Position numbers and translations under genes: made by a program
Origin: Barnesiella intestinihominis YIT 11860
Lineage (GTDB): Bacteria > Bacteroidota > Bacteroidia > Bacteroidales > Barnesiellaceae
Length of the DNA stretch: 64,000 nucleotides
Direction of reading: 5' to 3'
Assembly (NCBI RefSeq): GCF_000296465.1
Contig: NZ_JH815203.1
Coordinates: 124,001 to 188,000, forward strand
The notes under the pieces: model-generated
Databases searched by the model: none
What the model was told of the DNA's origin: nothing
Seen by the model: only the letters and a program-made list of their open reading frames with translations
Part shown: positions 1 through 64,000 of the stretch, piece by piece
How the letters are laid out: every line of letters begins with the position of its first letter
Position numbering within the stretch: the first letter of the stretch is position 1

Positions 1-86
1 CGTCCTCGATGATGAATACTATTCACTTGAACCAAAAGTTTGTTTATCTGCTCTATATCCTTTTCTTCTGCAAACCTTATTATCAT
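1..86 (-). CDS. GNAT-family acetyltransferase, N-terminal fragment (partial)
   Basis: The minus strand from 86 to the left edge encodes 28 codons beginning MIIRFAEEKDIEQINKLLVQ. This is the usual beta1-alpha1 opening of GCN5-related N-acetyltransferases that use acetyl-CoA. The reading frame is open at position 1, so the gene continues outside the window and the acetyl-CoA motif cannot be seen. A weak -7-like box lies upstream at 110-117. The assignment rests only on the N-terminal pattern, and the substrate is unknown. Confidence 0.6.
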   Translation of the reverse strand, partial: MIIRFAEEKDIEQINKLLVQVNSIHHRG

Positions 87-109
87 TGTGCTTATACTCT
101 TTTTCATTA

Positions 110-117
110 CGAAGATA
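110..117 (-). promoter_or_regulatory. Possible Bacteroidetes -7 box for the GNAT gene
   Basis: On the minus strand this reads TATCTTCG, one mismatch from TATCTTTG, about 24 bases before the ATG at 86. I see no clear -33 TTTG at the right distance, so the call is weak. Confidence 0.3.
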
Positions 118-440
118 CTGATTCTTGAATATAAAAAGAAATGTCACCACCCCCAAAAATCTATCTTTCCCCAATCTCACGGCACATATCACTCTGCGGA
201 ACAATCATCGAAGAATCAACAAAAAGGATATATTTCACTAATAATCAAAACAATACAAATAAAAATTCATAAATATCAATCAAAATAAATACCCAAGAGT
301 AAAGTATAATATATAGATTTTATCGAAAAACGATAATTATTTATTGATTTTCTTTTTGAATTAAAATTTTATATGTATGTTTGCACTATATTAAGAATGA
401 AAGATAAACCGGTTACAATCCTTTTTATTCACAAAAAATC

Positions 441-448
441 TATCTTTG
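441..448 (+). promoter_or_regulatory. -7 promoter box upstream of sppA
   Basis: TATCTTTG matches the Bacteroidetes sigma-ABfr -7 consensus TAnnTTTG exactly. Transcription would start near 455, leaving a leader of about 36 nt before the sppA ATG at 491. The -33 element is not clear. The rest of 87-490 holds no convincing gene. Confidence 0.6.
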
Positions 449-490
449 TAAAAATAGAATGAAACAAACAATAAATAAAAACAAGGAACA

Positions 491-2236
491 ATGAAAAAAT
501 TTTTCACCACGACATTCGCCTGCGTATTGGGCGTAATGATTGCAGGAATATTATTAACCTTATTGTCCATCGCCGCATTAACCGGAATGGCGGTTTCGAC
601 AGAAACCGAATACACAGCGAAACCAAACACTATCATGAAATTGGATTTAGGTATCGTTACCGACCGTAGCCAAGAAGATTTCATGAGCGTTTTGTTTGGG
701 AATCAACAAAAAACAGACGGTCTTGACAACATCATTAAAGCTATAAAAACGGCCAAGACAAACCCGAACATTGCCGGCATATACATCGATGCTAACGGCT
801 CTTCCCTCGGTGTTGCCACTCTCGACCGCATACACCGGGCTCTGAAAGATTTCAAAGAGAGCGATAAATTCATCTATGCTTATGCCGACGACTACACACA
901 ACGCGAATATCTACTGAGTGCGATAGCCGACAGTGTCGTTCTAAATCCGGTAGGAGCTATCGATTTCAGAGGGCTGGCAAGTCAAATAATGTTTGTAAAA
1001 GGGCTTTACGATAAATTGGGTATCGAAGTCCAAGTCCTAAAAGTAGGAACATACAAATCGGCGGTAGAACCTTATATCAACACGCAAATGAGTGAAGCGA
1101 ACCGCGAGCAGACGATGGCCTACATGACTCCTATTTGGAATCATCTTCTCGAACAACTTTCGCAAGACCGAGACATATCGGTGGACCAGCTGAACAATCT
1201 GGCCGACACTCTATTGGTGACAGTCGATGCCAAAGAATTAATTGCCAAAGGATTGGTCGATACGTTAATGTACCGTCCTCAAATGAACGAATTTCTGAAA
1301 GCCAAAGTGGGAATAGATAAAGACGATGATTTAATCTTCGCATCAATCAACGAAGTAGCATCGATCAAGCAAGCCCCAAATAAAGCCAAAGACGAAATTG
1401 CTATCGTCTATGCCGAGGGAGGAATCGATATGGGTGAAACTAACGGAGTGAACACCGCCAAGCTGGTCGAAGATTTAACCAAAATACAAAACGATAAAAA
1501 CGTAAAAGCAGTTGTTCTCCGGGTTAATTCTCCGGGTGGAAGTGCTTATGGTTCGGAACAAGTATGGGCTGCTATCGAAGCTATTAAAGCTGCCGGAAAA
1601 CCAGTAGCCGTATCGATGGGCGATGTCGCTGCATCGGGTGGATATTACATCTCTTGCAATGCCGACCGTATCTTTGCAAATCCCACTACATTGACAGGCT
1701 CGATCGGCATTTATGGCTTAATCCCTAACTATAAAGGTTTATTGACTGGTAAATTAGGACTTACATTCGACGGCGTACAAACCAATAAATATGGTAATTT
1801 CCCCTCGGTAAGCCGGGCTATGACAACCGATGAACATCGGCAAATGCAACAATACATAGAACGAGGCTACGAATTATTCACCACTCGTTGCGCCGAAGGC
1901 CGTGGCATGAGCATCGAGGCAATCAAAAAAATCGCCGAAGGTCGTGTGTGGGACGGTGCAACAGCCCTCGAAATAGGTCTGGTCGATGAATTGGGAGATT
2001 TGGATGCTGCTATCGAATGGGTTGCTCAAAAAGCCAAACTCGACAAATATAAAACAAGTGCTTATCCAAAACAAAAAACGGCTATGGAACAATTAATGGA
2101 CGAGCTGGGAATGAATGTTCGCTCAAAAATAGCCGCTTCTTATTTAGGTGAAAATTATAAATATTTCAAAGCGTTGGAGCAATGCCAAAATATAGATCCC
2201 GTACAATACCGTATGGAAGACATTGAGCTCTACTAA
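491..2236 (+). CDS. sppA: Signal peptide peptidase SppA, 67-kDa long form
   Basis: 581 residues, the length of the duplicated (E. coli-like) SppA class. An N-terminal membrane anchor (about residues 8-34) is followed by two ClpP/crotonase-like halves. The general-base lysine lies in LKVGTYKSAVEPY (K189) and the nucleophile serine in DVAASGGYYIS (S382), so the Ser/Lys dyad is split between the halves as in the family. The protein cuts leftover signal peptides in the cytoplasmic membrane. The start is supported by a -7 box 43 bases upstream. lpxK follows after 5 bases, so the two are probably co-transcribed. Confidence 0.93.
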   Translation: MKKFFTTTFACVLGVMIAGILLTLLSIAALTGMAVSTETEYTAKPNTIMKLDLGIVTDRSQEDFMSVLFGNQQKTDGLDNIIKAIKTAKTNPNIAGIYIDANGSSLGVATLDRIHRALKDFKESDKFIYAYADDYTQREYLLSAIADSVVLNPVGAIDFRGLASQIMFVKGLYDKLGIEVQVLKVGTYKSAVEPYINTQMSEANREQTMAYMTPIWNHLLEQLSQDRDISVDQLNNLADTLLVTVDAKELIAKGLVDTLMYRPQMNEFLKAKVGIDKDDDLIFASINEVASIKQAPNKAKDEIAIVYAEGGIDMGETNGVNTAKLVEDLTKIQNDKNVKAVVLRVNSPGGSAYGSEQVWAAIEAIKAAGKPVAVSMGDVAASGGYYISCNADRIFANPTTLTGSIGIYGLIPNYKGLLTGKLGLTFDGVQTNKYGNFPSVSRAMTTDEHRQMQQYIERGYELFTTRCAEGRGMSIEAIKKIAEGRVWDGATALEIGLVDELGDLDAAIEWVAQKAKLDKYKTSAYPKQKTAMEQLMDELGMNVRSKIAASYLGENYKYFKALEQCQNIDPVQYRMEDIELY

Positions 2237-2241
2237 GTCTT

Positions 2242-3342
2242 ATGTACGGAAAATCGGTTAAGATAAACCATTGGCTCATTCCGGTCAGTTGGCTATATGG
2301 ACTCGGAGTAGAGATTAGAAACAAACTCTTCGACTGGGGCATTCTCCCGGCCGAAGAGTTTGACATACCCGTCATATCAGTAGGTAACCTTGCCGTAGGA
2401 GGAACAGGCAAAACGCCTCACATCGAATACTTGATCGAATTACTCGGTCATAAATATCATATTGCCGTACTCAGCAGAGGATACAAACGGAAAAGTAGAG
2501 GATTCATATTGGCCGATGACAAGTCTACCGCCCGTGAAATAGGAGACGAACCTTACCAGATAAAAAGAAAATACCCCAATATAACCGTCGCGGTAGATGC
2601 CAATCGCCGTCGAGGTATCAAACAATTAAAAAAACAAATACCCGACATCGATGTGATTCTACTCGACGATGCTTTCCAACATCGCTATGTTACGCCGTTG
2701 TCCTCGATAGTACTGACCGACTACAATAGAGCTTTACACCTCGACAAACTATTACCGGCGGGACGATTACGTGAATCTCGACACGAATTGTCGAGAGCCA
2801 ATATGGTCATCGTAACCAAGTGTCCAATAGATATGAAACCTATTGAATATAATATTATATCTCGTTGGTTACACCTGTTTCCCTACCAAAATCTATATTT
2901 CTCCACTCTTTCTTACGGTCATCTGCAAGCAGTATTCCCCGATACTGCCATAGGAGAAATATCGCTAAAAGATATATCGAGAAAAGACGGATTGATGGTA
3001 GTAACCGGAATCGCCAACCCGGCTCCCATGCTGCAATACATCTCTCATTTTCACGACCTGCGAGAAAAGTTACTTTATCCCGATCATCATAACTTCACTT
3101 CAAACGATCTGAACGATATAACGACACGATTTTCGGCCTTGAAAGGAGAGAAAAAATACATCATCACCACAGAAAAAGATGCAGCGAGACTACGATCGGT
3201 CCCATTCGATGACGCAATAAAAAAAGCGCTCTATTTTCTTCCGATACATGTTCGTTTCATGCAACATACCGGAACATCATTCGATGAAAAAATTTCAGAC
3301 ATAATCTATAAGAACCGCAGATCGAAACAAGTGAAAAAATAA
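2242..3342 (+). CDS. lpxK: Tetraacyldisaccharide 4'-kinase LpxK
   Basis: 366 residues, normal for LpxK. It phosphorylates the 4' position of the lipid A disaccharide precursor at the inner face of the cytoplasmic membrane, giving lipid IVA. The P-loop is VGNLAVGGTGKTPHIEYL (about residues 48-65), followed by LSRGYKRKSRGF and the conserved LLDDAFQHR block, which carries family catalytic residues. The C-terminal half contains VVTGIANPAPM and the YPDHHNF motif. It lies 5 bases after sppA. It ends convergently with the TonB-dependent receptor gene, with an 80-base gap. Confidence 0.95.
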   Translation: MYGKSVKINHWLIPVSWLYGLGVEIRNKLFDWGILPAEEFDIPVISVGNLAVGGTGKTPHIEYLIELLGHKYHIAVLSRGYKRKSRGFILADDKSTAREIGDEPYQIKRKYPNITVAVDANRRRGIKQLKKQIPDIDVILLDDAFQHRYVTPLSSIVLTDYNRALHLDKLLPAGRLRESRHELSRANMVIVTKCPIDMKPIEYNIISRWLHLFPYQNLYFSTLSYGHLQAVFPDTAIGEISLKDISRKDGLMVVTGIANPAPMLQYISHFHDLREKLLYPDHHNFTSNDLNDITTRFSALKGEKKYIITTEKDAARLRSVPFDDAIKKALYFLPIHVRFMQHTGTSFDEKISDIIYKNRRSKQVKK

Positions 3343-3422
3343 CTTCGAAGCCGCATTGAGTTTTTTATGCCAGATTAAGATCATCGCACAAAATATCTAT
3401 CTACAAAAATTAAAACAGTTTC

Positions 3423-5801
3423 TTAAAACTCCACGGTAATTCCCAATGTCGGCAGAATCACTCCGCTTTGTTGGGCGATGTATTTCATGCGATACCGTTC
3501 TGTCCCGTCATTATCCACATATTTTTCGCCCGTGCTTATCAATACCAGAGGATTATCGTATTTAAAATTCAGCACATTCTGTAAATCTACATAAAATCCC
3601 AACATCACACCTTTGAAATAAAACGACTTATCCACTCTGATATCAGCCTCATAGAAAGTTTTCAAACGTCCTGTATTATACCGCTCATAATCATAATATG
3701 GTCTAGCCGTGGCATCCCACGCCGGAACAAGAGACGAAGTATACTCATCATAAGGAGTATATGGAGCCCCTCCCATCAACCTGAATTTCAATCCTATATC
3801 CCAATTTTTAGGTAACTTATACGTCCCGGACAAAGTAAAAAGATGACGATAATCCCATGCCGACGGTATATAAATCCCGGTGGCCGGATCCTCGAACTGA
3901 CTACGATACCATGTATAAGAAGCCAATGCCGTAAACCGCCCCATACCAAACCAACGGAGCATCACTTCCAAACCATAGGCTCTGCCTCGCGCAGTCGAGC
4001 TTGCCGCCTCATTACCCGACACACCATAGTCCGTCCCCTTACAGGCCAATGGAATACTATCCCTTAGAGACAACGGTGAATGAGTATATTTTTTATAAAA
4101 CCCTTCAACCGTCAAACGTGCCCACTTGTTGATATAATACTCCACTCCAACGACAGCTTGGTCGGAACAAACATATTTCAATCTCGATTTATTTATCAAA
4201 ACATTATCCTCTTGATACCCCATTGTCGTATATGCCGGTAACTGATAAAACCGACCTATGCTACCATTCAAAAAGAAATTCCCTATCACATTATACGAAA
4301 GCGACAACCGGGGAGAAAATTGTTTGAAAGGATTATTCGTCAAAGAAGAATAATTACAAGCATCGAGACGAAATCCAAATGAAGCCGAAAAACGATCGTC
4401 GGCCGACTTATATCCAGAAGTTGCGAAGATACCCCATTTGAACAGACCCAAATCCGTTTTATATCTTATTTCCTTAGAGATATTGGTAAATGCACGTTGA
4501 AACGTATTATTCCTATAAACGGCATAATCGACATTAAATCCAGCGGTCAAATCAAACAGCCCCACCAATGACCTGTTCTCGAACCTCAAATGATTTTCAA
4601 TCTCGTCCGATTTAAGCCTCAAAGTCAGATTATCGGTAGAAGATTCATCATTATCCCTATACTTAATATTACTGTTATTCATAAAACTACGGCTCAACAC
4701 GACCGTCTGTGTATGATTGCCCGAATAATGCTTATAGACTGCACCCAGAGTATAGGTATTCTGTTTAATGGTAGGTAAATAATTCAACAGATATTGTTTC
4801 GATTCATCTTCGGGATCCGTTTCCGTGTTCAACTTCATATCGTCTATCGCGCCCAATCCCAAGACCGTAAGCTCATGTTCCTGTGAAAAACGGGTCTTTA
4901 CCTTGAACTGAGCGTCGGTATAACGGGGCAAAAACGGCATATCGAGCAAGGAAAATAGTAATTGCAAATAAGACTGCCTTACTGAAACGATATAAGTCGT
5001 CTTATTCCCAATATGTCCTTTCGAGGTCAAAGCCAACTCCGAAGCTCCAACGGTTCCTTTAAAAGTATATTTATCGGGAGTACCGTCGAGCAGTTTAAAA
5101 TCGAATACAGAACTTAAAGCATTTCCTCGACTTACAGGAAAAGCCCCCGTATAGAAATTAACCTCACGGATAAGATCGGCATCAATAATCCCAACTGGCC
5201 CCCCCGATGCACCTTGTGTGCTGAAATGGTTGATATTAGGTATCTCTACCCCGTCTAAGAAAAACTTATTTTCCGAAGGACCTCCACCCCTTATCATCAA
5301 ATCATTCCTGTACCCGTTTCCCACAGCCGAAGCCACACCGGGAAAAGAATTTACGACTTTCGAAATATCCCGGTTTGCGCCCGGACTTTTTTCTATCTCC
5401 TGCACACCGATAACCCTCATAGCGATAGGACTCTCTATCGAACTTCTAAACGGAGCGGCCACAACACTTACCTCGCTTAAAGCCACCTGCGATTCTTCCA
5501 ACGCTATATCAAGCGTATAATCATAAGACGATATACGAAACTCAGGAGAGACATAAGTTTTATATCCGACAGAAGAAACCTGTATGCGGTACATTCCCGG
5601 AGATAAATTTCCAATGAAATAATTACCCAAAGAATCGGTCATCGTCCCCATCGAAGTATTCCAAATACCCACACTGACAAAGGGCAATCCCTCACCCGTT
5701 GCATGAGACGTCACCACTCCTTTTACAGAATACGTTTGAGCTCCATAAGCCGAAATAAATACAAAAAAGAGAAAGACAAAAAGTGTATGTAACCGCAACA
5801 T
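3423..5801 (-). CDS. TonB-dependent outer-membrane receptor with carboxypeptidase-regulatory-like N-terminal domain
   Basis: 792 residues from the chosen ATG. A signal peptide (MLRLHTLFVFLFFVFISAYG) precedes a CarboxypepD_reg-like beta sandwich (VKGVVTSHATGEGLPFVSVG) and a plug domain (about residues 110-230, with MIRGGGPSENKFFLDGVEIP). A 22-strand barrel ends in ...GITVEF with a terminal aromatic residue, as expected for BAM insertion. A longer frame runs upstream, but the start at 5801 has an AAAGGA-like ribosome site and a promoter just upstream at 5824-5856. It is a lone receptor without a SusD partner and is divergent from the GH20 gene. The ligand is unknown. Confidence 0.9.
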   Translation of the reverse strand: MLRLHTLFVFLFFVFISAYGAQTYSVKGVVTSHATGEGLPFVSVGIWNTSMGTMTDSLGNYFIGNLSPGMYRIQVSSVGYKTYVSPEFRISSYDYTLDIALEESQVALSEVSVVAAPFRSSIESPIAMRVIGVQEIEKSPGANRDISKVVNSFPGVASAVGNGYRNDLMIRGGGPSENKFFLDGVEIPNINHFSTQGASGGPVGIIDADLIREVNFYTGAFPVSRGNALSSVFDFKLLDGTPDKYTFKGTVGASELALTSKGHIGNKTTYIVSVRQSYLQLLFSLLDMPFLPRYTDAQFKVKTRFSQEHELTVLGLGAIDDMKLNTETDPEDESKQYLLNYLPTIKQNTYTLGAVYKHYSGNHTQTVVLSRSFMNNSNIKYRDNDESSTDNLTLRLKSDEIENHLRFENRSLVGLFDLTAGFNVDYAVYRNNTFQRAFTNISKEIRYKTDLGLFKWGIFATSGYKSADDRFSASFGFRLDACNYSSLTNNPFKQFSPRLSLSYNVIGNFFLNGSIGRFYQLPAYTTMGYQEDNVLINKSRLKYVCSDQAVVGVEYYINKWARLTVEGFYKKYTHSPLSLRDSIPLACKGTDYGVSGNEAASSTARGRAYGLEVMLRWFGMGRFTALASYTWYRSQFEDPATGIYIPSAWDYRHLFTLSGTYKLPKNWDIGLKFRLMGGAPYTPYDEYTSSLVPAWDATARPYYDYERYNTGRLKTFYEADIRVDKSFYFKGVMLGFYVDLQNVLNFKYDNPLVLISTGEKYVDNDGTERYRMKYIAQQSGVILPTLGITVEF

Positions 5802-5823
5802 AAACAATCCTTTTTTAAGAGTA

Positions 5824-5856
5824 CAAAGATAAATATATTTTTGTTCTCGATTCAAA
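5824..5856 (-). promoter_or_regulatory. Promoter of the TonB-dependent receptor gene
   Basis: On the minus strand a -33 TTTG (5853-5856) and a -7 TATCTTTG (5824-5831) are separated by 21 bases, a textbook Bacteroidetes promoter. The predicted leader is only about 16 nt, which supports the start at 5801. A possible opposite-strand box TATTTTTG at 5836-5843 could serve the GH20 gene, but no -33 is visible for it. Confidence 0.7.
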
Positions 5857-5919
5857 AAAGAAAATAACCGATTACGTACGTTCAAAAAATTATCCGTATA
5901 AATAAAAAACAATAGTACC

Positions 5920-7494
5920 ATGAAAAATTTATCAAATTTCAATCTGCTGATTATCATTTTATTATTCTCGTCTTGCCGACAACAGCCCTTTACAGGAACA
6001 GTCCACATAATCCCCTACCCCAACCAAATCGCCATCGGAACTCAATATAGGCCGATAGGGAAAAACTTATCGATTTACCTATCTCCCGAAAGTGGAATGG
6101 ACAAAGATTATATCGAAGACCTCTTGTCCGATACCGGTGTCAAATGTAAGTTTACTAATTTTAAATGGATAGCCGATTTAACGTTCGACATAGAACCCGA
6201 TACAATCGGCCTAGAAGGCTATCGGCTCGTATCCAACGACTATGGAACAAAAATTACGGCCTCCAATACAAAAGGTCTATTCTATGGATTACAGACATTC
6301 AGACAACTAATAACATCTCAAAACAATACGCTTGTTATTCCGTTCGTCGAAATAGCCGATAGCCCTAAATTTCTCTGGCGGGCCCTCATGCTGGACGAAG
6401 GCCGTTATTTCAAAGGAAAAAAAGAAGTTAAAAAGCTATTGGACGAAATGGCTCGTCTCAAAATGAATACGTTTCATTGGCATTTGACCGACGATCAAGG
6501 GTGGCGAATCGAGATAAAAAAATATCCGTTACTGACCAAAATCGGAGGGAAACGAGATTCTACCCAAATAGGGAATTGGAACAGTAACATTTACGATGGA
6601 AAAGTACACGAGGGATTTTATACACAAGAAGAAATCAAAGAAATAATAGACTATGCAGCCAAGCGACAAATAACTATCGTTCCCGAAATCGAAATGCCGG
6701 GGCATGCTTCTGCGGCTATTGCAGCTTATCCCCAGTTAGGAACAGAAAAACAATCTATCAAGGTTCCTACACGCTTCGGAGTACAATACCATGCTTATAA
6801 CGTCGCCGACCCCAAAGTCATACAATTTATAAAAGATGTTTTAGACGAAGTATGTAACCTTTTCCCCTCGGAAACAATTCACATCGGAGGAGACGAAGTC
6901 AAATACGACCAATGGAAAAAATCGGCACAGGTACGTAATTTCATGAAAGAACAGAATATAAAAACACCTGCCGATCTCCAAATATGGTTCACAAATACCA
7001 TTTCCCATTACCTGGAAAACAAAAAAAAGCACATGATGGGCTGGAATGAAATTACCGGAGTTAAAATACACGATTACACCGATTTTGAGGATGCAGCCTC
7101 CGGAGCATCGCTTGCAGAAGGAACCATCGTACATTTTTGGAGAGGAGACCCTTCTTTGATCAAACAAACAGTCAAAAAAGGATACCAAGTGGTTAACTCC
7201 TATCACGAATATACCTACCTCGATTATGACACGGCATACACTTCTCTCGAAAAAGCATACCATTTCGATCCTTTGGTGGGTATCACCGGAAAAGAAACGG
7301 ATTTAATTATCGGAATAGGAGCCCAAATGTGGGGAGAATGGATACCTACCCCTTCGGACATGTACCGTAAATTATATCCTCGTATAGCGGCTTTTGCCGA
7401 ATGTGGCTGGACCTCACCTTCAAATAAATCATGGAAACGTTTTAATCAAGCGGCCTACAAAGAAAATCTCCGTTGGAAACAATTATACCAATAA
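5920..7494 (+). CDS. GH20 beta-N-acetylhexosaminidase lipoprotein
   Basis: 524 residues. The signal peptide ends in LLFSSC, so Cys19 is probably lipidated and the enzyme is anchored in the outer membrane or periplasm. A GH20b-like domain (about residues 27-145) precedes the TIM barrel, which begins near WRALMLDEGRYF. The catalytic Asp-Glu pair lies in HIGGDEVKYDQW (D325-E326), and substrate-contact motifs FHWHLTDDQGWR and EIEMPGH are present. The family removes terminal beta-linked GlcNAc or GalNAc by substrate-assisted catalysis. It is a single transcription unit ending in the hairpin at 7513-7556. It sits beside, but not inside, the utilisation locus that follows. Confidence 0.93.
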   Translation: MKNLSNFNLLIIILLFSSCRQQPFTGTVHIIPYPNQIAIGTQYRPIGKNLSIYLSPESGMDKDYIEDLLSDTGVKCKFTNFKWIADLTFDIEPDTIGLEGYRLVSNDYGTKITASNTKGLFYGLQTFRQLITSQNNTLVIPFVEIADSPKFLWRALMLDEGRYFKGKKEVKKLLDEMARLKMNTFHWHLTDDQGWRIEIKKYPLLTKIGGKRDSTQIGNWNSNIYDGKVHEGFYTQEEIKEIIDYAAKRQITIVPEIEMPGHASAAIAAYPQLGTEKQSIKVPTRFGVQYHAYNVADPKVIQFIKDVLDEVCNLFPSETIHIGGDEVKYDQWKKSAQVRNFMKEQNIKTPADLQIWFTNTISHYLENKKKHMMGWNEITGVKIHDYTDFEDAASGASLAEGTIVHFWRGDPSLIKQTVKKGYQVVNSYHEYTYLDYDTAYTSLEKAYHFDPLVGITGKETDLIIGIGAQMWGEWIPTPSDMYRKLYPRIAAFAECGWTSPSNKSWKRFNQAAYKENLRWKQLYQ

Positions 7495-7512
7495 ATATTA
7501 ATATTTATTCTA

Positions 7513-7556
7513 AAAAATCTACATAGGTAATTATTGATTTATCTATGTAGATTTTT
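7513..7556 (+). terminator. Rho-independent-type terminator after the GH20 gene
   Basis: A perfect 14-bp stem (7513-7526 with 7543-7556) has a 16-base loop and an A-rich left and T-rich right flank, so it could act in both directions. It separates the GH20 gene from the ECF sigma factor. Confidence 0.8.
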
Positions 7557-7624
7557 AGAATTATAAAACTTCATTCTTTTCATTCCTTAAATATTGTTTT
7601 TCTATCATTTTTTACCGTAATTTG

Positions 7625-8230
7625 ATGCCGATAAAACAAGCTGCTCCTCGACAGCATCACTTTATGCAAATCACCAGTCAACAAATAGAAGAGATACGTG
7701 CAGGCAAAATCAAAACATTCGAGATTTTGTTCAACGCATATTATCCTCGGGTTAAAAGCTTTGCATTCGGTATGATAAAAGATCAATACGAAGCCGAGGA
7801 AATAGCACAAAATGTATTCTTAAAGTTGTGGTCCAATCGGGAAAAACTCTCGTCCGACAACACTTTGAGCAGTTACATATTCACCATCGTGCAAAATGAA
7901 GTTTACGATTTTTTTCGAGAAAAACACTATTCGCTCGGATACCAAGAAAAAATGTTGTCTACTCCACAAAATTTACAGTACGAAATCGATTCGGAATATA
8001 ACATCAAAGAAATAAAATCCATTGTCAATCGTACGTTGCAAAACATGCCTCCGCAACGAAGGACAATATACCAAATGAGCCGAGAACAATTCTTAAGCAA
8101 TGACGAAATCGCCAAAACCCTCGGTTTATCCAAACGTACGGTAGAAAAACACATCAGCCTCGCATTGGCTACCATTAAAAAAAATTTAGGAGACTTCCTT
8201 TTCTGGCTGTTTATATTCTTTATTAAATAA
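7625..8230 (+). CDS. ECF sigma factor of a SusCD locus
   Basis: About 201 residues from ATG 7625 (a TTG lies at 7622); a start at ATG 7664 (MQITSQQIEEIRAG) fits family N-termini better. Region 2 is FEILFNAYYPRVKSFAFGMIKDQYEAEEIAQNVFLKLW and region 4 is the HTH DEIAKTLGLSKRTVEKHISLAL. The C-terminus ends in a hydrophobic stretch (FLFWLFIFFIK), odd for a soluble sigma factor but seen in some Bacteroidetes members. It lies directly upstream of a FecR anti-sigma gene and an STN-bearing SusC, the usual trans-envelope signalling triad that activates the locus when glycan binds. Confidence 0.9.
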   Translation: MPIKQAAPRQHHFMQITSQQIEEIRAGKIKTFEILFNAYYPRVKSFAFGMIKDQYEAEEIAQNVFLKLWSNREKLSSDNTLSSYIFTIVQNEVYDFFREKHYSLGYQEKMLSTPQNLQYEIDSEYNIKEIKSIVNRTLQNMPPQRRTIYQMSREQFLSNDEIAKTLGLSKRTVEKHISLALATIKKNLGDFLFWLFIFFIK

Positions 8231-8346
8231 ATAGCTGTTATCTCCTATCGTCATTTTCTTTCCGATAAAGATTTATATTAAAATTTTTTCACGGTCGTTA
8301 CGTGTGTAATTTCCTTCAATCGTATAATATTATATAAGATAAAATT

Positions 8347-9360
8347 ATGCAGAATCCAACTCCAACCAGACAAGAACTATCCAGTTATTTTTTCGACCGG
8401 TGCACGCCCGAAATAAGCAATAAGGTCGAACGCTGGTTTTTCAAGAACGGTAACAGTCAAGAAGCCAAAAAGTTATTATTCTCCTTATGGGAAGAATTGG
8501 AAGATACTACATCATCTACTTCTCCCGAAGAGATACAAGCCGCTTTCGAGCAATTCAAAGCCCGACTACTGAGCTCCGCACCCCAAGAAAACAAGTCTAA
8601 AAAACCAAACTTGTTTCTCTGGATACAACGTATTGCGGCAATCCTCATTCTCCCTCTGATTATATTTTCGGGGTACTTATTCTATCAACACCAAAAAGAA
8701 GAAAACATAGTGTGGATAGAAAAAAGTGCCGGATATGGCGACATCAAACATATCACTTTGCCCGATAACACTACTGTATGGTTGAATGCCGGCAGCACTA
8801 TTATTTACCCCGAAGAGTTCATCGGCCGTTTCCGGCAAATATTCTTTACGGGAGAAGGTCATTTTTCTGTGGCAAAAAATAAAGAAAAACCATTCATCAT
8901 TAAATCGAACGAAAGCAGTATAGAAGTTTTAGGAACCCAATTCAATTTAAAATCGTACAGCAACGACAACAGAATAGAAGTAGCCCTTCTCGATGGATCG
9001 GTAGCGTTCTGTTATCCGAGTACGACAGACCAAGAAATGAAATGTATCCTCTCTCCGGGCGAGCAAGTTTATTACAATCGCACAACCCACAATCTGGAAA
9101 AGAAAAATTTTATCCTATCCGACTATTCTTCATGGAAAGATGGAAAATACTATTTCAAAAACGAAACATTGGAAAATATTGCCAAACAGTTAGAGCGGAA
9201 TTTCGATGTCAACATAATTATCAAAAACGATTCACTCAAACAAATTCCTTATCACATGGCATTTGTCAACAACGAAACTTTAGACGACATTCTATCGGCC
9301 ATGAATTTAGACGGATATTTAACAATCAAACGAGATGGTAAAATCATAGAAATTTATTGA
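8347..9360 (+). CDS. FecR-type transmembrane anti-sigma factor
   Basis: 337 residues. The cytoplasmic sigma-binding part (about 1-90) precedes one membrane segment (IAAILILPLIIFSGYLFY, about residues 98-115). The periplasmic FecR domain carries the signature KHITLPDNTTVWLNAGSTI and GTQFNLKSYSND. The C-terminal DUF4974-like region is also present (YYFKNETLENIAKQLERNFD). It should hold the neighbouring ECF sigma factor inactive until the STN domain of SusC signals. It sits 18 bases before susC. Confidence 0.92.
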   Translation: MQNPTPTRQELSSYFFDRCTPEISNKVERWFFKNGNSQEAKKLLFSLWEELEDTTSSTSPEEIQAAFEQFKARLLSSAPQENKSKKPNLFLWIQRIAAILILPLIIFSGYLFYQHQKEENIVWIEKSAGYGDIKHITLPDNTTVWLNAGSTIIYPEEFIGRFRQIFFTGEGHFSVAKNKEKPFIIKSNESSIEVLGTQFNLKSYSNDNRIEVALLDGSVAFCYPSTTDQEMKCILSPGEQVYYNRTTHNLEKKNFILSDYSSWKDGKYYFKNETLENIAKQLERNFDVNIIIKNDSLKQIPYHMAFVNNETLDDILSAMNLDGYLTIKRDGKIIEIY

Positions 9361-9378
9361 CAATCAAACTAATTTATC

Positions 9379-12300
9379 ATGAAAAGGCACAAAATTCATC
9401 ACTCCGCCGACATTGTCGGGAGATGCAAGAAAGGCATAATCCCATTTTTATTATGCTTCGTCTTTATGGGATACGGACAAAACATATCTGTCAACTTCCC
9501 GAATATAACAGTAGAAAGAGCTTTGGAAATTCTTCGGAATCAAGAAGGGTATTCTTTCTCTGTCAAAACAAATGATGTAAACTTACGACAAAAAGTCAAT
9601 GCCGATTTGCAAAACCAACCTATCGAAAAGGTCTTGGAAACCATATTCCAAAACCAACCGGTTTCTTTCGAAATAGAAGGTAAAATGGTAAGAATCATTA
9701 AAGCCCCTGAAAAAGATTCGAAACAAACAGGAAGCACAGCCGAAAGCAAAAAAATCTCCGGTAGAGTAACCGATAAACAAGGTGAACCACTCATCGGGGT
9801 AAGTATCATTGCAAAAGGAGCTAACAAAGGCACGATAACCAATATAGACGGGTATTATTCTTTAACTGTACCCGACAAATCGGTTATACAATTCTCTTAT
9901 GTAGGCTACGATACCCAAGAACTAAAATTAGGAAAAGGGAATATATTGAACGCCACCCTACAAGAAAAGATAAATGACCTCGACGAAGTGGTCGTTATCG
10001 GATATGGCAGTATGAAAAAAAGTGACCTGACAGGAGCTGTTACCTCAGTAAAAACCGAAGACCTTCCGATGGCAGCCAACACATCGATCTCTCACATGTT
10101 ATCGGGAAAAGCCGCCGGGATAACATCGGTTCAAAACAGCGCACAACCGGGTGGCGGCGTCACTCTACGTATACGAGGCGAAGCATCTACCGGAGCCGGA
10201 AACGAACCTTTATACATCATCGACGGATTTCCAGTAGGAGGATCCCAAGTCGAACCGGCAGCAGACAACAGATATAGCGATTTCGGGTCTCGTAATCCTC
10301 TGAACTCTATCAACCCCAACGACATCGAATCCATAGAGATTCTAAAAGATGCTTCTTCCACGGCTATTTACGGAGCAAGAGCTGCGAACGGTGTTATCAT
10401 CATTACGACTAAAAAGGGACGCGAGGGAAAACCCGTTGTCAATTACAGCGCAAACTATGGCGTCCAACAAATTGCCAACAAGACGGAAATGATGACAGCC
10501 GAAGAATTCATGACCGAAGCCAACAAATTCGCCAAAGAGCAATGGCTCTATAACAACAGAGTATATCCATACGGAAATACGAACCCATCGTCTATAAAAG
10601 ACCCCATCGTCTATCCTTATGACGCAAAAGATATAAAAAATGCGGGGAAAGGAACCGACTGGTATGACTTAATTACCAGAGAAGGTATGATTCACCAACA
10701 CAATTTATCGGTATCTGGCGGAACTTCCAACCTGAAATACATGGCATCATTCAACTTCTTCGATCAAAACGGAGTTGTTAGAAACAGCGACTTCACCCGC
10801 TATACCGGACGTCTGAACATCGAACATCAAATAAATAAAATATTCAAATACGGAATCAATGCGACTCAAAGTTACATCAAGTCCTCGAATGTTCCATTGG
10901 GAACAGAAGACTTCGAAAACTCTGGATTGATAAACTCGGCTATGTCGTACGACCCGACGACACCTGTCAGAGACAAAAACGGGGATTATGCGCAAAGCGA
11001 TCGAATGACTACTGTACCCAATCCTGTTTCCATGCTCGAAATAGATGACTATACACAAACTAAAAGATTATTGGTGAACGCCTTTCTTCAAGCAGAAATT
11101 ATAAAAGGATTGGTTGCGAAAATCAATATAGGATTCGATGACCAAAACGGTGTAAGAAATTCCTACATACCCACTACTACATTATACGGTAAGCAAGAAG
11201 GAGGAAAAGCCAGCAAAAGTATGGCACAGCAATTCGACCGCTTGTTAGAAGCAACCGTAAACTATAATTTCAATATTGCAAAAGCGCACAAGTTCAATAT
11301 TTTAGCAGGATATTCCTATCAAGATTTCAACAATGAAGGATTCTCTGCCGCCAATTCACAATTTTTCACCGATATATTCAAATACAACTCACTGGCTTCC
11401 GGAGAAGCAGCCCGTCCCACGGTAGCTTCCAACAAGTCAAAAACTATGTTCATCTCCTACTTCGGTCGAATAAATTATAACTTGTTCGATAAATATCTTT
11501 TCACTCTCACTGCTCGTGTCGATGGCTCAAACCGATTCGGTGAAAACAATCGATACGGAATATTCCCGTCGGGAGCATTTGCATGGCGTATCAAACAGGA
11601 AGACTTTTTAAAAGACGTCGACTTCCTCTCCGACTTAAAAATGAGAATAAGTTTAGGTCAGACGGGTAACAGTGAAATCGGGAATAACGCCTTTGAATAC
11701 TATACGGCAGCATGGCAACAATATGTGTTTGGCAATTCGATTAACACCGGAACGGCAAAATCGCAAATCGCCAACCCAGATTTAAAATGGGAAACAACAA
11801 CCGAATTTAACTTCGGTTTGGATTTCGGATTCTTCAACCAACGGTTAAGTGGTACATTCGAATATTTTAAAAAAGAAGTGAAAGACCTTTTGGGTTACCG
11901 CTCGCTAAAATCATTCATGGAAGTATCTACGGTAGCCGCCAACATCGGAAAAACTCAAAGTACCGGTATAGAAATCTCCTTGAAAAGCCGAAATTTTACA
12001 GGAGAATTCAAATGGGACACTGAACTTAATTTCACCCGATATGTAGACCGTTGGAAAGAGCGTAATCCCGAAGACGAACTAAGCCCTTGGCAAAAAGCGA
12101 ATGATCCCATTCGAGCTCACTACGGATACCTATCCGACGGAGTTCTGGGTATAGACGAGACACCTCCCACTTCCATGCCCAACCTGCTGCCCGGTGAATA
12201 TAAAATAAAAGACGTAAACGGTTATCTCCGAGACGACTTCGGGAACCTTATACCCGATGAAAACGGAAACGTTCAATACACAGATGCCCCGGACGGGATT

Positions 12301-12810
12301 ATCGATGAAGCGGATATCGTATTATTGGGAACATACGATCCGGGCTTCTCAATCGGATTTGGAAATACATTCGAATACAAAGGCTTCGATCTGAATATAT
12401 TCTTTTACGGCATGTTCGACCGAATCGTCAACAACGCCACGCGTGGAAAATTCTCCATTCCCAATATTCGTTTTATTCTAAACGGACAAAACATGATGAA
12501 AGAAATATCCGAACGTTGGTCTAGTGAAAACTCACACAGCAAATATCCGTCTGGATTCGTAAGCCAATACCCGCAGCCATCTGATTATCTGTGGGAAGAT
12601 GCTTGGTTCATACGTTGTAAAAATATCACTCTGGGTTATACACTTCCTCAAAAATGGATACGGAAAGTATTTTCCAGAGCCCGGATTTTTGCAGATGTTT
12701 CAAATCCCTTCGTAATTACACCTTACTCTGGCAATGACCCGGAAACCGATTTCAAAGCCGGTTACCCCAATCAACGTACCTATTCTTTTGGAGTGGACAT
12801 AACATTTTAA
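9379..12810 (+). CDS. SusC-family TonB-dependent glycan transporter with STN signalling domain
   Basis: 1143 residues, longer than plain SusC because of an N-terminal STN (secretin/TonB N-terminal) domain at about residues 35-110 (ITVERALEILRNQEGYSFSV). A CarboxypepD_reg domain follows (ISGRVTDKQGEPLIGVSI), then the TonB box DEVVVIGYG, the plug (IDGFPVGGSQ, DASSTAIYGARAANGVIII) and a barrel ending in FGVDITF. It imports oligosaccharides across the outer membrane with its SusD partner 13 bases downstream. The STN domain is what contacts FecR, so this transporter is also the sensor for the locus. The long N-terminal extension (MKRHKIHHSADIVGRCKKG) before the hydrophobic core is typical of this class. 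Confidence 0.95.
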   Translation: MKRHKIHHSADIVGRCKKGIIPFLLCFVFMGYGQNISVNFPNITVERALEILRNQEGYSFSVKTNDVNLRQKVNADLQNQPIEKVLETIFQNQPVSFEIEGKMVRIIKAPEKDSKQTGSTAESKKISGRVTDKQGEPLIGVSIIAKGANKGTITNIDGYYSLTVPDKSVIQFSYVGYDTQELKLGKGNILNATLQEKINDLDEVVVIGYGSMKKSDLTGAVTSVKTEDLPMAANTSISHMLSGKAAGITSVQNSAQPGGGVTLRIRGEASTGAGNEPLYIIDGFPVGGSQVEPAADNRYSDFGSRNPLNSINPNDIESIEILKDASSTAIYGARAANGVIIITTKKGREGKPVVNYSANYGVQQIANKTEMMTAEEFMTEANKFAKEQWLYNNRVYPYGNTNPSSIKDPIVYPYDAKDIKNAGKGTDWYDLITREGMIHQHNLSVSGGTSNLKYMASFNFFDQNGVVRNSDFTRYTGRLNIEHQINKIFKYGINATQSYIKSSNVPLGTEDFENSGLINSAMSYDPTTPVRDKNGDYAQSDRMTTVPNPVSMLEIDDYTQTKRLLVNAFLQAEIIKGLVAKINIGFDDQNGVRNSYIPTTTLYGKQEGGKASKSMAQQFDRLLEATVNYNFNIAKAHKFNILAGYSYQDFNNEGFSAANSQFFTDIFKYNSLASGEAARPTVASNKSKTMFISYFGRINYNLFDKYLFTLTARVDGSNRFGENNRYGIFPSGAFAWRIKQEDFLKDVDFLSDLKMRISLGQTGNSEIGNNAFEYYTAAWQQYVFGNSINTGTAKSQIANPDLKWETTTEFNFGLDFGFFNQRLSGTFEYFKKEVKDLLGYRSLKSFMEVSTVAANIGKTQSTGIEISLKSRNFTGEFKWDTELNFTRYVDRWKERNPEDELSPWQKANDPIRAHYGYLSDGVLGIDETPPTSMPNLLPGEYKIKDVNGYLRDDFGNLIPDENGNVQYTDAPDGIIDEADIVLLGTYDPGFSIGFGNTFEYKGFDLNIFFYGMFDRIVNNATRGKFSIPNIRFILNGQNMMKEISERWSSENSHSKYPSGFVSQYPQPSDYLWEDAWFIRCKNITLGYTLPQKWIRKVFSRARIFADVSNPFVITPYSGNDPETDFKAGYPNQRTYSFGVDITF

Positions 12811-12823
12811 TCCTATATGAATT

Positions 12824-14353
12824 ATGAAAACTAAAAATATATTTTTCTCCTCGCTGTTTCTCATAGCAGCATATTCGTGCTCTTTGGAAAACGAAACTTA
12901 TGATCAACTTGGCTCCGATAACGTGATGACTACCGAAAACGATGTCAAAGCCGCTGTCACCGGGATATACCACGAACTACGTGGCGGAGGCTGGGATCGC
13001 TATAATTGTGCATGGGGTTCTCTACTAACTATGCAAATCGGTTGTACCGATGAATGTGACTGCAACTGGGTATGGGACAAACAACTCGATTTCCTGTGGA
13101 CTGCTGAAACAACCGATTTAGGGCAATTTTATACCGGACTAGTTCCCGCTGTTACCAAAGCGACCTCTCTGCTGGAACGCATGCGAAAAATATCTATATC
13201 CGCTCCAATAAAACGCAGATATATGGCCGAAGTCCGATGTCTCAGAGCTATGTGGGCATATGATCTATATGATCTCTACGGAACAGTACCATTAATTACC
13301 GATCCAGATATAGCCCTCGATCCTCAAAAAGCCCAATCTTATATGCCAGAACGGCCCTCGATAGAATGGTATGTCAACTTCATAGACACTGAATTAAAAG
13401 AAGCAGAAGAAAATTTGAAACCGGCCAGTCTGCTCGCGGCAAGCGAATACGGGAGAATGACCAAAGGTATCGCTCAAATGTATATGTTGAAACTCTATAT
13501 GCATGAAGCCGGTCAAGAACGCCACTATCGAAACGACGAAGGCAAAGCTATGATGTGGTGGAATCGAGTAGATTCGATTACCGAAGTCATGATAAAAGAC
13601 GGAGAATACTCCCTGCAAAAAGATTACATGTCGATATGGTCTCCTTCGAACCAAAGGAACAGCGAAGTAATTTTCCCGATACCCAATTTCCCCGAAGGCG
13701 GTTTAGGAAACTGTTTCCTCGCACATGCATTACCCGCCGATTATGTATCGCAAAACGGAATAGCACTGACTAAATGGGGAGGTTTCCTTGTTCCCTGGGA
13801 TTTTTACGACACCTATGATCCCAAAGACAAACGGAGAAATGCTTTGTTGGCGACCTATTGGAATGGAAAAAAGATGGTCGACCGCCGTACTGAATACACG
13901 GGTAAACCGGGTGCTGTTCCAATGAAATACCAAGAAAATCCTAGCACGACAGGGCAATGGGATGCCAGCGAATACGTAATAAACCGATATGCCGAAGTAA
14001 TATTGGCCAGAGCCGAAGCTCTGAACGAAATATACGGTCCGACCCAAGAGGCCAAAGACCTCGTTCATGAAATACGGGAACGAGCATTCGATAATTACAA
14101 AGGTAGCAAATACGAAAAAGAGATAAATGACATAACCGATAAAGATGCATTCAGAGCACACCTATTAAAAGAAAGAGGTTGGGAGTTTTGTTGGGAAGGC
14201 ATGCGTCGCCCCGATTTGATTCGTCATGGAGAACTAATATCCAATGCCATTGCTCGTGGCAAGCTTATGGCCGAACCCAAACACATTCTATATGCAATAC
14301 CACAATCGGTAATTTATGAAAATCCAAATCTCAAAAATAACGAAGGTTTTTAG
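12824..14353 (+). CDS. SusD-family surface glycan-binding lipoprotein
   Basis: 509 residues. The lipobox ends at AAYSC (Cys19). The SusD N-terminal TPR-like part includes LRAMWAYDLYDLYGTVPL. The RagB/SusD C-terminal domain includes YVINRYAEVILARAEALNEIYG and RGWEFCWEGMRRPDLIRHG, both family hallmarks. It forms the lid of the SusC channel and binds the glycan at the cell surface. The next gene starts 2 bases after its stop codon. Confidence 0.94.
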   Translation: MKTKNIFFSSLFLIAAYSCSLENETYDQLGSDNVMTTENDVKAAVTGIYHELRGGGWDRYNCAWGSLLTMQIGCTDECDCNWVWDKQLDFLWTAETTDLGQFYTGLVPAVTKATSLLERMRKISISAPIKRRYMAEVRCLRAMWAYDLYDLYGTVPLITDPDIALDPQKAQSYMPERPSIEWYVNFIDTELKEAEENLKPASLLAASEYGRMTKGIAQMYMLKLYMHEAGQERHYRNDEGKAMMWWNRVDSITEVMIKDGEYSLQKDYMSIWSPSNQRNSEVIFPIPNFPEGGLGNCFLAHALPADYVSQNGIALTKWGGFLVPWDFYDTYDPKDKRRNALLATYWNGKKMVDRRTEYTGKPGAVPMKYQENPSTTGQWDASEYVINRYAEVILARAEALNEIYGPTQEAKDLVHEIRERAFDNYKGSKYEKEINDITDKDAFRAHLLKERGWEFCWEGMRRPDLIRHGELISNAIARGKLMAEPKHILYAIPQSVIYENPNLKNNEGF

Positions 14354-14355
14354 TT

Positions 14356-15882
14356 ATGAACAAATTAAATTTTAAATATCTGTTTCCTAATTTATTCCTA
14401 TTTTGTATCTGCATGAACCTTACAGCGTGCAGTGAAAAGAACAGTAGCGGAGACAATCTACAATCGGGAGATGAAATAATCTCGTTCGAACCCGACCTGA
14501 ATACACTTATCCGCAATCCAGCATCGGGTTGGACTTTATACGACGATGCAAACGACTACGTCGCACAAGCGAATACCTATTGGAATCAACAGGGAGCCGC
14601 AGCAGAAAAATATGCTTCTATTTTCTATTGGCGTTCCCGATGGTCTGAGCTCGAACCAGAAGAAGGTAAATACGCATGGGAACATGACGAGAATTTCAAA
14701 GCGCTCATTCAAGGCGCCCTTGACCGAGGATTGAAATTGGCATTCAGAGTTTACATCGACGGACAAGACAATATTCATAACGGTACTCCCGACTTCGTAA
14801 GAGAGGCCGGAGCCAAAGGTTATGCAGTCCATAAGCTCTGGGACCCTGAAAATGAAAACAACAACTGGACTCCCTATGCCGACGACCCCGTCTTTCAGGA
14901 AAAATTCGGGAATTTTATCCGTGCTTTCGCCAAAGAATTCGACAATCCCGAACAAGTAGATTTTATCGACGCTTACAATTTAGGCTGGTGGGGCGAAGGG
15001 CATCACGTACAATATTTGAACAACAATAATAAATTCAAAGTGTATCAATGGATTACAGACCTATATGCCGAGAATTTCAAAAATGTTTTGCTTGTCGTGA
15101 ACTTTGGAACAGAAATAGGATTCGAATATGAAAAACGATTGGCTATCGACAAACACGATTTTTTGACTCGCCGCGACGGAATCGGCAGTTATTGGTTCCA
15201 AGATGCAGAAGTCAATATCATCAACTCGCTTTTCCCACAAAAAGCATTCATAGCTGAAAGCTGCTATTGGGGAGGAAATTCCGACAGCTATCAACCGTGG
15301 AACACCGATCCGCTTTATGCCGACAAATTCAAATCATGGTCCGACTTTTATGCTCAGGCTTATAAAGACGCTATACGAGGACATGCCAATACACTCGATT
15401 TGAGAGAGGCTACCGAAACCAGAGGTTGGATAACCCACGCCAAAGATTTGGTAAAAGACTTCATTAGTAACGGTGGATACAGATTAACCCCTATCCAAAT
15501 AGAATATCCAGCATCGGTACAAATGGGAAATACATTATCCATAAAGCATACATGGCGAAATAGCGGGGTAGGCGTATGTCCCAACAATAACAAAAGATGG
15601 AACTATAAATATAAAGTTTCATTTGCCCTACTCGATCCCGAAAGCCATGAAATAAAACAACGGATCACCGATGAAAACGCAGAACCGTCGGCATGGATAA
15701 AAGGAACCGATAAAACGTATAAAACCAGCGAATCTTTAATTGTCCCAGCCGGACAATACATATTGGCAGTTGCCATTACAGACGATACCCAAAATCAAAA
15801 ACCGGGATTGAATCTTGCCGTAAAAAACGGGAAATTCATAAACGACTGGCTACAAATCGGTACTATACAAATCACTAAATAA
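14356..15882 (+). CDS. Surface lipoprotein with DUF4832-like TIM-barrel fold, possible glycoside hydrolase
   Basis: 508 residues with lipobox NLTAC (Cys25). The opening NPASGWTLYD and YWRSRWSELEPEEGKYAWE resemble DUF4874/DUF4832 proteins and GH-A-clan barrels, where a conserved W-E block sits on an early strand. Candidate acids are E214 in GWWGEGHH and the Glu in AFIAESCYWGG, spaced like an acid/base and nucleophile pair. The C-terminal part (about residues 375-508) looks like a beta-sandwich domain. By position it is a locus-specific enzyme or glycan-binding protein. The family match is from memory, and activity is inference. Confidence 0.6.
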   Translation: MNKLNFKYLFPNLFLFCICMNLTACSEKNSSGDNLQSGDEIISFEPDLNTLIRNPASGWTLYDDANDYVAQANTYWNQQGAAAEKYASIFYWRSRWSELEPEEGKYAWEHDENFKALIQGALDRGLKLAFRVYIDGQDNIHNGTPDFVREAGAKGYAVHKLWDPENENNNWTPYADDPVFQEKFGNFIRAFAKEFDNPEQVDFIDAYNLGWWGEGHHVQYLNNNNKFKVYQWITDLYAENFKNVLLVVNFGTEIGFEYEKRLAIDKHDFLTRRDGIGSYWFQDAEVNIINSLFPQKAFIAESCYWGGNSDSYQPWNTDPLYADKFKSWSDFYAQAYKDAIRGHANTLDLREATETRGWITHAKDLVKDFISNGGYRLTPIQIEYPASVQMGNTLSIKHTWRNSGVGVCPNNNKRWNYKYKVSFALLDPESHEIKQRITDENAEPSAWIKGTDKTYKTSESLIVPAGQYILAVAITDDTQNQKPGLNLAVKNGKFINDWLQIGTIQITK

Positions 15883-15909
15883 TTCATCAACCCTAAAAAC
15901 ACAATTACA

Positions 15910-17007
15910 ATGAAAAAATCACTTTTTTATTTAACAGCAGCACTACTCATTGCTACGACCTCATGTTCCGAGGACAACAATGACAATGACCCCAAAGGGC
16001 AAGAGAGCAACATTACACTATACGCGCCCGACGATTTAGAAGAGTTTGATCTTTTGTACGAAAATCCCACACGAAAACTGAAATTCGAATGGGAAGGCGA
16101 TAAAGAAGGAGCTACATACGCTCTTATATTCAGCCTCGATGAAGAAATGAACAACATCGAGAGAATTGATATCGGAACCGAAATGTACACATCTCTCACC
16201 CATCAAGACCTCGACGACTTACTCGGTAAACTGGGCGTAGGCGAATACAAAAGAGGTGAATTATATTGGGCGGTCGAAAGCGAAAACGAAGGAACCTTGT
16301 CCCGCAGTGAAATTCGCAGCATGAAATTGTTCCGTTTTTATAAACCTTTCATCGATCCTCGTGACAACGAAGAATATCGCGTATGTCGTGTTTTCGATCC
16401 CATATCCGAAGATTATGCCGTATGGTTGGCCGACAATTTAAGAGCGACGACCTATTCCGACGGAACTCCTCTTGGAGAAAATGATGTAAAATTCTATACT
16501 CCCCAAGAAGGAGAAGACGAATCTTGGACAAAAGTTTTCGGAGGGTATTACACATGGACCGCCACCATGCGGGGCACTCGTGGAGCAGAAGAAGGTGAAA
16601 AAATTCAAGGTATAGCGCCCGAAGGTTGGCACATACCGACTAAAACTGAATGGGACTTCTTAATCAATGCTTGCGGTGACCCCACTATGCCCGCCACCAT
16701 ATTAAAAGAAAAAAGCTATTGGGATCCTAATGCCGGAGATGTCGGTATGAACTCTATCGGATTCAATATGGCTGGGACTGGATACATTTGGAGCATACCT
16801 GAAAACGATGTAATAGAAGCCTTTGCCAATACCTATTTCTGGACCTCGACAGCTCCCAAAGACGGAGATGTGTACCCGTGGAATCCCGATCCCGTAAACT
16901 TCCCCAATCAGGGAGTAACATACGGATTCACACTTAACGATTCAGGAGCCGCCCTTTATCCTTACGACAGGAACAGAGGATATAGTGTCCGCTGCGTATT
17001 AGATTAA
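15910..17007 (+). CDS. Surface lipoprotein with SusE-like N-terminal region and C-terminal FISUMP domain
   Basis: 365 residues with lipobox ATTSC (Cys20). Residues about 30-135 (NPTRKLKFEWEGDKEGATYALIFSLD) look like the SusE/SusF-type Ig-like starch-binding module. Residues about 155-365 are a FISUMP domain (Fibrobacter succinogenes major paralogous domain), with WLADNLRATTYSDGTPL, IAPEGWHIPTKTEWDFL and the C-terminal GYSVRCVLD. FISUMP domains are common on Bacteroidetes surface lipoproteins and are thought to bind ligands. The gene occupies the SusE/F position of the locus, so glycan binding at the surface is the likely role. Confidence 0.75.
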   Translation: MKKSLFYLTAALLIATTSCSEDNNDNDPKGQESNITLYAPDDLEEFDLLYENPTRKLKFEWEGDKEGATYALIFSLDEEMNNIERIDIGTEMYTSLTHQDLDDLLGKLGVGEYKRGELYWAVESENEGTLSRSEIRSMKLFRFYKPFIDPRDNEEYRVCRVFDPISEDYAVWLADNLRATTYSDGTPLGENDVKFYTPQEGEDESWTKVFGGYYTWTATMRGTRGAEEGEKIQGIAPEGWHIPTKTEWDFLINACGDPTMPATILKEKSYWDPNAGDVGMNSIGFNMAGTGYIWSIPENDVIEAFANTYFWTSTAPKDGDVYPWNPDPVNFPNQGVTYGFTLNDSGAALYPYDRNRGYSVRCVLD

Positions 17008-17015
17008 ACTATTGC

Positions 17016-17052
17016 TATACGTTATTGCCGGATCCTTCGGCAATAACGTATA
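17016..17052 (+). promoter_or_regulatory. Perfect intercistronic hairpin inside the utilisation operon
   Basis: A 15-bp perfect stem (17016-17030 with 17038-17052) encloses a 7-base loop. No run of T follows, and the next gene starts 34 bases later on the same strand. It looks more like an mRNA-stability or processing element, or a leaky terminator, that sets the ratio of SusCD and lipoproteins to enzymes. Confidence 0.6.
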
Positions 17053-17085
17053 ACATACTTATCCTAACCCCGATAACTGAATATC

Positions 17086-18453
17086 ATGAACATCAAAACC
17101 TCAATTGCAATAGGGCTACTCATACTCCTACTTTGTTCTAATTGCACCAACGTCAACAAAACCAACCAACCGGAATCCACCGCAATATTAGCCGAACGCC
17201 CACCGATGGGTTGGAACAGCTGGATATGCTTTGGAACTTCTGTAACAGAAGACGAAGTTAAAGCCAATGCCGACTTCATGGCCGAAAATCTGAAAAAATA
17301 CGGTTGGGAATACATTGTTATCGATGCCGGTTGGTATGCGCCCGGCATGGAGACTTTGGAGCAATATGAATCGGCAACGCCACATCAAATCATCGACAAA
17401 TTCGGACGCCTCATCGTCGATGCGGAAAAATTCCCATCTGCAAAAAACGGAGAAGGGTTGAAACCTCTCGCCGATTATCTGCATAGCAGAGGCTTAAAAT
17501 TAGGTATACACATCATGAGAGGCATTCCCATTCAAGCTGTCGAAGCTAATACGCCCATAAAAGGGACATCATATCGAGCACGAGACATTGTCAATACCGA
17601 TTCTCGATGCAAATGGTATTTCGGATTTTATGGGATAGACATGAGTAAGCCCGGAGCTCAGGAATACTATGATTCGCTTTTCGAACTTTATGAATCATGG
17701 GGAATAGACTATGTAAAGGCCGACGATTTACTATCTCCCATTTATGCACACGACGAAATAGAAGCGATAACCAAAGCCGTAAGAAAAGGGAAAAGGCCCA
17801 TCGTCCTGAGCCTTTCTCCGGGCCCTGCCCCTGTCGAGAACATAAAACATTTGCAAAACGTAGCCCAACTATGGCGCATTTCCGAAGATTTCTGGGACGA
17901 CTGGGAGGCTCTGAAAGAACAATTTCCACTTTGCCGGAAATGGCAAAAGTATATTTGTAAAGGGCACTGGCCCGACGCCGATATGCTCCCCATAGGCCCA
18001 ATGGCACAAAGAGCCATGAGAGGAACTCCCCGAATGAGTAATTTTACACCAGACGAACAGTACACGATGCTTACACTATGGGCCATGTTTAGATCCCCTC
18101 TGATGATTGGCTGTAATCTACCCGAAATAGACGATTTCACGCTAAACTTGATTACAAATAAAGAGGTACTTGACATCAATCAATATTCCAAAGGAAATAA
18201 AGAATTGTTCGATCGAAATGGAATAATCGCTTGGTATGCTCAAAGCGAAGACGAATTGACCCACTATATCGCCATATTTAACACTACCGATAAAGATATA
18301 GAATCTTACACCTTTCCACTACAAACCATAAATTATATCGGAGACGGTCACATCACCGATTTGTGGAAAAACGAATCAATGGAAATCAAAAATAACTCAG
18401 TCTCGTTTTCTGTTCCTGCGCATAGCGTAAAACTGATTAAACTAACTAAATAG
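17086..18453 (+). CDS. GH27 alpha-galactosidase / alpha-N-acetylgalactosaminidase lipoprotein
   Basis: 455 residues with lipobox LLCSNC (Cys20). The barrel opens with RPPMGWNSW, the GH27 signature. The nucleophile is D213 in DYVKADDL and the acid/base D268 in WRISEDFWDDW. A short C-terminal beta domain ends in PAHSVKLIKLTK. The family retains configuration and removes terminal alpha-linked galactose or GalNAc. The usual nucleophile motif is KYDNC; here it is KADDL without the cysteine, as in bacterial branches. It starts 34 bases after the hairpin and 11 bases before the next gene. Confidence 0.9.
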   Translation: MNIKTSIAIGLLILLLCSNCTNVNKTNQPESTAILAERPPMGWNSWICFGTSVTEDEVKANADFMAENLKKYGWEYIVIDAGWYAPGMETLEQYESATPHQIIDKFGRLIVDAEKFPSAKNGEGLKPLADYLHSRGLKLGIHIMRGIPIQAVEANTPIKGTSYRARDIVNTDSRCKWYFGFYGIDMSKPGAQEYYDSLFELYESWGIDYVKADDLLSPIYAHDEIEAITKAVRKGKRPIVLSLSPGPAPVENIKHLQNVAQLWRISEDFWDDWEALKEQFPLCRKWQKYICKGHWPDADMLPIGPMAQRAMRGTPRMSNFTPDEQYTMLTLWAMFRSPLMIGCNLPEIDDFTLNLITNKEVLDINQYSKGNKELFDRNGIIAWYAQSEDELTHYIAIFNTTDKDIESYTFPLQTINYIGDGHITDLWKNESMEIKNNSVSFSVPAHSVKLIKLTK

Positions 18454-18463
18454 TCTTGTAGGT

Positions 18464-20005
18464 ATGAAATCATCACATTTTTATTATATAATACTATTCT
18501 CGTTTTTACTTGCCGCCTGTAAAGACGACGGGCCGGGTGAAAAAGAAAATTCGGACAACGACGTTCCCTCCGTAGCGACCAATACTTGGCTATTAAACAG
18601 TCTGGATAACATAGAAAATTATTCCAACTCGGATCCAGAAAACCGATACGATATAAATATGGTTCGTAACGAATACGAAAGTGTACAGCTCGTTATACAA
18701 ACCGATAGTAAAAAAAGTCTGAAAATAGAACGTATCGGCAACAACGATGCCATTGAATTTCAATGTCGGAAACTGGAAGCTTTCAACGGGAAATACGATG
18801 TTCTGATTCCTTGCGATAACGAAATAGAACCCGACGACAAAGTAGTGCGAGCTTGGCTCACTTTTAAAGTCAGGTCCGAAGCCGAGGCTAAACGACATAA
18901 AGAAATCATACGATTCAAAACCGATGACAAAGAATATGCCGTAGCTATATCGATTAATGTCGTTAACGCATCTTTGCCAGAAACTCCATCTATTGCCTCG
19001 GTATTCGGAATCAACCCTCAAAACTTCATATTCACCGGTCTATCGGAAGAACAAAAAATAGAAAAGCGCAAAGCAGCTTCGGATCTTTTATTGGAATATC
19101 GCATATCGCCCTACTTTTCCACATGGCTGAGCGGAACGATGAAAACCGAATGTTTCTCCTCGCCATACGCATGGAATGACGATCGCACTTGGGAATACTT
19201 GGCAGACAAACGTTTTAGCCGTATTGCCTTGCCATCGCATGGGTTATCCGACGATGAGTTAGAGATGATGCTGAATAAAGCTCGCGAAACCGGATTGCTA
19301 AACAAAGCATTTTTCTATGTATGGGACGAACCTACAAAGACCAATGAATATGAACAGATCAAAACTCTTTCGGATCGCATTCATCGATATGCACCGGAAG
19401 CCAAAGTGCTCACTACATTCTATTGCGGCCCTACCGACGGAGAACACAAAGACGATTTATTCGCCGTATTCGACATTCTAAATGGAGCGACATCTATTTA
19501 TTGTACTGGCGTATGGGCGTTGCAGGATAATGAAAATCGCTCGGAGCAATGCAAAGCCAAATTAAAATCAGGACAAGAATGGTGGAGCTACGTGTGCATG
19601 TCTAACACTCCGGGGCTTGCTTCAAATTCTACCGCTATCGGTAACAGGGCGACCATGTGGCGTAATTATAAAGAACAAAATTCCGGATTCCTATATTGGG
19701 TCGTCAACGGATTCGCCAGCGTTTATCCCCTCAGACCTCGCCCTGAACTGCCCGAAGGAGACGGGATACTCATCTATCCCGGCGAATCGTTCGGCACAAA
19801 CAAAATTTGTACCTCTGTCCGGTTGGAACGATGGCGCGATGGAGCCGAAGATTACGACATGCTGGTCTTGTACGAAAAAAAACTCGGACGATCGGCCGCC
19901 TTATCTCTTCTCAACAACGTCTATAAGAGTCCCTCGAACTACACAGATCAAAGCAAATACGCATTGGCTCTACGTAAAAATTTAATTGAAAACATCACAG
20001 AATAA
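18464..20005 (+). CDS. DUF4091 / GH123-like lipoprotein, copy 1
   Basis: 513 residues with lipobox FLLAAC (Cys19). An N-terminal beta domain (about 40-170) precedes a barrel with FYVWDEPTK; the adjacent D288-E289 correspond to the catalytic Asp-Glu pair of GH123 beta-N-acetylgalactosaminidases. The C-terminal GFLYWVVNGF and RLERWRDGAEDYDML are characteristic of DUF4091. Substrate-assisted cleavage of beta-GalNAc is the family's known chemistry, but DUF4091 is broader than proven GH123. The next gene is a paralogue that starts 10 bases downstream. Confidence 0.8.
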   Translation: MKSSHFYYIILFSFLLAACKDDGPGEKENSDNDVPSVATNTWLLNSLDNIENYSNSDPENRYDINMVRNEYESVQLVIQTDSKKSLKIERIGNNDAIEFQCRKLEAFNGKYDVLIPCDNEIEPDDKVVRAWLTFKVRSEAEAKRHKEIIRFKTDDKEYAVAISINVVNASLPETPSIASVFGINPQNFIFTGLSEEQKIEKRKAASDLLLEYRISPYFSTWLSGTMKTECFSSPYAWNDDRTWEYLADKRFSRIALPSHGLSDDELEMMLNKARETGLLNKAFFYVWDEPTKTNEYEQIKTLSDRIHRYAPEAKVLTTFYCGPTDGEHKDDLFAVFDILNGATSIYCTGVWALQDNENRSEQCKAKLKSGQEWWSYVCMSNTPGLASNSTAIGNRATMWRNYKEQNSGFLYWVVNGFASVYPLRPRPELPEGDGILIYPGESFGTNKICTSVRLERWRDGAEDYDMLVLYEKKLGRSAALSLLNNVYKSPSNYTDQSKYALALRKNLIENITE

Positions 20006-20015
20006 ATATTTCGAT

Positions 20016-21527
20016 ATGCAACATCACCTTTTCTATCGGCTTCTCATCATAAGCTGTACATTCTTTTTAATCTCTTGTCAACAAACAATCGAATGTTACC
20101 TTATACCTTCGACCGACAAAGCATCTGATTTTCATAAAGTTCAACCCCAAAATTCCGGCACGTTATTCCTCGCTAAAAATGAAGCGGAACATATCCAAAT
20201 CGTTTTCAAAGGCTGTCCAGGAGAAACTTATAAAATACATCGAAACGGAAATGACGACAATTCTATCCGATATAGTTGTCGGCAAATCAAATCGGTATAT
20301 GGATTCGACGATGCCTTAGTCCCCATAGATGGAGAACAAATTACTTTAAATGACTCTATCGCTAAACTATGGATTACATTCCGTACGGCCGAGTCGATCC
20401 GACCGGGGAAATACGAAGAACAAATTTCGATCGATGGTAACGGAAAACGGCAAAAAATAAAAATCGATCTGCAAGTGTACGACACGGCATTACCCTCGAC
20501 ACCTTCGTTACCAGCAGCATTCGGTATCATAGAAAAGAATCTCATCGACTCGACTTCGAAAGAACAAACTTTGCAAAACAAACTGGAATGGGCAGAATTA
20601 TGCCTTGATTATCGCATGAATCCCTATTTCTCCACATGGTTGGCCAACAGCATGAAACATGAGGCATCTTCATCTCCGTGGAAATGGAACGACAAGCGAA
20701 CAGTTCCTTTCCTATCGGACAAACGATTCAATCGGTTCGCTGTCCCCTACCACTCTCTGTCACACAACGAATTGGACAGCTTGTTGCAGCGATTAAAACA
20801 AACCGATTTACTCGATAAATCCTACTTCTACTTATGGGACGAACCTGCTTATATGAAAGAATATCACCTCATCGGTCAATATTCCCAAGAAATACACAAG
20901 CTCATGCCCGAAGCAAAGGTCCTCACGACCTTTTACTGTGGACCGAAAGACGGGAAATACAAAGACCGGTTGTTTTCCGTATTCGACCTTTGGCGAGGAG
21001 ACACTCAAATTTTCAGTATGAGCGCTTGGGCTTTACAAGCGAACGAAGCCAACGCAGACACATGCCGTTCTCTTCTCCGAGGCAATGAAGAATGGTGGAC
21101 TTATGTCTGCATGGGCCCCGGAGAAGAGCAGCCCAATCTATTGCTCACGATGGACGGATACCAGCATCGAGCTGTATTATGGCGTAGCTGGAAAGAGCGT
21201 ACCACCGGATTCCTATATTGGGCAGTCAATGCCTATGCCGAATCCGACACATTGGCTTTTCGCAAAGACCTCCCCGAGGGCGACGGTGTGCTGATTTACC
21301 CCGGCCAATATTTCAACAGCACAAGCCCCGTAGTATCAATACGAATGGAACGTTGGAGAGACAGTATGGAAGACTATGAATACCTTGCCAAGCTCGAAAA
21401 GAAAATAGGAAGAGCCAAAAGCGAAACCCTTTTCCAATCTATATACCAATCGCCCGAAAAATACTCGAAAAACAATGCAGAAATAGAAAAATTCAGAAAA
21501 TCCATTTTAGAAATTCTCAGTAAATAA
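20016..21527 (+). CDS. DUF4091 / GH123-like lipoprotein, copy 2
   Basis: 503 residues from ATG 20016. An upstream TTG at 19986 would overlap the previous gene and spoil the signal peptide, so I reject it. Lipobox FFLISC gives Cys21. It is clearly a paralogue of the preceding gene: RMNPYFSTWL, FYLWDEPAYM (D275-E276), KVLTTFYCGPKDGKYKDRLF and RMERWRDSMEDYEYL align along the whole length. The N-terminal beta domain is more diverged. Two tandem copies suggest different linkages or cellular locations within one degradation pathway. Confidence 0.8.
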   Translation: MQHHLFYRLLIISCTFFLISCQQTIECYLIPSTDKASDFHKVQPQNSGTLFLAKNEAEHIQIVFKGCPGETYKIHRNGNDDNSIRYSCRQIKSVYGFDDALVPIDGEQITLNDSIAKLWITFRTAESIRPGKYEEQISIDGNGKRQKIKIDLQVYDTALPSTPSLPAAFGIIEKNLIDSTSKEQTLQNKLEWAELCLDYRMNPYFSTWLANSMKHEASSSPWKWNDKRTVPFLSDKRFNRFAVPYHSLSHNELDSLLQRLKQTDLLDKSYFYLWDEPAYMKEYHLIGQYSQEIHKLMPEAKVLTTFYCGPKDGKYKDRLFSVFDLWRGDTQIFSMSAWALQANEANADTCRSLLRGNEEWWTYVCMGPGEEQPNLLLTMDGYQHRAVLWRSWKERTTGFLYWAVNAYAESDTLAFRKDLPEGDGVLIYPGQYFNSTSPVVSIRMERWRDSMEDYEYLAKLEKKIGRAKSETLFQSIYQSPEKYSKNNAEIEKFRKSILEILSK

Positions 21528-21554
21528 TTCTTTAATCATTTAAATTTCAAATCT

Positions 21555-22730
21555 ATGAAAACAATTACTTCATTCAAAATCGCAGGTTTAATAACAGCTT
21601 GTCTTTTTGCAGCTATGCCTACAAAAGCGGACATCGGAGCTATTTCTTTCAAAACATCGGCTGCCGGTATGAATGCGTTGGAAACAACAATCGGGTCTAA
21701 TCAAATGACTTTAGAAACATGGTTATATATAGACAATAGTACCGGATTTTTCGCTAGCAATATGCACAACGACAAGGGATTCGCATTAGGATTCGACGGG
21801 TGGTTTAAATTTCAGTTGGACGGAGCATCTATATGGATCGATCCTACTTCTTGGAAAGAGAACTGGACTCACATCGCTTGTGTCGCCGACGGAAGTCAGA
21901 TGATTGTCTATGTTAACGGTGAAATAGCCGGAACACAGGAGAATACAACAGGATATAATACGGAAGCCGATGGAAAGCCTCTTTTTTTGGGAACTGCTCC
22001 GTGGGGCAATCCTTGCAATTGCAAAATGGCAGACTTTCGACTTTGGAGTGTAGCCCGCACAGCAGAAGAAATAAAAAATAATTATCAGAAACAAGTAGAA
22101 CCGTCCACGACAGGACTGATTAAAAATTTCAATTTCGCAGAAGGTAATGGAGACCACACGGCCAACTTAGCAGAGCCCGAAGGTAATCAAGCATGGTGTA
22201 TGGGCGCTATCGATACCGATTACAGTTGGGAAACAGTAGCGCAGACTCCTACGAATCTACGGACAGAAAATCAAACCGAAAATTCATTCGACATTTTATG
22301 GGACGGAACCGACGGTAACACATGGAGTGTCGAATTATCTGCCAATGGACAAGTTGTCGACACGAAAACCAGACTTACCGAAAAGAAGGCCAGTTTCTCT
22401 AATCTCGATAAAAAAGATTACACTGTACGTGTAAAGGCACATTCGTTTATGGAAACTGCATTCTCCGATGCTTTCTCGGTCAATCTATCTACCTCCTCGG
22501 CCATAACCAATATTCATAAAAATATTTCTATTGTCAGACACAATAACGCAATCCAAATTGACGGCATTCAAACTGGAAAATTGATTTCGATATATACCGA
22601 TCAAGGCATTTTGAGCCGACAAATTTCAGCCGAACACGAGACAACGGTTCTCAGTATAGAAGGATTCCCTCATGGCATATATTTCATCTCCATAGAAGGA
22701 TACGGTCCGACATTTAAAATTGCTCTTTAA
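21555..22730 (+). CDS. Secreted LamG/concanavalin-like protein with Fn3 region and T9SS-type C-terminal signal
   Basis: 391 residues. An ordinary signal peptide ends near MPTKA, without a lipobox. Residues about 30-200 form a LamG/laminin-G-3 jelly roll (MTLETWLYIDNSTGFF, WTHIACVADGSQMIVYVNGE, FRLWSVARTAEEIKNNY). Residues about 225-310 look like fibronectin type III. The C-terminal 70 residues (IYTDQGILSRQISA, LSIEGFPHGIYFISIEG) resemble type A C-terminal sorting signals of the type IX secretion system. It is the last gene of the locus, probably a cell-surface or secreted glycan-binding protein. Confidence 0.75.
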   Translation: MKTITSFKIAGLITACLFAAMPTKADIGAISFKTSAAGMNALETTIGSNQMTLETWLYIDNSTGFFASNMHNDKGFALGFDGWFKFQLDGASIWIDPTSWKENWTHIACVADGSQMIVYVNGEIAGTQENTTGYNTEADGKPLFLGTAPWGNPCNCKMADFRLWSVARTAEEIKNNYQKQVEPSTTGLIKNFNFAEGNGDHTANLAEPEGNQAWCMGAIDTDYSWETVAQTPTNLRTENQTENSFDILWDGTDGNTWSVELSANGQVVDTKTRLTEKKASFSNLDKKDYTVRVKAHSFMETAFSDAFSVNLSTSSAITNIHKNISIVRHNNAIQIDGIQTGKLISIYTDQGILSRQISAEHETTVLSIEGFPHGIYFISIEGYGPTFKIAL

Positions 22731-22749
22731 TAAATCTTCCATAAACTAT

Positions 22750-22780
22750 AAAGGCGGGAACATGCAATGTCTCGCCTTTT
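22750..22780 (+). terminator. Terminator of the glycan-utilisation operon
   Basis: A 10-bp G/C-rich stem with one G-T pair (22750-22759 with about 22770-22779) has a short loop and ends in TTTT. It lies 20 bases after the LamG stop codon and just before the promoter of the sigma-54 activator. Confidence 0.75.
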
Positions 22781-22813
22781 CTGTATCTGCTTTTTCGGAA
22801 CAAAAATATATCC

Positions 22814-22821
22814 TATCTTTG
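22814..22821 (+). promoter_or_regulatory. -7 box of the sigma-54 activator gene
   Basis: Exact TATCTTTG. Transcription would begin about 22828, which is at or past the ATG at 22827. The coding start is therefore better placed at 22848. Confidence 0.65.
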
Positions 22822-22847
22822 CACGCATGAGTAAGAATGAGAATATT

Positions 22848-24185
22848 ATGAATAAGGTTCTAATCATCGACGATGAACCACAGATAAGACAGTTATTAGC
22901 CCGCATTTTAGGGCTGGAAGGATATGAAGTTTTACAGGCAGGAGACTGTAAAGCGGCAGTAAAACAAATGGAGTATTCTCCCAATGTTATCTTATGCGAT
23001 GTTTTTCTCCCCGACGGGAATGGTGTAGATTTCATAAAAACAATAAAAAAAATATCGCCCGAATCGGAAATCATTTTATTAACAGCCCACGGAAATATAC
23101 CCGACGGGGTACAAGCCATAAAAAACGGAGCCTTCGACTACATAACCAAAGGTGACGACAATAACAAAATTATTCCTCTGATTAGTCGGGCTATGGAAAA
23201 AGCTCGAACTAACGGAGTAAAAAATCGTCCCGAAAAAGAAACCTTTCAGCAATATTCATTCAATTCTATTCTTGGTCAGTCAAAGCCTTTGCTGGAAGCT
23301 ATCGCGTTGGCACGAAAAGTGGCATCAACCGATGTACCGGTTCTTTTAACCGGAGAGACCGGTACAGGAAAGGAAGTTTTCGCCCAAGCGATTCACCACG
23401 AGAGCAAACGAAATAAAGGAAATTTCGTTGCAATAAATTGTTCGGCATTTAGCAAAGAGCTCTTGGAAAGCGAAATATTCGGACATAAAGCAGGCTCCTT
23501 TACCGGAGCCTTGAAAGACAAAAAGGGACTTTTCGAAGAGGCTCACAACGGAACGATATTTTTAGATGAAATCGGAGAAATGGCGATAGAGTTGCAAGCC
23601 AAGTTGCTTCGAGTATTAGAAACCGGAGAATATATCAAAATAGGTGAAACCAAACCGACATCTGTAAATGTTCGTATTATTGCAGCAACCAACCGAAACT
23701 TGCCGGAAGAAATAAATGCAGGGCATTTCAGGGAGGATTTGTTTTATCGGCTGTCGGTTTTCCAAATACATTTACCACCTTTGAGAGAACGTCCGGGAGA
23801 TATTAGGCTTCTAACCGAAGCGTTTGTACAATCCCTATCCGAAAAAATGACCCATTCCTCGAAAACGGTTTCCAAAGCATTCATCGACATGCTCGAACAA
23901 CAAGAATGGAAAGGCAATGTGCGTGAACTCAGAAACGTTATCGAAAGAAGTCTTATTGTTTGTGAAAATGATGAGTTACACCCCGAAGATTTACCCATAG
24001 AAATACAAAATGCAGCTTTTAAGGAAAAAAGTAGTAATAATAGTGGTTTCGAATTATCGGCTATGGAAAAACGCCACATTGCCCGAGTACTAGACTATAC
24101 GAACGGCAATAAAACCGAAGCTGCAAAACTCCTAAAAATAGGACTTACCACTTTATATCGAAAAATAGAGGAATATAAACTCTAA
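22848..24185 (+). CDS. NtrC-family sigma-54-dependent response regulator, probable activator of the kdp operon
   Basis: 445 residues from ATG 22848; earlier ATGs lie at or before the predicted transcript start. The receiver domain (1-115) has phosphoacceptor D51 in ILCDVFLPDG. The AAA+ domain has Walker A GETGTGKE, the sigma-54-contact loop GSFTGA (the common form is GAFTGA), and Walker B GTIFLDEIGEM. A C-terminal Fis-type HTH reads NKTEAAKLLKIGLTTLYRKIEEY. It activates RNA polymerase with sigma-54. The next transcription unit starts with a -24/-12 promoter 118 bases after its stop and encodes Kdp plus a histidine kinase, so a role as the KdpE replacement is a strong inference. Confidence 0.92.
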   Translation: MNKVLIIDDEPQIRQLLARILGLEGYEVLQAGDCKAAVKQMEYSPNVILCDVFLPDGNGVDFIKTIKKISPESEIILLTAHGNIPDGVQAIKNGAFDYITKGDDNNKIIPLISRAMEKARTNGVKNRPEKETFQQYSFNSILGQSKPLLEAIALARKVASTDVPVLLTGETGTGKEVFAQAIHHESKRNKGNFVAINCSAFSKELLESEIFGHKAGSFTGALKDKKGLFEEAHNGTIFLDEIGEMAIELQAKLLRVLETGEYIKIGETKPTSVNVRIIAATNRNLPEEINAGHFREDLFYRLSVFQIHLPPLRERPGDIRLLTEAFVQSLSEKMTHSSKTVSKAFIDMLEQQEWKGNVRELRNVIERSLIVCENDELHPEDLPIEIQNAAFKEKSSNNSGFELSAMEKRHIARVLDYTNGNKTEAAKLLKIGLTTLYRKIEEYKL

Positions 24186-24220
24186 TTCTTTTCAAAATAA
24201 TACACAACCCTACCAAAATG

Positions 24221-24255
24221 AAAAGGGAGTATCTGTTCGCCAGATGCTCCCTTTT
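24221..24255 (+). terminator. Strong terminator between the activator gene and the kdp operon
   Basis: A 15-bp stem with a single G-T pair (24221-24235 with 24241-24255), a 5-base loop and flanking A and T runs. It isolates the activator from the kdp promoter, so kdp expression depends on its own start site. Confidence 0.88.
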
Positions 24256-24302
24256 CATTTATAATACTAATTATGAACCAATTAAAATATTCAAAAACAA
24301 TA

Positions 24303-24320
24303 TTGGCACAACTTTGGCAT
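24303..24320 (+). promoter_or_regulatory. Sigma-54 (-24/-12) promoter of the kdp operon
   Basis: TTGGCAC at 24303-24309 and TGGCAT at 24315-24320 place GG and GC exactly 10 bases apart, as in the consensus TGGCACN5TTGCW. Only one of the four central bases around the -12 GC differs. The start site would be near 24330, 40 bases before the first small gene. No TAnnTTTG box fits here, and an NtrC-family activator gene is immediately upstream. The activator-binding site is not evident by eye. Confidence 0.82.
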
Positions 24321-24369
24321 ATCCCAAACCGAAAAAAAATAATTTAGTATTCACTTAAAAAAATGTAAC

Positions 24370-24468
24370 ATGGAATTTGACGCATTAGGTTTTGGAGTTT
24401 GTATACTCAGTGGAATTGCCTGTTTCTGGCTCTTCTATAAGTGCATAGACTGGTTTGAAAAAATTTAA
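24370..24468 (+). CDS. Small single-span membrane peptide at the head of the kdp operon
   Basis: 32 residues: an acidic start (MEFDALGFG), one hydrophobic span (VCILSGIACFWLFYKCI) and a short charged tail. It lies 40 bases after the predicted transcription start and 17 bases before kdpF. I do not recognise a family. Position suggests an accessory peptide of the Kdp complex or a translated leader. No clear ribosome site is visible, as is normal in this phylum. Confidence 0.55.
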   Translation: MEFDALGFGVCILSGIACFWLFYKCIDWFEKI

Positions 24469-24485
24469 TTAAAAGGAGATTTAAC

Positions 24486-24566
24486 ATGTACACTGCATTA
24501 TTTATTATCAGCGTAATTATGTTCGGGTATCTGATGTATGTATTAGTGAAACCCGAAAAGTTTTAG
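24486..24566 (+). CDS. kdpF: KdpF, small subunit of the potassium-transporting ATPase
   Basis: 26 residues: a single hydrophobic helix (ALFIISVIMFGYLMYVLV) followed by KPEKF. The closing YxxxxLVKPEKF pattern is the family signature. KdpF stabilises the KdpABC complex in the cytoplasmic membrane. It lies 22 bases before kdpA. An AAAAGGAG ribosome site is visible just upstream. Confidence 0.85.
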   Translation: MYTALFIISVIMFGYLMYVLVKPEKF

Positions 24567-24588
24567 TCATTTATAAAGATTAAACACA

Positions 24589-26295
24589 ATGAATACAGAG
24601 ATATTAGGTGTTATTGCACAAATTGTCCTGATGGTCGTACTCGCCTACCCCATCGGGAAATACATTTCAAAGGTTTTCAAAGGTGAGAAAGTTTGGTCGG
24701 ACTTCATGACTCCCATCGAAAAAATCATGTACAAACTGGGAGGTGTCGATCCAACAGAAGAGATGAACTGGAAACAATTCCTGAAAGCATTGCTCGTGAT
24801 AAACCTCTTTTGGTTTTTCTGGGGAATGATATTGTTAGTTTCTCAGGGAGTACTGCCCCTAAATCCAGACGGCAATTTAGGACAGTCTGTTCATCAGGCA
24901 TTCAACACATGTATCAGCTTCCTCGTGAATTGTAACTTACAACATTATAGCGGAGAGAGTGGGCTAAGCTATCTCACCCAGTTATTCGTTATCATGCTGT
25001 TCCAATTCATTACCGCTGCAACCGGTATGGCGGCAATGGCGGGTATCATGAAGGCATTGGCCGCTAAAACGACCAAAACAATTGGAAACTTCTGGTACTT
25101 CTTAGTAAGGAGCTGTACCCGTGTTTTACTTCCTATTTGCCTCGTTATCGGATTCATACTGATTATAGAAGGGACCCCTATGGGCTTTGACGGAAAGATG
25201 GAAGTGACTACAATAGAAGGACAAACACAATATGTATCGCAAGGTCCTACTGCGGCGATAGTTCCCATCAAACAATTAGGTACGAATGGAGGTGGATACT
25301 TCGGAGTAAATTCATCGCACCCTCTTGAAAATCCTACCTATCTCACTAATATGATAGAATGTTGGGCCATATTGATTTTACCTATGGCTATGGTATTCGC
25401 TTTTGGGTTTTACCTTAAACGAAAGAAATTAGCATACAGTATTTTCGGAGTAATGCTATTTGCTTACTTAGCCGGGGTATGGATAAATGTATCCCAAGAA
25501 ACAGGTGGCAACCCGCGCATTGACGCAATGGGTATAGCACAAGACAACGGTGCTATGGAAGGAAAAGAAGTCCGACTGGGTTCTGCTGCTACGGCGCTTT
25601 GGAGCGTGACAACCACCGTTACTTCCAACGGCTCTGTAAACGGTATGCATGACTCTACCATGCCTCTCTCCGGCATGATCGAAATGCTGAACATGCAAAT
25701 CAATACATGGTTCGGTGGTGTAGGTGTAGGTTGGATGAACTACTTTACTTTTATCATTATCGCCGTATTTATCAGTGGATTGATGGTTGGTCGTACCCCC
25801 GAATTCCTCGGCAAAAAAATAGAAGCTCGAGAAATGAAAATCGCTACGATCGTTGCCTTGTTACACCCATTTGTCATCTTAGTAGGAACCTCATTAGCGG
25901 CCTATTTATATGTTCATGCACCTTCCTTTGTCGAAAACGAAGGCGGTTGGTTGAATAACCCGGGATTCCACGGACTAAGCGAAATGCTTTATGAATTTAC
26001 TTCCTGTGCCGCCAATAATGGTTCCGGTTTCGAGGGATTGGGTGATAATACATGGTTCTGGAACTACTCTTGCGGTATAGTATTGATACTCAGCCGATAC
26101 CTTCCCATCGTAGGACAAGTTGCCATTGCAGGATTATTAGCCAATAAGAAATATGTACCAGAAAGTGCAGGAACCTTAAAAACCGATACAGTTACTTTCG
26201 GTGTCATGACCTTCGCTGTCATCTTTATCGTTGCAGCTCTGTCATTCTTCCCGGTTCAAGCATTAAGTACTATTGCAGAACATTTCAGCTTATAA
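24589..26295 (+). CDS. kdpA: Potassium-transporting ATPase potassium-binding subunit KdpA
   Basis: 568 residues with about ten membrane spans, full family length. Selectivity-filter loops are recognisable: [19 protein letters not shown] and [12 protein letters not shown], plus the first-repeat loop with [15 protein letters not shown]. KdpA forms the channel-like pathway that takes up K+ with high affinity when external K+ is scarce. KdpB starts 16 bases after its stop codon. Confidence 0.97.
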
Positions 26296-26311
26296 TAACA
26301 GAACGATAGAT

Positions 26312-28345
26312 ATGAAAAATAATAAATCAGCTTCTTTATTTGAAAAAGAGCAAGTTTTAACGAGCTTAAAACAATCATTCGTTAAATTGAATCCTCGAAT
26401 CATGGTGAAAAACCCCATCATGTTCACGGTAGAAGTTTGTACAGCCATTATGTTCCTTGTGATGATTTATTCCATCTTTGACAACGCTCAAGGTTCATTC
26501 GTGTACAATGCATGGGTTTTTGTTATCTTGTTTATCACACTATTATTCGCCAACTTCGCCGAAGCTATCGCTGAGGCCCGAGGCAAAGCACAGGCTGATA
26601 GTTTGAGAAAAACCCGCGAAGAAACTCCGGCAAAACTACTTGTCAATGGACAAATAAAAACGACAAGTAGCTCTCAACTGAAAAAAGGTGATGTATTTAT
26701 CTGTGAAGCAGGTGATACCATACCTGCCGATGGTGAAATCATAAACGGATTGGCTTCTATCGACGAAAGTGCGATTACCGGAGAAAGTGCTCCTGTAATT
26801 CGAGAAGCCGGTGGTGACAAAAGTTCAGTGACCGGTGGAACAAAAGTCCTTTCGGATCGCATCGAAGTGCTTGTCACACAACAACCGGGAGAAAGTTTCT
26901 TGGACAAAATGATTGCTCTCGTCGAAGGCGCTTCCAGACAAAAAACTCCTAACGAAATTGCGCTGACAATCCTTTTAGCCGGCTTCACATTGGTATTCCT
27001 AATCGTATGTGTAACCCTTAAACCGTTTGCCGACTATACAGGAACTGTTATTACAATAGCATCTTTCTTATCGTTGTTTGTCTGCCTTATCCCGACGACA
27101 ATCGGAGGTTTGCTTTCAGCTATCGGTATAGCAGGAATGGATAGAGCTCTGAGAGCAAATGTAATTACCAAATCGGGAAAAGCAGTAGAAACTGCCGGAG
27201 ATATCGATACTCTCCTTTTGGATAAAACAGGAACTATTACAATCGGAAACCGTAAAGCTACCCATTTCTATCCCGCCAACGGTCTGGAAAATCATGCTTT
27301 TGCCGAAATTTGTATGATGTCGTCTCTATCCGATGAAACACCCGAGGGTAAATCTATCGTAGAACTGGCTCGTGAATCGGGTTTAAGAGTACACAACTTG
27401 AATACAACCGGTAGCAAGCTTATCAAATTCAGTGCCGAAACAAAATGTTCCGGTGTAGATTTAGCAGACGGTACTCGGATTAGAAAAGGGGCAGCAGAAG
27501 CTATTCGAAAAATTGCTCAAAACGCAGGCTACGAAATTCCACAAGATTTGGAAAATCGTATCACAGAGATTTCAAAAAATGGAGGAACACCTCTTGTAGT
27601 TAGCGTCAATGAAAAACCTGCCGGTGTCATAGAATTACAAGATGTTATCAAACCGGGAATACAGGAACGGTTCGAACGGTTACGTAAAATGGGAGTTAAA
27701 ACAGTCATGGTTACCGGGGATAACCCATTAACAGCCAAATACATTGCAGAAAAAGCCGGTGTAGATGACTTCATTGCAGAAGCCAAACCCGAAGACAAGA
27801 TGAACTACATCAAGAAAGAACAAAGTGCCGGTAAACTGGTAGCCATGATGGGCGACGGAACCAACGATGCTCCTGCTTTGGCCCAAGCGAATGTTGGTGT
27901 AGCTATGAATAGTGGAACTCAGGCAGCCAAAGAAGCTGGAAACATGGTAGACTTGGACAACGATCCGACGAAATTAATCGAAATTGTAGAAATCGGGAAA
28001 CAATTATTAATGACTCGCGGAACCCTTACCACATTCTCCATCGCCAATGATGTCGCAAAATACTTTGCCATTATTCCGGCTCTATTCATGATAGCCGTAC
28101 CAGAATTAGCTTCACTGAACATTATGGGATTACATAGCCCCGAAAGTGCTATTCTATCGGCCATTATTTTCAATGCAATCATTATTCCCATTTTGATTCC
28201 ATTGGCTTTAAGAGGTGTTCAATACAAGCCTATCGGAGCTTCGGCTTTACTCCGCCGCAACCTGCTCATTTACGGATTAGGTGGTATAATAGCTCCATTC
28301 GTCGGCATTAAACTCATAGATTTAGTAATAGGATTATTCTTTTAA
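26312..28345 (+). CDS. kdpB: Potassium-transporting ATPase ATP-binding subunit KdpB
   Basis: 677 residues from ATG 26312; the frame is open further upstream into kdpA but no start there fits. This is a P-type ATPase: actuator loop ITGES, phosphorylation site D304 in [10 protein letters not shown], nucleotide-binding residues around KGAAEAIRK, and hinge [19 protein letters not shown] followed by [12 protein letters not shown]. The serine in ITGES is the regulatory site in E. coli KdpB and is conserved here. It powers K+ import through KdpA. Confidence 0.97.
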
Positions 28346-28356
28346 TAAAAGCAACA

Positions 28357-28932
28357 ATGAAAAATTTCATAAAATCAATCAGGCTAACATTAGTTTTCTG
28401 CCTTTTCTTCTCAGTATTTTATATACTGATATTATGGATATTCGCCCAATTCGCAGGGCCAAACTCTGGAAACGCCGAGGTTGCGACCTTAGATGGGAAA
28501 GTAGTGGGTGCAGCCAATGTAGGGCAAGTCTTCACCGAAGACATCTATTTCTGGGGCCGTCCCTCTTGTGCCGGAGATGGATATGATGCCAGTAGTTCTG
28601 CCGGTAGCAACAAAGGACCTACGAACGAAGAATACTTGGCAGAAGTAGAAACTCGTATCGACACCTTCTTGGTACACCACCCTTATTTGGAACGTAAAGA
28701 TGTACCGGCAGAAATGGTCACAGCCAGTGGTTCTGGTCTCGACCCTGACATCACGCCAGAAAGTGCATACGTACAAGTAAAGCGTGTTGCCGCAGCCAGA
28801 AATATGGACGAAACTACCGTAAAAGAAATAGTAGACCAAACAATTGAAAAACCATTTTTAGGATTATTCGGAACAGAGAAAGTAAACGTATTAAAATTGA
28901 ACATTAATTTAGAAAATTATGAAAACAAATAA
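28357..28932 (+). CDS. kdpC: Potassium-transporting ATPase subunit KdpC
   Basis: 191 residues: one N-terminal membrane span (LTLVFCLFFSVFYILILWIFAQ) and a periplasmic domain with GQVFTEDIYFWGRPSCAGDGYD, SGSNKGPTNEEYL-like motifs and the C-terminal FLGLFGTEKVNVLKLNINLE. It stabilises the KdpAB complex. Its last codons overlap the next gene by 14 bases, which suggests translational coupling. Confidence 0.96.
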   Translation: MKNFIKSIRLTLVFCLFFSVFYILILWIFAQFAGPNSGNAEVATLDGKVVGAANVGQVFTEDIYFWGRPSCAGDGYDASSSAGSNKGPTNEEYLAEVETRIDTFLVHHPYLERKDVPAEMVTASGSGLDPDITPESAYVQVKRVAAARNMDETTVKEIVDQTIEKPFLGLFGTEKVNVLKLNINLENYENK

Positions 28933-29734
28933 AAACATTTCAGCAATAGCTATCATGAAAAAGAAACAATCAATAGATAAAGAAGGAGCCAGACTCATCA
29001 GAGCATTGATAATCATTTCGATTATAGGGCTCCTTGCCATGTTTACCAATAAAGCATCTGCCCAAGTACGATTCAATGTACAAGGAGATTTAGTCAGTTC
29101 CTATGTGTGGAGAGGTATGTATCAAACAGGCGCTAGTATTCAACCGACTTTGAGTTTCAGTGTTGAAAACCTATCGTTGACGGCATGGGGATCCACCGAC
29201 TTCGATGGTTACCGGAATGGTAATATTCCCTCTGCAAATAAAGAACTTGACTTGACTCTGGCTTATACCTTCCCAAAATTGGGACTAACAGTTTCGGTTG
29301 CCGATATGTGGTGGGCCGGACAAGGAGCTGGAAAATATTTCGATTTCAATAACAAAACGACAGCTCATCATTTCGAAGCAAGTCTTGCTTATGTACTTCC
29401 GGTAGAAAAATTTCCTCTTTCGATCGCATGGTACACCATGTTTGCCGGTATGGATAAAAATGAAAAAGGCGATAAAAACAACTACTCGTCTTATGTAGAA
29501 CTCAATTATCCGTTCAGTGTAAAATCGGTCGATCTCAATGTAACATGTGGTATAGTACCTTATAAAGCACCTCAATACTATACCAACGGATTTGCCGTTA
29601 CTAATGTAGCATTGAAAGGAAGCTACGCAATTAAAATCACAGATTCGTTCTCCCTTCCGATATTTTCACAAGTAATATGGAACCCTCGTATGGAAGATGC
29701 TCATATCGTATTCGGAATCACTCTTAAACCATAA
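28919..29734 (+). CDS. Outer-membrane beta-barrel protein in the kdp operon, TorF/porin-like
   Basis: 271 residues if translation starts at 28919; a start at 28955 (MKKKQSIDKEG) is possible. A signal sequence ends near NKASAQ. The mature part begins VRFNVQGDLVSSYVWRGMYQ, the pattern of small 12-14-stranded barrels of the TorF/DUF family, with alternating strands to the C-terminus. It overlaps kdpC by 14 bases and lies 8 bases before the KdpD-like gene, so it belongs to the operon. An outer-membrane pore for K+ under starvation is inference only. Confidence 0.7.
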   Translation: MKTNKNISAIAIMKKKQSIDKEGARLIRALIIISIIGLLAMFTNKASAQVRFNVQGDLVSSYVWRGMYQTGASIQPTLSFSVENLSLTAWGSTDFDGYRNGNIPSANKELDLTLAYTFPKLGLTVSVADMWWAGQGAGKYFDFNNKTTAHHFEASLAYVLPVEKFPLSIAWYTMFAGMDKNEKGDKNNYSSYVELNYPFSVKSVDLNVTCGIVPYKAPQYYTNGFAVTNVALKGSYAIKITDSFSLPIFSQVIWNPRMEDAHIVFGITLKP

Positions 29735-29742
29735 CAGGGAGA

Positions 29743-30876
29743 ATGGATATAATTGAAAACGAAAAAAATGTACAATATTTTCTCGACTTGATAAAAAAAT
29801 CGAGGAGAGGTAAGTTTAAACTCTACATCGGCATGATTGCCGGTGTAGGGAAATCTTATAGAATGCTACAAGAGGCCCACGAACTCTTAGAAAACGGAGT
29901 AGATGTAAAAGTGGGTTTCATAGAGACACACGGACGTACCGGTACAGAAGCTATTTTACAAGGTATTCCTGTTATCCCGAGAAAAAAAATTTTCTACAAA
30001 GGGAAAGAATTGGAAGAGATGGATTTGGATGCTATCCTTCAAATACGTCCCGAATTGGTCATTGTCGATGAACTGGCTCATACCAACGTCGAAGGCAGTC
30101 GCAATGAAAAGCGATGGCAAGACGTCATGGAGTTACTCGATGCCGGTATCAATGTTATATCGGCAGTAAATATCCAACATATCGAAAGCCTGAACGAAGA
30201 GGTGCAGGAAATATCAGGAATCGAAGTTCGAGAACGAATTCCCGATCGTGTTTTGGAAGAGGCCGATGAAGTCGTAAATATAGACCTCACAGCAGAAGAA
30301 TTGATCGAACGGTTAAAAGCCGGGAAAATATATAGGCCGGAAAAAATAGAATTGGCATTGAATAATTTTTTCAAGGCCGAGAATATTTTACAACTACGAG
30401 AACTCGCACTCAAAGAAGTTGCTTTACGGGTCGAAAAAAAAGTAGAAAACGAACTCCCCTTAGATACATCTCACGTACGTCATGAAAAATTCATGGCGTG
30501 CATCAGTTCCCACGAAAAAACGCCCCGCAAAATCATTCGACGCTGCGCTCGATTGGCTACACGATATAACACAAAATTTTTCGTACTATATGTACAAACA
30601 CCCAAAGAGGATCCCGATCGCATCTCGCTGGCAGATCAGCGACATCTGTTAAACCATTTCAAATTAGCCACTGAATTAGGTGGAGAAGTCATACAGGTAC
30701 ATTCCCCGCACATTCTCGAAAGCATTATAAAGGTCGCAATCGAAAAACAAATTACAACAATATGTACAGGAATTCCAGCACTGAAATTGCCCCAAACCAT
30801 ATTTACGGTGTCCAAATATAAAAATTTCATGAAATCTTTATCCGAGAACAATATAGATTTAATTATCTTAGCCTAA
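29743..30876 (+). CDS. kdpD: KdpD N-terminal sensor half (KdpD domain plus Usp domain), without kinase core
   Basis: 377 residues. Residues about 20-230 are the KdpD sensor domain with its P-loop IGMIAGVGKS, ETHGRTGT and the hallmark VIVDELAHTNVEGSRNEKRWQD and VNIQHIESLN. A universal-stress-protein-like domain follows (KFMACISSHEKTPRKIIRRCARL). The protein then stops: there are no membrane spans and no histidine kinase. In E. coli these parts are fused in a single KdpD of about 890 residues. Here the kinase is encoded by the next gene, 14 bases downstream. Confidence 0.9.
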   Translation: MDIIENEKNVQYFLDLIKKSRRGKFKLYIGMIAGVGKSYRMLQEAHELLENGVDVKVGFIETHGRTGTEAILQGIPVIPRKKIFYKGKELEEMDLDAILQIRPELVIVDELAHTNVEGSRNEKRWQDVMELLDAGINVISAVNIQHIESLNEEVQEISGIEVRERIPDRVLEEADEVVNIDLTAEELIERLKAGKIYRPEKIELALNNFFKAENILQLRELALKEVALRVEKKVENELPLDTSHVRHEKFMACISSHEKTPRKIIRRCARLATRYNTKFFVLYVQTPKEDPDRISLADQRHLLNHFKLATELGGEVIQVHSPHILESIIKVAIEKQITTICTGIPALKLPQTIFTVSKYKNFMKSLSENNIDLIILA

Positions 30877-30890
30877 TAAAAATACCCGTC

Positions 30891-32330
30891 ATGAATATAA
30901 AAACAAAGTTGCTTTTAAGTATAGGGTTACTGACCGGAATGATTATTCTGCTGGTCTCCTTATCAGTTATCTATTTACAGATGCTGACGGCTGCCGAACC
31001 AGACAGCCCGATAGCTTCGACAGGCTTAAAACAAGCCGTTGTATGGGTGGCAATTATCGGAGGCATCTGCATAGTCTGCGGTGTCACATTAGCTATCTGG
31101 CTTCCTCAATCGATAAATAGACCTATCAAGGAGCTAACCGACGGTATCCTCGAAATAGCGAATCGCAACTATGAAAAAAGGCTGAATATATCGGATAAAA
31201 ACGAAGAATTTAAAAATGTGGTCGATAGTTTCAATAGAATGGCTCAACACTTGTCCGAATACAGATCTACCACCCTATCGACACTACTGGCACATAAAAA
31301 ATTTCTCGAAGCAATTATCAATAGCATCAGCGATCCCATAATAGGATTAGATCCAGACCGCAAAATACTTTTCATAAATAGTGAAGCTCTGAACATACTG
31401 AATCTGAAAAAAGAAAACACAATCTTCAAATCGGCCGAAGAGATTTCTTTGAAGAATGATTTATTAAGGAAATTAATACGAGAACTGGTTTCTCCCAATC
31501 CTCAGAAAGAGCCTATCAAAATATATGCCGACAATAAAGAAAGTTACTTCAAAGCCTCCTATATAGAAATAGACAACACGAATCACGACAGTGAAGAACC
31601 CGAAAAACTGGGGCACGTAATTATATTGAAAAACATCACGGAGTTTAAAGAGCTGGATTCTGCGAAAACAACATTTATCTCGACGATATCTCATGAATTG
31701 AAGACTCCCATATCAGCCATTATGATGAGTTTGCAATTATTGGAAGACAGACGTATCGGGTCTCTTAACAAAGAACAAGAGCAACTCTCCCAAAGTATTA
31801 AGGAAAACGGAGAACGGTTGCTCAATATCACCGGAGAATTGCTGAACATGACCCAAGTAGAAGCCGGAAAACTACAACTGATGCCCAAGATAACCCGGCC
31901 CATAGAATTGATCGAATATGCGATCAAGGCCAATCAGGTACAAGCCGACAAATTCAACATACACATCGAAGTCGATTATGACGAAAATACAAAGAAACTA
32001 TTCGTCGACAGCGAAAAAATAGCATGGGTACTTACCAATCTTGTAAGCAATGCCATACGTTATTCCAAAGAAAACGGTCGCGTCATTATCGGCACTTACC
32101 AAGACGGCAATATGGTCGAAATCTATGTACAAGATTTTGGGAAGGGAATCGACCCTCGCTATCATCAAAGCATATTCGACCGTTATTTCCGAGTGCCGGG
32201 AACAAAAGTACAAGGCAGCGGATTAGGATTGTCTATATCCAAAGATTTTGTAGAAGCACATGGGGGGACTCTTTCCGTAGAAAGCGAATTAGGAAAAGGG
32301 AGCCGTTTTATACTAAGATTGAAATCATAA
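30891..32330 (+). CDS. Membrane histidine kinase of the kdp cluster
   Basis: 479 residues. Two membrane spans (about 7-31 and 49-71), HAMP (about 72-124), a PAS-like domain (about 133-255) and HisKA with H268 in FISTISHELKTP follow in order. HATPase_c has N-box NLVSNAIRYSKENG, G1 DFGKGI, F-box IFDRYFRVPG and G2 GSGLGLSI. It has the kinase core that the preceding KdpD half lacks, although its sensor layout (HAMP-PAS) is unlike classical KdpD, which has four spans and GAF. The likely partner is the NtrC-type regulator at the other end of the cluster. Confidence 0.88.
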   Translation: MNIKTKLLLSIGLLTGMIILLVSLSVIYLQMLTAAEPDSPIASTGLKQAVVWVAIIGGICIVCGVTLAIWLPQSINRPIKELTDGILEIANRNYEKRLNISDKNEEFKNVVDSFNRMAQHLSEYRSTTLSTLLAHKKFLEAIINSISDPIIGLDPDRKILFINSEALNILNLKKENTIFKSAEEISLKNDLLRKLIRELVSPNPQKEPIKIYADNKESYFKASYIEIDNTNHDSEEPEKLGHVIILKNITEFKELDSAKTTFISTISHELKTPISAIMMSLQLLEDRRIGSLNKEQEQLSQSIKENGERLLNITGELLNMTQVEAGKLQLMPKITRPIELIEYAIKANQVQADKFNIHIEVDYDENTKKLFVDSEKIAWVLTNLVSNAIRYSKENGRVIIGTYQDGNMVEIYVQDFGKGIDPRYHQSIFDRYFRVPGTKVQGSGLGLSISKDFVEAHGGTLSVESELGKGSRFILRLKS

Positions 32331-32349
32331 TAAACGGGGACTAAAAATC

Positions 32350-33012
32350 TCACCAATCGATTTCCCGTATTCCCTTACTCCGTAAAAATGCATTCGCTCT
32401 ACTGAAATGCCGACATCCGAAAAAGCCACGATCAGCCGATCGTGGCGACGGGTGCGCGGCTGTTAAAACCAAATGCTTGCGAGCATCAATAAGCGCAATC
32501 TTCTCCTTAGCATAACTACCCCACAGCATAAACACGAGATTTTCTCTCTCATCGCTCAACTTTCGAATGACCGCATCGGTAAAAATCTCCCAGCCCATGT
32601 TTCGATGCGATCCTGTTTCATGAGCTCGCACGGTAAGCACAGAATTCAAAGGAAATACACCTTGCCTCACCCACCGATCCAAATTGCCCGAAGCGGGAAT
32701 AGGCTTGCCCAAATCATCATGTATCTCCTTAAACATATTAAACAAAGAGCCGGGAATAGCCACCCCCTCGGGTACAGAAAAACAAACACCGTAATACTGT
32801 CCGGGATTGGGATAGGGATCTTGGCCTAAAATAACAACTCTCACAGACTCGAAAGGACATGCATCGAATACATGAAATATCAAATGTCCCGGAGGCAAAA
32901 CATGCGCACGGCCATATTCGCTCCGCACAAAAGAAACCAATCGCTCGAAATAGGGCTTATCGAACTCGTCTTGCAGCCTCTTTCGCCAACTTTCCTCTAT
33001 CCTCACATTCAT
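32350..33012 (-). CDS. ung: Uracil-DNA glycosylase
   Basis: 220 residues, family length. The water-activating loop is VILGQDPYPNPGQYYG (D65). The uracil-binding region and the C-terminal loop AAHPSPRSADRGFFGCRHFSRAN are intact. It removes uracil from DNA in base-excision repair. It is convergent with the kinase gene (19 bases between stops) and unrelated to the kdp cluster. The 293 bases from its start to the next gene hold no other feature that I can support. Confidence 0.96.
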   Translation of the reverse strand: MNVRIEESWRKRLQDEFDKPYFERLVSFVRSEYGRAHVLPPGHLIFHVFDACPFESVRVVILGQDPYPNPGQYYGVCFSVPEGVAIPGSLFNMFKEIHDDLGKPIPASGNLDRWVRQGVFPLNSVLTVRAHETGSHRNMGWEIFTDAVIRKLSDERENLVFMLWGSYAKEKIALIDARKHLVLTAAHPSPRSADRGFFGCRHFSRANAFLRSKGIREIDW

Positions 33013-33311
33013 ATCTTATAAATTATTTCTCCAATGACAGCGCAGCTTCGGACAACAATAAATACACTCGTACCGAAATCTCCCTTATCGCATTGCCTCT
33101 TGCAAAGTTACATAAACAATGCACTAAAAGATTCATACGGCCTACCTTTTTATTTTTAGAGTCATTACAACAACCTATAAACACTCGCCGATATACAAAC
33201 AGACTTCTATTCGAACACAGAAAATCGCATATTCCCAGCAGAGATTAATATAAGTTATGACTGCGTTTAAACCTTTTTTCGTTAACTTCGTCAAATGAAA
33301 AAAAATTGCAC

Positions 33312-33854
33312 ATGAAACCACTACTTATCCTTATTTCGATTTTATTCGGATTCCTATCCATGCAAGCCCAATATGACTATCCCTATGATAGCGGCAATCA
33401 TTACTACGATAATACCCCACGTCTTATCATTCAGAAAAGCCGAATCATGGGTTGGTACGTTTCCGACATAAACGGAAACCGCATTAGCGACTATTACGAA
33501 CAAATCCGACCTTATAGGCAAGGTCGGGCAGCAGCATTAGACAAAATCATGGGTTGGTGTTTCATTTCCCTCGACGGTAAACGATGCACCGATTATTACC
33601 TTCTCGTCGACGATTTCCACGAAGGGTACGCACTTGTCAAAGATAAAATCATGGGCTATTGTTTCATCAATAGAGACGGTCATCGACTCGGCGACTATTA
33701 CGAAGAAGCCTATCCGTTTCACCGAGGCGTCGCTTTGGTGAAAGACAAAATCATGGGTTGGTACTTACTGAACACTGCCGGAAAGCGAATAAGCGGCTAT
33801 CACGATTCGCCTCGCGATTTTCAACCGACAAGACCATTGTACCGTCCGTGGTGA
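33312..33854 (+). CDS. WG-repeat (KWG-type) secreted protein
   Basis: 180 residues from ATG 33312 (an in-frame TTG at 33306 is a poor start). A signal peptide ends at SMQAQ. Four tandem WG-like repeats of about 35 residues follow, each with the core (I)MGW/Y-x-(F/V/L)-(x)-G-(K/N/H)-R-x-x-(D/G)-Y, for example IMGWCFISLDGKRCTDYY and IMGYCFINRDGHRLGDYY. WG-repeat proteins are periplasmic or surface proteins of unclear function in Bacteroidetes. It is the last gene before the integrated element. Confidence 0.75.
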   Translation: MKPLLILISILFGFLSMQAQYDYPYDSGNHYYDNTPRLIIQKSRIMGWYVSDINGNRISDYYEQIRPYRQGRAAALDKIMGWCFISLDGKRCTDYYLLVDDFHEGYALVKDKIMGYCFINRDGHRLGDYYEEAYPFHRGVALVKDKIMGWYLLNTAGKRISGYHDSPRDFQPTRPLYRPW

Positions 33855-33963
33855 AAGCCGAATTTTCTATAATAGACAAAAGTAAAGAAATAAAAAAGAG
33901 AGTCACCAAACTGGCACACCCTTTTTTCGGACACAACTTTTGTGATTAGGGAAAATAGTTGAT

Positions 33964-34125
33964 TGATAACGAGTTAGTAAATGACACAAGTACGGATTTA
34001 TCCGTATAAACATTATTTCGCTAAGGAAACTACTCTTTTCATGTAGGTTTCTATGTAGGTTAATTAATACCAATTGATTCCTACTAATGCGAATTAATAA
34101 TAAGTCATTAACTAACTCGTTATCA
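33964..34125. repeat. 22-bp inverted repeat flanking the integrase leader, candidate recombinase-binding or att region
   Basis: TGATAACGAGTTAGTAAATG (start of copy at 33964-33985) recurs inverted at 34104-34125 with one mismatch in 22 bases. The second copy ends 4 bases before the integrase ATG. The 118 bases between them contain two direct copies of ATGTAGGTT. Arm-type sites for the integrase, an attachment-site junction, or an autoregulatory operator are all possible. I see no tRNA gene next to it. Confidence 0.75.
34041..34061. repeat. Two 9-bp direct repeats between the inverted repeats
   Basis: ATGTAGGTT occurs at 34041-34049 and 34053-34061, a 12-base period, just upstream of the integrase gene. 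Short direct repeats at this spacing are typical of arm-type integrase or excisionase binding sites. Confidence 0.45.
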
Positions 34126-34129
34126 GTCT

Positions 34130-35407
34130 ATGTACACGATTAACATCAGGGGTAAGCAGAACCCGAAAGACACCAAGATGGTCAAGCTGGAGATAATTTT
34201 CTTCAAGACCGGTTACGCCCGTGTGCCGAAGGTTATAAACATCACAGGGCTATTAAAAGACTGGGATGTCAAGTCTCAGAGTTTCCGTGTAGGGAGTGCG
34301 GAGGCCACTACCAAGAACAAACTGCTTTTCGATTTGCGAACCAAATATCTGCATGTCGCCGATACCTGGGAGATGGAAGGCAGGAACTGGTCGCCCGTCC
34401 AGCTATCACATTGCTTCGATGAAATCAAGGCGGCCAAACCCGAGGTCAAAGTAAAGAGTGTCCAGCAGATGATCGATTATCTTGAAGAGACATTCAAAAA
34501 CAAGAAACGCATCAAGAACGGTCAGATTGTCGACAGCACGACCAATGCTAAACGGTATGTCTATCTCAAGCGTGAACTGCAGGCGTTTACAAAGGAAAAA
34601 TATGAAAAAGCCTTTTCCTCTTATTTCTTTACGGATATTACAGAAGAGTTTCTTCTTGACTTTGCGTTTTGGCTTAAAGAAAGAGGTATCAGAAATGGCA
34701 ACAAGGCCGGACTTACACACAAACTAAGGTTGCTCCGTGCCGTATGCAGGCAGGCAGAAAAGAAAGAGATGTACGGGGTGAATATGGATAACTTCCTCTG
34801 TCTCGGTGATGATATTAATTGGCCGGAAACCACTTCAAGAGCAGTTCCGGAAACAGTCATAGCTAAAATCGCAAATGTTGACCGTACCTTGTTTACGAAA
34901 AAAGAGCAGTTGCATCTTGATTTGTTCCTGTTCAGCTACTATACCGGAGGTATGGCGAATGTCGATGTATGTAACCTGACATGGGATTTGGTCCAGGAAG
35001 ACCGCATCGTCTATGAACGTATCAAGTTTCCCAAAACAGCCAAACCGGAATTACTCAGTAAAGCAAAAGCCATCATGAATAAATACCGTGGGCAAAGTTA
35101 TGGAAATTATGTATTTCCTGTTTTTACTCATAAACACACGACCACTTCCAAGAAGACTACACGTGTCAAGCAAATTTCCACACGCCTTTCACAAACCTTG
35201 ACGAAAGCATGCAAGATGCTGCGCATTAAAGAAAACATCACATGGTATTCCGCCCGTGGCTCTTTCATATCGAAGATGGTAGATGCCGGTAACAATCCGT
35301 ATGTGGTTGCAGAGATGGCTGGTAACAGCCCATTGACCATCTATAAGCATTACTACAAGAATACAAAGCGGGAAGAAATCAAGCGGCAGATGGAAGAAAT
35401 GTTCTGA
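34130..35407 (+). CDS. Tyrosine-type site-specific integrase, divergent Bacteroidetes branch
   Basis: 425 residues: an arm-binding N-terminal domain, a SAM-like core-binding domain (about residues 95-200) and a C-terminal catalytic domain. The second catalytic arginine is in WYSARGSFISKM and the tyrosine nucleophile in TIYKHYYKNT. The position where the first arginine is expected reads SYYTGGMANVDVCNL, so the residue appears replaced by glycine, and the HxxR histidine reads Tyr. It probably integrates and excises the element that starts here. Composition is more GC-balanced than the host genes to its left. Confidence 0.88.
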   Translation: MYTINIRGKQNPKDTKMVKLEIIFFKTGYARVPKVINITGLLKDWDVKSQSFRVGSAEATTKNKLLFDLRTKYLHVADTWEMEGRNWSPVQLSHCFDEIKAAKPEVKVKSVQQMIDYLEETFKNKKRIKNGQIVDSTTNAKRYVYLKRELQAFTKEKYEKAFSSYFFTDITEEFLLDFAFWLKERGIRNGNKAGLTHKLRLLRAVCRQAEKKEMYGVNMDNFLCLGDDINWPETTSRAVPETVIAKIANVDRTLFTKKEQLHLDLFLFSYYTGGMANVDVCNLTWDLVQEDRIVYERIKFPKTAKPELLSKAKAIMNKYRGQSYGNYVFPVFTHKHTTTSKKTTRVKQISTRLSQTLTKACKMLRIKENITWYSARGSFISKMVDAGNNPYVVAEMAGNSPLTIYKHYYKNTKREEIKRQMEEMF

Positions 35408-35551
35408 CCAGACATATCCATAAAGTTGTAAACACCTTGACAATTTCTCTGATGGATAAATCATACGGTATAATGGCTGTTAAAAGTCATTGATTACCAA
35501 TGTGATATTTATTATATTGACAGAATCGCTCTTATTCTTGATTATTTTCAC

Positions 35552-35559
35552 TACCTTTG
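35552..35559 (+). promoter_or_regulatory. -7 box upstream of the histone-like gene
   Basis: TACCTTTG matches TAnnTTTG and lies 26 bases before the ATG at 35586. The -33 element is not clear. It also supports the short form of the protein, because the longer upstream frame would start before the transcript. Confidence 0.55.
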
Positions 35560-35585
35560 TAGTCAATAACTTAAATAATATTTAT

Positions 35586-35762
35586 ATGAAAGAGTTGGTT
35601 TCAAAGATACAGGAAGTATATGCTACATTCTCCACGGATGCGGCACTTCAGATTGAAAAAGGCAACAAGGCCGCAGGTACCCGTGCCCGCAAGACTTCGT
35701 TGGAATTGGAAAAACTGATGAAAGAGTTTCGTAAGGTTTCCTTGGAAGAATCCAAGAAATAG
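35586..35762 (+). CDS. Histone H1-like (Hc1-type) DNA-binding protein
   Basis: 58 residues. MKELVSKIQEVYATFSTDAA, then an EKGNKAAGTRARKTSLELEK core and a Lys-rich end are the standard Bacteroidetes histone H1 homologue. The family compacts DNA. The frame is open for 32 more codons upstream (hydrophobic, no family match), so I take the internal ATG. Histone and HU-like genes in one integrated element suggest it carries its own chromatin proteins. Confidence 0.85.
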   Translation: MKELVSKIQEVYATFSTDAALQIEKGNKAAGTRARKTSLELEKLMKEFRKVSLEESKK

Positions 35763-35827
35763 CCTTTACACGTCCGGTCGTTATCACATAATGCCGGTTC
35801 TTCTGCAGATGCGGCATAAAAACCATA

Positions 35828-36061
35828 TTGGCAGAACAACATAATAAAATACGGAAAGCGTTAGCTTTTGTCATGCACCGAAATCTGGTAAATTTCACTT
35901 ATCCGCAGGACAAACAGTTTTCGCCTATGCTTTTGCGTGGGCTTAACTTGTTTGCGGATAGGTTTACCAGAACCTCGGTGCTACGGGTTATGTCCCACGC
36001 TTTTTGGTCTTGGTACATTGAATGCTTGACGGGACTCAAGCCAAATACGGAGATATTATGA
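35828..36061 (+). CDS. Small hypothetical protein of the integrated element
   Basis: 77 residues if it begins at TTG 35828, or 62 from ATG 35873 (MHRNLVNFTYPQDKQ). No domain recognised; it is basic, with an aromatic cluster (HAFWSWYIECL). Its stop codon overlaps the ATG of the next gene in the arrangement ATGA, which supports real, coupled translation. Function unknown. Confidence 0.5.
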   Translation: MAEQHNKIRKALAFVMHRNLVNFTYPQDKQFSPMLLRGLNLFADRFTRTSVLRVMSHAFWSWYIECLTGLKPNTEIL

Positions 36062-36294
36062 ACGACATGAATCTGATGGATGAACTTTTGAAAATTCCGG
36101 CCGATGCAACTGCCGCTACCGTACAAGGCATAGAAATGCTTCTTATCGATGAAAACAAGGCGGGGGCTTTATTGGAGTCGGATCCTAATGACAACACCAT
36201 CCACGAATGCCTTTTAAGCAACGGCCGTTTCCTGTTCCAATCGGACAATGCCAACCTCGTTGCCCTGTATAAAGTAACAGGAGCATCTGAATAA
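36058..36294 (+). CDS. Small acidic hypothetical protein coupled to the preceding gene
   Basis: 78 residues from ATG 36058; the frame is open further upstream but the 4-base ATGA overlap decides the start. Acidic, with MDELLKIPADATAATVQGIE and no known motif. It could be a partner or inhibitor of the preceding protein. Its stop codon lies in the loop of the hairpin that follows. Confidence 0.55.
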   Translation: MNDMNLMDELLKIPADATAATVQGIEMLLIDENKAGALLESDPNDNTIHECLLSNGRFLFQSDNANLVALYKVTGASE

Positions 36295-36304
36295 CGCTCC
36301 TGTT
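36276..36304. terminator. Hairpin between convergent genes of the element
   Basis: A 9-bp perfect stem AACAGGAGC / GCTCCTGTT (36276-36284 with 36296-36304), with the stop codon of the preceding gene inside the loop. The HU-like gene ends on the other strand 14 bases away. It probably serves both directions, although there is no long T run. Confidence 0.5.
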
Positions 36305-36317
36305 GCATATAATCACC

Positions 36318-36599
36318 TTATTTGTCTGATTTCATCCTTCCTGCAAAGGCTTTTGACGGTTTGAATGCCGGGATATTGTGGGCAGGCACTATTATCGTGG
36401 TATTCCTGCTTATGTTGCGTGCTGTCTTTTCCGCACGGTGTTTGATGATAAAAGAACCGAAGCCGCGAAGATAAACCTCCTCGCCGTTTATCATGGAAGA
36501 CTTTACGCTATCCATGAATCCTTCGACAACTTGTAACACGACCTGCTTCTCCAGACCGGTCTGCGTTGCTATTTCCCTGACGATATCCGCTTTTGTCAT
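36318..36599 (-). CDS. HU-family DNA-binding protein
   Basis: 93 residues, exact HU/IHF length. MTKADIVREIATQTGLEKQ dimerisation helix, then VYLRGFGSFIIKHRAEKTARN and the beta-arm tip VPAHNIPAFKPSKAF. It bends DNA and may act as host factor for the neighbouring integrase. It is on the opposite strand from the other element genes and has its own promoter-like box at 36634-36641. Confidence 0.93.
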   Translation of the reverse strand: MTKADIVREIATQTGLEKQVVLQVVEGFMDSVKSSMINGEEVYLRGFGSFIIKHRAEKTARNISRNTTIIVPAHNIPAFKPSKAFAGRMKSDK

Positions 36600-36633
36600 A
36601 TTAACTCTTGATTAAATACTGTCAATCCGGTCA

Positions 36634-36641
36634 CAAAGATA
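36634..36641 (-). promoter_or_regulatory. -7 box of the HU-like gene
   Basis: Minus-strand TATCTTTG, an exact consensus, 34 bases before the ATG at 36599. No -33 at the expected 19-21-base spacing. Confidence 0.5.
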
Positions 36642-36735
36642 CATCATTTCCTGAAATATCCTCCTTTTACAAACACATATAATAAACATTAGCCGGCGTC
36701 CGTCTCTACTCTTTCGATACAAATAGTATCGAAGT

Positions 36736-37170
36736 ATGAAGCTGACACTCAACCGCAAATTCAAAGGTCAGACCTATACCATAGGCGACCTGTCCATCAA
36801 CGGCAAATTTTTCTGTAACACCATCGAAGATGCCGTGAGGAAACTTCCGGCAACCTGTCCGGATACTCCTCGCGGCCGTTCCTGCACATGCAGGGAGAAG
36901 GTCTATTCCAAGACCGCCATTCCTGCCGGGACTTATAAAGTTACCCTTCAGTACAGCCCCAAGTACAAGAAAAAAATGCCATATCTGCACGATGTACCGC
37001 ATTTCCTTGGCATCCTAATCCATTCAGGCAACACCGAGGGAGATTCCGCCGGCTGTATCATCGTGGGAAAGAATACGGTCAAGGGAAAAGTTTTGGAATC
37101 CCGTACTACATTCCAAAAACTGTATGCCATGCTCGAGTCCGAAAGGGACATAACCATTCAGATTATATAA
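36736..37170 (+). CDS. DUF5675-family phage-associated protein
   Basis: 144 residues. KTAIPAGTYKVTLQYSPKY and ILIHSGNTEGDSAGCIIVG are the DUF5675 signature, in which a His...Cys arrangement resembles L,D-transpeptidase-like folds. The family is found in Bacteroidetes phages, and a lysis-related role has been suggested, but the function is not established. It lies 5 bases before the terminase gene, so the two are probably one unit. Confidence 0.75.
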   Translation: MKLTLNRKFKGQTYTIGDLSINGKFFCNTIEDAVRKLPATCPDTPRGRSCTCREKVYSKTAIPAGTYKVTLQYSPKYKKKMPYLHDVPHFLGILIHSGNTEGDSAGCIIVGKNTVKGKVLESRTTFQKLYAMLESERDITIQII

Positions 37171-37175
37171 ATCGA

Positions 37176-38765
37176 ATGGCGGTCAACAGGCTCAAACCAC
37201 CCAGAAACCTGCGCATCGAGTTCAAACCGTCCCCACGGCAGTATGAACTCTGGAAACTGTTGCAACCGAACTATTGTCCCCATTGTGGCGGGGAGATCGA
37301 GCAAATCCTTATCGGTTATGACCAGCAAGGCAACCCTCAGTACAGGCCTCAATGCAGGCATTGCAAGTCGCAGAACCTGCCGCAGCTGATACTGGGAGGC
37401 GGAGCGGCCGGCGGCGGAAAATCGTATATCGGCAGCGTTTGGCTGGTGTCTTCATGTATTCGGTTCGAGAATATCCGTGCGGTGGTGGCCCGTAAGACAC
37501 TCAAGTCGTTAAAGGAATCGACATGGAACACCATCAAGTCGATTCTGAAGGACTGGGGACTGAAAGAGGATACAAACTACAAGATAAACAACCTCGAAGG
37601 CACGCTCACATTCTGGAATGACTCGGTCATCATCATGAAGGAGATGGCGGATATCCCCAGCGACCCCAACTTCGAGCGTTTCGGCTCTTCGGAATATACC
37701 ATCGCCATGGTGGACGAGGTGTCGGAAATCTCGGAACGGGCCGTCGAAGTGCTGTTCTCCCGTCTCCGCTGGAGAACCCATGAGACATTCAAGACCCCGA
37801 GAATGCTGCTCACCACCAATCCGACAATTAACTGGGTGCGTTCCCGCTTCGTGCAGGACGAAAACGGAGACAAGGTCATCTGCCGCGAGGGTGAAGCGTA
37901 TATACCTTTCTCCGTGTTTGACAACCCGAATATCGCTTTCCGTCAGGTGTACGAGGCGGCCCTGAACAAGATCCGGGACCAGGCGACAAAAGAACGCCTG
38001 CTCTATGGCAACTGGGATTTCGTGGAAGCCAACGATATGGCGATTTATAACAGTTTCGACGGCTCCCGGCATCTCGTTACCGGACTGAAAGAAAAAGCGT
38101 ACGATCCGATCAAGCCGCTCATCACGGTGTGGGACTTCAATGTTGCCCCCCAAATGTCGGTACTCTCCGCACAAATAGACTATGAAAACAGGAAGGTCTA
38201 TATACTGGAAGAGATACTCGGCAAGCCGGAGGAAAAGGAGAACAACACACCTGCGTTGGCACGGAAAGTACGCTTAAAACTTTACCGGGACAAGCATATT
38301 GGCGGAGTGGATGTGACCGGTGACCCTTCCGGGTTACAACGCTCCACCACCAACGAGGACGGCATCAACAACTATACCATCATCACGGACACTTTCGGCA
38401 GAGGAATCCTGCGACCGAAGGTAAAGCTATTACGCAAGCAGCCTCCGCAGGCTACACGGTGCGAGTTCGTCAACGAGGTATTCGGGGGCTATGAAGGCTG
38501 GGAGATACAAATCGATATCAAATGTCGCAAACTTACCCAGGATCTGATTTACCAGCTTCGTAACGAGGACGGTACCAAGAGCAAACAGAAGACCACCGAC
38601 CCGAAAACCGGTGTCAAATATGAACGGTACGGGCACTTGTCCGACTGCCTTGACTACCTGCTCTGTTACTACCTGCGTGACAGCTGGTACAAGTTCAAGA
38701 GCGGAGGCGACGGGAACGGGTATGTGGTATCCACATCGGTAATTCAGGAAGGATTTTCATACTAA
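37176..38765 (+). CDS. Phage terminase large subunit with N-terminal zinc-ribbon
   Basis: 529 residues. Residues about 32-68 hold CPHCGG and CRHCKS, a four-cysteine zinc ribbon before the ATPase. Walker A is LGGGAAGGGKSYIGS and Walker B is TIAMVDEVSEIS. The RNase H-like nuclease half follows, with ITVWDFNVAPQMS, VDVTGDPSG and HLSDCLDYLLCYYL, all with acidic residues in the expected places. It would cut and pump DNA into a procapsid. No small subunit, portal or capsid gene is next to it. Confidence 0.88.
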   Translation: MAVNRLKPPRNLRIEFKPSPRQYELWKLLQPNYCPHCGGEIEQILIGYDQQGNPQYRPQCRHCKSQNLPQLILGGGAAGGGKSYIGSVWLVSSCIRFENIRAVVARKTLKSLKESTWNTIKSILKDWGLKEDTNYKINNLEGTLTFWNDSVIIMKEMADIPSDPNFERFGSSEYTIAMVDEVSEISERAVEVLFSRLRWRTHETFKTPRMLLTTNPTINWVRSRFVQDENGDKVICREGEAYIPFSVFDNPNIAFRQVYEAALNKIRDQATKERLLYGNWDFVEANDMAIYNSFDGSRHLVTGLKEKAYDPIKPLITVWDFNVAPQMSVLSAQIDYENRKVYILEEILGKPEEKENNTPALARKVRLKLYRDKHIGGVDVTGDPSGLQRSTTNEDGINNYTIITDTFGRGILRPKVKLLRKQPPQATRCEFVNEVFGGYEGWEIQIDIKCRKLTQDLIYQLRNEDGTKSKQKTTDPKTGVKYERYGHLSDCLDYLLCYYLRDSWYKFKSGGDGNGYVVSTSVIQEGFSY

Positions 38766-38780
38766 TAACGGAACAAGGAT

Positions 38781-39800
38781 ATGTACAGACGGTTTCTCAA
38801 TAATGACGACTATCTTGGGATAATTACTCCGGAAGCCCTGGCACAACTCACGCGGGGCAATGATGCACGATTCATCCAGGCGGAAGAATCGACGGAGATG
38901 AGTATCGTGGAATATTTGTCGGAGAACTACGAGATTGAAAAGGAACTTGCAAAAGGAAAATATATCGCCGAATACGACCGTCGGATTACCTATCCCGTGG
39001 GTGTGCATGTCTATTTCGAGGGACAAATCCATGAGGTGATACGCTCCGTCAGCGGCTATCGCAAGCCGGCAACGGTTGTCTATTGGGAAGAGAGTTCTGA
39101 TATCCGTGTCGATGCGGGACAAGTTGTAAATTATTCCCAGTTCAACACCTATTATCCGGGAGATAAAGTGAATTATAACGGCATTGTTTATACTTGTCTT
39201 AATGAAAACGGGTACAAGTTCGATGATGTCCGTATCCCGTTGGTCGGCGGTTGGATCGAGGCGGAAGCCTCGTTATGGCAGCCTGTCGAGTATCCTCTGT
39301 GGGCAGTCGTCGAGTATGAAGGAGCATTCTATACTTTGATGACGCTTGAAGGTTTCGATTACAATCTTGACCCGATGGTTTCCGACTGCTGGGGAGCCAT
39401 AGCCGATTACGATTCATCATACAATGCCTATGAGTTGTCGGAACACGAATATGTCGTTTATGACGGACGGGTATTTTACCCGGAAACGGATGTGAACGCG
39501 GACACACCGCAAGTCGGGCAGAACCTCTCGTTGCATGACCCCCGCAACTACAATCTCAAGAAGCACATGGTCCGGCTGGCCATCTACGAACTCACGAAAC
39601 TCATTGCTCCGAATAATGTCAGTGTTGTCCGCATGCGCGATTACGAGGATAGCATGAAATGGCTCAATGATGCCGCCAAACTACGGCTTAATCCGCAGAT
39701 TCCCCGCAAAGTCGATGACTCGAAGAAACCTGTCACCGACTGGCAACTGGCTACTTTCCAGACGGATTATGATCCGTATAAGAATCCGTGGATGGTGTAA
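38781..39800 (+). CDS. Phage structural protein, head-tail adaptor (DUF1320/gp36-like) with inserted carbohydrate-binding-like repeats
   Basis: 339 residues. The N-terminus (YRRFLNNDDYLGIITPEALAQ then a helical stretch to EYLSENYEIEKELAKGKY) resembles the opening of Mu gp36/DUF1320 head-completion proteins. The C-terminal part (HMVRLAIYELTKLIAPNNVS to the end) resembles their continuation. Between them lie about 180 residues of short beta repeats, for example YYPGDKVNYNGIVYTCLNE and EYEGAFYTLMTLEG, like CBM5/12 modules. This reads as a domain insertion. It is the last phage gene. Confidence 0.6.
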   Translation: MYRRFLNNDDYLGIITPEALAQLTRGNDARFIQAEESTEMSIVEYLSENYEIEKELAKGKYIAEYDRRITYPVGVHVYFEGQIHEVIRSVSGYRKPATVVYWEESSDIRVDAGQVVNYSQFNTYYPGDKVNYNGIVYTCLNENGYKFDDVRIPLVGGWIEAEASLWQPVEYPLWAVVEYEGAFYTLMTLEGFDYNLDPMVSDCWGAIADYDSSYNAYELSEHEYVVYDGRVFYPETDVNADTPQVGQNLSLHDPRNYNLKKHMVRLAIYELTKLIAPNNVSVVRMRDYEDSMKWLNDAAKLRLNPQIPRKVDDSKKPVTDWQLATFQTDYDPYKNPWMV

Positions 39801-40253
39801 ATAGAAAAAGTATTAGGTATCAGAGAAATAATTGTTACATTTTTTCAACTGACTAAATAACAGAAGAATGTCGATGCCTTATACCTTACGAGCAACTAAT
39901 CAAATCTAGCATCTCGTTACTTATCTAAATTTTTTAATTAGTAATATCTGGTAAATGCCGGAATTCCGGAATGAGGGATAGAAAAGTGAAAGAACTCTTT
40001 CGTACAAAAAAACAGATTTTCGGGCATTGAAAGAATAATTGATAATCAGTTATTTGTGCTGTTTTTTGACCAAAAACTTGTTTTTTGGACAGAGCAAAAA
40101 TTGTCTTCTCAATTAAAAGATGGGAAACTCGCAGTCTTTATATAGCGAGTATTTCTTCCTACACCCTCTTTCTGTATAATCCCCATCTCTTCCATTTTTG
40201 AGATAAACACTCGAACCTGTCTGTCAGAACCTTGATATTATCTGATTACAGAA
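39801..40253. other. Gap of 453 bases: end of phage block and first flanking repeat
   Basis: No gene is visible. It holds direct-repeat copy A at 39950-39991. It also holds a motif at 40039-40055 that shares 12 of 16 positions with the inverted repeat near the integrase (TTGATAATCAGTTATTT against TTGATAACGAGTTAGTA). The base composition is AT-rich again. Confidence 0.6.
39950..39991. repeat. Direct repeat copy A flanking the ATPase/DUF4276 module
   Basis: 42 bases beginning GGTAAATGCCGGAATTCCGG. Copy B at 42315-42355 matches it except for two substitutions and one missing base. A contains the 12-base palindrome CCGGAATTCCGG, which is degraded in B. The pair encloses 2.3 kb that holds only the two-gene module and its flanks. 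Confidence 0.85.
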
Positions 40254-40952
40254 TCAGCAGTCTATCAACTTTTCTATCCATTCATTGAAGTGACTGCACC
40301 GGGCACGAAGTTCATCCATGCCGACACTTTTGGTAACATCTTTGCCGGTAGCCGGCTTATTGTAGTTGTAATGCTGTTTTTTGTCTCCTTCTATCGCCTT
40401 GATAATACGTTTGCTCGGAGCCGTTTCCGGACTATTGTTTATCAGCTCGGGGTTGCTGGTTTTCTCCAGGTCTTTTTTCAGCTGTTCGCAGCGTTTCTCA
40501 CAACCGGGGTAACGCTTTGCCAGATAGTCAATACCGCAAAAGAGCAGAGCTTCAAATTCATGCAGCTGAATATAGGGAATGAAACGACTATCGTTGATTG
40601 CTTCAGCAAACGCCGTTTCCAATGCTGCGACACGGGCGTAAGGCTCACCGATTGCTTTGGCTGCTTCATAACCGGGAAAATCATCCGGCAATGCGTAGAG
40701 GTCGAACATCGTTGTGAAAACATGACGTTCGTATTCGCCGTCCATCTTCATTTTCCGCAACAGTTCTAGGTCTGTCACCGCCTGAGCATAGCTCAGCATT
40801 CCACCACGGGCATTCTTTTTCTTGTTAGTGGTAATCAGGATGCTTTTTACACCTGCCACACCTTGCGCTTGCAGGTAGGGACGCAACACTTCCTCCACAA
40901 ATCCCTGTTCCGTCTGTCCCTCACAAAGGACATGAATAATCTTCGCTTTCAT
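40254..40952 (-). CDS. DUF4276 TOPRIM-like protein, predicted nuclease of an ATPase-coupled defence module
   Basis: 232 residues from ATG 40952. This start overlaps the upstream ATPase stop in the arrangement ATGA and removes an unlikely 21-residue extension. Family motifs are intact: E11 and E15 in VLCEGQTEQGF, D84 in TMFDLYALPDDFPGYE, and H131-E134 in IQLHEFEALLF. DUF4276 is regarded as a TOPRIM-fold relative, and members sit next to ABC/SMC-type ATPases in PARIS- and AbiL-like systems. The role as effector nuclease is inference. Confidence 0.8.
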   Translation of the reverse strand: MKAKIIHVLCEGQTEQGFVEEVLRPYLQAQGVAGVKSILITTNKKKNARGGMLSYAQAVTDLELLRKMKMDGEYERHVFTTMFDLYALPDDFPGYEAAKAIGEPYARVAALETAFAEAINDSRFIPYIQLHEFEALLFCGIDYLAKRYPGCEKRCEQLKKDLEKTSNPELINNSPETAPSKRIIKAIEGDKKQHYNYNKPATGKDVTKSVGMDELRARCSHFNEWIEKLIDC

Positions 40953-42073
40953 ACGGGACGTCCTCCTATGATGTTTTTGTCCCAAAGTTCGCTCACCGTA
41001 TAGTTCTGAAGCCAAAGATGATATTCTTTGGCGTCAAGGTGAGTGACAGAGGTTGCCTGCGTTTCCTTGTTCATTTCCACCACAGAGATATCGCCGATGT
41101 CGAAATGATCGACCAAATCCTTGCTCTGCGTGGCAATAATGACCTGTGCGTGTATGGACGCATCCTTAATCATTTCTGCCAGCTGGCTGATGGCATAGGG
41201 ATGCAAGCCAAGTTCCGGTTCATCCAAAATGATGACGTTGGGCATTGTCTGGGCAGGCTGCAGAAGCAAGGCGGCCAGGGCAATGAAACGGATAGATCCG
41301 TCGGAGAACTGGTAGGCATTGAAACGATAGTCCGTGGCAGAATTATCTATCCACCGGAGAGAAATGATACCACCCACGGGCTCCAGATAGAAGTCCTGGA
41401 ACTGGGGAACTACGTCACGGACATAGTCAACAATCCGGTTGTAGGCATCCTTGTAGTTCTCCCGCAGGAACAGCAGGAAAGAAGGCAGATTGTTTCCGTG
41501 CGACTGGAGGTAATTGGCCGTCTCGACGGGACAAGCCTGACGTAGCGGCCCCTCTGTCGATGAATCGTGAAACTGATATACCTTGCAGTAAGAAAGCATC
41601 TGGAAAATAGTTTTGGCAACCGGATCCTCACACTCTGCGAGAGCGGACTCCTTGAAATTCGGTTCCAGTGCTATCTCATAGGGCTTTTTCTCCCCCTTGC
41701 GATGCCATGTAATCCGCTCTTCCGTGATAATCAGCCTGTCGGGAGTGGCATTGGCCAATGAAAAGCCATAAACATCCATGGAATTGCTGTCGGCAAACTT
41801 CAGTTCTCCGGACATGACCGGTGTCCGTTTAATGCCGTAATGCAGCAAGGCATGAGACGTGCCCGATATTTCCACATATCTCCCGAATGACTTGCTCATC
41901 ATGTAGCTCAGCATCCGGAAAAAACTGATGATATTGCTCTTGCCTGCACCGTTGGCACCCAACAAGATGCTGACATCACCCAGCTTCAAGGTCACAGGTC
42001 TGTCATAGGCTATGGATTTATATCCTCTGATCGTGACTTCTTGTAATTTAGTCCTTTGGTATGTCTTTGCCAT
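40949..42073 (-). CDS. AAA_21/RecF-type ATPase of a predicted anti-phage two-gene module
   Basis: 374 residues from ATG 42073; the alternative ATG at 42082 would leave a leader of only about 10 nt. Walker A LLGANGAGKSNIIS (about 37-50), an ABC-like signature QFSDGSIRF (about 255-263), Walker B NVIILDEPELGLHP (about 279-292) and switch ATQS. The mid part is an insertion rather than a long coiled coil, so it is not a true SMC. It is translationally coupled to the DUF4276 gene. Such pairs sense phage proteins and activate the TOPRIM partner in characterised relatives. Confidence 0.85.
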   Translation of the reverse strand: MAKTYQRTKLQEVTIRGYKSIAYDRPVTLKLGDVSILLGANGAGKSNIISFFRMLSYMMSKSFGRYVEISGTSHALLHYGIKRTPVMSGELKFADSNSMDVYGFSLANATPDRLIITEERITWHRKGEKKPYEIALEPNFKESALAECEDPVAKTIFQMLSYCKVYQFHDSSTEGPLRQACPVETANYLQSHGNNLPSFLLFLRENYKDAYNRIVDYVRDVVPQFQDFYLEPVGGIISLRWIDNSATDYRFNAYQFSDGSIRFIALAALLLQPAQTMPNVIILDEPELGLHPYAISQLAEMIKDASIHAQVIIATQSKDLVDHFDIGDISVVEMNKETQATSVTHLDAKEYHLWLQNYTVSELWDKNIIGGRPV

Positions 42074-42098
42074 TATCGTCATATTATTGATTGAATTA

Positions 42099-42106
42099 CA
42101 AAAATA
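42099..42106 (-). promoter_or_regulatory. -7 box of the ATPase/DUF4276 operon
   Basis: The minus strand reads TATTTTTG, which matches TAnnTTTG, 25 bases before ATG 42073. It indicates that the module has its own promoter inside the direct repeats. Confidence 0.5.
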
Positions 42107-42403
42107 ACCATAAATCCCAATACGAACGAAGGAATGCTCAAAAAACTATAGAGTTAATTTGTCCGGAGTCTGAAGGCATAAATAAGAAATCTGTTTTTCT
42201 TTTTAGCTAGGTCGGATTTTCAGTTCTGCTATGTGTTTCTTCTTCTCCAAGCCCTTTGTGGTAAATCCTTCACATCGAAATGGGAAAAAGACGTGCAGAA
42301 CAAGCGGAACACTCGGTAAATGCCGGGATTCCTGAATGAGGGATAAAAAGTGAAACGCCTGCCAATGATAACAAAACCAGCAGGCGTCATTTATTATATT
42401 TTG
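42107..42403. other. Gap of about 300 bases with direct-repeat copy B and a possible gene remnant
   Basis: No complete gene. On the minus strand at about 42210-42300 a short frame reads FPFRCEGFTTKGLEKKKHIA and ends in a stop, which looks like the tail of a decayed coding sequence. I cannot name its parent. Copy B of the direct repeat is at 42315-42355. Confidence 0.4.
42315..42355. repeat. Direct repeat copy B flanking the ATPase/DUF4276 module
   Basis: 41 bases beginning GGTAAATGCCGGGATTCCTG, in the same orientation as copy A at 39950-39991. Start-to-start distance is 2365 bases. Confidence 0.85.
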
Positions 42404-42802
42404 TCATTTTACGAATGTGACATCTCCTTCCACAACTTCCCAGTCGTCGATTTCAGCTCCTATTCCCGGTGTGCGAAGCCCGTCCGTACCGAGTATAAGC
42501 GAGATTTGACATTCCTGTCCCGCTTTGAAATTCGGAATGGACAGGTAATCATAGACCATTTCATTCAAGTGAACTTGGATGAAAGGCTCTACCGGGCTGT
42601 AGTCTAACGGCAAGGTGGCAATGTAATGTCCGTCGCCGGTATGGTCTTCCGCAGCCACAGACAAGAAGTTACCGTTGCCGTCCATACAATTGAGCCAAAT
42701 GTCTGCCTCTGTTATGCTGCCGATGTCTTTGTCCGCCTGCAATACGACATTCACCTTCGGTACTAACATATTTCTTCTGGTGAATGTGTCAAGAAAATAC
42801 AA
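42404..42802 (-). pseudogene. C-terminal fragment of a fimbrillin-like surface protein
   Basis: 132 codons; an internal ATG at 42769 would give 121. There is no signal peptide or lipobox. The end (FKAGQECQISLILGTDGL, then IDDWEVVEGDV) matches the last strand pair of fimbrillin-family C-terminal domains, usually the final third of a 300-400-residue lipoprotein. Its 5' end lies 3 bases from the wecB stop codon, so the front half seems to have been lost. It may still be expressed as the last frame of the polysaccharide operon. Confidence 0.45.
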
Positions 42803-42805
42803 AAG

Positions 42806-43966
42806 TTACAACCGAACATTAAGTGTTTGCGTTATACGCATACACGCTTTTCCGTCACCGTAAGGATTAATGGCTTTACTCATTTGCTCATAAGCAGATG
42901 CATCATCCAATAAAATCGATACCTCGGAGACAATTTTGTTATAATCGGTTCCTACCAATTTTACCGTTCCTGCATCCAACGCCTCCGGACGTTCGGTGGT
43001 GTCACGCATCACCAGTACCGGTTTGCCTAACCCCGGAGCCTCTTCCTGAATACCACCGCTGTCGGTAAGGACAAGGGTCACTTTTTCCATCAGGAACACG
43101 AAACTCAGATATTCCAATGGTTCGATAAAGAACATATTTCCCAAACTATTCAAATTCTCCCCGAATACTTCATGGATAGGTTTGCGGACATTGGGGTTCA
43201 AGTGCATCGGATAGACAAAGTCCACATATGGATATTTTGCCGTCAGATCCTTAATGGCTGTGCACATGCTGATGAATCCGTCTCCGAAATTTTCACGTCG
43301 GTGTCCGGTTATCAAAACGAGTTTCTTGCCATCAGCAAGCCGTGAGGTATCGTAACCCGCTTTTTCCAGCACCCCGGCAAGTTCTTGTTGTAGAGCTCCG
43401 TCAGTCTTTATTTTATCAACAACGATATGAAGGGCATCGATGACCGTATTCCCTGTTACGGTTATCTTGTCCTCCTGCACACCTTCCGTCAACAGATTTT
43501 TCTTGCTTAAAGCGGTCGGAGAAAAGTGATAGGTGGCAATGCGCCCTGTTATTTGTCTGTTCATCTCCTCCGGCCAAGGGCTGTATATGTTGTGGGTACG
43601 CAGGCCCGCTTCTACATGACCTACAGGGATCTGCTGATAGAAAGCTGCGAGTGCGGCGGCAGTAGAAGTGGTTGTGTCACCGTGCACCAATACCACATCA
43701 GGTTTCGCCTTGTTCAACACATCACGCATCCCGGTCAGCACACGGGCGGTTACATCATACAGATCTTGCCCCTGCTTCATGATGTTCAAGTCATAATTCG
43801 GCTTGATATCGAATATCTGCAACACCTGATCGAGCATTTCACGATGCTGCCCCGTCACGCAGACGATTGTTTCAAAGTCTGCTGATTTTTTTTGGAACTC
43901 CTTCACCAACGGAGCCATCTTAATGGCCTCCGGACGAGTCCCGAAGACCAGCATTACCTTCTTCAT
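42806..43966 (-). CDS. wecB: UDP-N-acetylglucosamine 2-epimerase (non-hydrolysing)
   Basis: 386 residues, family length. [15 protein letters not shown] opens the first Rossmann domain; [28 protein letters not shown] and [27 protein letters not shown] are all present. It interconverts UDP-GlcNAc and UDP-ManNAc, supplying the substrate for the WecC dehydrogenase in the same operon. It is the last intact gene of the operon. Confidence 0.96.
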
Positions 43967-43970
43967 TGTT

Positions 43971-44669
43971 CTATAATTTTTTAGTTATCAGCCACCAGGC
44001 ATACTTTATCAAGTGAATTTGCCGTTTTATTCTTTTCGGTTCTTTGAGCAACCGATAGGCAAATTCAAGATTGTGGTTCACCCACCATTTAGGAGCCCTT
44101 TCCACATGGCCAGTATATACATCGAAGCTGCCGCCTAATCCTTGAAAGATGGCTTTGTGTCTATGCTGTATTTCTTCCATCAGTAATTCCTGTTTAGGAG
44201 ACCCCATAGCCACAAATACCACATCAGGTCTTTTTTCGGTTATGTCTTTTATAAGTCTTTCCCGTTCCTCGTTTGCCTTGATATATCCATCCCGATAACC
44301 GATAATGTGAATCCCTGCATATTCTTTACGCAGTTTAGACACAGTTTCTTCTATGATTTGAGGTTTACCACCTATCAAATAAAAAGTCTTTTCTCTATAA
44401 AATTGAGCTACAATTTTGAGCCACAACTCACAACCGGGAATTTTACACGCATTTTCAAAACCTTTTTGTTTGAGAGCCATTTGTGCGCCGGCTCCATCGC
44501 AATACCCTATGTTCCGATTGATAATTCCTCGTGTCTGATCTGTAGCATGTAAAATTTTCTCAGCATTTATGGCTACTAATATGCCCTTATTATCGTTTAC
44601 AAAAGACAACAAAGACTGTTCGGAATCGAACGGATATATTTCGACTCCGTTTAAAGAAACTTTATTCAT
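43971..44669 (-). CDS. WecG/TagA/CpsF-family glycosyltransferase (GT26)
   Basis: 232 residues. Signature ADGAG-like block reads [17 protein letters not shown], then [36 protein letters not shown] and [22 protein letters not shown]26 enzymes add ManNAc or ManNAcA to Und-PP-GlcNAc at the membrane face. With WecA-like, WecB and WecC proteins in the operon, transfer of ManNAcA as the second sugar is a good inference. 4 bases separate it from wecB. Confidence 0.92.
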
Positions 44670-44683
44670 TTATGTTGGAAATT

Positions 44684-45877
44684 TTATATTGCGAGTAAAT
44701 AATGCGACATTGCATTAAACATAAATGCATTACTCCATCGCATATACGAGATTTTAGAACTGATGCCAGGTTTTAATTGGTAGTAGAAATACCCCTTTTT
44801 ATCTTGCATATTTCGGATTGTCCATTGCAATACTTTTTTGGCAAGTTCCTCATATTTTTTCATCTTATGTAGGCGGGTCAATGTTATCAATAGCTGCCCT
44901 GGACAATGGATGTCAATAGGATACATTCGGTTATCATAATATTTAGGAGTTCCGTCCGCTTCGAAAAAATGATTGACATAGTAGTCGAAACCTTTTTCGA
45001 TGTAACCATTGAAAGCATGATCCTCTGTCAACTCTTGATAAGCGATCAGCGCATCTAAATTATATCCTGTATGAAAGCTGTCTACCCAATTCTGTACGGG
45101 GAGCATTCCATATACCCAAGCCCCGTCTTCCCGTTGCCCGGAACAACAGGCTTTAATGGATAGCTCCGCTAGTCTTTTGTATTCCTCCTGTTGTGTATAA
45201 TAAAAACAATAACTCAACAATCGAGAACCGAGCAGCGAAGCATTGAACACAGTGTCATTACCCTCTAACGGACTATAAGAAAAGAGAAAGCCACCATTAT
45301 ACGGCGTGCGATGCAAATCTTTTATTACAAAATCCGCTGCACTTAATGCAATCTCCAAATAGTGTTTGTTCCTAGTTATTTCATATGCCTGCATCAGTGC
45401 CGTGGCACAGAAATTTGTAGCAACTACTGTGGGCGTGAATTTGGGAAAAAGAAACAGACGGCGTGCCTGCCAATCGAAGTTATACCCCCAGCAAGCACCG
45501 CTGTAGCCTTTAGATTGTAAGGATATAAGCAACTCTGCCAATTCTTCAATCCGAGCCTTTATCATCTCCAACGTTCCCATTTTTTCGGATAATTGCGGAT
45601 GATTTTCCACAACTTTATACAGATTGCAATATCCGGACAAGAACAGCCCGATACCTTTTGCGTTATACTCTTTCGGAACGAAAGCCATCCGTCTCATATT
45701 GAAAGGGCAACGCTTGAAACCTTGTATGACCATCAATCTGCACAATACAGACTTTTTCAGCAGCGGAATTGCCTGAAAAATTTTAGAGTTGAGACCATCA
45801 TACGGATCCCAACCCTTGAAATGTTCAGTCTCACAATAAATTTTTAGCTTATAAAAAGCATCTGCAATATCATTCAT
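44684..45877 (-). CDS. Alpha/alpha-barrel protein of the polysaccharide operon, possible epimerase-like
   Basis: 397 residues, soluble, no signal peptide. The regularly spaced helical hairpins (YSGACWGYNFDWQARRLF, DFVIKDLHRTPYNGGFLFSYSP, EDGAWVYGMLPVQNWVDSFHTGYNLDALIAY) are typical of six-hairpin barrels such as glucuronyl C5-epimerase C-terminal domains and AGE-like folds. Similar proteins recur in Bacteroides capsule loci with misleading names. Function unknown; uronic-acid modification is only a guess. It starts 9 bases after the acyltransferase gene stop. Confidence 0.6.
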   Translation of the reverse strand: MNDIADAFYKLKIYCETEHFKGWDPYDGLNSKIFQAIPLLKKSVLCRLMVIQGFKRCPFNMRRMAFVPKEYNAKGIGLFLSGYCNLYKVVENHPQLSEKMGTLEMIKARIEELAELLISLQSKGYSGACWGYNFDWQARRLFLFPKFTPTVVATNFCATALMQAYEITRNKHYLEIALSAADFVIKDLHRTPYNGGFLFSYSPLEGNDTVFNASLLGSRLLSYCFYYTQQEEYKRLAELSIKACCSGQREDGAWVYGMLPVQNWVDSFHTGYNLDALIAYQELTEDHAFNGYIEKGFDYYVNHFFEADGTPKYYDNRMYPIDIHCPGQLLITLTRLHKMKKYEELAKKVLQWTIRNMQDKKGYFYYQLKPGISSKISYMRWSNAFMFNAMSHYLLAI

Positions 45878-45886
45878 TGGTGTTAT

Positions 45887-46375
45887 TCATTTTGTCAAGA
45901 ATGGCATACGGCCATCTTTATACTTTGGGTTTGTCTCAATCGCATAATCAAGATTCTTTCTCCAGCCAATAATCTTTGCCGGACATCCTGCTACAATAGC
46001 ACCTTTGGGAACACTTCGGTTGACAAATGAATTTCCAGCGATTACCACATCATCTTCTATTACAACAGGGCCAGCAATAATAACATTAGGTCCCACCCAA
46101 ACATTATTCTTTAGACAAGGAACTTCTTTATATGGAAACTGCCGTACAGTAGAAAATCGCAATCCTAATACGCAATTTTCTCCGATTTCTGTTCCCGGTA
46201 TTAAGACAGTGCTAATCCCTTTGCACACACAGTATGACCCTTTTCCTATTTTTGAATCAGCGGTTATTTTTGAATTGAAAATGAGAAAAATCAATAGTTG
46301 TACGATTTTGGGCAAAACCGGAATATGGCGTTCAAATAGCCAACGTTCTACCCTATAGAATGATATAATGTCCAT
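45887..46375 (-). CDS. Left-handed beta-helix acyltransferase, serine-acetyltransferase-like
   Basis: 162 residues from ATG 46375; the longer frame would overlap the upstream gene with unrelated sequence. A short helical N-terminus (MDIISFYRVERWLFERHIP) precedes hexapeptide repeats (IGKGSYCVCKGISTVLIPGTEIGENCVLG, NNVWVGPNVIIAGPVVIEDDVVIAGNSFV) and the closing GCPAKIIGWRKN. Members O- or N-acetylate sugars with acetyl-CoA. Probably decorates the repeat unit. Confidence 0.8.
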   Translation of the reverse strand: MDIISFYRVERWLFERHIPVLPKIVQLLIFLIFNSKITADSKIGKGSYCVCKGISTVLIPGTEIGENCVLGLRFSTVRQFPYKEVPCLKNNVWVGPNVIIAGPVVIEDDVVIAGNSFVNRSVPKGAIVAGCPAKIIGWRKNLDYAIETNPKYKDGRMPFLTK

Positions 46376-46386
46376 ATGAATTAATC

Positions 46387-46815
46387 CTACCGTTTTCTTA
46401 TAAATTTTGCGGGATTTCCTGCCCAAACTTCATTGGCTGGTATATCTTTGGTCACAACAGAACCTGCTCCAATTATAGCTCGCTCTCCAATTGTTACAGG
46501 TTTTACCACCAAAGTATTCATTCCGAGATAGGCGCCTTTGCAGATATGAACCTTCCCCCTGTCGTAACTTCCAGTATTAGGATTCATGAAATGTGTTACT
46601 ATTTTCACCCCCGATGTCAAACGAACACCTTCTTCGATAAAAATATCTTGTGGATAATTTGTGTCAAATATGACGCCCTCACCGATAAACGTTCTTTTGG
46701 GGCTGATTATCTGCACTCCACCCCATTTGCAAACTAATGGTCTCCATGCCCTTGATTTCATGGGTAGATGTTGGAGGTGTAAAAATATTAGCTTCTTGAT
46801 TCTCAGAATATTCAT
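46387..46815 (-). CDS. Left-handed beta-helix (maltose O-acetyltransferase-like) acyltransferase
   Basis: 142 residues. IGEGVIFDTNYPQDIFIEEG, then the catalytic-histidine turn VKIVTHFMNP, AYLGMNTLVVKPVTIGERAIIGAGSVVTKDIP and the terminal AGNPAKFIRKR. It is one of two acyltransferases in a row. Its start overlaps the glycosyltransferase stop by 4 bases (46812-46815). Confidence 0.85.
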   Translation of the reverse strand: MNILRIKKLIFLHLQHLPMKSRAWRPLVCKWGGVQIISPKRTFIGEGVIFDTNYPQDIFIEEGVRLTSGVKIVTHFMNPNTGSYDRGKVHICKGAYLGMNTLVVKPVTIGERAIIGAGSVVTKDIPANEVWAGNPAKFIRKR

Positions 46816-47852
46816 AGCTCAATATATTTCTTTAGTGTATTTTCAAATTTTCGGACAACAACGGATGCAACAAAATGGGTTTTCGCATATTCGGAATTAT
46901 ATATTGATACACTCCTCATTTTAGCAGGATTCTCGATATATGGTTTCATTGCTTCTGCAAAAACTGCCGGATCTAACGAACTTGATATATATCCCATCTT
47001 TCCATTTTCAAAGAAATCTATTAGGCCACCCACTTTTCTGGTAAAAATAGGGAGTCCGAAAATCATTGCTTCCAAAACCACAGTTGGCATACCTTCCGTA
47101 TAACTTAGAAACAAATACATATCGGCGTTAATGTATTCCTTTTTAAAATCTTCCCCACGTAACTCTCCAGTAAAACGGACATCCTTTATTTTCTTATTCT
47201 CAACATATTGTTTCAACATAGGAAGTTCTGAGCCATCACCGACAAAGGTCAATGTCAGATCCTTGTATTGTGACTTAAGTATTGAAAATGTATCGACTGT
47301 TTCATATACACCCTTGGCCTTTTCTATTCGCCCGCTATACATAATGTTTTCGGCTTTTCCTTGTCTCATCGAAAGGTCAAAACCTGAAATAAAATAATCG
47401 GGTACTTTTGTCGAAGTTAGATGTATATCAGATTTTATCCCCCTCCTTATCAATTCATTCTTGAAATCTTGGGATAACACAAAAATACACAAGGCCTTAT
47501 TCAAATTGGCACTTATCCATTTCCAATCTGCATTTTTAGCATACTCGAAATTGAAACCATGAATAAATACGGATGTTTTCTTTCTGAAAAATCGGCAAAT
47601 GTTTAAATATATAAAATCTCGTTTTAAGGCTTTATCTCCAAGCGATGGGTTAAGTAGTACTATATCAGGTTTAAAGCAAATCAATCGGATTATAAAACGG
47701 ATAATTAAAAATGGATAAAATATATTACGCCAAGGCTTACGACCGAAATAAAAATATTCAACATTTTCTTTCCAATACTCTTTAATCCCTAAATAATAAT
47801 TAGTTACTCCTCCATATCCGGATTTAGTGGGAACAGTTATTAATACCCTCAT
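46812..47852 (-). CDS. GT4-family glycosyltransferase
   Basis: 346 residues from ATG 47852 (MRVLITVPTKSGYGGVTNYY). GT-B fold: an N-terminal Rossmann domain with the GGVTNY acceptor loop, then MYSGRIEKAKGVYETVD, LTFVGDGSELPML and the E-x7-E block SYTEGMPTVVLEAMIFGLPIF. It transfers a sugar from a nucleotide donor to the lipid-linked repeat unit on the cytoplasmic side. Stop overlaps the next gene. A 164-base gap separates it from the upstream polymerase gene. Confidence 0.88.
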   Translation of the reverse strand: MRVLITVPTKSGYGGVTNYYLGIKEYWKENVEYFYFGRKPWRNIFYPFLIIRFIIRLICFKPDIVLLNPSLGDKALKRDFIYLNICRFFRKKTSVFIHGFNFEYAKNADWKWISANLNKALCIFVLSQDFKNELIRRGIKSDIHLTSTKVPDYFISGFDLSMRQGKAENIMYSGRIEKAKGVYETVDTFSILKSQYKDLTLTFVGDGSELPMLKQYVENKKIKDVRFTGELRGEDFKKEYINADMYLFLSYTEGMPTVVLEAMIFGLPIFTRKVGGLIDFFENGKMGYISSSLDPAVFAEAMKPYIENPAKMRSVSIYNSEYAKTHFVASVVVRKFENTLKKYIEL

Positions 47853-48016
47853 TGTTAGTGTTTCAATTGATATGATTAAAATAATTAAGAACATTGAACA
47901 TCAACGGTTAATCTATTTTCGTTTTCTGATGTTATGCCTTTTTGGTTGTTCGTATTGGTAGCTATCCATAGACCATACATCAGCACGATGAGAAATTCAG
48001 ATTACAAAATTTTTCA

Positions 48017-49258
48017 TCATGAACATAGATTACTAAACCATAAGTTTAGTTGGAACAACATGTGCCTCTGTTCAACTAATGGTGTAACAATGAAATACAA
48101 TACCGGTATAATTGTAACCATAGTTATTAGTAGCTGGGACTTAAAACTCAATTTGGATTGAATATCCATAACCCACATATATGTAAAAACATATAAGAAT
48201 AGCACGGCAAGTTTGAAGAATCTATCATAAAAAGTCAAACTGACATATCCGAAATTGGCAAAAGACAATAGGAGAATACAGAACCCCCAGAATTTGACAT
48301 TCTGCTCCCAAAATTCTTTCCCTATTTTTTTATATAGTATATAGATCACAGCCAAGACACCGAAAACGGCAATTGTTTCACGAAGCAAATAGAACTGATT
48401 ACCATACTCGCGTATTTCCTCTGCATACTTTCCAACAGACTGTATGATATTTTGATTCCTAACGCTCTCTTTGACGTAGTTTTCAAATATGCCAAATTGT
48501 GCGATATTAGTGACAAACGCGATTTTCGCAAAGCGAACGATGAATGATACGATAAGAATTAAATAGTACACTTTAAACCTATATCGCAAGAGTAGGTTTA
48601 ATACAGCCGCGACACATAAGGCGAGTAGTGAATAGTGAAAACAAATACATAACGCAGATAACCAAAGGTACTTAACGGCTCCTGAATTAAGGTATCTCAA
48701 ATAGAAGCCAGTAAAAACAAATGCTCCGCTCCAAAAGCGAAAACCGAGAAACCAATAGTATTCTACAGTAAAAATCACCCCCAGGAAGAGTAGCCATGCA
48801 GGAATTGACATTTTCTGCATATATAATGGCTGGAGTGGTTTTACGACTCCAAATATAAATAGAGAAGTATATACCACACACGCACAAGCAGAGAAAAAAT
48901 TCCGGTTATCAGCAATTAAACCAATGAAATATTTAAATAATACAGGATATATTTCTTTGCCATATTTTGATGTTCCAGAGTCCATCCATTGCTCAACCAA
49001 TGATTTGTCGGCAATACGATGAAAATGCTCATAATGAACCAACAAATCCATTTGTGGCTCATAAAACCAACCAAAATAGAAAGAAAAGATAATAAATAGA
49101 ATGGGGGCAAACCTTTGTCTGAAAAACATTAATGACAAACACAGTCCTACAAAAGGAATAAATGTCATTATTACAGACAAGATTACAATTAAGGCTAAAG
49201 AAATAGCCCAATGTCGAGAATTAGTATCTATATTGTATATCCTATTGTTTATCAACAT
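48017..49258 (-). CDS. wzy: Polysaccharide polymerase, EpsG/Wzy-like membrane protein
   Basis: 413 residues with about ten hydrophobic spans, from ATG 49258 (a TTG lies 6 bases earlier). The motif FSFYFGWFYEPQMDLLVHYEHF followed by FRFWSGAFVFTGFYLRYL resembles EpsG-family polymerases. Wzy proteins join repeat units at the periplasmic face. Identification rests on topology, the EpsG-like motif and its place next to the flippase, which it overlaps by 17 bases. A low-GC gene, as usual for this family. Confidence 0.7.
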   Translation of the reverse strand: MLINNRIYNIDTNSRHWAISLALIVILSVIMTFIPFVGLCLSLMFFRQRFAPILFIIFSFYFGWFYEPQMDLLVHYEHFHRIADKSLVEQWMDSGTSKYGKEIYPVLFKYFIGLIADNRNFFSACACVVYTSLFIFGVVKPLQPLYMQKMSIPAWLLFLGVIFTVEYYWFLGFRFWSGAFVFTGFYLRYLNSGAVKYLWLSALCICFHYSLLALCVAAVLNLLLRYRFKVYYLILIVSFIVRFAKIAFVTNIAQFGIFENYVKESVRNQNIIQSVGKYAEEIREYGNQFYLLRETIAVFGVLAVIYILYKKIGKEFWEQNVKFWGFCILLLSFANFGYVSLTFYDRFFKLAVLFLYVFTYMWVMDIQSKLSFKSQLLITMVTIIPVLYFIVTPLVEQRHMLFQLNLWFSNLCS

Positions 49259-50498
49259 TACCAACTCTTACTTTATTGGCTAAATATAGGCGCAAAACCA
49301 AACATCCCACGTTCGCTATAATCAAAGCCCAAATAACACTTCCTATGCTAATACTGTGAGTAAGAATCAAGACAAGGACAACAATGATGTATATGATTGC
49401 AGAATAAATGGTTGTCATATTTACCTCATTGATTTTTCCAAGTACGCCCAAATAAGGGAAACCGAACATGTCAGCTGGCACACTAATCGCCAATAAAAGC
49501 AAGAATAGGTTGAAATACGTGGTTATACTTGCTGTTTCAGTCTTAATAAAAATCGGTATAAGATACGGTGATAAGAAATATATACAAGCTAAAGCGATTG
49601 TATTGGCAATACATAAAAGCAATACCATCTTAGTCGCTCTACCCATATTTTTTATCCTTGTGAAATATGGGTAAAATATCTGAGATAAAAGCGGAGAAAC
49701 AAATGATGAATACGCATTATGAAGTTTTTCCGCAGCTGTATATAATCCGACTGCAAAATCTCCAAGAATAAAGCCAAGCACTAAGGTATTCATTGTTTTA
49801 TAGGCTCTCATCAAAAAAGTTGATGAGAAAAACGGAATACTATCCTTAAGATAAAATTTCACTTCTTGTGCCGAGACTATTTGAAGTTTGATCCCGTATC
49901 TTTTTTGGGCAATGAATAAAGCGACAATACCTGAAACAAATGTTTCAAGAGCATAGCACAACATCACCAATGCATAATCATCAGTAGACTTAACGATTAA
50001 AAAAATAGGCAATATACATAATAGCTTTATTGGCACGCTGATACGTGTTATATATTTAATGTCCTCCATTGAACGGAAAAGCCAATAGGGAGCAATGACA
50101 ACCCCTATCAAACGAATAAAGGCTAATATATAAAGCGTGAGTTCATTCCTTAGTGAAGGAATCAACCCTACAACTAAAATATAAACAAATAGAGAACAGA
50201 GTATGAGAAAAAACTTACATTGCAGAATAGAAGAAACTATCCTTCCCAATTTTTCTTGATTGTCTCTATTATTGACGACATGCCTGACATTAGATAAATC
50301 GAAACCGAACTCATTGAATATCTGAAAGTAAAAGCTAAATATAATGGCAAAATTTACAAGACCGTATTTTTCTACTCCTATAACGTTCAACAAATATGGA
50401 ATTAGTAGAATTGGTATAATGCTACTGAAACCATAAAGGAGAAACTGATTCCAAATATTTGACAACAATCTTGATTTGAAAACTTGGCTTAATGTCAT
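49242..50498 (-). CDS. wzx: Polysaccharide repeat-unit flippase Wzx
   Basis: 418 residues with about 12 spans. The opening LLSNIWNQFLLYGFSSIIPILLIPYLLNVIGVEKYGLVNF is the standard Wzx/MATE-type start, and DSIPFFSSTFLMRAYKTMNTLVLG is the second conserved block. It flips Und-PP-linked units across the cytoplasmic membrane. Clearly AT-rich. A 96-base gap precedes it. Confidence 0.9.
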   Translation of the reverse strand: MTLSQVFKSRLLSNIWNQFLLYGFSSIIPILLIPYLLNVIGVEKYGLVNFAIIFSFYFQIFNEFGFDLSNVRHVVNNRDNQEKLGRIVSSILQCKFFLILCSLFVYILVVGLIPSLRNELTLYILAFIRLIGVVIAPYWLFRSMEDIKYITRISVPIKLLCILPIFLIVKSTDDYALVMLCYALETFVSGIVALFIAQKRYGIKLQIVSAQEVKFYLKDSIPFFSSTFLMRAYKTMNTLVLGFILGDFAVGLYTAAEKLHNAYSSFVSPLLSQIFYPYFTRIKNMGRATKMVLLLCIANTIALACIYFLSPYLIPIFIKTETASITTYFNLFLLLLAISVPADMFGFPYLGVLGKINEVNMTTIYSAIIYIIVVLVLILTHSISIGSVIWALIIANVGCLVLRLYLANKVRVGNVDKQ

Positions 50499-50594
50499 CT
50501 TCTTAAAGCAATAGATTTTCTGTAAATCTGCAATCAGTATATGTGTACGTTTATTGGGAGGGTAAGTCTTGGTAAACTTAATGATTGTCTACCT

Positions 50595-51800
50595 CTATTG
50601 CTTAAATATTCCACAGAAATCAAGTATCACTTTATCATCTTTCCACGGTAGTTCTTTGAAAGGTGTATGGGCTGTAAGGAACACAACAATATCGGCTTTG
50701 TCATAAGCCTCTTTATAGTCTGTCAACTTGAACACGTTATGTTCTTTCACATTTGGCTCTACCACTAAAATGTTGGCATTATTACATCCTTGCATTACTT
50801 TAGTTGTGATATATTTTGCTGGAGATTCACGCAAATCGTCAATGTCCGGTTTGAATGCCAACCCCATCATTGCTACCACAGGCTTACAGTGATTTTTCAG
50901 TTCAAATTCAAACATGGCGTTCTTTACTTTTTCAGCACAATAGAACGATTTATAATTGTTGATTTCGCGTGCTGTAGAAATTATGCGACTTTCAACCGGA
51001 AAATCCGCTGTAATGAAATATGGATCGATAGCAATACAATGACCTCCGACTCCACAGCCAGGTTGCAGGATATTTACGCGCGGATGTTTGTTGGCAAGCC
51101 TGATAAGTTCCCAAACATTAATCCCTGCCTTGTCGCAAATCAATGAAAGTTCATTGGCAAAAGCTATCTGCACGTCACGACTGCTGTTCTCAGTCAGTTT
51201 GCACATTTCAGCGGTCTTGCAATTAGTCCGATGCAGCGTCCCCTGTACGAACTGCGAGTAGAACTCGATTGCTTTTGTTGTACTTTCTTCGTTCATACCG
51301 CCAATGACACGGTCGTTATGTACCAACTCATAAATCACATTGCCCGGAAGTACACGCTCGGGGCAATAGGCGATATAAATTTTACCTTCCAATTCAGGAC
51401 GCTCAGCGAAAATTAAGTCACGCATTTTATCAGTCGTACCAACGGGTGATGTGCTTTCAATTACATATAAGTCACCTTCCTTGAGAAAAGGAAGTACAGC
51501 ACGAGTTGCCGCCTCTACATACGAAATATCAGGCTCATGATTACCTTTGAACGGGGTGGGAACAACCATAAAGTAAGCGTCACTTGTCTCCGGCTTCGTG
51601 CTTGCGTGCAATGTCCCGTTTTTCACAACTTCTTGCAGCATTTCTTCCATCCCCGGTTCAATGATGTGGAGCTTACCTTGATTGGTCAGCTCTACAACTT
51701 TGGGGTTGATGTCAACACCCGTTACCTGTACTCCGTGCTTTGCTGCGATAATGGCTGTAGGCAATCCGATATAGCCCAAGCCCATAAAACATGCTTTCAT
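50595..51800 (-). CDS. wecC: UDP-N-acetyl-D-mannosamine dehydrogenase
   Basis: 401 residues. NAD-binding MGLGYIGLPTAIIAAKHG, the VESTSPVGTTDK loop, CPERVLPGN, and the active-site cysteine block LQPGCGVGGHCIAIDPYF. A C-terminal domain with MGLAFKPDIDDLRESPA follows. It oxidises UDP-ManNAc to UDP-ManNAcA. Its ATG overlaps the stop of a 53-residue frame by 4 bases (51797-51800). Confidence 0.95.
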   Translation of the reverse strand: MKACFMGLGYIGLPTAIIAAKHGVQVTGVDINPKVVELTNQGKLHIIEPGMEEMLQEVVKNGTLHASTKPETSDAYFMVVPTPFKGNHEPDISYVEAATRAVLPFLKEGDLYVIESTSPVGTTDKMRDLIFAERPELEGKIYIAYCPERVLPGNVIYELVHNDRVIGGMNEESTTKAIEFYSQFVQGTLHRTNCKTAEMCKLTENSSRDVQIAFANELSLICDKAGINVWELIRLANKHPRVNILQPGCGVGGHCIAIDPYFITADFPVESRIISTAREINNYKSFYCAEKVKNAMFEFELKNHCKPVVAMMGLAFKPDIDDLRESPAKYITTKVMQGCNNANILVVEPNVKEHNVFKLTDYKEAYDKADIVVFLTAHTPFKELPWKDDKVILDFCGIFKQ

Positions 51801-51958
51801 AAAATTGAGTTTAATTGAAATTCTTTTGATTGGTCATTCATACTTTTGAACAGTTCATCCAGCTTTTTCACAAAATTGTCTTTTTGGCTATCGGAAAGTT
51901 CCTTATCTTTTAACTGCTCTATAATGGAATGATAAAGAGCCTTTTCTCCGCTTGTCAT
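51797..51958 (-). CDS. Small helical hypothetical protein coupled to wecC
   Basis: 53 residues: MTSGEKALYHSIIEQLKDKE, then a second charged helix with DELFKSMNDQSKEF. No membrane segment or known motif. Its TGA overlaps the wecC ATG (ATGA), the normal sign of translational coupling. Two short amphipathic helices suggest a protein-protein interaction role. Function unknown. Confidence 0.6.
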   Translation of the reverse strand: MTSGEKALYHSIIEQLKDKELSDSQKDNFVKKLDELFKSMNDQSKEFQLNSIL

Positions 51959-52021
51959 CTTGTTGTTTATTAATAGGAATTTTTGTTATAGCTTGGCTAT
52001 CCATAGCCGCAATAATCTTGA

Positions 52022-52717
52022 CTATAAATCAAGCAGTTTTTGTACGTTTCTTGTAACGCTTGTACAAATGAACTTTTGAAATATACTGTAACTGTGAATA
52101 TCTGTCCCTATATAAGCAATAGCCTGTTCTCTCATAAGAAACATGGCCTTTTTCTTAATCCGGTTGCCATACATACCCGCTATTGATGGAAGATTAATCT
52201 GGAATTTCACACCCATGTCTTTTAGCTGTCGGTAATCCGATTCATCCATATAAGCATAACGCTCCGGATGGGCGAGAACAGGGTGGTATCCTTTAGATTT
52301 GATGCGAAGCAGGATATTTTTCAAGCCCATCGGAGGACTGAAATAAGAGGTTTCCACCAGCAGGTGGTCGCCATTCTCGCCTAAAGGTAGCAGGTCATTC
52401 TTTCCCAGCCGTTCCTCAAAGAGATTGTCAAGCATGTTTTCCGCTGCAAGGTGCAGTTGTACGCCACCTGTGTAAGCAGCCTGCAATTCTGCAAAACGGT
52501 CGCGAAGATGGGCAGTCGTATTGGGAATGTCTTCCATGATGTGCGGTGTGAGCCATACGGATTTGATCCCTTGCTCCTCATACAAACGTAGAATTTCCAA
52601 AGATTCGTCCATCGTTTGTACACCGTCATCCACGCCCGGAAGAATATGCGAATGATAGTCTGTAAAACCGATTAGCTTTATTATATTTTGTTTTTCCCTT
52701 TTTTTAAAAAACCACAT
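52022..52717 (-). CDS. CpsB/CapC-family PHP-type tyrosine-protein phosphatase
   Basis: 231 residues. The PHP metal-binding motif DYHSHILPGVDDG begins near residue 20, followed by WLTPHIMEDIPNT, ENMLDNLFEER, VLAHPERYAYM and a final AYIGTDIHSY. It removes phosphate from the tyrosine-rich tail of the Wzc-type kinase encoded two genes upstream, controlling chain assembly and export. The N-terminal WFFKKREKQN segment is basic. Confidence 0.88.
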   Translation of the reverse strand: MWFFKKREKQNIIKLIGFTDYHSHILPGVDDGVQTMDESLEILRLYEEQGIKSVWLTPHIMEDIPNTTAHLRDRFAELQAAYTGGVQLHLAAENMLDNLFEERLGKNDLLPLGENGDHLLVETSYFSPPMGLKNILLRIKSKGYHPVLAHPERYAYMDESDYRQLKDMGVKFQINLPSIAGMYGNRIKKKAMFLMREQAIAYIGTDIHSYSIFQKFICTSVTRNVQKLLDL

Positions 52718-52740
52718 ATAATGACATAAAACTTTTTAAT

Positions 52741-52782
52741 CATTCCCGATTCCACATGACATATATGCGGAATCCGGGAATG
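52741..52782. promoter_or_regulatory. Intercistronic hairpin in the polysaccharide operon
   Basis: A long stem with one bulge pairs 52741-52757 with 52765-52782 around a 7-base loop. It lies between the 77-residue gene and the phosphatase gene. No run of T follows on the minus strand, so a stability or processing element is likelier than a full terminator. Confidence 0.55.
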
Positions 52783-52806
52783 AATTGATTGTCCCGGTGA
52801 TAAACT

Positions 52807-53040
52807 TCACCACCAGTTTCGCTTGCCGAAATGATTTATCAACCCGGCCCCAACACAAGCTAAACCGATACAGATAGCCGCAGGAGGACAGATAAATCCA
52901 CCAGCCAATACTCCGGCTTTTGTTGCGGCAACCACTCCGACTCCTTTGGTAATCAATGCTGTTTTACCAAATACACCTACAGTAACCATACCCGCACCGA
53001 ATAAGGTCGCTTTGTCTTCTGTAAAATCGTTCTGTGCCAT
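52807..53040 (-). CDS. Small glycine-rich hydrophobic protein, unknown function
   Basis: 77 residues. A soluble start (MAQNDFTEDKATLFGAG) is followed by two hydrophobic Gly/Ala/Val-rich stretches (GVFGKTALITKGVGVVAAT and AGGFICPPAAICIGLACVGAG), then NHFGKRNWW. Glycine-zipper spacing and a two-helix hairpin suggest membrane association. It sits between the Wzc kinase and the phosphatase, where other loci have nothing. A bacteriocin-like reading is possible but there is no leader or export gene. Confidence 0.6.
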   Translation of the reverse strand: MAQNDFTEDKATLFGAGMVTVGVFGKTALITKGVGVVAATKAGVLAGGFICPPAAICIGLACVGAGLINHFGKRNWW

Positions 53041-53119
53041 AGTTGTGATTTTTAGTGAAACAATAGGGAAATCAAATTTACATTCTTACTCCGTATTTAA
53101 TTGCTTGATAATCAACGAT

Positions 53120-55537
53120 TTACTCTATATATTTTTCATCGGAACCATAGTGATATTCCGAACCGTAACCATAGTGATAACCATACCGATAGCCATAACG
53201 GTATCCGTAGCGACCACCGCTTCCCTCGGTTCCATTCAGGATCAGGGACATGTTCTTGTATTTTTTCTCCCCGTAGATTTTCTCCAGTTCAGCAAGCATA
53301 CTCAGTTCAAGCAATCCTGCACGAACCACGAAAATAGTACGGTCAGCCAGCTTCTCGATTATCTGCGTGTCGGCCACCAGTTCGATGGGCGGACAGTCAA
53401 TCAGCACATATTCGTATTGTTCCCTTACGGTATCTATTACCTGTTTCAGCCGGTCGTCGAACAACAGTTCGGTGGGGTTGGGAGGTATGGTGCCGACAGG
53501 AAGGATGTCCAGATATTTCTGTTTCGGATTGGTGACAATTATTTCATTGAGATTGTCAATCCTGCCGCCAAGATAGTCGCTCAACCCCTTGGTAGGAGAG
53601 TCGATATAGGATGACGCAGAGCCGTGACGCAGGTCACCGTCGATTACCAACACTTTCTTCCCTTTAATGGCAAAGCTCACGGCGATATTCATGGTCAGGA
53701 ACGACTTGCCGCTGCCCGGATTGAACGAGGTCACGATGATGACATTCGATGCCTTATCCTTGCCAGTCATGAACTCCAAGTTGGTACGCAATACACGGAA
53801 TGCCTCGTTGATGATGTCACGGCTGCCCTCCTTGACAACAATGGCCCTGACTTCCTGTGGTTTCTTTCTGAATATTCCTTTCTTCTTTCTTGTGAACAGC
53901 GGAATTTCACCGATGAACGGTACGGTTACGCTTTCCAGATCTTTTCTTCCCCGTACACGGGTATTCATGTTCTCACATATAAAGATAATGACTACCGGAA
54001 TAAGCAGTCCCAAAGCACACGCGACCATTAAGATGTTTTTGCGCACGGGTGACATCGGCAACATGCTACCGTGGGGCGGGGCAACAATACGGGTATTGTA
54101 GGCCGTAAATGCCTGTGAGAGTTCGTTCTCCTCACGCTTTTGCAGTAAGAACAAATAAAGAGCCTCCTTTACCTTCTGCTGGCGTTCCACCGAGAGCAGG
54201 TATTTGGCTTGTGTAGGGTTAGCTGCTATACGTGATGTTGTCTGTTGCTCCGTCTGCCGCAAACTTTTTATCTGCGAATTCAAGGTTACTATCTGATTGT
54301 CGATAGACCTGATTATCGCCCCACGCATGGATGCCAGGGCCTGATCCATATCAACGACCAGCGGATTTTCCGTACTACTGTTCGCAACCAGGCTGTTGCG
54401 CTGCAACAGTTGTTTGTTGTATTCGGCAATCTGCGATTCAATATTGGCGCTTTCAATGCCGGAATTGGCCGGAAGCAGTTGGGTACGGTTGGCGTCATTG
54501 GACAAATAGTTCCGGATGTAGCGGGTCATGTAGAGCTGGTTGTTCAAAGCCAGAATCTGCGCATTCGTCTGGCTGCTCTGCGCCATATACATGCTCGAAG
54601 CCGCCTGCACGTCGGGTAACAGATGTTCGGACTTGTAGGATGAAATGTCCTCGTCCACGTTGCCCAGTTCCTGTTCGATTACGCCCAAACGCTCGTTGAT
54701 GAACATCGAGGTGCTGATAGCGATCTGGTTCTTGTCCTTCACCCAGTTCTCATTATAAACGGAAATCAACATGCTCAATACATCCTCCGCCCGTTGTACA
54801 GAATTATCCCTGAATGACAGGTCGATAACTGACGCTTTCTCATTATTCAATGAAACGGACAGATTGGACGAGCAGGAGTTTACAGCATCATACAAACTGG
54901 ATTTACCTACATACAATGTGTATGTCTCGCCTTTCACATAATTGGGGGTTGCATGGATAATGATTTTCCCTAATGGCGTAGTGATGGAGTCGAGCAAGCG
55001 GCCCTTTATATCCTTTCCGTCGAGCTCCGTCCCGTTACGTGTAAAGTCGGATAAGAGTAATGTGCTGTCTGGCTGTACTTCCAATGTAAACCCAGCCGAT
55101 TCGTTTTCAGGAAAGTCACTTATCGTTACATCCACTGGTAATGTCAGTCCATAGGCCACCTGACGGTGGAATTTCCCCGGAACGAAGTAATTCATATCCA
55201 AACGAAATCGTTTAACTACCTCGGTCATTAAAGCCGGCGACTGAAAGGTGATGAGTTCGTTATTTACATTGGTGCTGGACTGGAACAACCCAAACTCCGA
55301 AAAGGATTCCAGATCCGGGGAAACCGACTTGCCTTTGGAATCCTCCTTGATCAACACCGAAGCAGTGCGTGTATATACGGCAGGGGTACACAGCAGATAG
55401 ACAGCAGCAACACCTGTCGTTATCGCCAAAGACAGGACGAACCACTTCCACCTCGCGAGGCACAGGTACAACAGATCCTGTATCCGCAGGAAATCATCCG
55501 GCTGTCCCGGTTTTGTATTCTTTTGATTTACGGCCAT
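53120..55537 (-). CDS. wzc: Wzc-type polysaccharide co-polymerase / tyrosine autokinase
   Basis: 805 residues from ATG 55537 (MAVNQKNTKPGQPDDFLRIQ); the longer frame would overlap wza. Wzz-like domain with two membrane spans (about 30-50 and 510-530) around a coiled-coil periplasmic part. The BY-kinase domain has Walker A SFNPGSGKSFLTMN, Walker A' LVIDGDLRHGS and Walker B VLIDCPP. The last 30 residues are a tyrosine cluster in YGYR repeats, the autophosphorylation site. It regulates chain length with Wza and the CpsB-type phosphatase. Confidence 0.94.
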   Translation of the reverse strand: MAVNQKNTKPGQPDDFLRIQDLLYLCLARWKWFVLSLAITTGVAAVYLLCTPAVYTRTASVLIKEDSKGKSVSPDLESFSEFGLFQSSTNVNNELITFQSPALMTEVVKRFRLDMNYFVPGKFHRQVAYGLTLPVDVTISDFPENESAGFTLEVQPDSTLLLSDFTRNGTELDGKDIKGRLLDSITTPLGKIIIHATPNYVKGETYTLYVGKSSLYDAVNSCSSNLSVSLNNEKASVIDLSFRDNSVQRAEDVLSMLISVYNENWVKDKNQIAISTSMFINERLGVIEQELGNVDEDISSYKSEHLLPDVQAASSMYMAQSSQTNAQILALNNQLYMTRYIRNYLSNDANRTQLLPANSGIESANIESQIAEYNKQLLQRNSLVANSSTENPLVVDMDQALASMRGAIIRSIDNQIVTLNSQIKSLRQTEQQTTSRIAANPTQAKYLLSVERQQKVKEALYLFLLQKREENELSQAFTAYNTRIVAPPHGSMLPMSPVRKNILMVACALGLLIPVVIIFICENMNTRVRGRKDLESVTVPFIGEIPLFTRKKKGIFRKKPQEVRAIVVKEGSRDIINEAFRVLRTNLEFMTGKDKASNVIIVTSFNPGSGKSFLTMNIAVSFAIKGKKVLVIDGDLRHGSASSYIDSPTKGLSDYLGGRIDNLNEIIVTNPKQKYLDILPVGTIPPNPTELLFDDRLKQVIDTVREQYEYVLIDCPPIELVADTQIIEKLADRTIFVVRAGLLELSMLAELEKIYGEKKYKNMSLILNGTEGSGGRYGYRYGYRYGYHYGYGSEYHYGSDEKYIE

Positions 55538-55551
55538 ATCAGATTCTATAT

Positions 55552-56343
55552 TTATTTCACGATCAACACGGTAATGGTGGTCAGCAGCGAGGCCAACGAT
55601 AACCAAAAAGAGGTAGACCGCACGTTGTTCCCATTGACTGTCGATTGTCTTGCCCTGACCGAGTTAGGTTCGACATAAACAATATCGTTCTGTTGCAGGT
55701 AGTACACGGGAGAAGCATAAAGGTCATATCCCGAATTCAGATTGACCCGGTACAGGGTCTTTTTGCCGTTTTCCTCCCGCTGTACCAGCACGTTCTCCCG
55801 TTTCCCGTAGACGGTAAGGTCCCCGGCCATGCTTAAAGCGTCCAGGAGCGTCAGCCTGTCCTTGTCGATATTGAAACGTCCGGGGTTGGCGACCTCACCC
55901 AACACGGAAACGGTCAGGTTCATGAATTCCACTGTTACTACCGGATCTTTTACGAGGTTTTTCGAGATCAACTCTTCTTTTATGCACAAGGCAATCTCCT
56001 CGCGTGTCATTCCCGCCACATGGATATGCCCCAGCACGGGAAAATCGATATTTCCATCCTTGTTTATCGTGTATCCTGACATTCCTTGATTGTTGGATGC
56101 TTCTGATCTTATACCGATTTGTCGGGATATAATCGGAAGGTTGAAAAGGTCCATCAACAAAGGGTCTTTGCTGTTGACCAATATGGAAATCTTGTCTTCG
56201 GGACGTACCCTGATTTCCAATGGATTAAGAACCTGCTCTGCCATACCCGGTTTCAGGTCCGTAAAATAAGCGACTTTCGGCGCGGCACATGATCCTAGCA
56301 GGGAAGCCACGGTCAATAAGAGTAAAATGTATCTGATTTTCAT
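55552..56343 (-). CDS. wza: Polysaccharide export outer-membrane lipoprotein Wza
   Basis: 263 residues with lipobox LLGSC (Cys19). A Poly_export domain (PEDKISILVNSKDPLLMDLF, YTINKDGNIDFPVLGHIHVAGMT) and a SLBB domain (VSVLGEVANPGRFNIDKDRLTLLDALSMAGDLTVYG) follow. A C-terminal hydrophobic helix (FWLSLASLLTTITVLIV) fits the outer-membrane pore. Forms the export channel with Wzc, whose gene begins 14 bases downstream. Confidence 0.94.
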   Translation of the reverse strand: MKIRYILLLLTVASLLGSCAAPKVAYFTDLKPGMAEQVLNPLEIRVRPEDKISILVNSKDPLLMDLFNLPIISRQIGIRSEASNNQGMSGYTINKDGNIDFPVLGHIHVAGMTREEIALCIKEELISKNLVKDPVVTVEFMNLTVSVLGEVANPGRFNIDKDRLTLLDALSMAGDLTVYGKRENVLVQREENGKKTLYRVNLNSGYDLYASPVYYLQQNDIVYVEPNSVRARQSTVNGNNVRSTSFWLSLASLLTTITVLIVK

Positions 56344-56356
56344 ATTTCATTGATTT

Positions 56357-57478
56357 TTATTTGTTGGTTGCCTGTCTCGACTGAAGCTGTCCGATACGTT
56401 TCGTCAGTCGGATATTGGTGAAAGTCCATATCAGGATATCGACTAGTACGATCCAGTTTACATTCAGATAAAGGGAGAGAAGAATATTAAACAGTATGAA
56501 TACGGTCGATACGGATATGACGATAATCATGACACTTCGCTGCTGCATTCCGACAGCAAGTAGTTTATGGTGGATATGGTTCTTATCCGGCAAGAACGGG
56601 TTCTTTCCGTTGCGTACCCGATGCAGATAAACCCGGACCACATCACAGCAAGGAATCAGCAGCGGGGAGAATGCCAGCACCATCGGATTTATATGTACCG
56701 TATTATCATCTGTCCCACACATAGTCAACTTGAGACTGAGAAGACAGAGCATCATGCCAACGGTCAGGCTGCCTGTGTCACCCATGAAAATCTTTTTTCC
56801 GTGCTCGGCATTCCCGAAAACATTGTAATAAAAGAACGGCACTAACACCCCTAATGTGGCGAACGCCAGCATGGCATATATATACTGGTGAAACATAAGA
56901 AAAGTCAACCCATAAAGCAAACAGGCAATACTGCATAGCCCGGAAGCCAGTCCGTCAATGCCATCGATCAGGTTGATGGCATTGATGATGAAGACCACGA
57001 ACAGAATGGTCAGAGGATACCCCAGCCATAATGGAACCGAATGAATGCCTAGAATGCCGTACAGGTTATCGATATATATACCACCGGCGATAAGCATCAT
57101 GCCGCACAGAATCTGGATAACGAACTTGGCTCGATAACGGATGCCGATCAAGTCATCGGCCATGCCAACCAGATACAGAACCATGATGGAGCAGAAGGCG
57201 AAAGCCAAGGGCCGAACATCGTTCTCGATTTCGGACAACATCTCCGAATGCCCCATAACCATATTGATCCCCAGCAACAAGGCTACGGTGAAAAACACTA
57301 CCGGCTTGAATGCGATGCCGCCCAACCGGGGCACGGCACAATGATGAATCTTCCGTTCGTCGGGAAGGTCGAATAACCGCTTGCGGAAAGCGATCAACAA
57401 AATCTGGGGAATGATGATACCCGCACAGAACACACAGATCAGGAATGCAATACTGCAATTAACTATCCAAAAAATCAT
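56357..57478 (-). CDS. wecA: Undecaprenyl-phosphate sugar-1-phosphate transferase, WecA/MraY family
   Basis: 373 residues with about 10-11 spans. Asp-rich motif GMADDLIGIRYRAK, catalytic NLIDGIDGLASG, MGDTGSLTVGMML and the C-terminal PDKNHIHHKLLAVG are all intact. It starts the repeat unit by moving GlcNAc-1-P (or another HexNAc-1-P) from its UDP donor to undecaprenyl phosphate. The first committed step of the operon product, encoded just before wza. Confidence 0.9.
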   Translation of the reverse strand: MIFWIVNCSIAFLICVFCAGIIIPQILLIAFRKRLFDLPDERKIHHCAVPRLGGIAFKPVVFFTVALLLGINMVMGHSEMLSEIENDVRPLAFAFCSIMVLYLVGMADDLIGIRYRAKFVIQILCGMMLIAGGIYIDNLYGILGIHSVPLWLGYPLTILFVVFIINAINLIDGIDGLASGLCSIACLLYGLTFLMFHQYIYAMLAFATLGVLVPFFYYNVFGNAEHGKKIFMGDTGSLTVGMMLCLLSLKLTMCGTDDNTVHINPMVLAFSPLLIPCCDVVRVYLHRVRNGKNPFLPDKNHIHHKLLAVGMQQRSVMIIVISVSTVFILFNILLSLYLNVNWIVLVDILIWTFTNIRLTKRIGQLQSRQATNK

Positions 57479-57512
57479 ATTATGTCAGAATTTGTTCTTT
57501 ACTTGTGCAAAG

Positions 57513-57917
57513 TCATGGAAGAGAAGAGAATTTCATCACCTCTTTTTTGTGCCATTCCTTGTACCGCTTCATCGAGATTCCTATCCCAACAAGTTCCCTG
57601 TACCCTGATACTTTCTTTCTGAAGATGTGATTTTTGCCGTAAGCCTGGAGTTCGTCATCCGAGATGCTGACCATTAAAACGGGAAATGGGTAAACTTTAT
57701 GCCTGAGTACAGTTACATCGTGTGTCACGAACAGCTGACTCAATTGGTAGGCGGATTCTTCGAATGCGTGCCAATAGTCACCTGCTCCATACAGACGAAT
57801 GAATCGTCCGGTTGTATCTTCTGTGTGAATGATGTCGAACAGGCATGTTTCGATGAGTTCCATCAATGGCATCCAGCAAGGCTCAGTTCCGGAATTGTAA
57901 CCATTCATTACTTTCAA
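57513..57917 (-). CDS. Hypothetical protein near the head of the polysaccharide operon
   Basis: 134 residues, soluble, no signal peptide: EPCWMPLMELIETCLFDIIH, GRFIRLYGAGDYWHAFEESAYQLSQLF and VYPFPVLMVSISDDELQAY. I do not recognise the family. It lies between upxY and the initiating transferase, where Bacteroides loci usually carry regulatory or UpxZ-like genes, but the sequence does not read like UpxZ to me. Confidence 0.6.
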   Translation of the reverse strand: MKVMNGYNSGTEPCWMPLMELIETCLFDIIHTEDTTGRFIRLYGAGDYWHAFEESAYQLSQLFVTHDVTVLRHKVYPFPVLMVSISDDELQAYGKNHIFRKKVSGYRELVGIGISMKRYKEWHKKEVMKFSSLP

Positions 57918-58029
57918 AAATGTTTCATCCGTTGTCGGGAATTAGCGTATATTCAATTTTACAAAGCCAGAAATGCAGGTTTTATCCTCATTGTAACATG
58001 CGCCGGGCTGTTCTGTACAGATGCATTTG

Positions 58030-58176
58030 TCAAAACAGATAACAGAAACCAGTACTCATCTTGTTCCGGAGCATAACCTTTAATATCCGCAGCTCGTCCG
58101 GCAGGTCATAATCAATGCACACCGCTTTAACTTTGGACCATATATCATCCAAAATAGAGTCGGGCTTACATATCAT
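58030..58176 (-). CDS. Short frame directly after upxY, unknown or remnant
   Basis: 48 residues: MICKPDSILDDIWSKVKAVC then a basic helix and an early stop. It begins 4 bases after the upxY stop, in the place usually taken by upxZ. A neighbouring frame stays open past the stop, so a frameshifted longer gene is possible. No family match. The remainder of 57918-58029 shows nothing else. Confidence 0.35.
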   Translation of the reverse strand: MICKPDSILDDIWSKVKAVCIDYDLPDELRILKVMLRNKMSTGFCYLF

Positions 58177-58180
58177 TATT

Positions 58181-58729
58181 TTATAATAGCCTGATATATT
58201 CGGGATTGACTTCCACCCCTACGGAAAAGAACTCGGGCAGCTCCACTAACAGACGTTTCGTTTTCGACCCGCGTACAGTCAGCAATTTTCCTTCATAACC
58301 GTCCAAAGGACCGCCTACAATACGGATGTGCCGTCCGCACATAGAGGGTGTCAATTCGCCAGGAAGATAATATTTCGGATTTTTCGACACACTTACAGCA
58401 TGTATGAACCGCTCCATGTCCGCATCAGCGACAGTCATCGGATTTTTGTAACCACCTCCCTTCTGGAAACGATACTGTATCGTGGGATACTTTTCCACAA
58501 ACGGATCAATAGCTTCCTGGGTATCATGAACAAAAAGCAAATCCTGGATAAAGGGAACTTCTTCCCGAGTCCGTTTGCCGCCATGAACACTCAACTGCTC
58601 TTTCATGGGAGTGAACACCTCGAAATGCTCGTTCAACAGTTGCTTGTATGCGGGCAACTTGGCATTGGCCCGTTTAAGGTCGCGCATCACGTACCAGCAT
58701 GTCTGTTTTTCACCTTCCGAAGTAGCCAT
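58181..58729 (-). CDS. UpxY-family transcription antiterminator (NusG-like)
   Basis: 182 residues. NusG N-terminal domain (CWYVMRDLKRANAKLPAYKQLLNEHFEVFTP, VPFIQDLLFVH) and a KOW domain (CGRHIRIVGGPLDGYEGKLLTVRG). It binds the 5' leader of its own capsule operon and keeps RNA polymerase from terminating early. It is the first gene of the operon, about 200 bases inside the invertible promoter. Confidence 0.92.
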   Translation of the reverse strand: MATSEGEKQTCWYVMRDLKRANAKLPAYKQLLNEHFEVFTPMKEQLSVHGGKRTREEVPFIQDLLFVHDTQEAIDPFVEKYPTIQYRFQKGGGYKNPMTVADADMERFIHAVSVSKNPKYYLPGELTPSMCGRHIRIVGGPLDGYEGKLLTVRGSKTKRLLVELPEFFSVGVEVNPEYIRLL

Positions 58730-58930
58730 ATTTTGGATTTAGGACAATTCTTCTAATCCTGCAAGATTGTAAATTATACTACATATCAAGCAGTTACAAA
58801 CATTCTTTTCAAAAGCTGGAGAATAACTTCCCATGTCAGTATATCTGTTCATGTTTACACCATAAAAGATTCCGTTATCTCACACATGCACAAAATCTCT
58901 GAAGCCGTTTCCGGCTCCATCTTCTGCTAC
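58730..58930 (-). promoter_or_regulatory. Long untranslated leader of the polysaccharide operon
   Basis: About 200 bases between upxY and the left inverted repeat hold no gene. Long leaders of this kind are the target of UpxY antitermination in characterised Bacteroides loci. No TAnnTTTG box is visible here in the minus orientation, so the operon depends on the invertible segment or distant promoters. Confidence 0.55.
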
Positions 58931-59154
58931 TTCTCTCCATAAGAGAAGTATTTGAATATAAAATTGGTTGTAATCAGCTAGTAAACAATATTTGTTTTAT
59001 TTGCTTGGAAGACGATTCACTTAACAACTGTTGAGTAAAACCTATAACATCTGTTTGAAATGAGGCACTCGGTTGAAAATTATATCATTTTTATATTGTT
59101 ATTTTCAGTGAATTGTATAATTTTGTATCCCAAATACTTCTCTTATGGAGAGAA
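58931..59154. repeat. Invertible promoter segment with 24-bp perfect inverted repeats
   Basis: TTCTCTCCATAAGAGAAG begins the left repeat (58931-58954), and the identical 24 bases return inverted at 59131-59154. Each repeat holds a small dyad, CTTCTCT-5-AGAGAA(G), as expected for a recombinase site. The 176-base interior is non-coding and carries one promoter (59118-59125). This is the architecture of phase-variable Bacteroides capsule promoters. Confidence 0.85.
59095..59125 (+). promoter_or_regulatory. Promoter inside the invertible segment, pointing away from the operon
   Basis: -7 TAATTTTG (59118-59125) matches TAnnTTTG; a -33-like ATTG lies at 59095-59098 with a 19-base spacer. It drives transcription to the right. 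No CAAAnnTA occurs in the interior, so no promoter faces upxY in this state. After inversion the -7 box would lie near 58960-58967 on the minus strand, about 230 bases before upxY. Confidence 0.65.
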
Positions 59155-59965
59155 CGGAATTTTTGTCGAACAATCTCTCTATATAACTTACACTCAGACT
59201 TATTTGTAACAAAACCTTTTTTGCTTCATTATTGTTAGTCTGAACTTATCGGTCATACACTTCCCAATAATTAGACGTTTTCATACTATATATTATGTAC
59301 CACTTTACAGCGCATGACGAGGATACTTGTTTTCATGCCAAATTTTTGTCACTTCATGCTAAGTAAGTCTAAACGGGTTTCAAATGGGCTACGTTCTGTA
59401 GATAAGGAGCAAGTTTTCTTTTACCCGCATTTAATTGCTTATTTCCTCTATAAACAGAGAAAAAATTTTTGTTTTCCCCAACAGATAGTAAGTAACTTAA
59501 CTCTATCTGTTTATAGAGAAAGTATGGCGAAGTTGGAAGAAAGTTGGTTGACAGTAAATTGGTATATAGATTCCTTGTTTTTATAAATCAAGGTATAATG
59601 CTGGGTCCCCAATAACAGTATTTTGAGAGAAGATGTAGTATTTATCTGTATTTATCGCAACCGGATATTAAAAAATGTCCATGATGCTTGGGGGTTCCCC
59701 AAAAGTTGATAGTCGATTGAATAAGATTGTCAGCTGCGTTGAACCTAAATCGTTATCCGATATTATGCAACACTTAGGATTAAAAGACAGAAAAAAAATG
59801 CGATGAATGTCCATCTAACCTTGATGATTATTAGAGAGAGTGTATTGAAAAATGACAGAATCGGATAATCCTGCAAATCATTTTGATAGTAGGTATCCTA
59901 ATTGAATTTTGTCAGACTGTCTATGACAGCTTATCTTCCGCAACGGAGCGGCATACGAAAGCCGG
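59155..59965. other. Gap of about 810 bases with secondary inverted repeats, no convincing gene
   Basis: No gene that I trust; a 90-codon frame at 59314-59586 has no recognisable features. Structures seen are a 13-bp perfect inverted repeat (59446-59458 with 59506-59518) enclosing a second 8-bp one (59481-59488 with 59503-59510), and a small hairpin at 59687-59705. AT-rich up to about 59.9 kb, then the composition jumps. Confidence 0.55.
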
Positions 59966-61248
59966 TTATTTATTTTGTTTTCCTTTTTTCTGGACGATTT
60001 CGTTGTGCTTTTCGACCAGTTCGGGGAAATTCCTTCTGATGAACTGCCCGAACGAGCAGTCGTTGAACCCGAACCGCCTGGCCAACGACTTCACGCTTTC
60101 GGTTGTCGTGCCGTACAGGTGCATGGCCTCGCTGTATTTCTCCATGCTGCGGCGGGACACCGCGCCGCCCGTATCCGTCCTGACCATTCCCTTCCGGGCA
60201 TACAGTTCCGGCTCGTGTTCCTTCAGGTAGCTGCGGAACGCTTCGGGTTGCAGCCCGAACTCGGCGGCGACCTGTGCCGTCGGCAGCCCGCTTTCTTTCA
60301 GCCGGCGGATGGCTTCGGCATATTTGGCCTTTGTCGCGGGGTTGTATTTCCGGACTTTAGACCAGTCCACTAGCCGCCCTTCCTCGTAGGGGATATTCTT
60401 CCGCCTGCATACCAGGTCCAGATGCCACCTTTGCAGGTGCTCGTAGAATCCCTTCTTCGACACTCCCGTCTTCCCGGCTATCCGTGCGGCCGACATGGGT
60501 GTCGTGGCATACAGATGCACCGCTTCGGCATACTTCTCCACCAACTCCGGAGAGGGGGCGTGCACGGTACCCCGACCGGTGATTTCCCCTTTCCGCTGCC
60601 GTCGGAGAGCCTTCTTGCGTATCCTGATGCGCCGCTTCACCAGATCCTTATGGTAGAACAACAGGTGCTGTTCCAGTCCGGTATAGGAAAGCCCGCAGGA
60701 GTCGGCAACCTCCGGCACCGTGACATACGAGTTACCCTGCAAGAGCCTGACGGCCTCAGCATACTATTCCTTGCAGGAGCGGCGCGTGCCGCGCGGCAGC
60801 CCGTCACCGATACCCAGCCAATCGCGCACCTTCTCGCGCCATTCGATTATCTCGGGGTAGTGCGTACACGGCTGCCTGCCCAGATTCGTGCCTTCCAACC
60901 CGAATTTACGTGCAATCCGATATGCTCCATGCTCCCGCACGCCTCGATGGTATCCTTGTATTTGACACGGGTAGCGGGCAACTGTCCCCGGAGCTGTCCC
61001 AACTTAATCTGCCCGGCCTCTTCTTTGCTGCACAGTATAGCGTAACGGGCCAGCACGAGTTCACGGTGGTACTTGGTCAGGTAACACCGGAAACCCGATT
61101 CTGTCACTTCGCAGATACGGCATATCTCACAGCCGGAAAGCTCCGTGGAAGCGTACATCTCGATCGCTCGGCGGTATTTCTCCTCCGTCTCCGGCCTGAT
61201 GCCCCTGAAACGGTTGCTCTCCTTACTGTCTTTTCCGGATGTCTTCAT
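59966..61248 (-). pseudogene. Tandem-HTH DNA-binding protein gene broken by a frameshift and an amber codon
   Basis: One ancestral frame of about 427 codons starts at 61248 (MKTSGKDSKESNRFRGIRPE). It loses one base near 60914-60916, after which the conserved reading continues as ARKFGLEGTNLGRQPCTHYP, then meets TAG at 60764-60766 and continues again as YAEAVRLLQGNSYVTVP to 59966. The protein consists of about six repeats of roughly 60 residues, each a helix-turn-helix (KYAEAIRRLKESGLPTAQVAAEFGL is typical). The downstream part has only a TTG as start. GC-rich. The intact family is found beside Bacteroidetes fimbrial loci. Confidence 0.75.
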
Positions 61249-61268
61249 AGGCTTTCATGAGGCATCTT

Positions 61269-62159
61269 TCAGGACAACCGTTCTTCCACCTGCTCGAACG
61301 AAGCGTCCTTGAGTATCACCCGTTTTTCCGCATCGAGCAGGTAAAGGGTGGGCATCGCCTTGAGGTCGTACACCTGTTCGCGGGTAAGCCGCTGATCGGC
61401 ATCATAACCATCTATCCAACCGGCGGGAAATTCCGCCTTTTCCCACGCGGGGGTCTTGCCCTCCACACACACGGAGAGGAGTTTCAGACGGCCGGACTCC
61501 AACAGGTCGTTCACAACCGGGGACAGGGTGAGCAATTCCTTCACCCGGCGGCAGTCCTCGCAATCGGGGTCGTTGAAGTAAACCAGCACGTAGTCGGCCT
61601 TTATGCCGGAGAGCTGCCTGCGCCTGCCGTCCCGGCAAGTGACGGTGAAATCCGCCGCCACGTCTCCCGGACGGTTCTTCATGGCTATTTCCAACAGGTA
61701 GCGGGGACGTATCTTGTCCGTATCGGACAGGCAGGGGTTGTCCAGCAGTGCCCGCAATACGAGGATATGCAGTTCCTCGTCATGCATGGGCGAATTGGGC
61801 TCGTAGAGGTACTTGTCACTCAGCCCGATGAAGTGATACAGCATCTCCTGTCCGGTTGCGGCGCGGCGGAAAAGAGTATCGATGGCAGCCTGTGCCCGGT
61901 CGGTATAGGGCAGGATGCCGAGGAAATCGACAAAGGCCTGCTCGGTGATTTCAGGACGGGAGATGAGCGACGTATCGGCAAAATCGAAGTGGTCCCAGTA
62001 ATGCAGGGACAAGTACGCCGCCCTGTCTTCAGGCGCCGTCAGCGTGACAGGCACGTCGGGCAGACGGAATTCCTTGGTTTTCTGCTGTTGGGCATGTGAA
62101 CAGGAAACGAGACTCATGCCCAAAAGACAGGCGAAAAAAGTATGATTCAGCATCTTCAT
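61269..62159 (-). CDS. DUF5106-like lipoprotein with thioredoxin fold
   Basis: 296 residues with lipobox SLVSC (Cys20). An N-terminal helical domain (about 35-160) precedes a thioredoxin-like domain: VLVYFNDPDCEDCRRVKELL carries a CEDC redox-type motif and LKAMPTLYLLDAEKRVIL holds the cis-proline. Such proteins act in the periplasm or at the surface in disulfide handling. GC-rich. 20 bases separate it from the broken HTH gene. ATG 62153 is an alternative start. Confidence 0.78.
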   Translation of the reverse strand: MKMLNHTFFACLLGMSLVSCSHAQQQKTKEFRLPDVPVTLTAPEDRAAYLSLHYWDHFDFADTSLISRPEITEQAFVDFLGILPYTDRAQAAIDTLFRRAATGQEMLYHFIGLSDKYLYEPNSPMHDEELHILVLRALLDNPCLSDTDKIRPRYLLEIAMKNRPGDVAADFTVTCRDGRRRQLSGIKADYVLVYFNDPDCEDCRRVKELLTLSPVVNDLLESGRLKLLSVCVEGKTPAWEKAEFPAGWIDGYDADQRLTREQVYDLKAMPTLYLLDAEKRVILKDASFEQVEERLS

Positions 62160-62230
62160 ATCTTATGTTGTTAAAAAGGCGCCGGATGTGGAAACGTCCG
62201 GTGCCGTTGCATATACCGGTTCGGAAAATC

Positions 62231-64000
62231 TCATTCGCCGGCAGACGGTTCAAGTACGATGTGCGGACTGGCAAACAGGCTGGACAGGCTCGGGTATGTC
62301 GCATGATAAACCATGCCTCCGTCACCTGTGTAATGCAGTTCCACCTCGTCCGTGTACCAGTTAAACTCATATTCCTTGCGAAGCCGAAGTTCGTACTGGC
62401 CGTCGGCTGTTACGCTTACCGACCCGATACGGCTTCCGTTGCGGGTACGCTCGAAGGATACGAAAGCATCCTTCGGTATGTTTTGCACCACGCCGGCGGT
62501 ATTTTTATATTGAAGCGTCCCGGCAATCGATTGGTTCGACACACGGAAAGTCTTGGAATAATACACTACCCGGCTTTCATCGGACGAAATCACGATGTCC
62601 CCGGCACTTACGACGCTATTCACAAGGAACGGCAGGGTCTTGCGTTCCCCACGCTGACTGGAGGCAATATTGTCCGTGTTAGCAATATCATCCGTACCAT
62701 ATCGCCGTTCCGTCTCCCGCTTGGCATCCACGGTATAGACAAAACGCCCGGGAATCGTGGGATGCGCTTTCAGTTTGGTTCCGTCCAGTCTGTTTTCCGC
62801 AAGACGGCCGGCATCGATTTTCAGCATAGGCGCGTCGATATAGATTTCGAACGCTTGGCCGAAAGGATCCACCGACTTGTTGTCAAAACCGGCAAAGCTC
62901 GTCACATCGATGCCGATATCCACCCGCTGGTCGGGTTGATATGTCCATTCCAACGGGGTGACTTTTTCCGGTATGTCTGCCGGTATGGCACCGGATGCTA
63001 CCGTGCGGTCAGGCTCGTCGGCCTCTCCCTGCCAGTCGTTGTTGCCGTACTTCACGCGGGCTCCGAACCGGAACGGGGTGTAGTTGGCCAGCTCGAAAGT
63101 CGTACTGCGGTATGATCGGCCGCCATATATACCGGGATTATCCTCGTTTGCATCTTCCGGCAATACCGGTCCGAGCCGGTTGTCGTTGGAGGCGATGTGG
63201 ATCACCTCGGCGCTCCGGGCACGGTTGGTCTTCATGTAGATGGAATATCTTCCGGTACCTTGCGACGGGCTGCTCAAAACTTCAGTTCTCGGTTTGAACA
63301 TCAGCATACGGCCGCCTTGGGGATTGTTGGTCTGCCACCAATTGTTCGATTCATCGGGATAGAATTTGCAATCGAATGCAGTCACTCCGGCATCGGGTTC
63401 CTCACCGTCCTCGTAATAATCCAGGTATTGCGAGTAGAGCAGGAATTCGTCTTTGCCTTGCGCATTGGCAGGATTGTCGTTCCCTGTCCCTTGATCATTG
63501 TCGGACCTCTCTGCCAGCAGCATGTCAAACTGCACGTTGGCTCCTTTTTTCTGTGGAACCAGACGATAGTATATCACTTCATCTTGTACGCCCGAGCCTA
63601 CGGCATCGTATTTGTTCAGTCCCTGCACCGTGATGGATACGAGATTGGTGGAGTATTTGAACTTGCGCCGCATCGTTTCGAAATATTCGGCTTCGATATA
63701 GAGCGTGCCCTCGTAGCCGTTTTCCTGATTCAATATGTTCTCGAAATAGACACGCTGGACGCCGGGACCATCGGCCGTGTAGACAAATTTGTAATCCGGC
63801 TCTTTGCCTTGATAGACGGAAGAGATTTCACCGCTGCTGTACCAGTCATTGTCCGCCTCGCGCACCACGGGCAGTTCCATGCCCGAAGCGTTGCGGATAT
63901 CCAGATCGCCAACGGAAAGGTACACATTCATCGGGAACAGCTCCTTGGGACAGCTTTCGGGTATGGTGAACATGGCCGTAACATGGGCACGGTTGTTCTT
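62231..64000 (-). CDS. Large surface-type beta-rich protein, C-terminal part (partial)
   Basis: At least 589 codons; the frame is open to the right edge, so the N-terminus and any signal peptide are outside. Beta-rich with an Asn/Asp/Gly-rich linker (NDNQGTG-like, about 160-175 from the first Met) and TTFELANYTPFRFGARVKY. The C-terminal part (LRLRKEYEFNWYTDEVELHY) recalls surface anchor or fimbrial proteins of Bacteroidetes. I do not recognise the family. 71 bases before the DUF5106 gene, probably co-transcribed. Confidence 0.6.
   Translation of the reverse strand, partial: KNNRAHVTAMFTIPESCPKELFPMNVYLSVGDLDIRNASGMELPVVREADNDWYSSGEISSVYQGKEPDYKFVYTADGPGVQRVYFENILNQENGYEGTLYIEAEYFETMRRKFKYSTNLVSITVQGLNKYDAVGSGVQDEVIYYRLVPQKKGANVQFDMLLAERSDNDQGTGNDNPANAQGKDEFLLYSQYLDYYEDGEEPDAGVTAFDCKFYPDESNNWWQTNNPQGGRMLMFKPRTEVLSSPSQGTGRYSIYMKTNRARSAEVIHIASNDNRLGPVLPEDANEDNPGIYGGRSYRSTTFELANYTPFRFGARVKYGNNDWQGEADEPDRTVASGAIPADIPEKVTPLEWTYQPDQRVDIGIDVTSFAGFDNKSVDPFGQAFEIYIDAPMLKIDAGRLAENRLDGTKLKAHPTIPGRFVYTVDAKRETERRYGTDDIANTDNIASSQRGERKTLPFLVNSVVSAGDIVISSDESRVVYYSKTFRVSNQSIAGTLQYKNTAGVVQNIPKDAFVSFERTRNGSRIGSVSVTADGQYELRLRKEYEFNWYTDEVELHYTGDGGMVYHATYPSLSSLFASPHIVLEPSAGE

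Follow-up and report, generated by a model that had tools for sequence, protein, structure and literature searches.

How is the kdp operon of Barnesiella intestinihominis YIT 11860 controlled? Kdp is an emergency potassium pump and the textbook target of the KdpD/KdpE two-component system, and no OmpR-type gene of the kind represented by KdpE was found in the kdp cluster of the window, that is, of the whole stretch of 64,000 nucleotides analyzed here. All genes of the cluster lie on the + strand, in the order NtrC-type response regulator (22848..24185), gap, 32-aa open reading frame (ORF; 24370..24468), kdpF (24486..24566; PF09604, TIGR02115), kdpA (24589..26295; PF03814), kdpB (26309..28345; TIGR01497, with the start ATG 26309 preferred to TTG 26273), kdpC (28357..28932; PF02669), porin-like ORF (28919..29734), KdpD-like ORF (29743..30876), and histidine kinase (30891..32330). 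The comparisons described below, which are based on sequence, make it very probable that kdp in this bacterium is driven by a sigma-54 promoter at 24303-24320, with the NtrC-type regulator as its switch and a split KdpD-like sensor and kinase controlling that regulator.

Two collections of relatives were compared with the window: named loci retrieved by KdpA search (at least 77, nearly all labelled Bacteroidales), and a survey of 296 genomes of the phylum, in which 86 (own genome included) gave KdpA; from these, 80 regions of 79 genomes were analyzed, with G295, G260, G241, G040, G213, and G041 left out.

Several genes around kdpFABC in the window differ from the canonical set. The 32-aa ORF, the first after the promoter and located before kdpF, reads MEFDALGF...DWFEKI and gave no Pfam or NCBIfam match. 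Of at most 158 loci searched, 87 (65 from the named set plus the window) have an ORF with a DWFEKI-like ending 5' of kdpA; L166, L172, and L175 gave none. The 32-aa ORF may encode a small membrane protein that works with the Kdp pump and has escaped annotation. The porin-like ORF sits inside the predicted operon, 3' of kdpC, and, with no Pfam match, shows a weak match to the TorF-family putative porin TIGR02001 (E 0.0017, below the cut-off). BLAST detected relatives of it in 56 of the 77 named loci listed versus 1 of 80 phylum regions, and a dedicated outer-membrane entry for K+ is a possible function. The KdpD-like protein carries the ATP-binding domain of KdpD (PF02702, 4e-94) and a weak Usp match, and no kinase domain; its best NCBIfam model, KdpD_non_kinase, scored 362.8 bits, below the 550-bit cut-off. 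This is the one KdpD domain in the whole genome, in which no full KdpD with input and kinase domains, as in the canonical system, was found. The kinase gene that follows encodes a HAMP-PAS-HisKA-HATPase protein according to Pfam, and its product is the proposed partner of the regulator.

The preliminary description of this DNA had recognized in the gene upstream of kdp an NtrC-family activator with a GSFTGA loop, and the domain search agrees: the protein consists of a receiver (PF00072), an AAA+ sigma-54 interaction domain (PF00158) with the GSFTGA loop, and a Fis-type helix-turn-helix (HTH_8, PF02954), the complete architecture of an NtrC-type enhancer-binding protein. GAFTGA or GSFTGA was present in 115 of 123 regulator ORFs, the other eight giving no pattern match. 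An in-frame ATG at 22827 is also a possible start of the gene. Pattern scanning located, 5' of the gene on the + strand, a match (TATCTTTG, 22814..22821) to TAnnTTTG, the reported -7 consensus of the Bacteroidetes primary sigma factor (PMC7366714). Since this box would leave almost no leader for ATG 22827, the start at 22848 originally assigned to the gene appears plausible. The regulator gene is probably read from a housekeeping promoter.

At the genome level, one rpoN gene (a single PF00309 match) and seven PF00158 matches were detected, four of the latter being full-length sigma-54 activators. Three OmpR-type regulators exist, all on another contig, in agreement with the earlier observation that the cluster itself has none. 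An intact kdpE elsewhere in the genome, which had been named as evidence that would overturn the sigma-54 proposal, was looked for among them: they are only 27-30% identical to E. coli KdpE, versus 44-50% for the KdpE proteins that neighbor kdp in the surveyed genomes of the phylum. In a tree of 82 of 126 regulators, those at least 45% identical to the window's form one group (support 100/99), apart from the three other activators of the genome; because membership was predefined by this identity, the unity of the group is partly built in.

The promoter itself was read directly in the gap. TTGGCAC (24303..24309, + strand) and TGGCAT (24315..24320, + strand; consensus TTGCW) constitute the -24 and -12 elements as originally described, with GG at 24305-24306 followed after ten bases by GC at 24317-24318, an exact GG-N10-GC within TTGGCAC-N5-TGGCAT, and with transcription predicted to start near 24330. 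Together with this spacing, the presence of rpoN and a candidate activator site about 100 bp upstream correspond to what is expected of a sigma-54 promoter. The element differs from YTGGCAC-N5-TTGCW by one mismatch (T to G in -12) and is the best of nine matches in the window with at most two mismatches; the number of such matches is not enriched in the window (9 versus 12.3 expected by chance). The 3.44-Mb genome has a single TTGGCAC-N5-TKGCAT, against 0 for the control, and the looser YTGGCAY-N5-TKGCW is not enriched genome-wide (7 versus 9 for the backwards control). Counting matches in the window or the genome was dropped as proof, being not above chance. As the motif alone does not exceed chance, relatives were compared, and it is this comparison that makes the case.

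Scored strictly (at least 10/12), GG-N10-GC precedes kdpA in 42 of the 72 named loci listed, window included, with 4 on the reverse strand and 2.2% of shuffles; in 6 of 63 other loci of the regulator or KdpD-like type in the wider phylum, with 0 on the reverse strand and 2.9% of shuffles; and in none of 13 KdpE loci (12 from the phylum, one from E. coli), with 0.4% of shuffles. Seven 'other' loci (two of them reaching 10/12) and three short ones were set apart in this scoring. A strict GC at -12 proved to miss many relatives and was relaxed to TGGCAY-N5-TNG or to GGCA alone. Indeed, many relatives carry TGGCAY-N5-TTNG, in which the C of -12 is replaced by T or A, and in family f6 the -12 element is hard to see. 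The -12 element thus reads TGGC in the window (24315-24320) and TTNG in many relatives, so that substitutions at -12 may be acceptable to the sigma-54 of this group. Mapped transcription starts in Flavobacterium psychrophilum are reported to support -24/-12 elements at sigma-54 promoters of the phylum (PMC9723704).

The candidate activator site is a palindrome, ACCCTACCA-AAA-TGAAAAGGG (24207..24227, centre 24217). It lies about 113 bp 5' of the predicted start and matches 16/18 positions of ACCYTTYCA-N3-TGRAARGGT, the palindrome shared among relatives. Visual inspection of some of the later-scored loci had first drawn attention to this sequence. In an alignment of 70 loci on the -24 element (78 of the 79 loci having the element, cut at 75% identity, so that loci lacking it do not enter the counts), it recurs upstream of -24 at 14/18 or better in 53 loci versus 0.57% of shuffles, and at 16/18 or better in 39 versus 0 of 3,500 shuffles; the fixed T and G near -12 in this alignment result from the selection of loci. 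The best palindrome centre lies 84-89 bp before TGG in 48 of the 70 loci and 107-109 bp before it in 13. In a second count, limited to loci with KdpA of at least 50% identity and excluding KdpE loci and short upstream regions, a palindrome (at least 13/18) plus downstream GGCA was found in 62 of 76 Bacteroidales loci and 30 of 37 others, the opposite-strand control giving 9 scattered distances. The distance from palindrome to element is 85-89 in 49 of the 62 Bacteroidales loci and 107-108 in 12, mainly labelled Rikenellaceae; outside Bacteroidales it is 95-98 in 19 of 30 (mainly families f5 and f6), with the remaining 11 scattered. These clusters are about one helical turn apart, with similar vector lengths (0.75-0.77) for any period from 10.3 to 11.0 bp, and, as the distances follow lineages, it is lineages and not loci that count as independent units.

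Across 1.45 Mb of the named loci listed, 57 palindromes of at least 15/18 fall in the 600 bp 5' of kdpA, against 20 at other places. In the own genome, a palindrome with one mismatch occurs solely at kdp, and two mismatches are found at three other places, with 2 for the control pattern. These results suggest that 24207-24227 is the probable binding site of the activator, i.e., its enhancer. Between palindrome and promoter, an IHF-like site (TATGAACCAATTA, 24272..24284, + strand, 8 of 9 to WATCAANNNNTTR) starts 32 bp before TGG. Sites of at least 8/9 are present in 22 of the 70 aligned loci (7.9% of shuffles), exactly 31 bp before TGG in 15 of these 22, the window being one base off; they show no strand bias (22/70 versus 21/70 on the other strand).

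The combination of regulator and KdpD-like sensor extends well beyond this genome. The preliminary description had suggested searching other Bacteroidales kdp clusters for the same promoter and regulator; within the sequence covered, the regulator was found in 59 of the 77 named loci listed (with KdpD-like genes in 63 and the kinase in 65), and the promoter in its strict form in the 42 of 72 given above. KdpE (longer than 180 aa, above 35% identity) was found in 0 of the 77. Among named loci longer than 20 kb, the regulator is present in 47 of 54, and two of the seven exceptions are L006, where the gene is partial, and L059, where it is split. The phylum survey includes 31 genomes of the same class, a number that excludes the own genome and G041 (sub-cut-off match): 30 have a regulator of at least 45% identity at kdp, all 31 a KdpD-like gene, and none KdpE at kdp. 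The in-class genome without the regulator in the stretch covered is that of L186; a second kdpA region of G245 (L205), with KdpA alone, is outside the 30/31 count. Loci with full KdpD plus KdpE number 13, all outside the window's class. Also outside the class, five loci have the same regulator type and 24 more a distant one (below 45% identity), 23 of the latter in family f18. The distant regulators fall outside the main group of the tree, and no composite of palindrome and element was found at kdpA of these 24 loci. Family f18 (L178-L208, same phylum) represents a separate NtrC-type lineage, mostly with the order regulator-kinase-kdpABC-KdpD-like (about 560-630 aa). Thus, the replacement of KdpE control by NtrC-type/sigma-54 control that was first proposed for this genome is supported by comparison and is not peculiar to it, since it recurs in 30 of 31 in-class genomes; such control looks class-wide.

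A search for the composite of palindrome and element on both strands of the 158 loci identified 71 loci with it upstream of kdpA and 18 places elsewhere, against 1 in reversed sequences. Eight of the 18 precede trkH, two directly precede kdpD-like genes, one precedes a KUP potassium transporter, and seven were taken as false or unexplained. The composites at trkH and kup include L023 3872-3892 and those near 15491 in L006, near 14584 in L029, and near 5655 in L167. The trkH genes with a composite sit before a kdpD-like gene and were identified by Pfam TrkH in L006, L023, and L029 and by BLAST to L023 in the others; the composites of L023-L025 are near copies (18/18), and the other five score 13-14/18. 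The composites of L032, L035, L037, and L041 were rejected as chance matches at one gene start, with nearly the same element in all four; the gene in L041, and the one at the same place in L071, resembles an aspartokinase gene. Those of L051, L151, and L205 were set aside as false or unexplained.

Genome-wide, the composite without its left half-site gave six matches (2 in 393 and 4 in 395 genomes, in overlapping samples; backwards control, 0): four at kdp (one of them L166), one before the gene of a histidine kinase sharing 41% identity with that of the window, and one unrelated. This low number probably reflects even genome sampling, in which most genomes lack kdp. The histidine kinase, in L223 (5194-6945), is preceded by the palindrome ACCCTTCCAAAATGAAAAGGT plus a -24-like element, and no kdp gene was found in the 10 kb covered. 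On the whole, it seems likely that KdpE has given way in Bacteroidia to a single lineage of NtrC-type activators, and that these govern a set of potassium genes through sigma-54 and one palindrome. The regulon would comprise kdp, with trkH, kup, and the sensor genes added in some lineages; the palindrome would stand about 8, 9, or 10 helical turns from -24, according to lineage, and in some genomes would double as one arm of the activator gene's terminator.

Other explanations of the gap have been considered. It is very unlikely that the -24/-12 element is a chance match and that transcription of kdp depends on the primary sigma factor of Bacteroidetes or on polymerase running on from the regulator gene. 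The loose matches, no commoner than in the genome control, speak for such a reading; the element, kept over many loci together with its distance to the palindrome, speaks against it. Sigma-70-like matches exist at chance number (33 promoter-like and 13 terminator-like in the window versus 32.2 and 12.8 in shuffles), whereas TAnnTTTG is absent from 24101-24620, a weak argument given the rarity of such a box in so short a stretch; the T tract of the hairpin discussed below is poor, so that some read-through is possible. Least likely of all is that TTGGCAC and TTTGGCAT constitute an 11-bp direct repeat for an OmpR-type regulator encoded elsewhere. The halves do resemble a direct repeat in the window and in many Bacteroides loci, but the second one is TTGC or TTCG in many relatives, which breaks the repeat; and although the genome has three OmpR-type genes, and L022 has one (25% identical to KdpE) beside a kinase on the other strand near kdp, no close KdpE was found in the genome, the named loci listed, or the in-class genomes.

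A further reading, even less probable than a chance promoter match, sees in the palindrome nothing more than a rho-independent terminator serving the regulator gene, and no binding site. A strong terminator between regulator and kdp was part of the preliminary description, and a strong 20-bp hairpin does occur at 24216..24260 (+ strand; -30.3 kcal/mol, z -10.3), its left arm being the right half of the proposed enhancer; a similar inverted repeat is visible by eye in some relatives, e.g., L166 and L051. As a terminator this hairpin is only possible, given its poor T tract and its absence from the list produced by the terminator scan, and the region holds the probable enhancer. The two readings were compared in the 68 named loci with enough upstream sequence, 48 of which have a same-strand regulator within 3.5 kb: of the 20 without one, 18 keep the palindrome (at least 12/18) at 85-88 or 108 bp from -24, and it is therefore not merely the terminator of the regulator gene. 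In addition, the sequence itself is conserved and not just its pairing, and the palindrome stands at comparable distances before trkH, kup, and kdpD-like genes, even if five of the eight trkH cases reach no more than 13-14/18.

According to the sigma-54 model favored here, low potassium would be sensed by the split sensor, formed by a soluble KdpD-like protein and a separate membrane histidine kinase, and sensing would lead to phosphorylation of the NtrC-type regulator. The phosphorylated regulator would bind the palindrome at 24207-24227, the DNA between palindrome and promoter would bend at the IHF-like site, and the GSFTGA loop of the AAA+ domain would open the sigma-54 complex. Sigma-54 RNA polymerase would then transcribe the small ORF, kdpFABC, the porin-like gene, the kdpD-like gene, and the kinase gene as one operon from 24303-24320, starting near 24330, in such a way that induction would raise the sensor genes too.

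A precedent exists in Desulfovibrio vulgaris Hildenborough, in which DVU3334 is reported to act as a sigma-54-dependent response regulator on the kdp operon it belongs to (PMC3333781; listed also PMC4641369), so that sigma-54 control of kdp is not wholly new. In both cases a sigma-54-dependent regulator with a GAFTGA-type loop would target kdpFABC (in D. vulgaris within the operon DVU3334-3339) and the sensor is split, there into an ORF with K+ sensor and UspA and a separate kinase ORF (PMC3333781); this likeness of a sigma-54-type regulator at kdp with split sensor and kinase is by description. In contrast, the D. vulgaris regulator is described as lying inside its own target operon, which two other regulators target too, whereas the window's is a separate upstream gene, as in the 48 of 68 loci with a same-strand regulator nearby. 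The system shares with E. coli KdpD/KdpE (L110) a two-component control of kdpFABC and a related KdpD input domain, but E. coli uses an OmpR-type regulator and a one-piece KdpD kinase instead of an NtrC-type regulator and a split sensor. With NtrC and AtoC it shares the receiver-AAA+-Fis HTH architecture, an upstream palindromic site, and a sigma-54-type promoter; unlike them, the window's regulator is linked to potassium genes, and its best NCBIfam matches, NtrC and AtoC among them, are all below cut-offs.

Among the matches listed from open-licence PubMed Central literature, sigma-54 control of kdp in Bacteroidetes was not found. One paper remarks in passing that in E. coli PTSNtr 'and thus' Sigma-54 control kdp (PMC3162934), and another lists kdpA and kdpC of B. 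thetaiotaomicron in an iron table, with the values 0.147 and 0.437 beside them and no bearing on potassium (PMC10434189). As far as these searches show, the class-wide extent, the enhancer with its spacing, and the connection with trkH and kup are new with respect to that literature. If true, control of kdp in a major gut and environmental group would be by sigma-54 activation, an ATP-driven switch with little basal leakage, and the palindrome would provide a ready binding site for reporters. The system would also offer a clean case for studying why a class of regulator was exchanged and how the spacing of an enhancer shifts between lineages.
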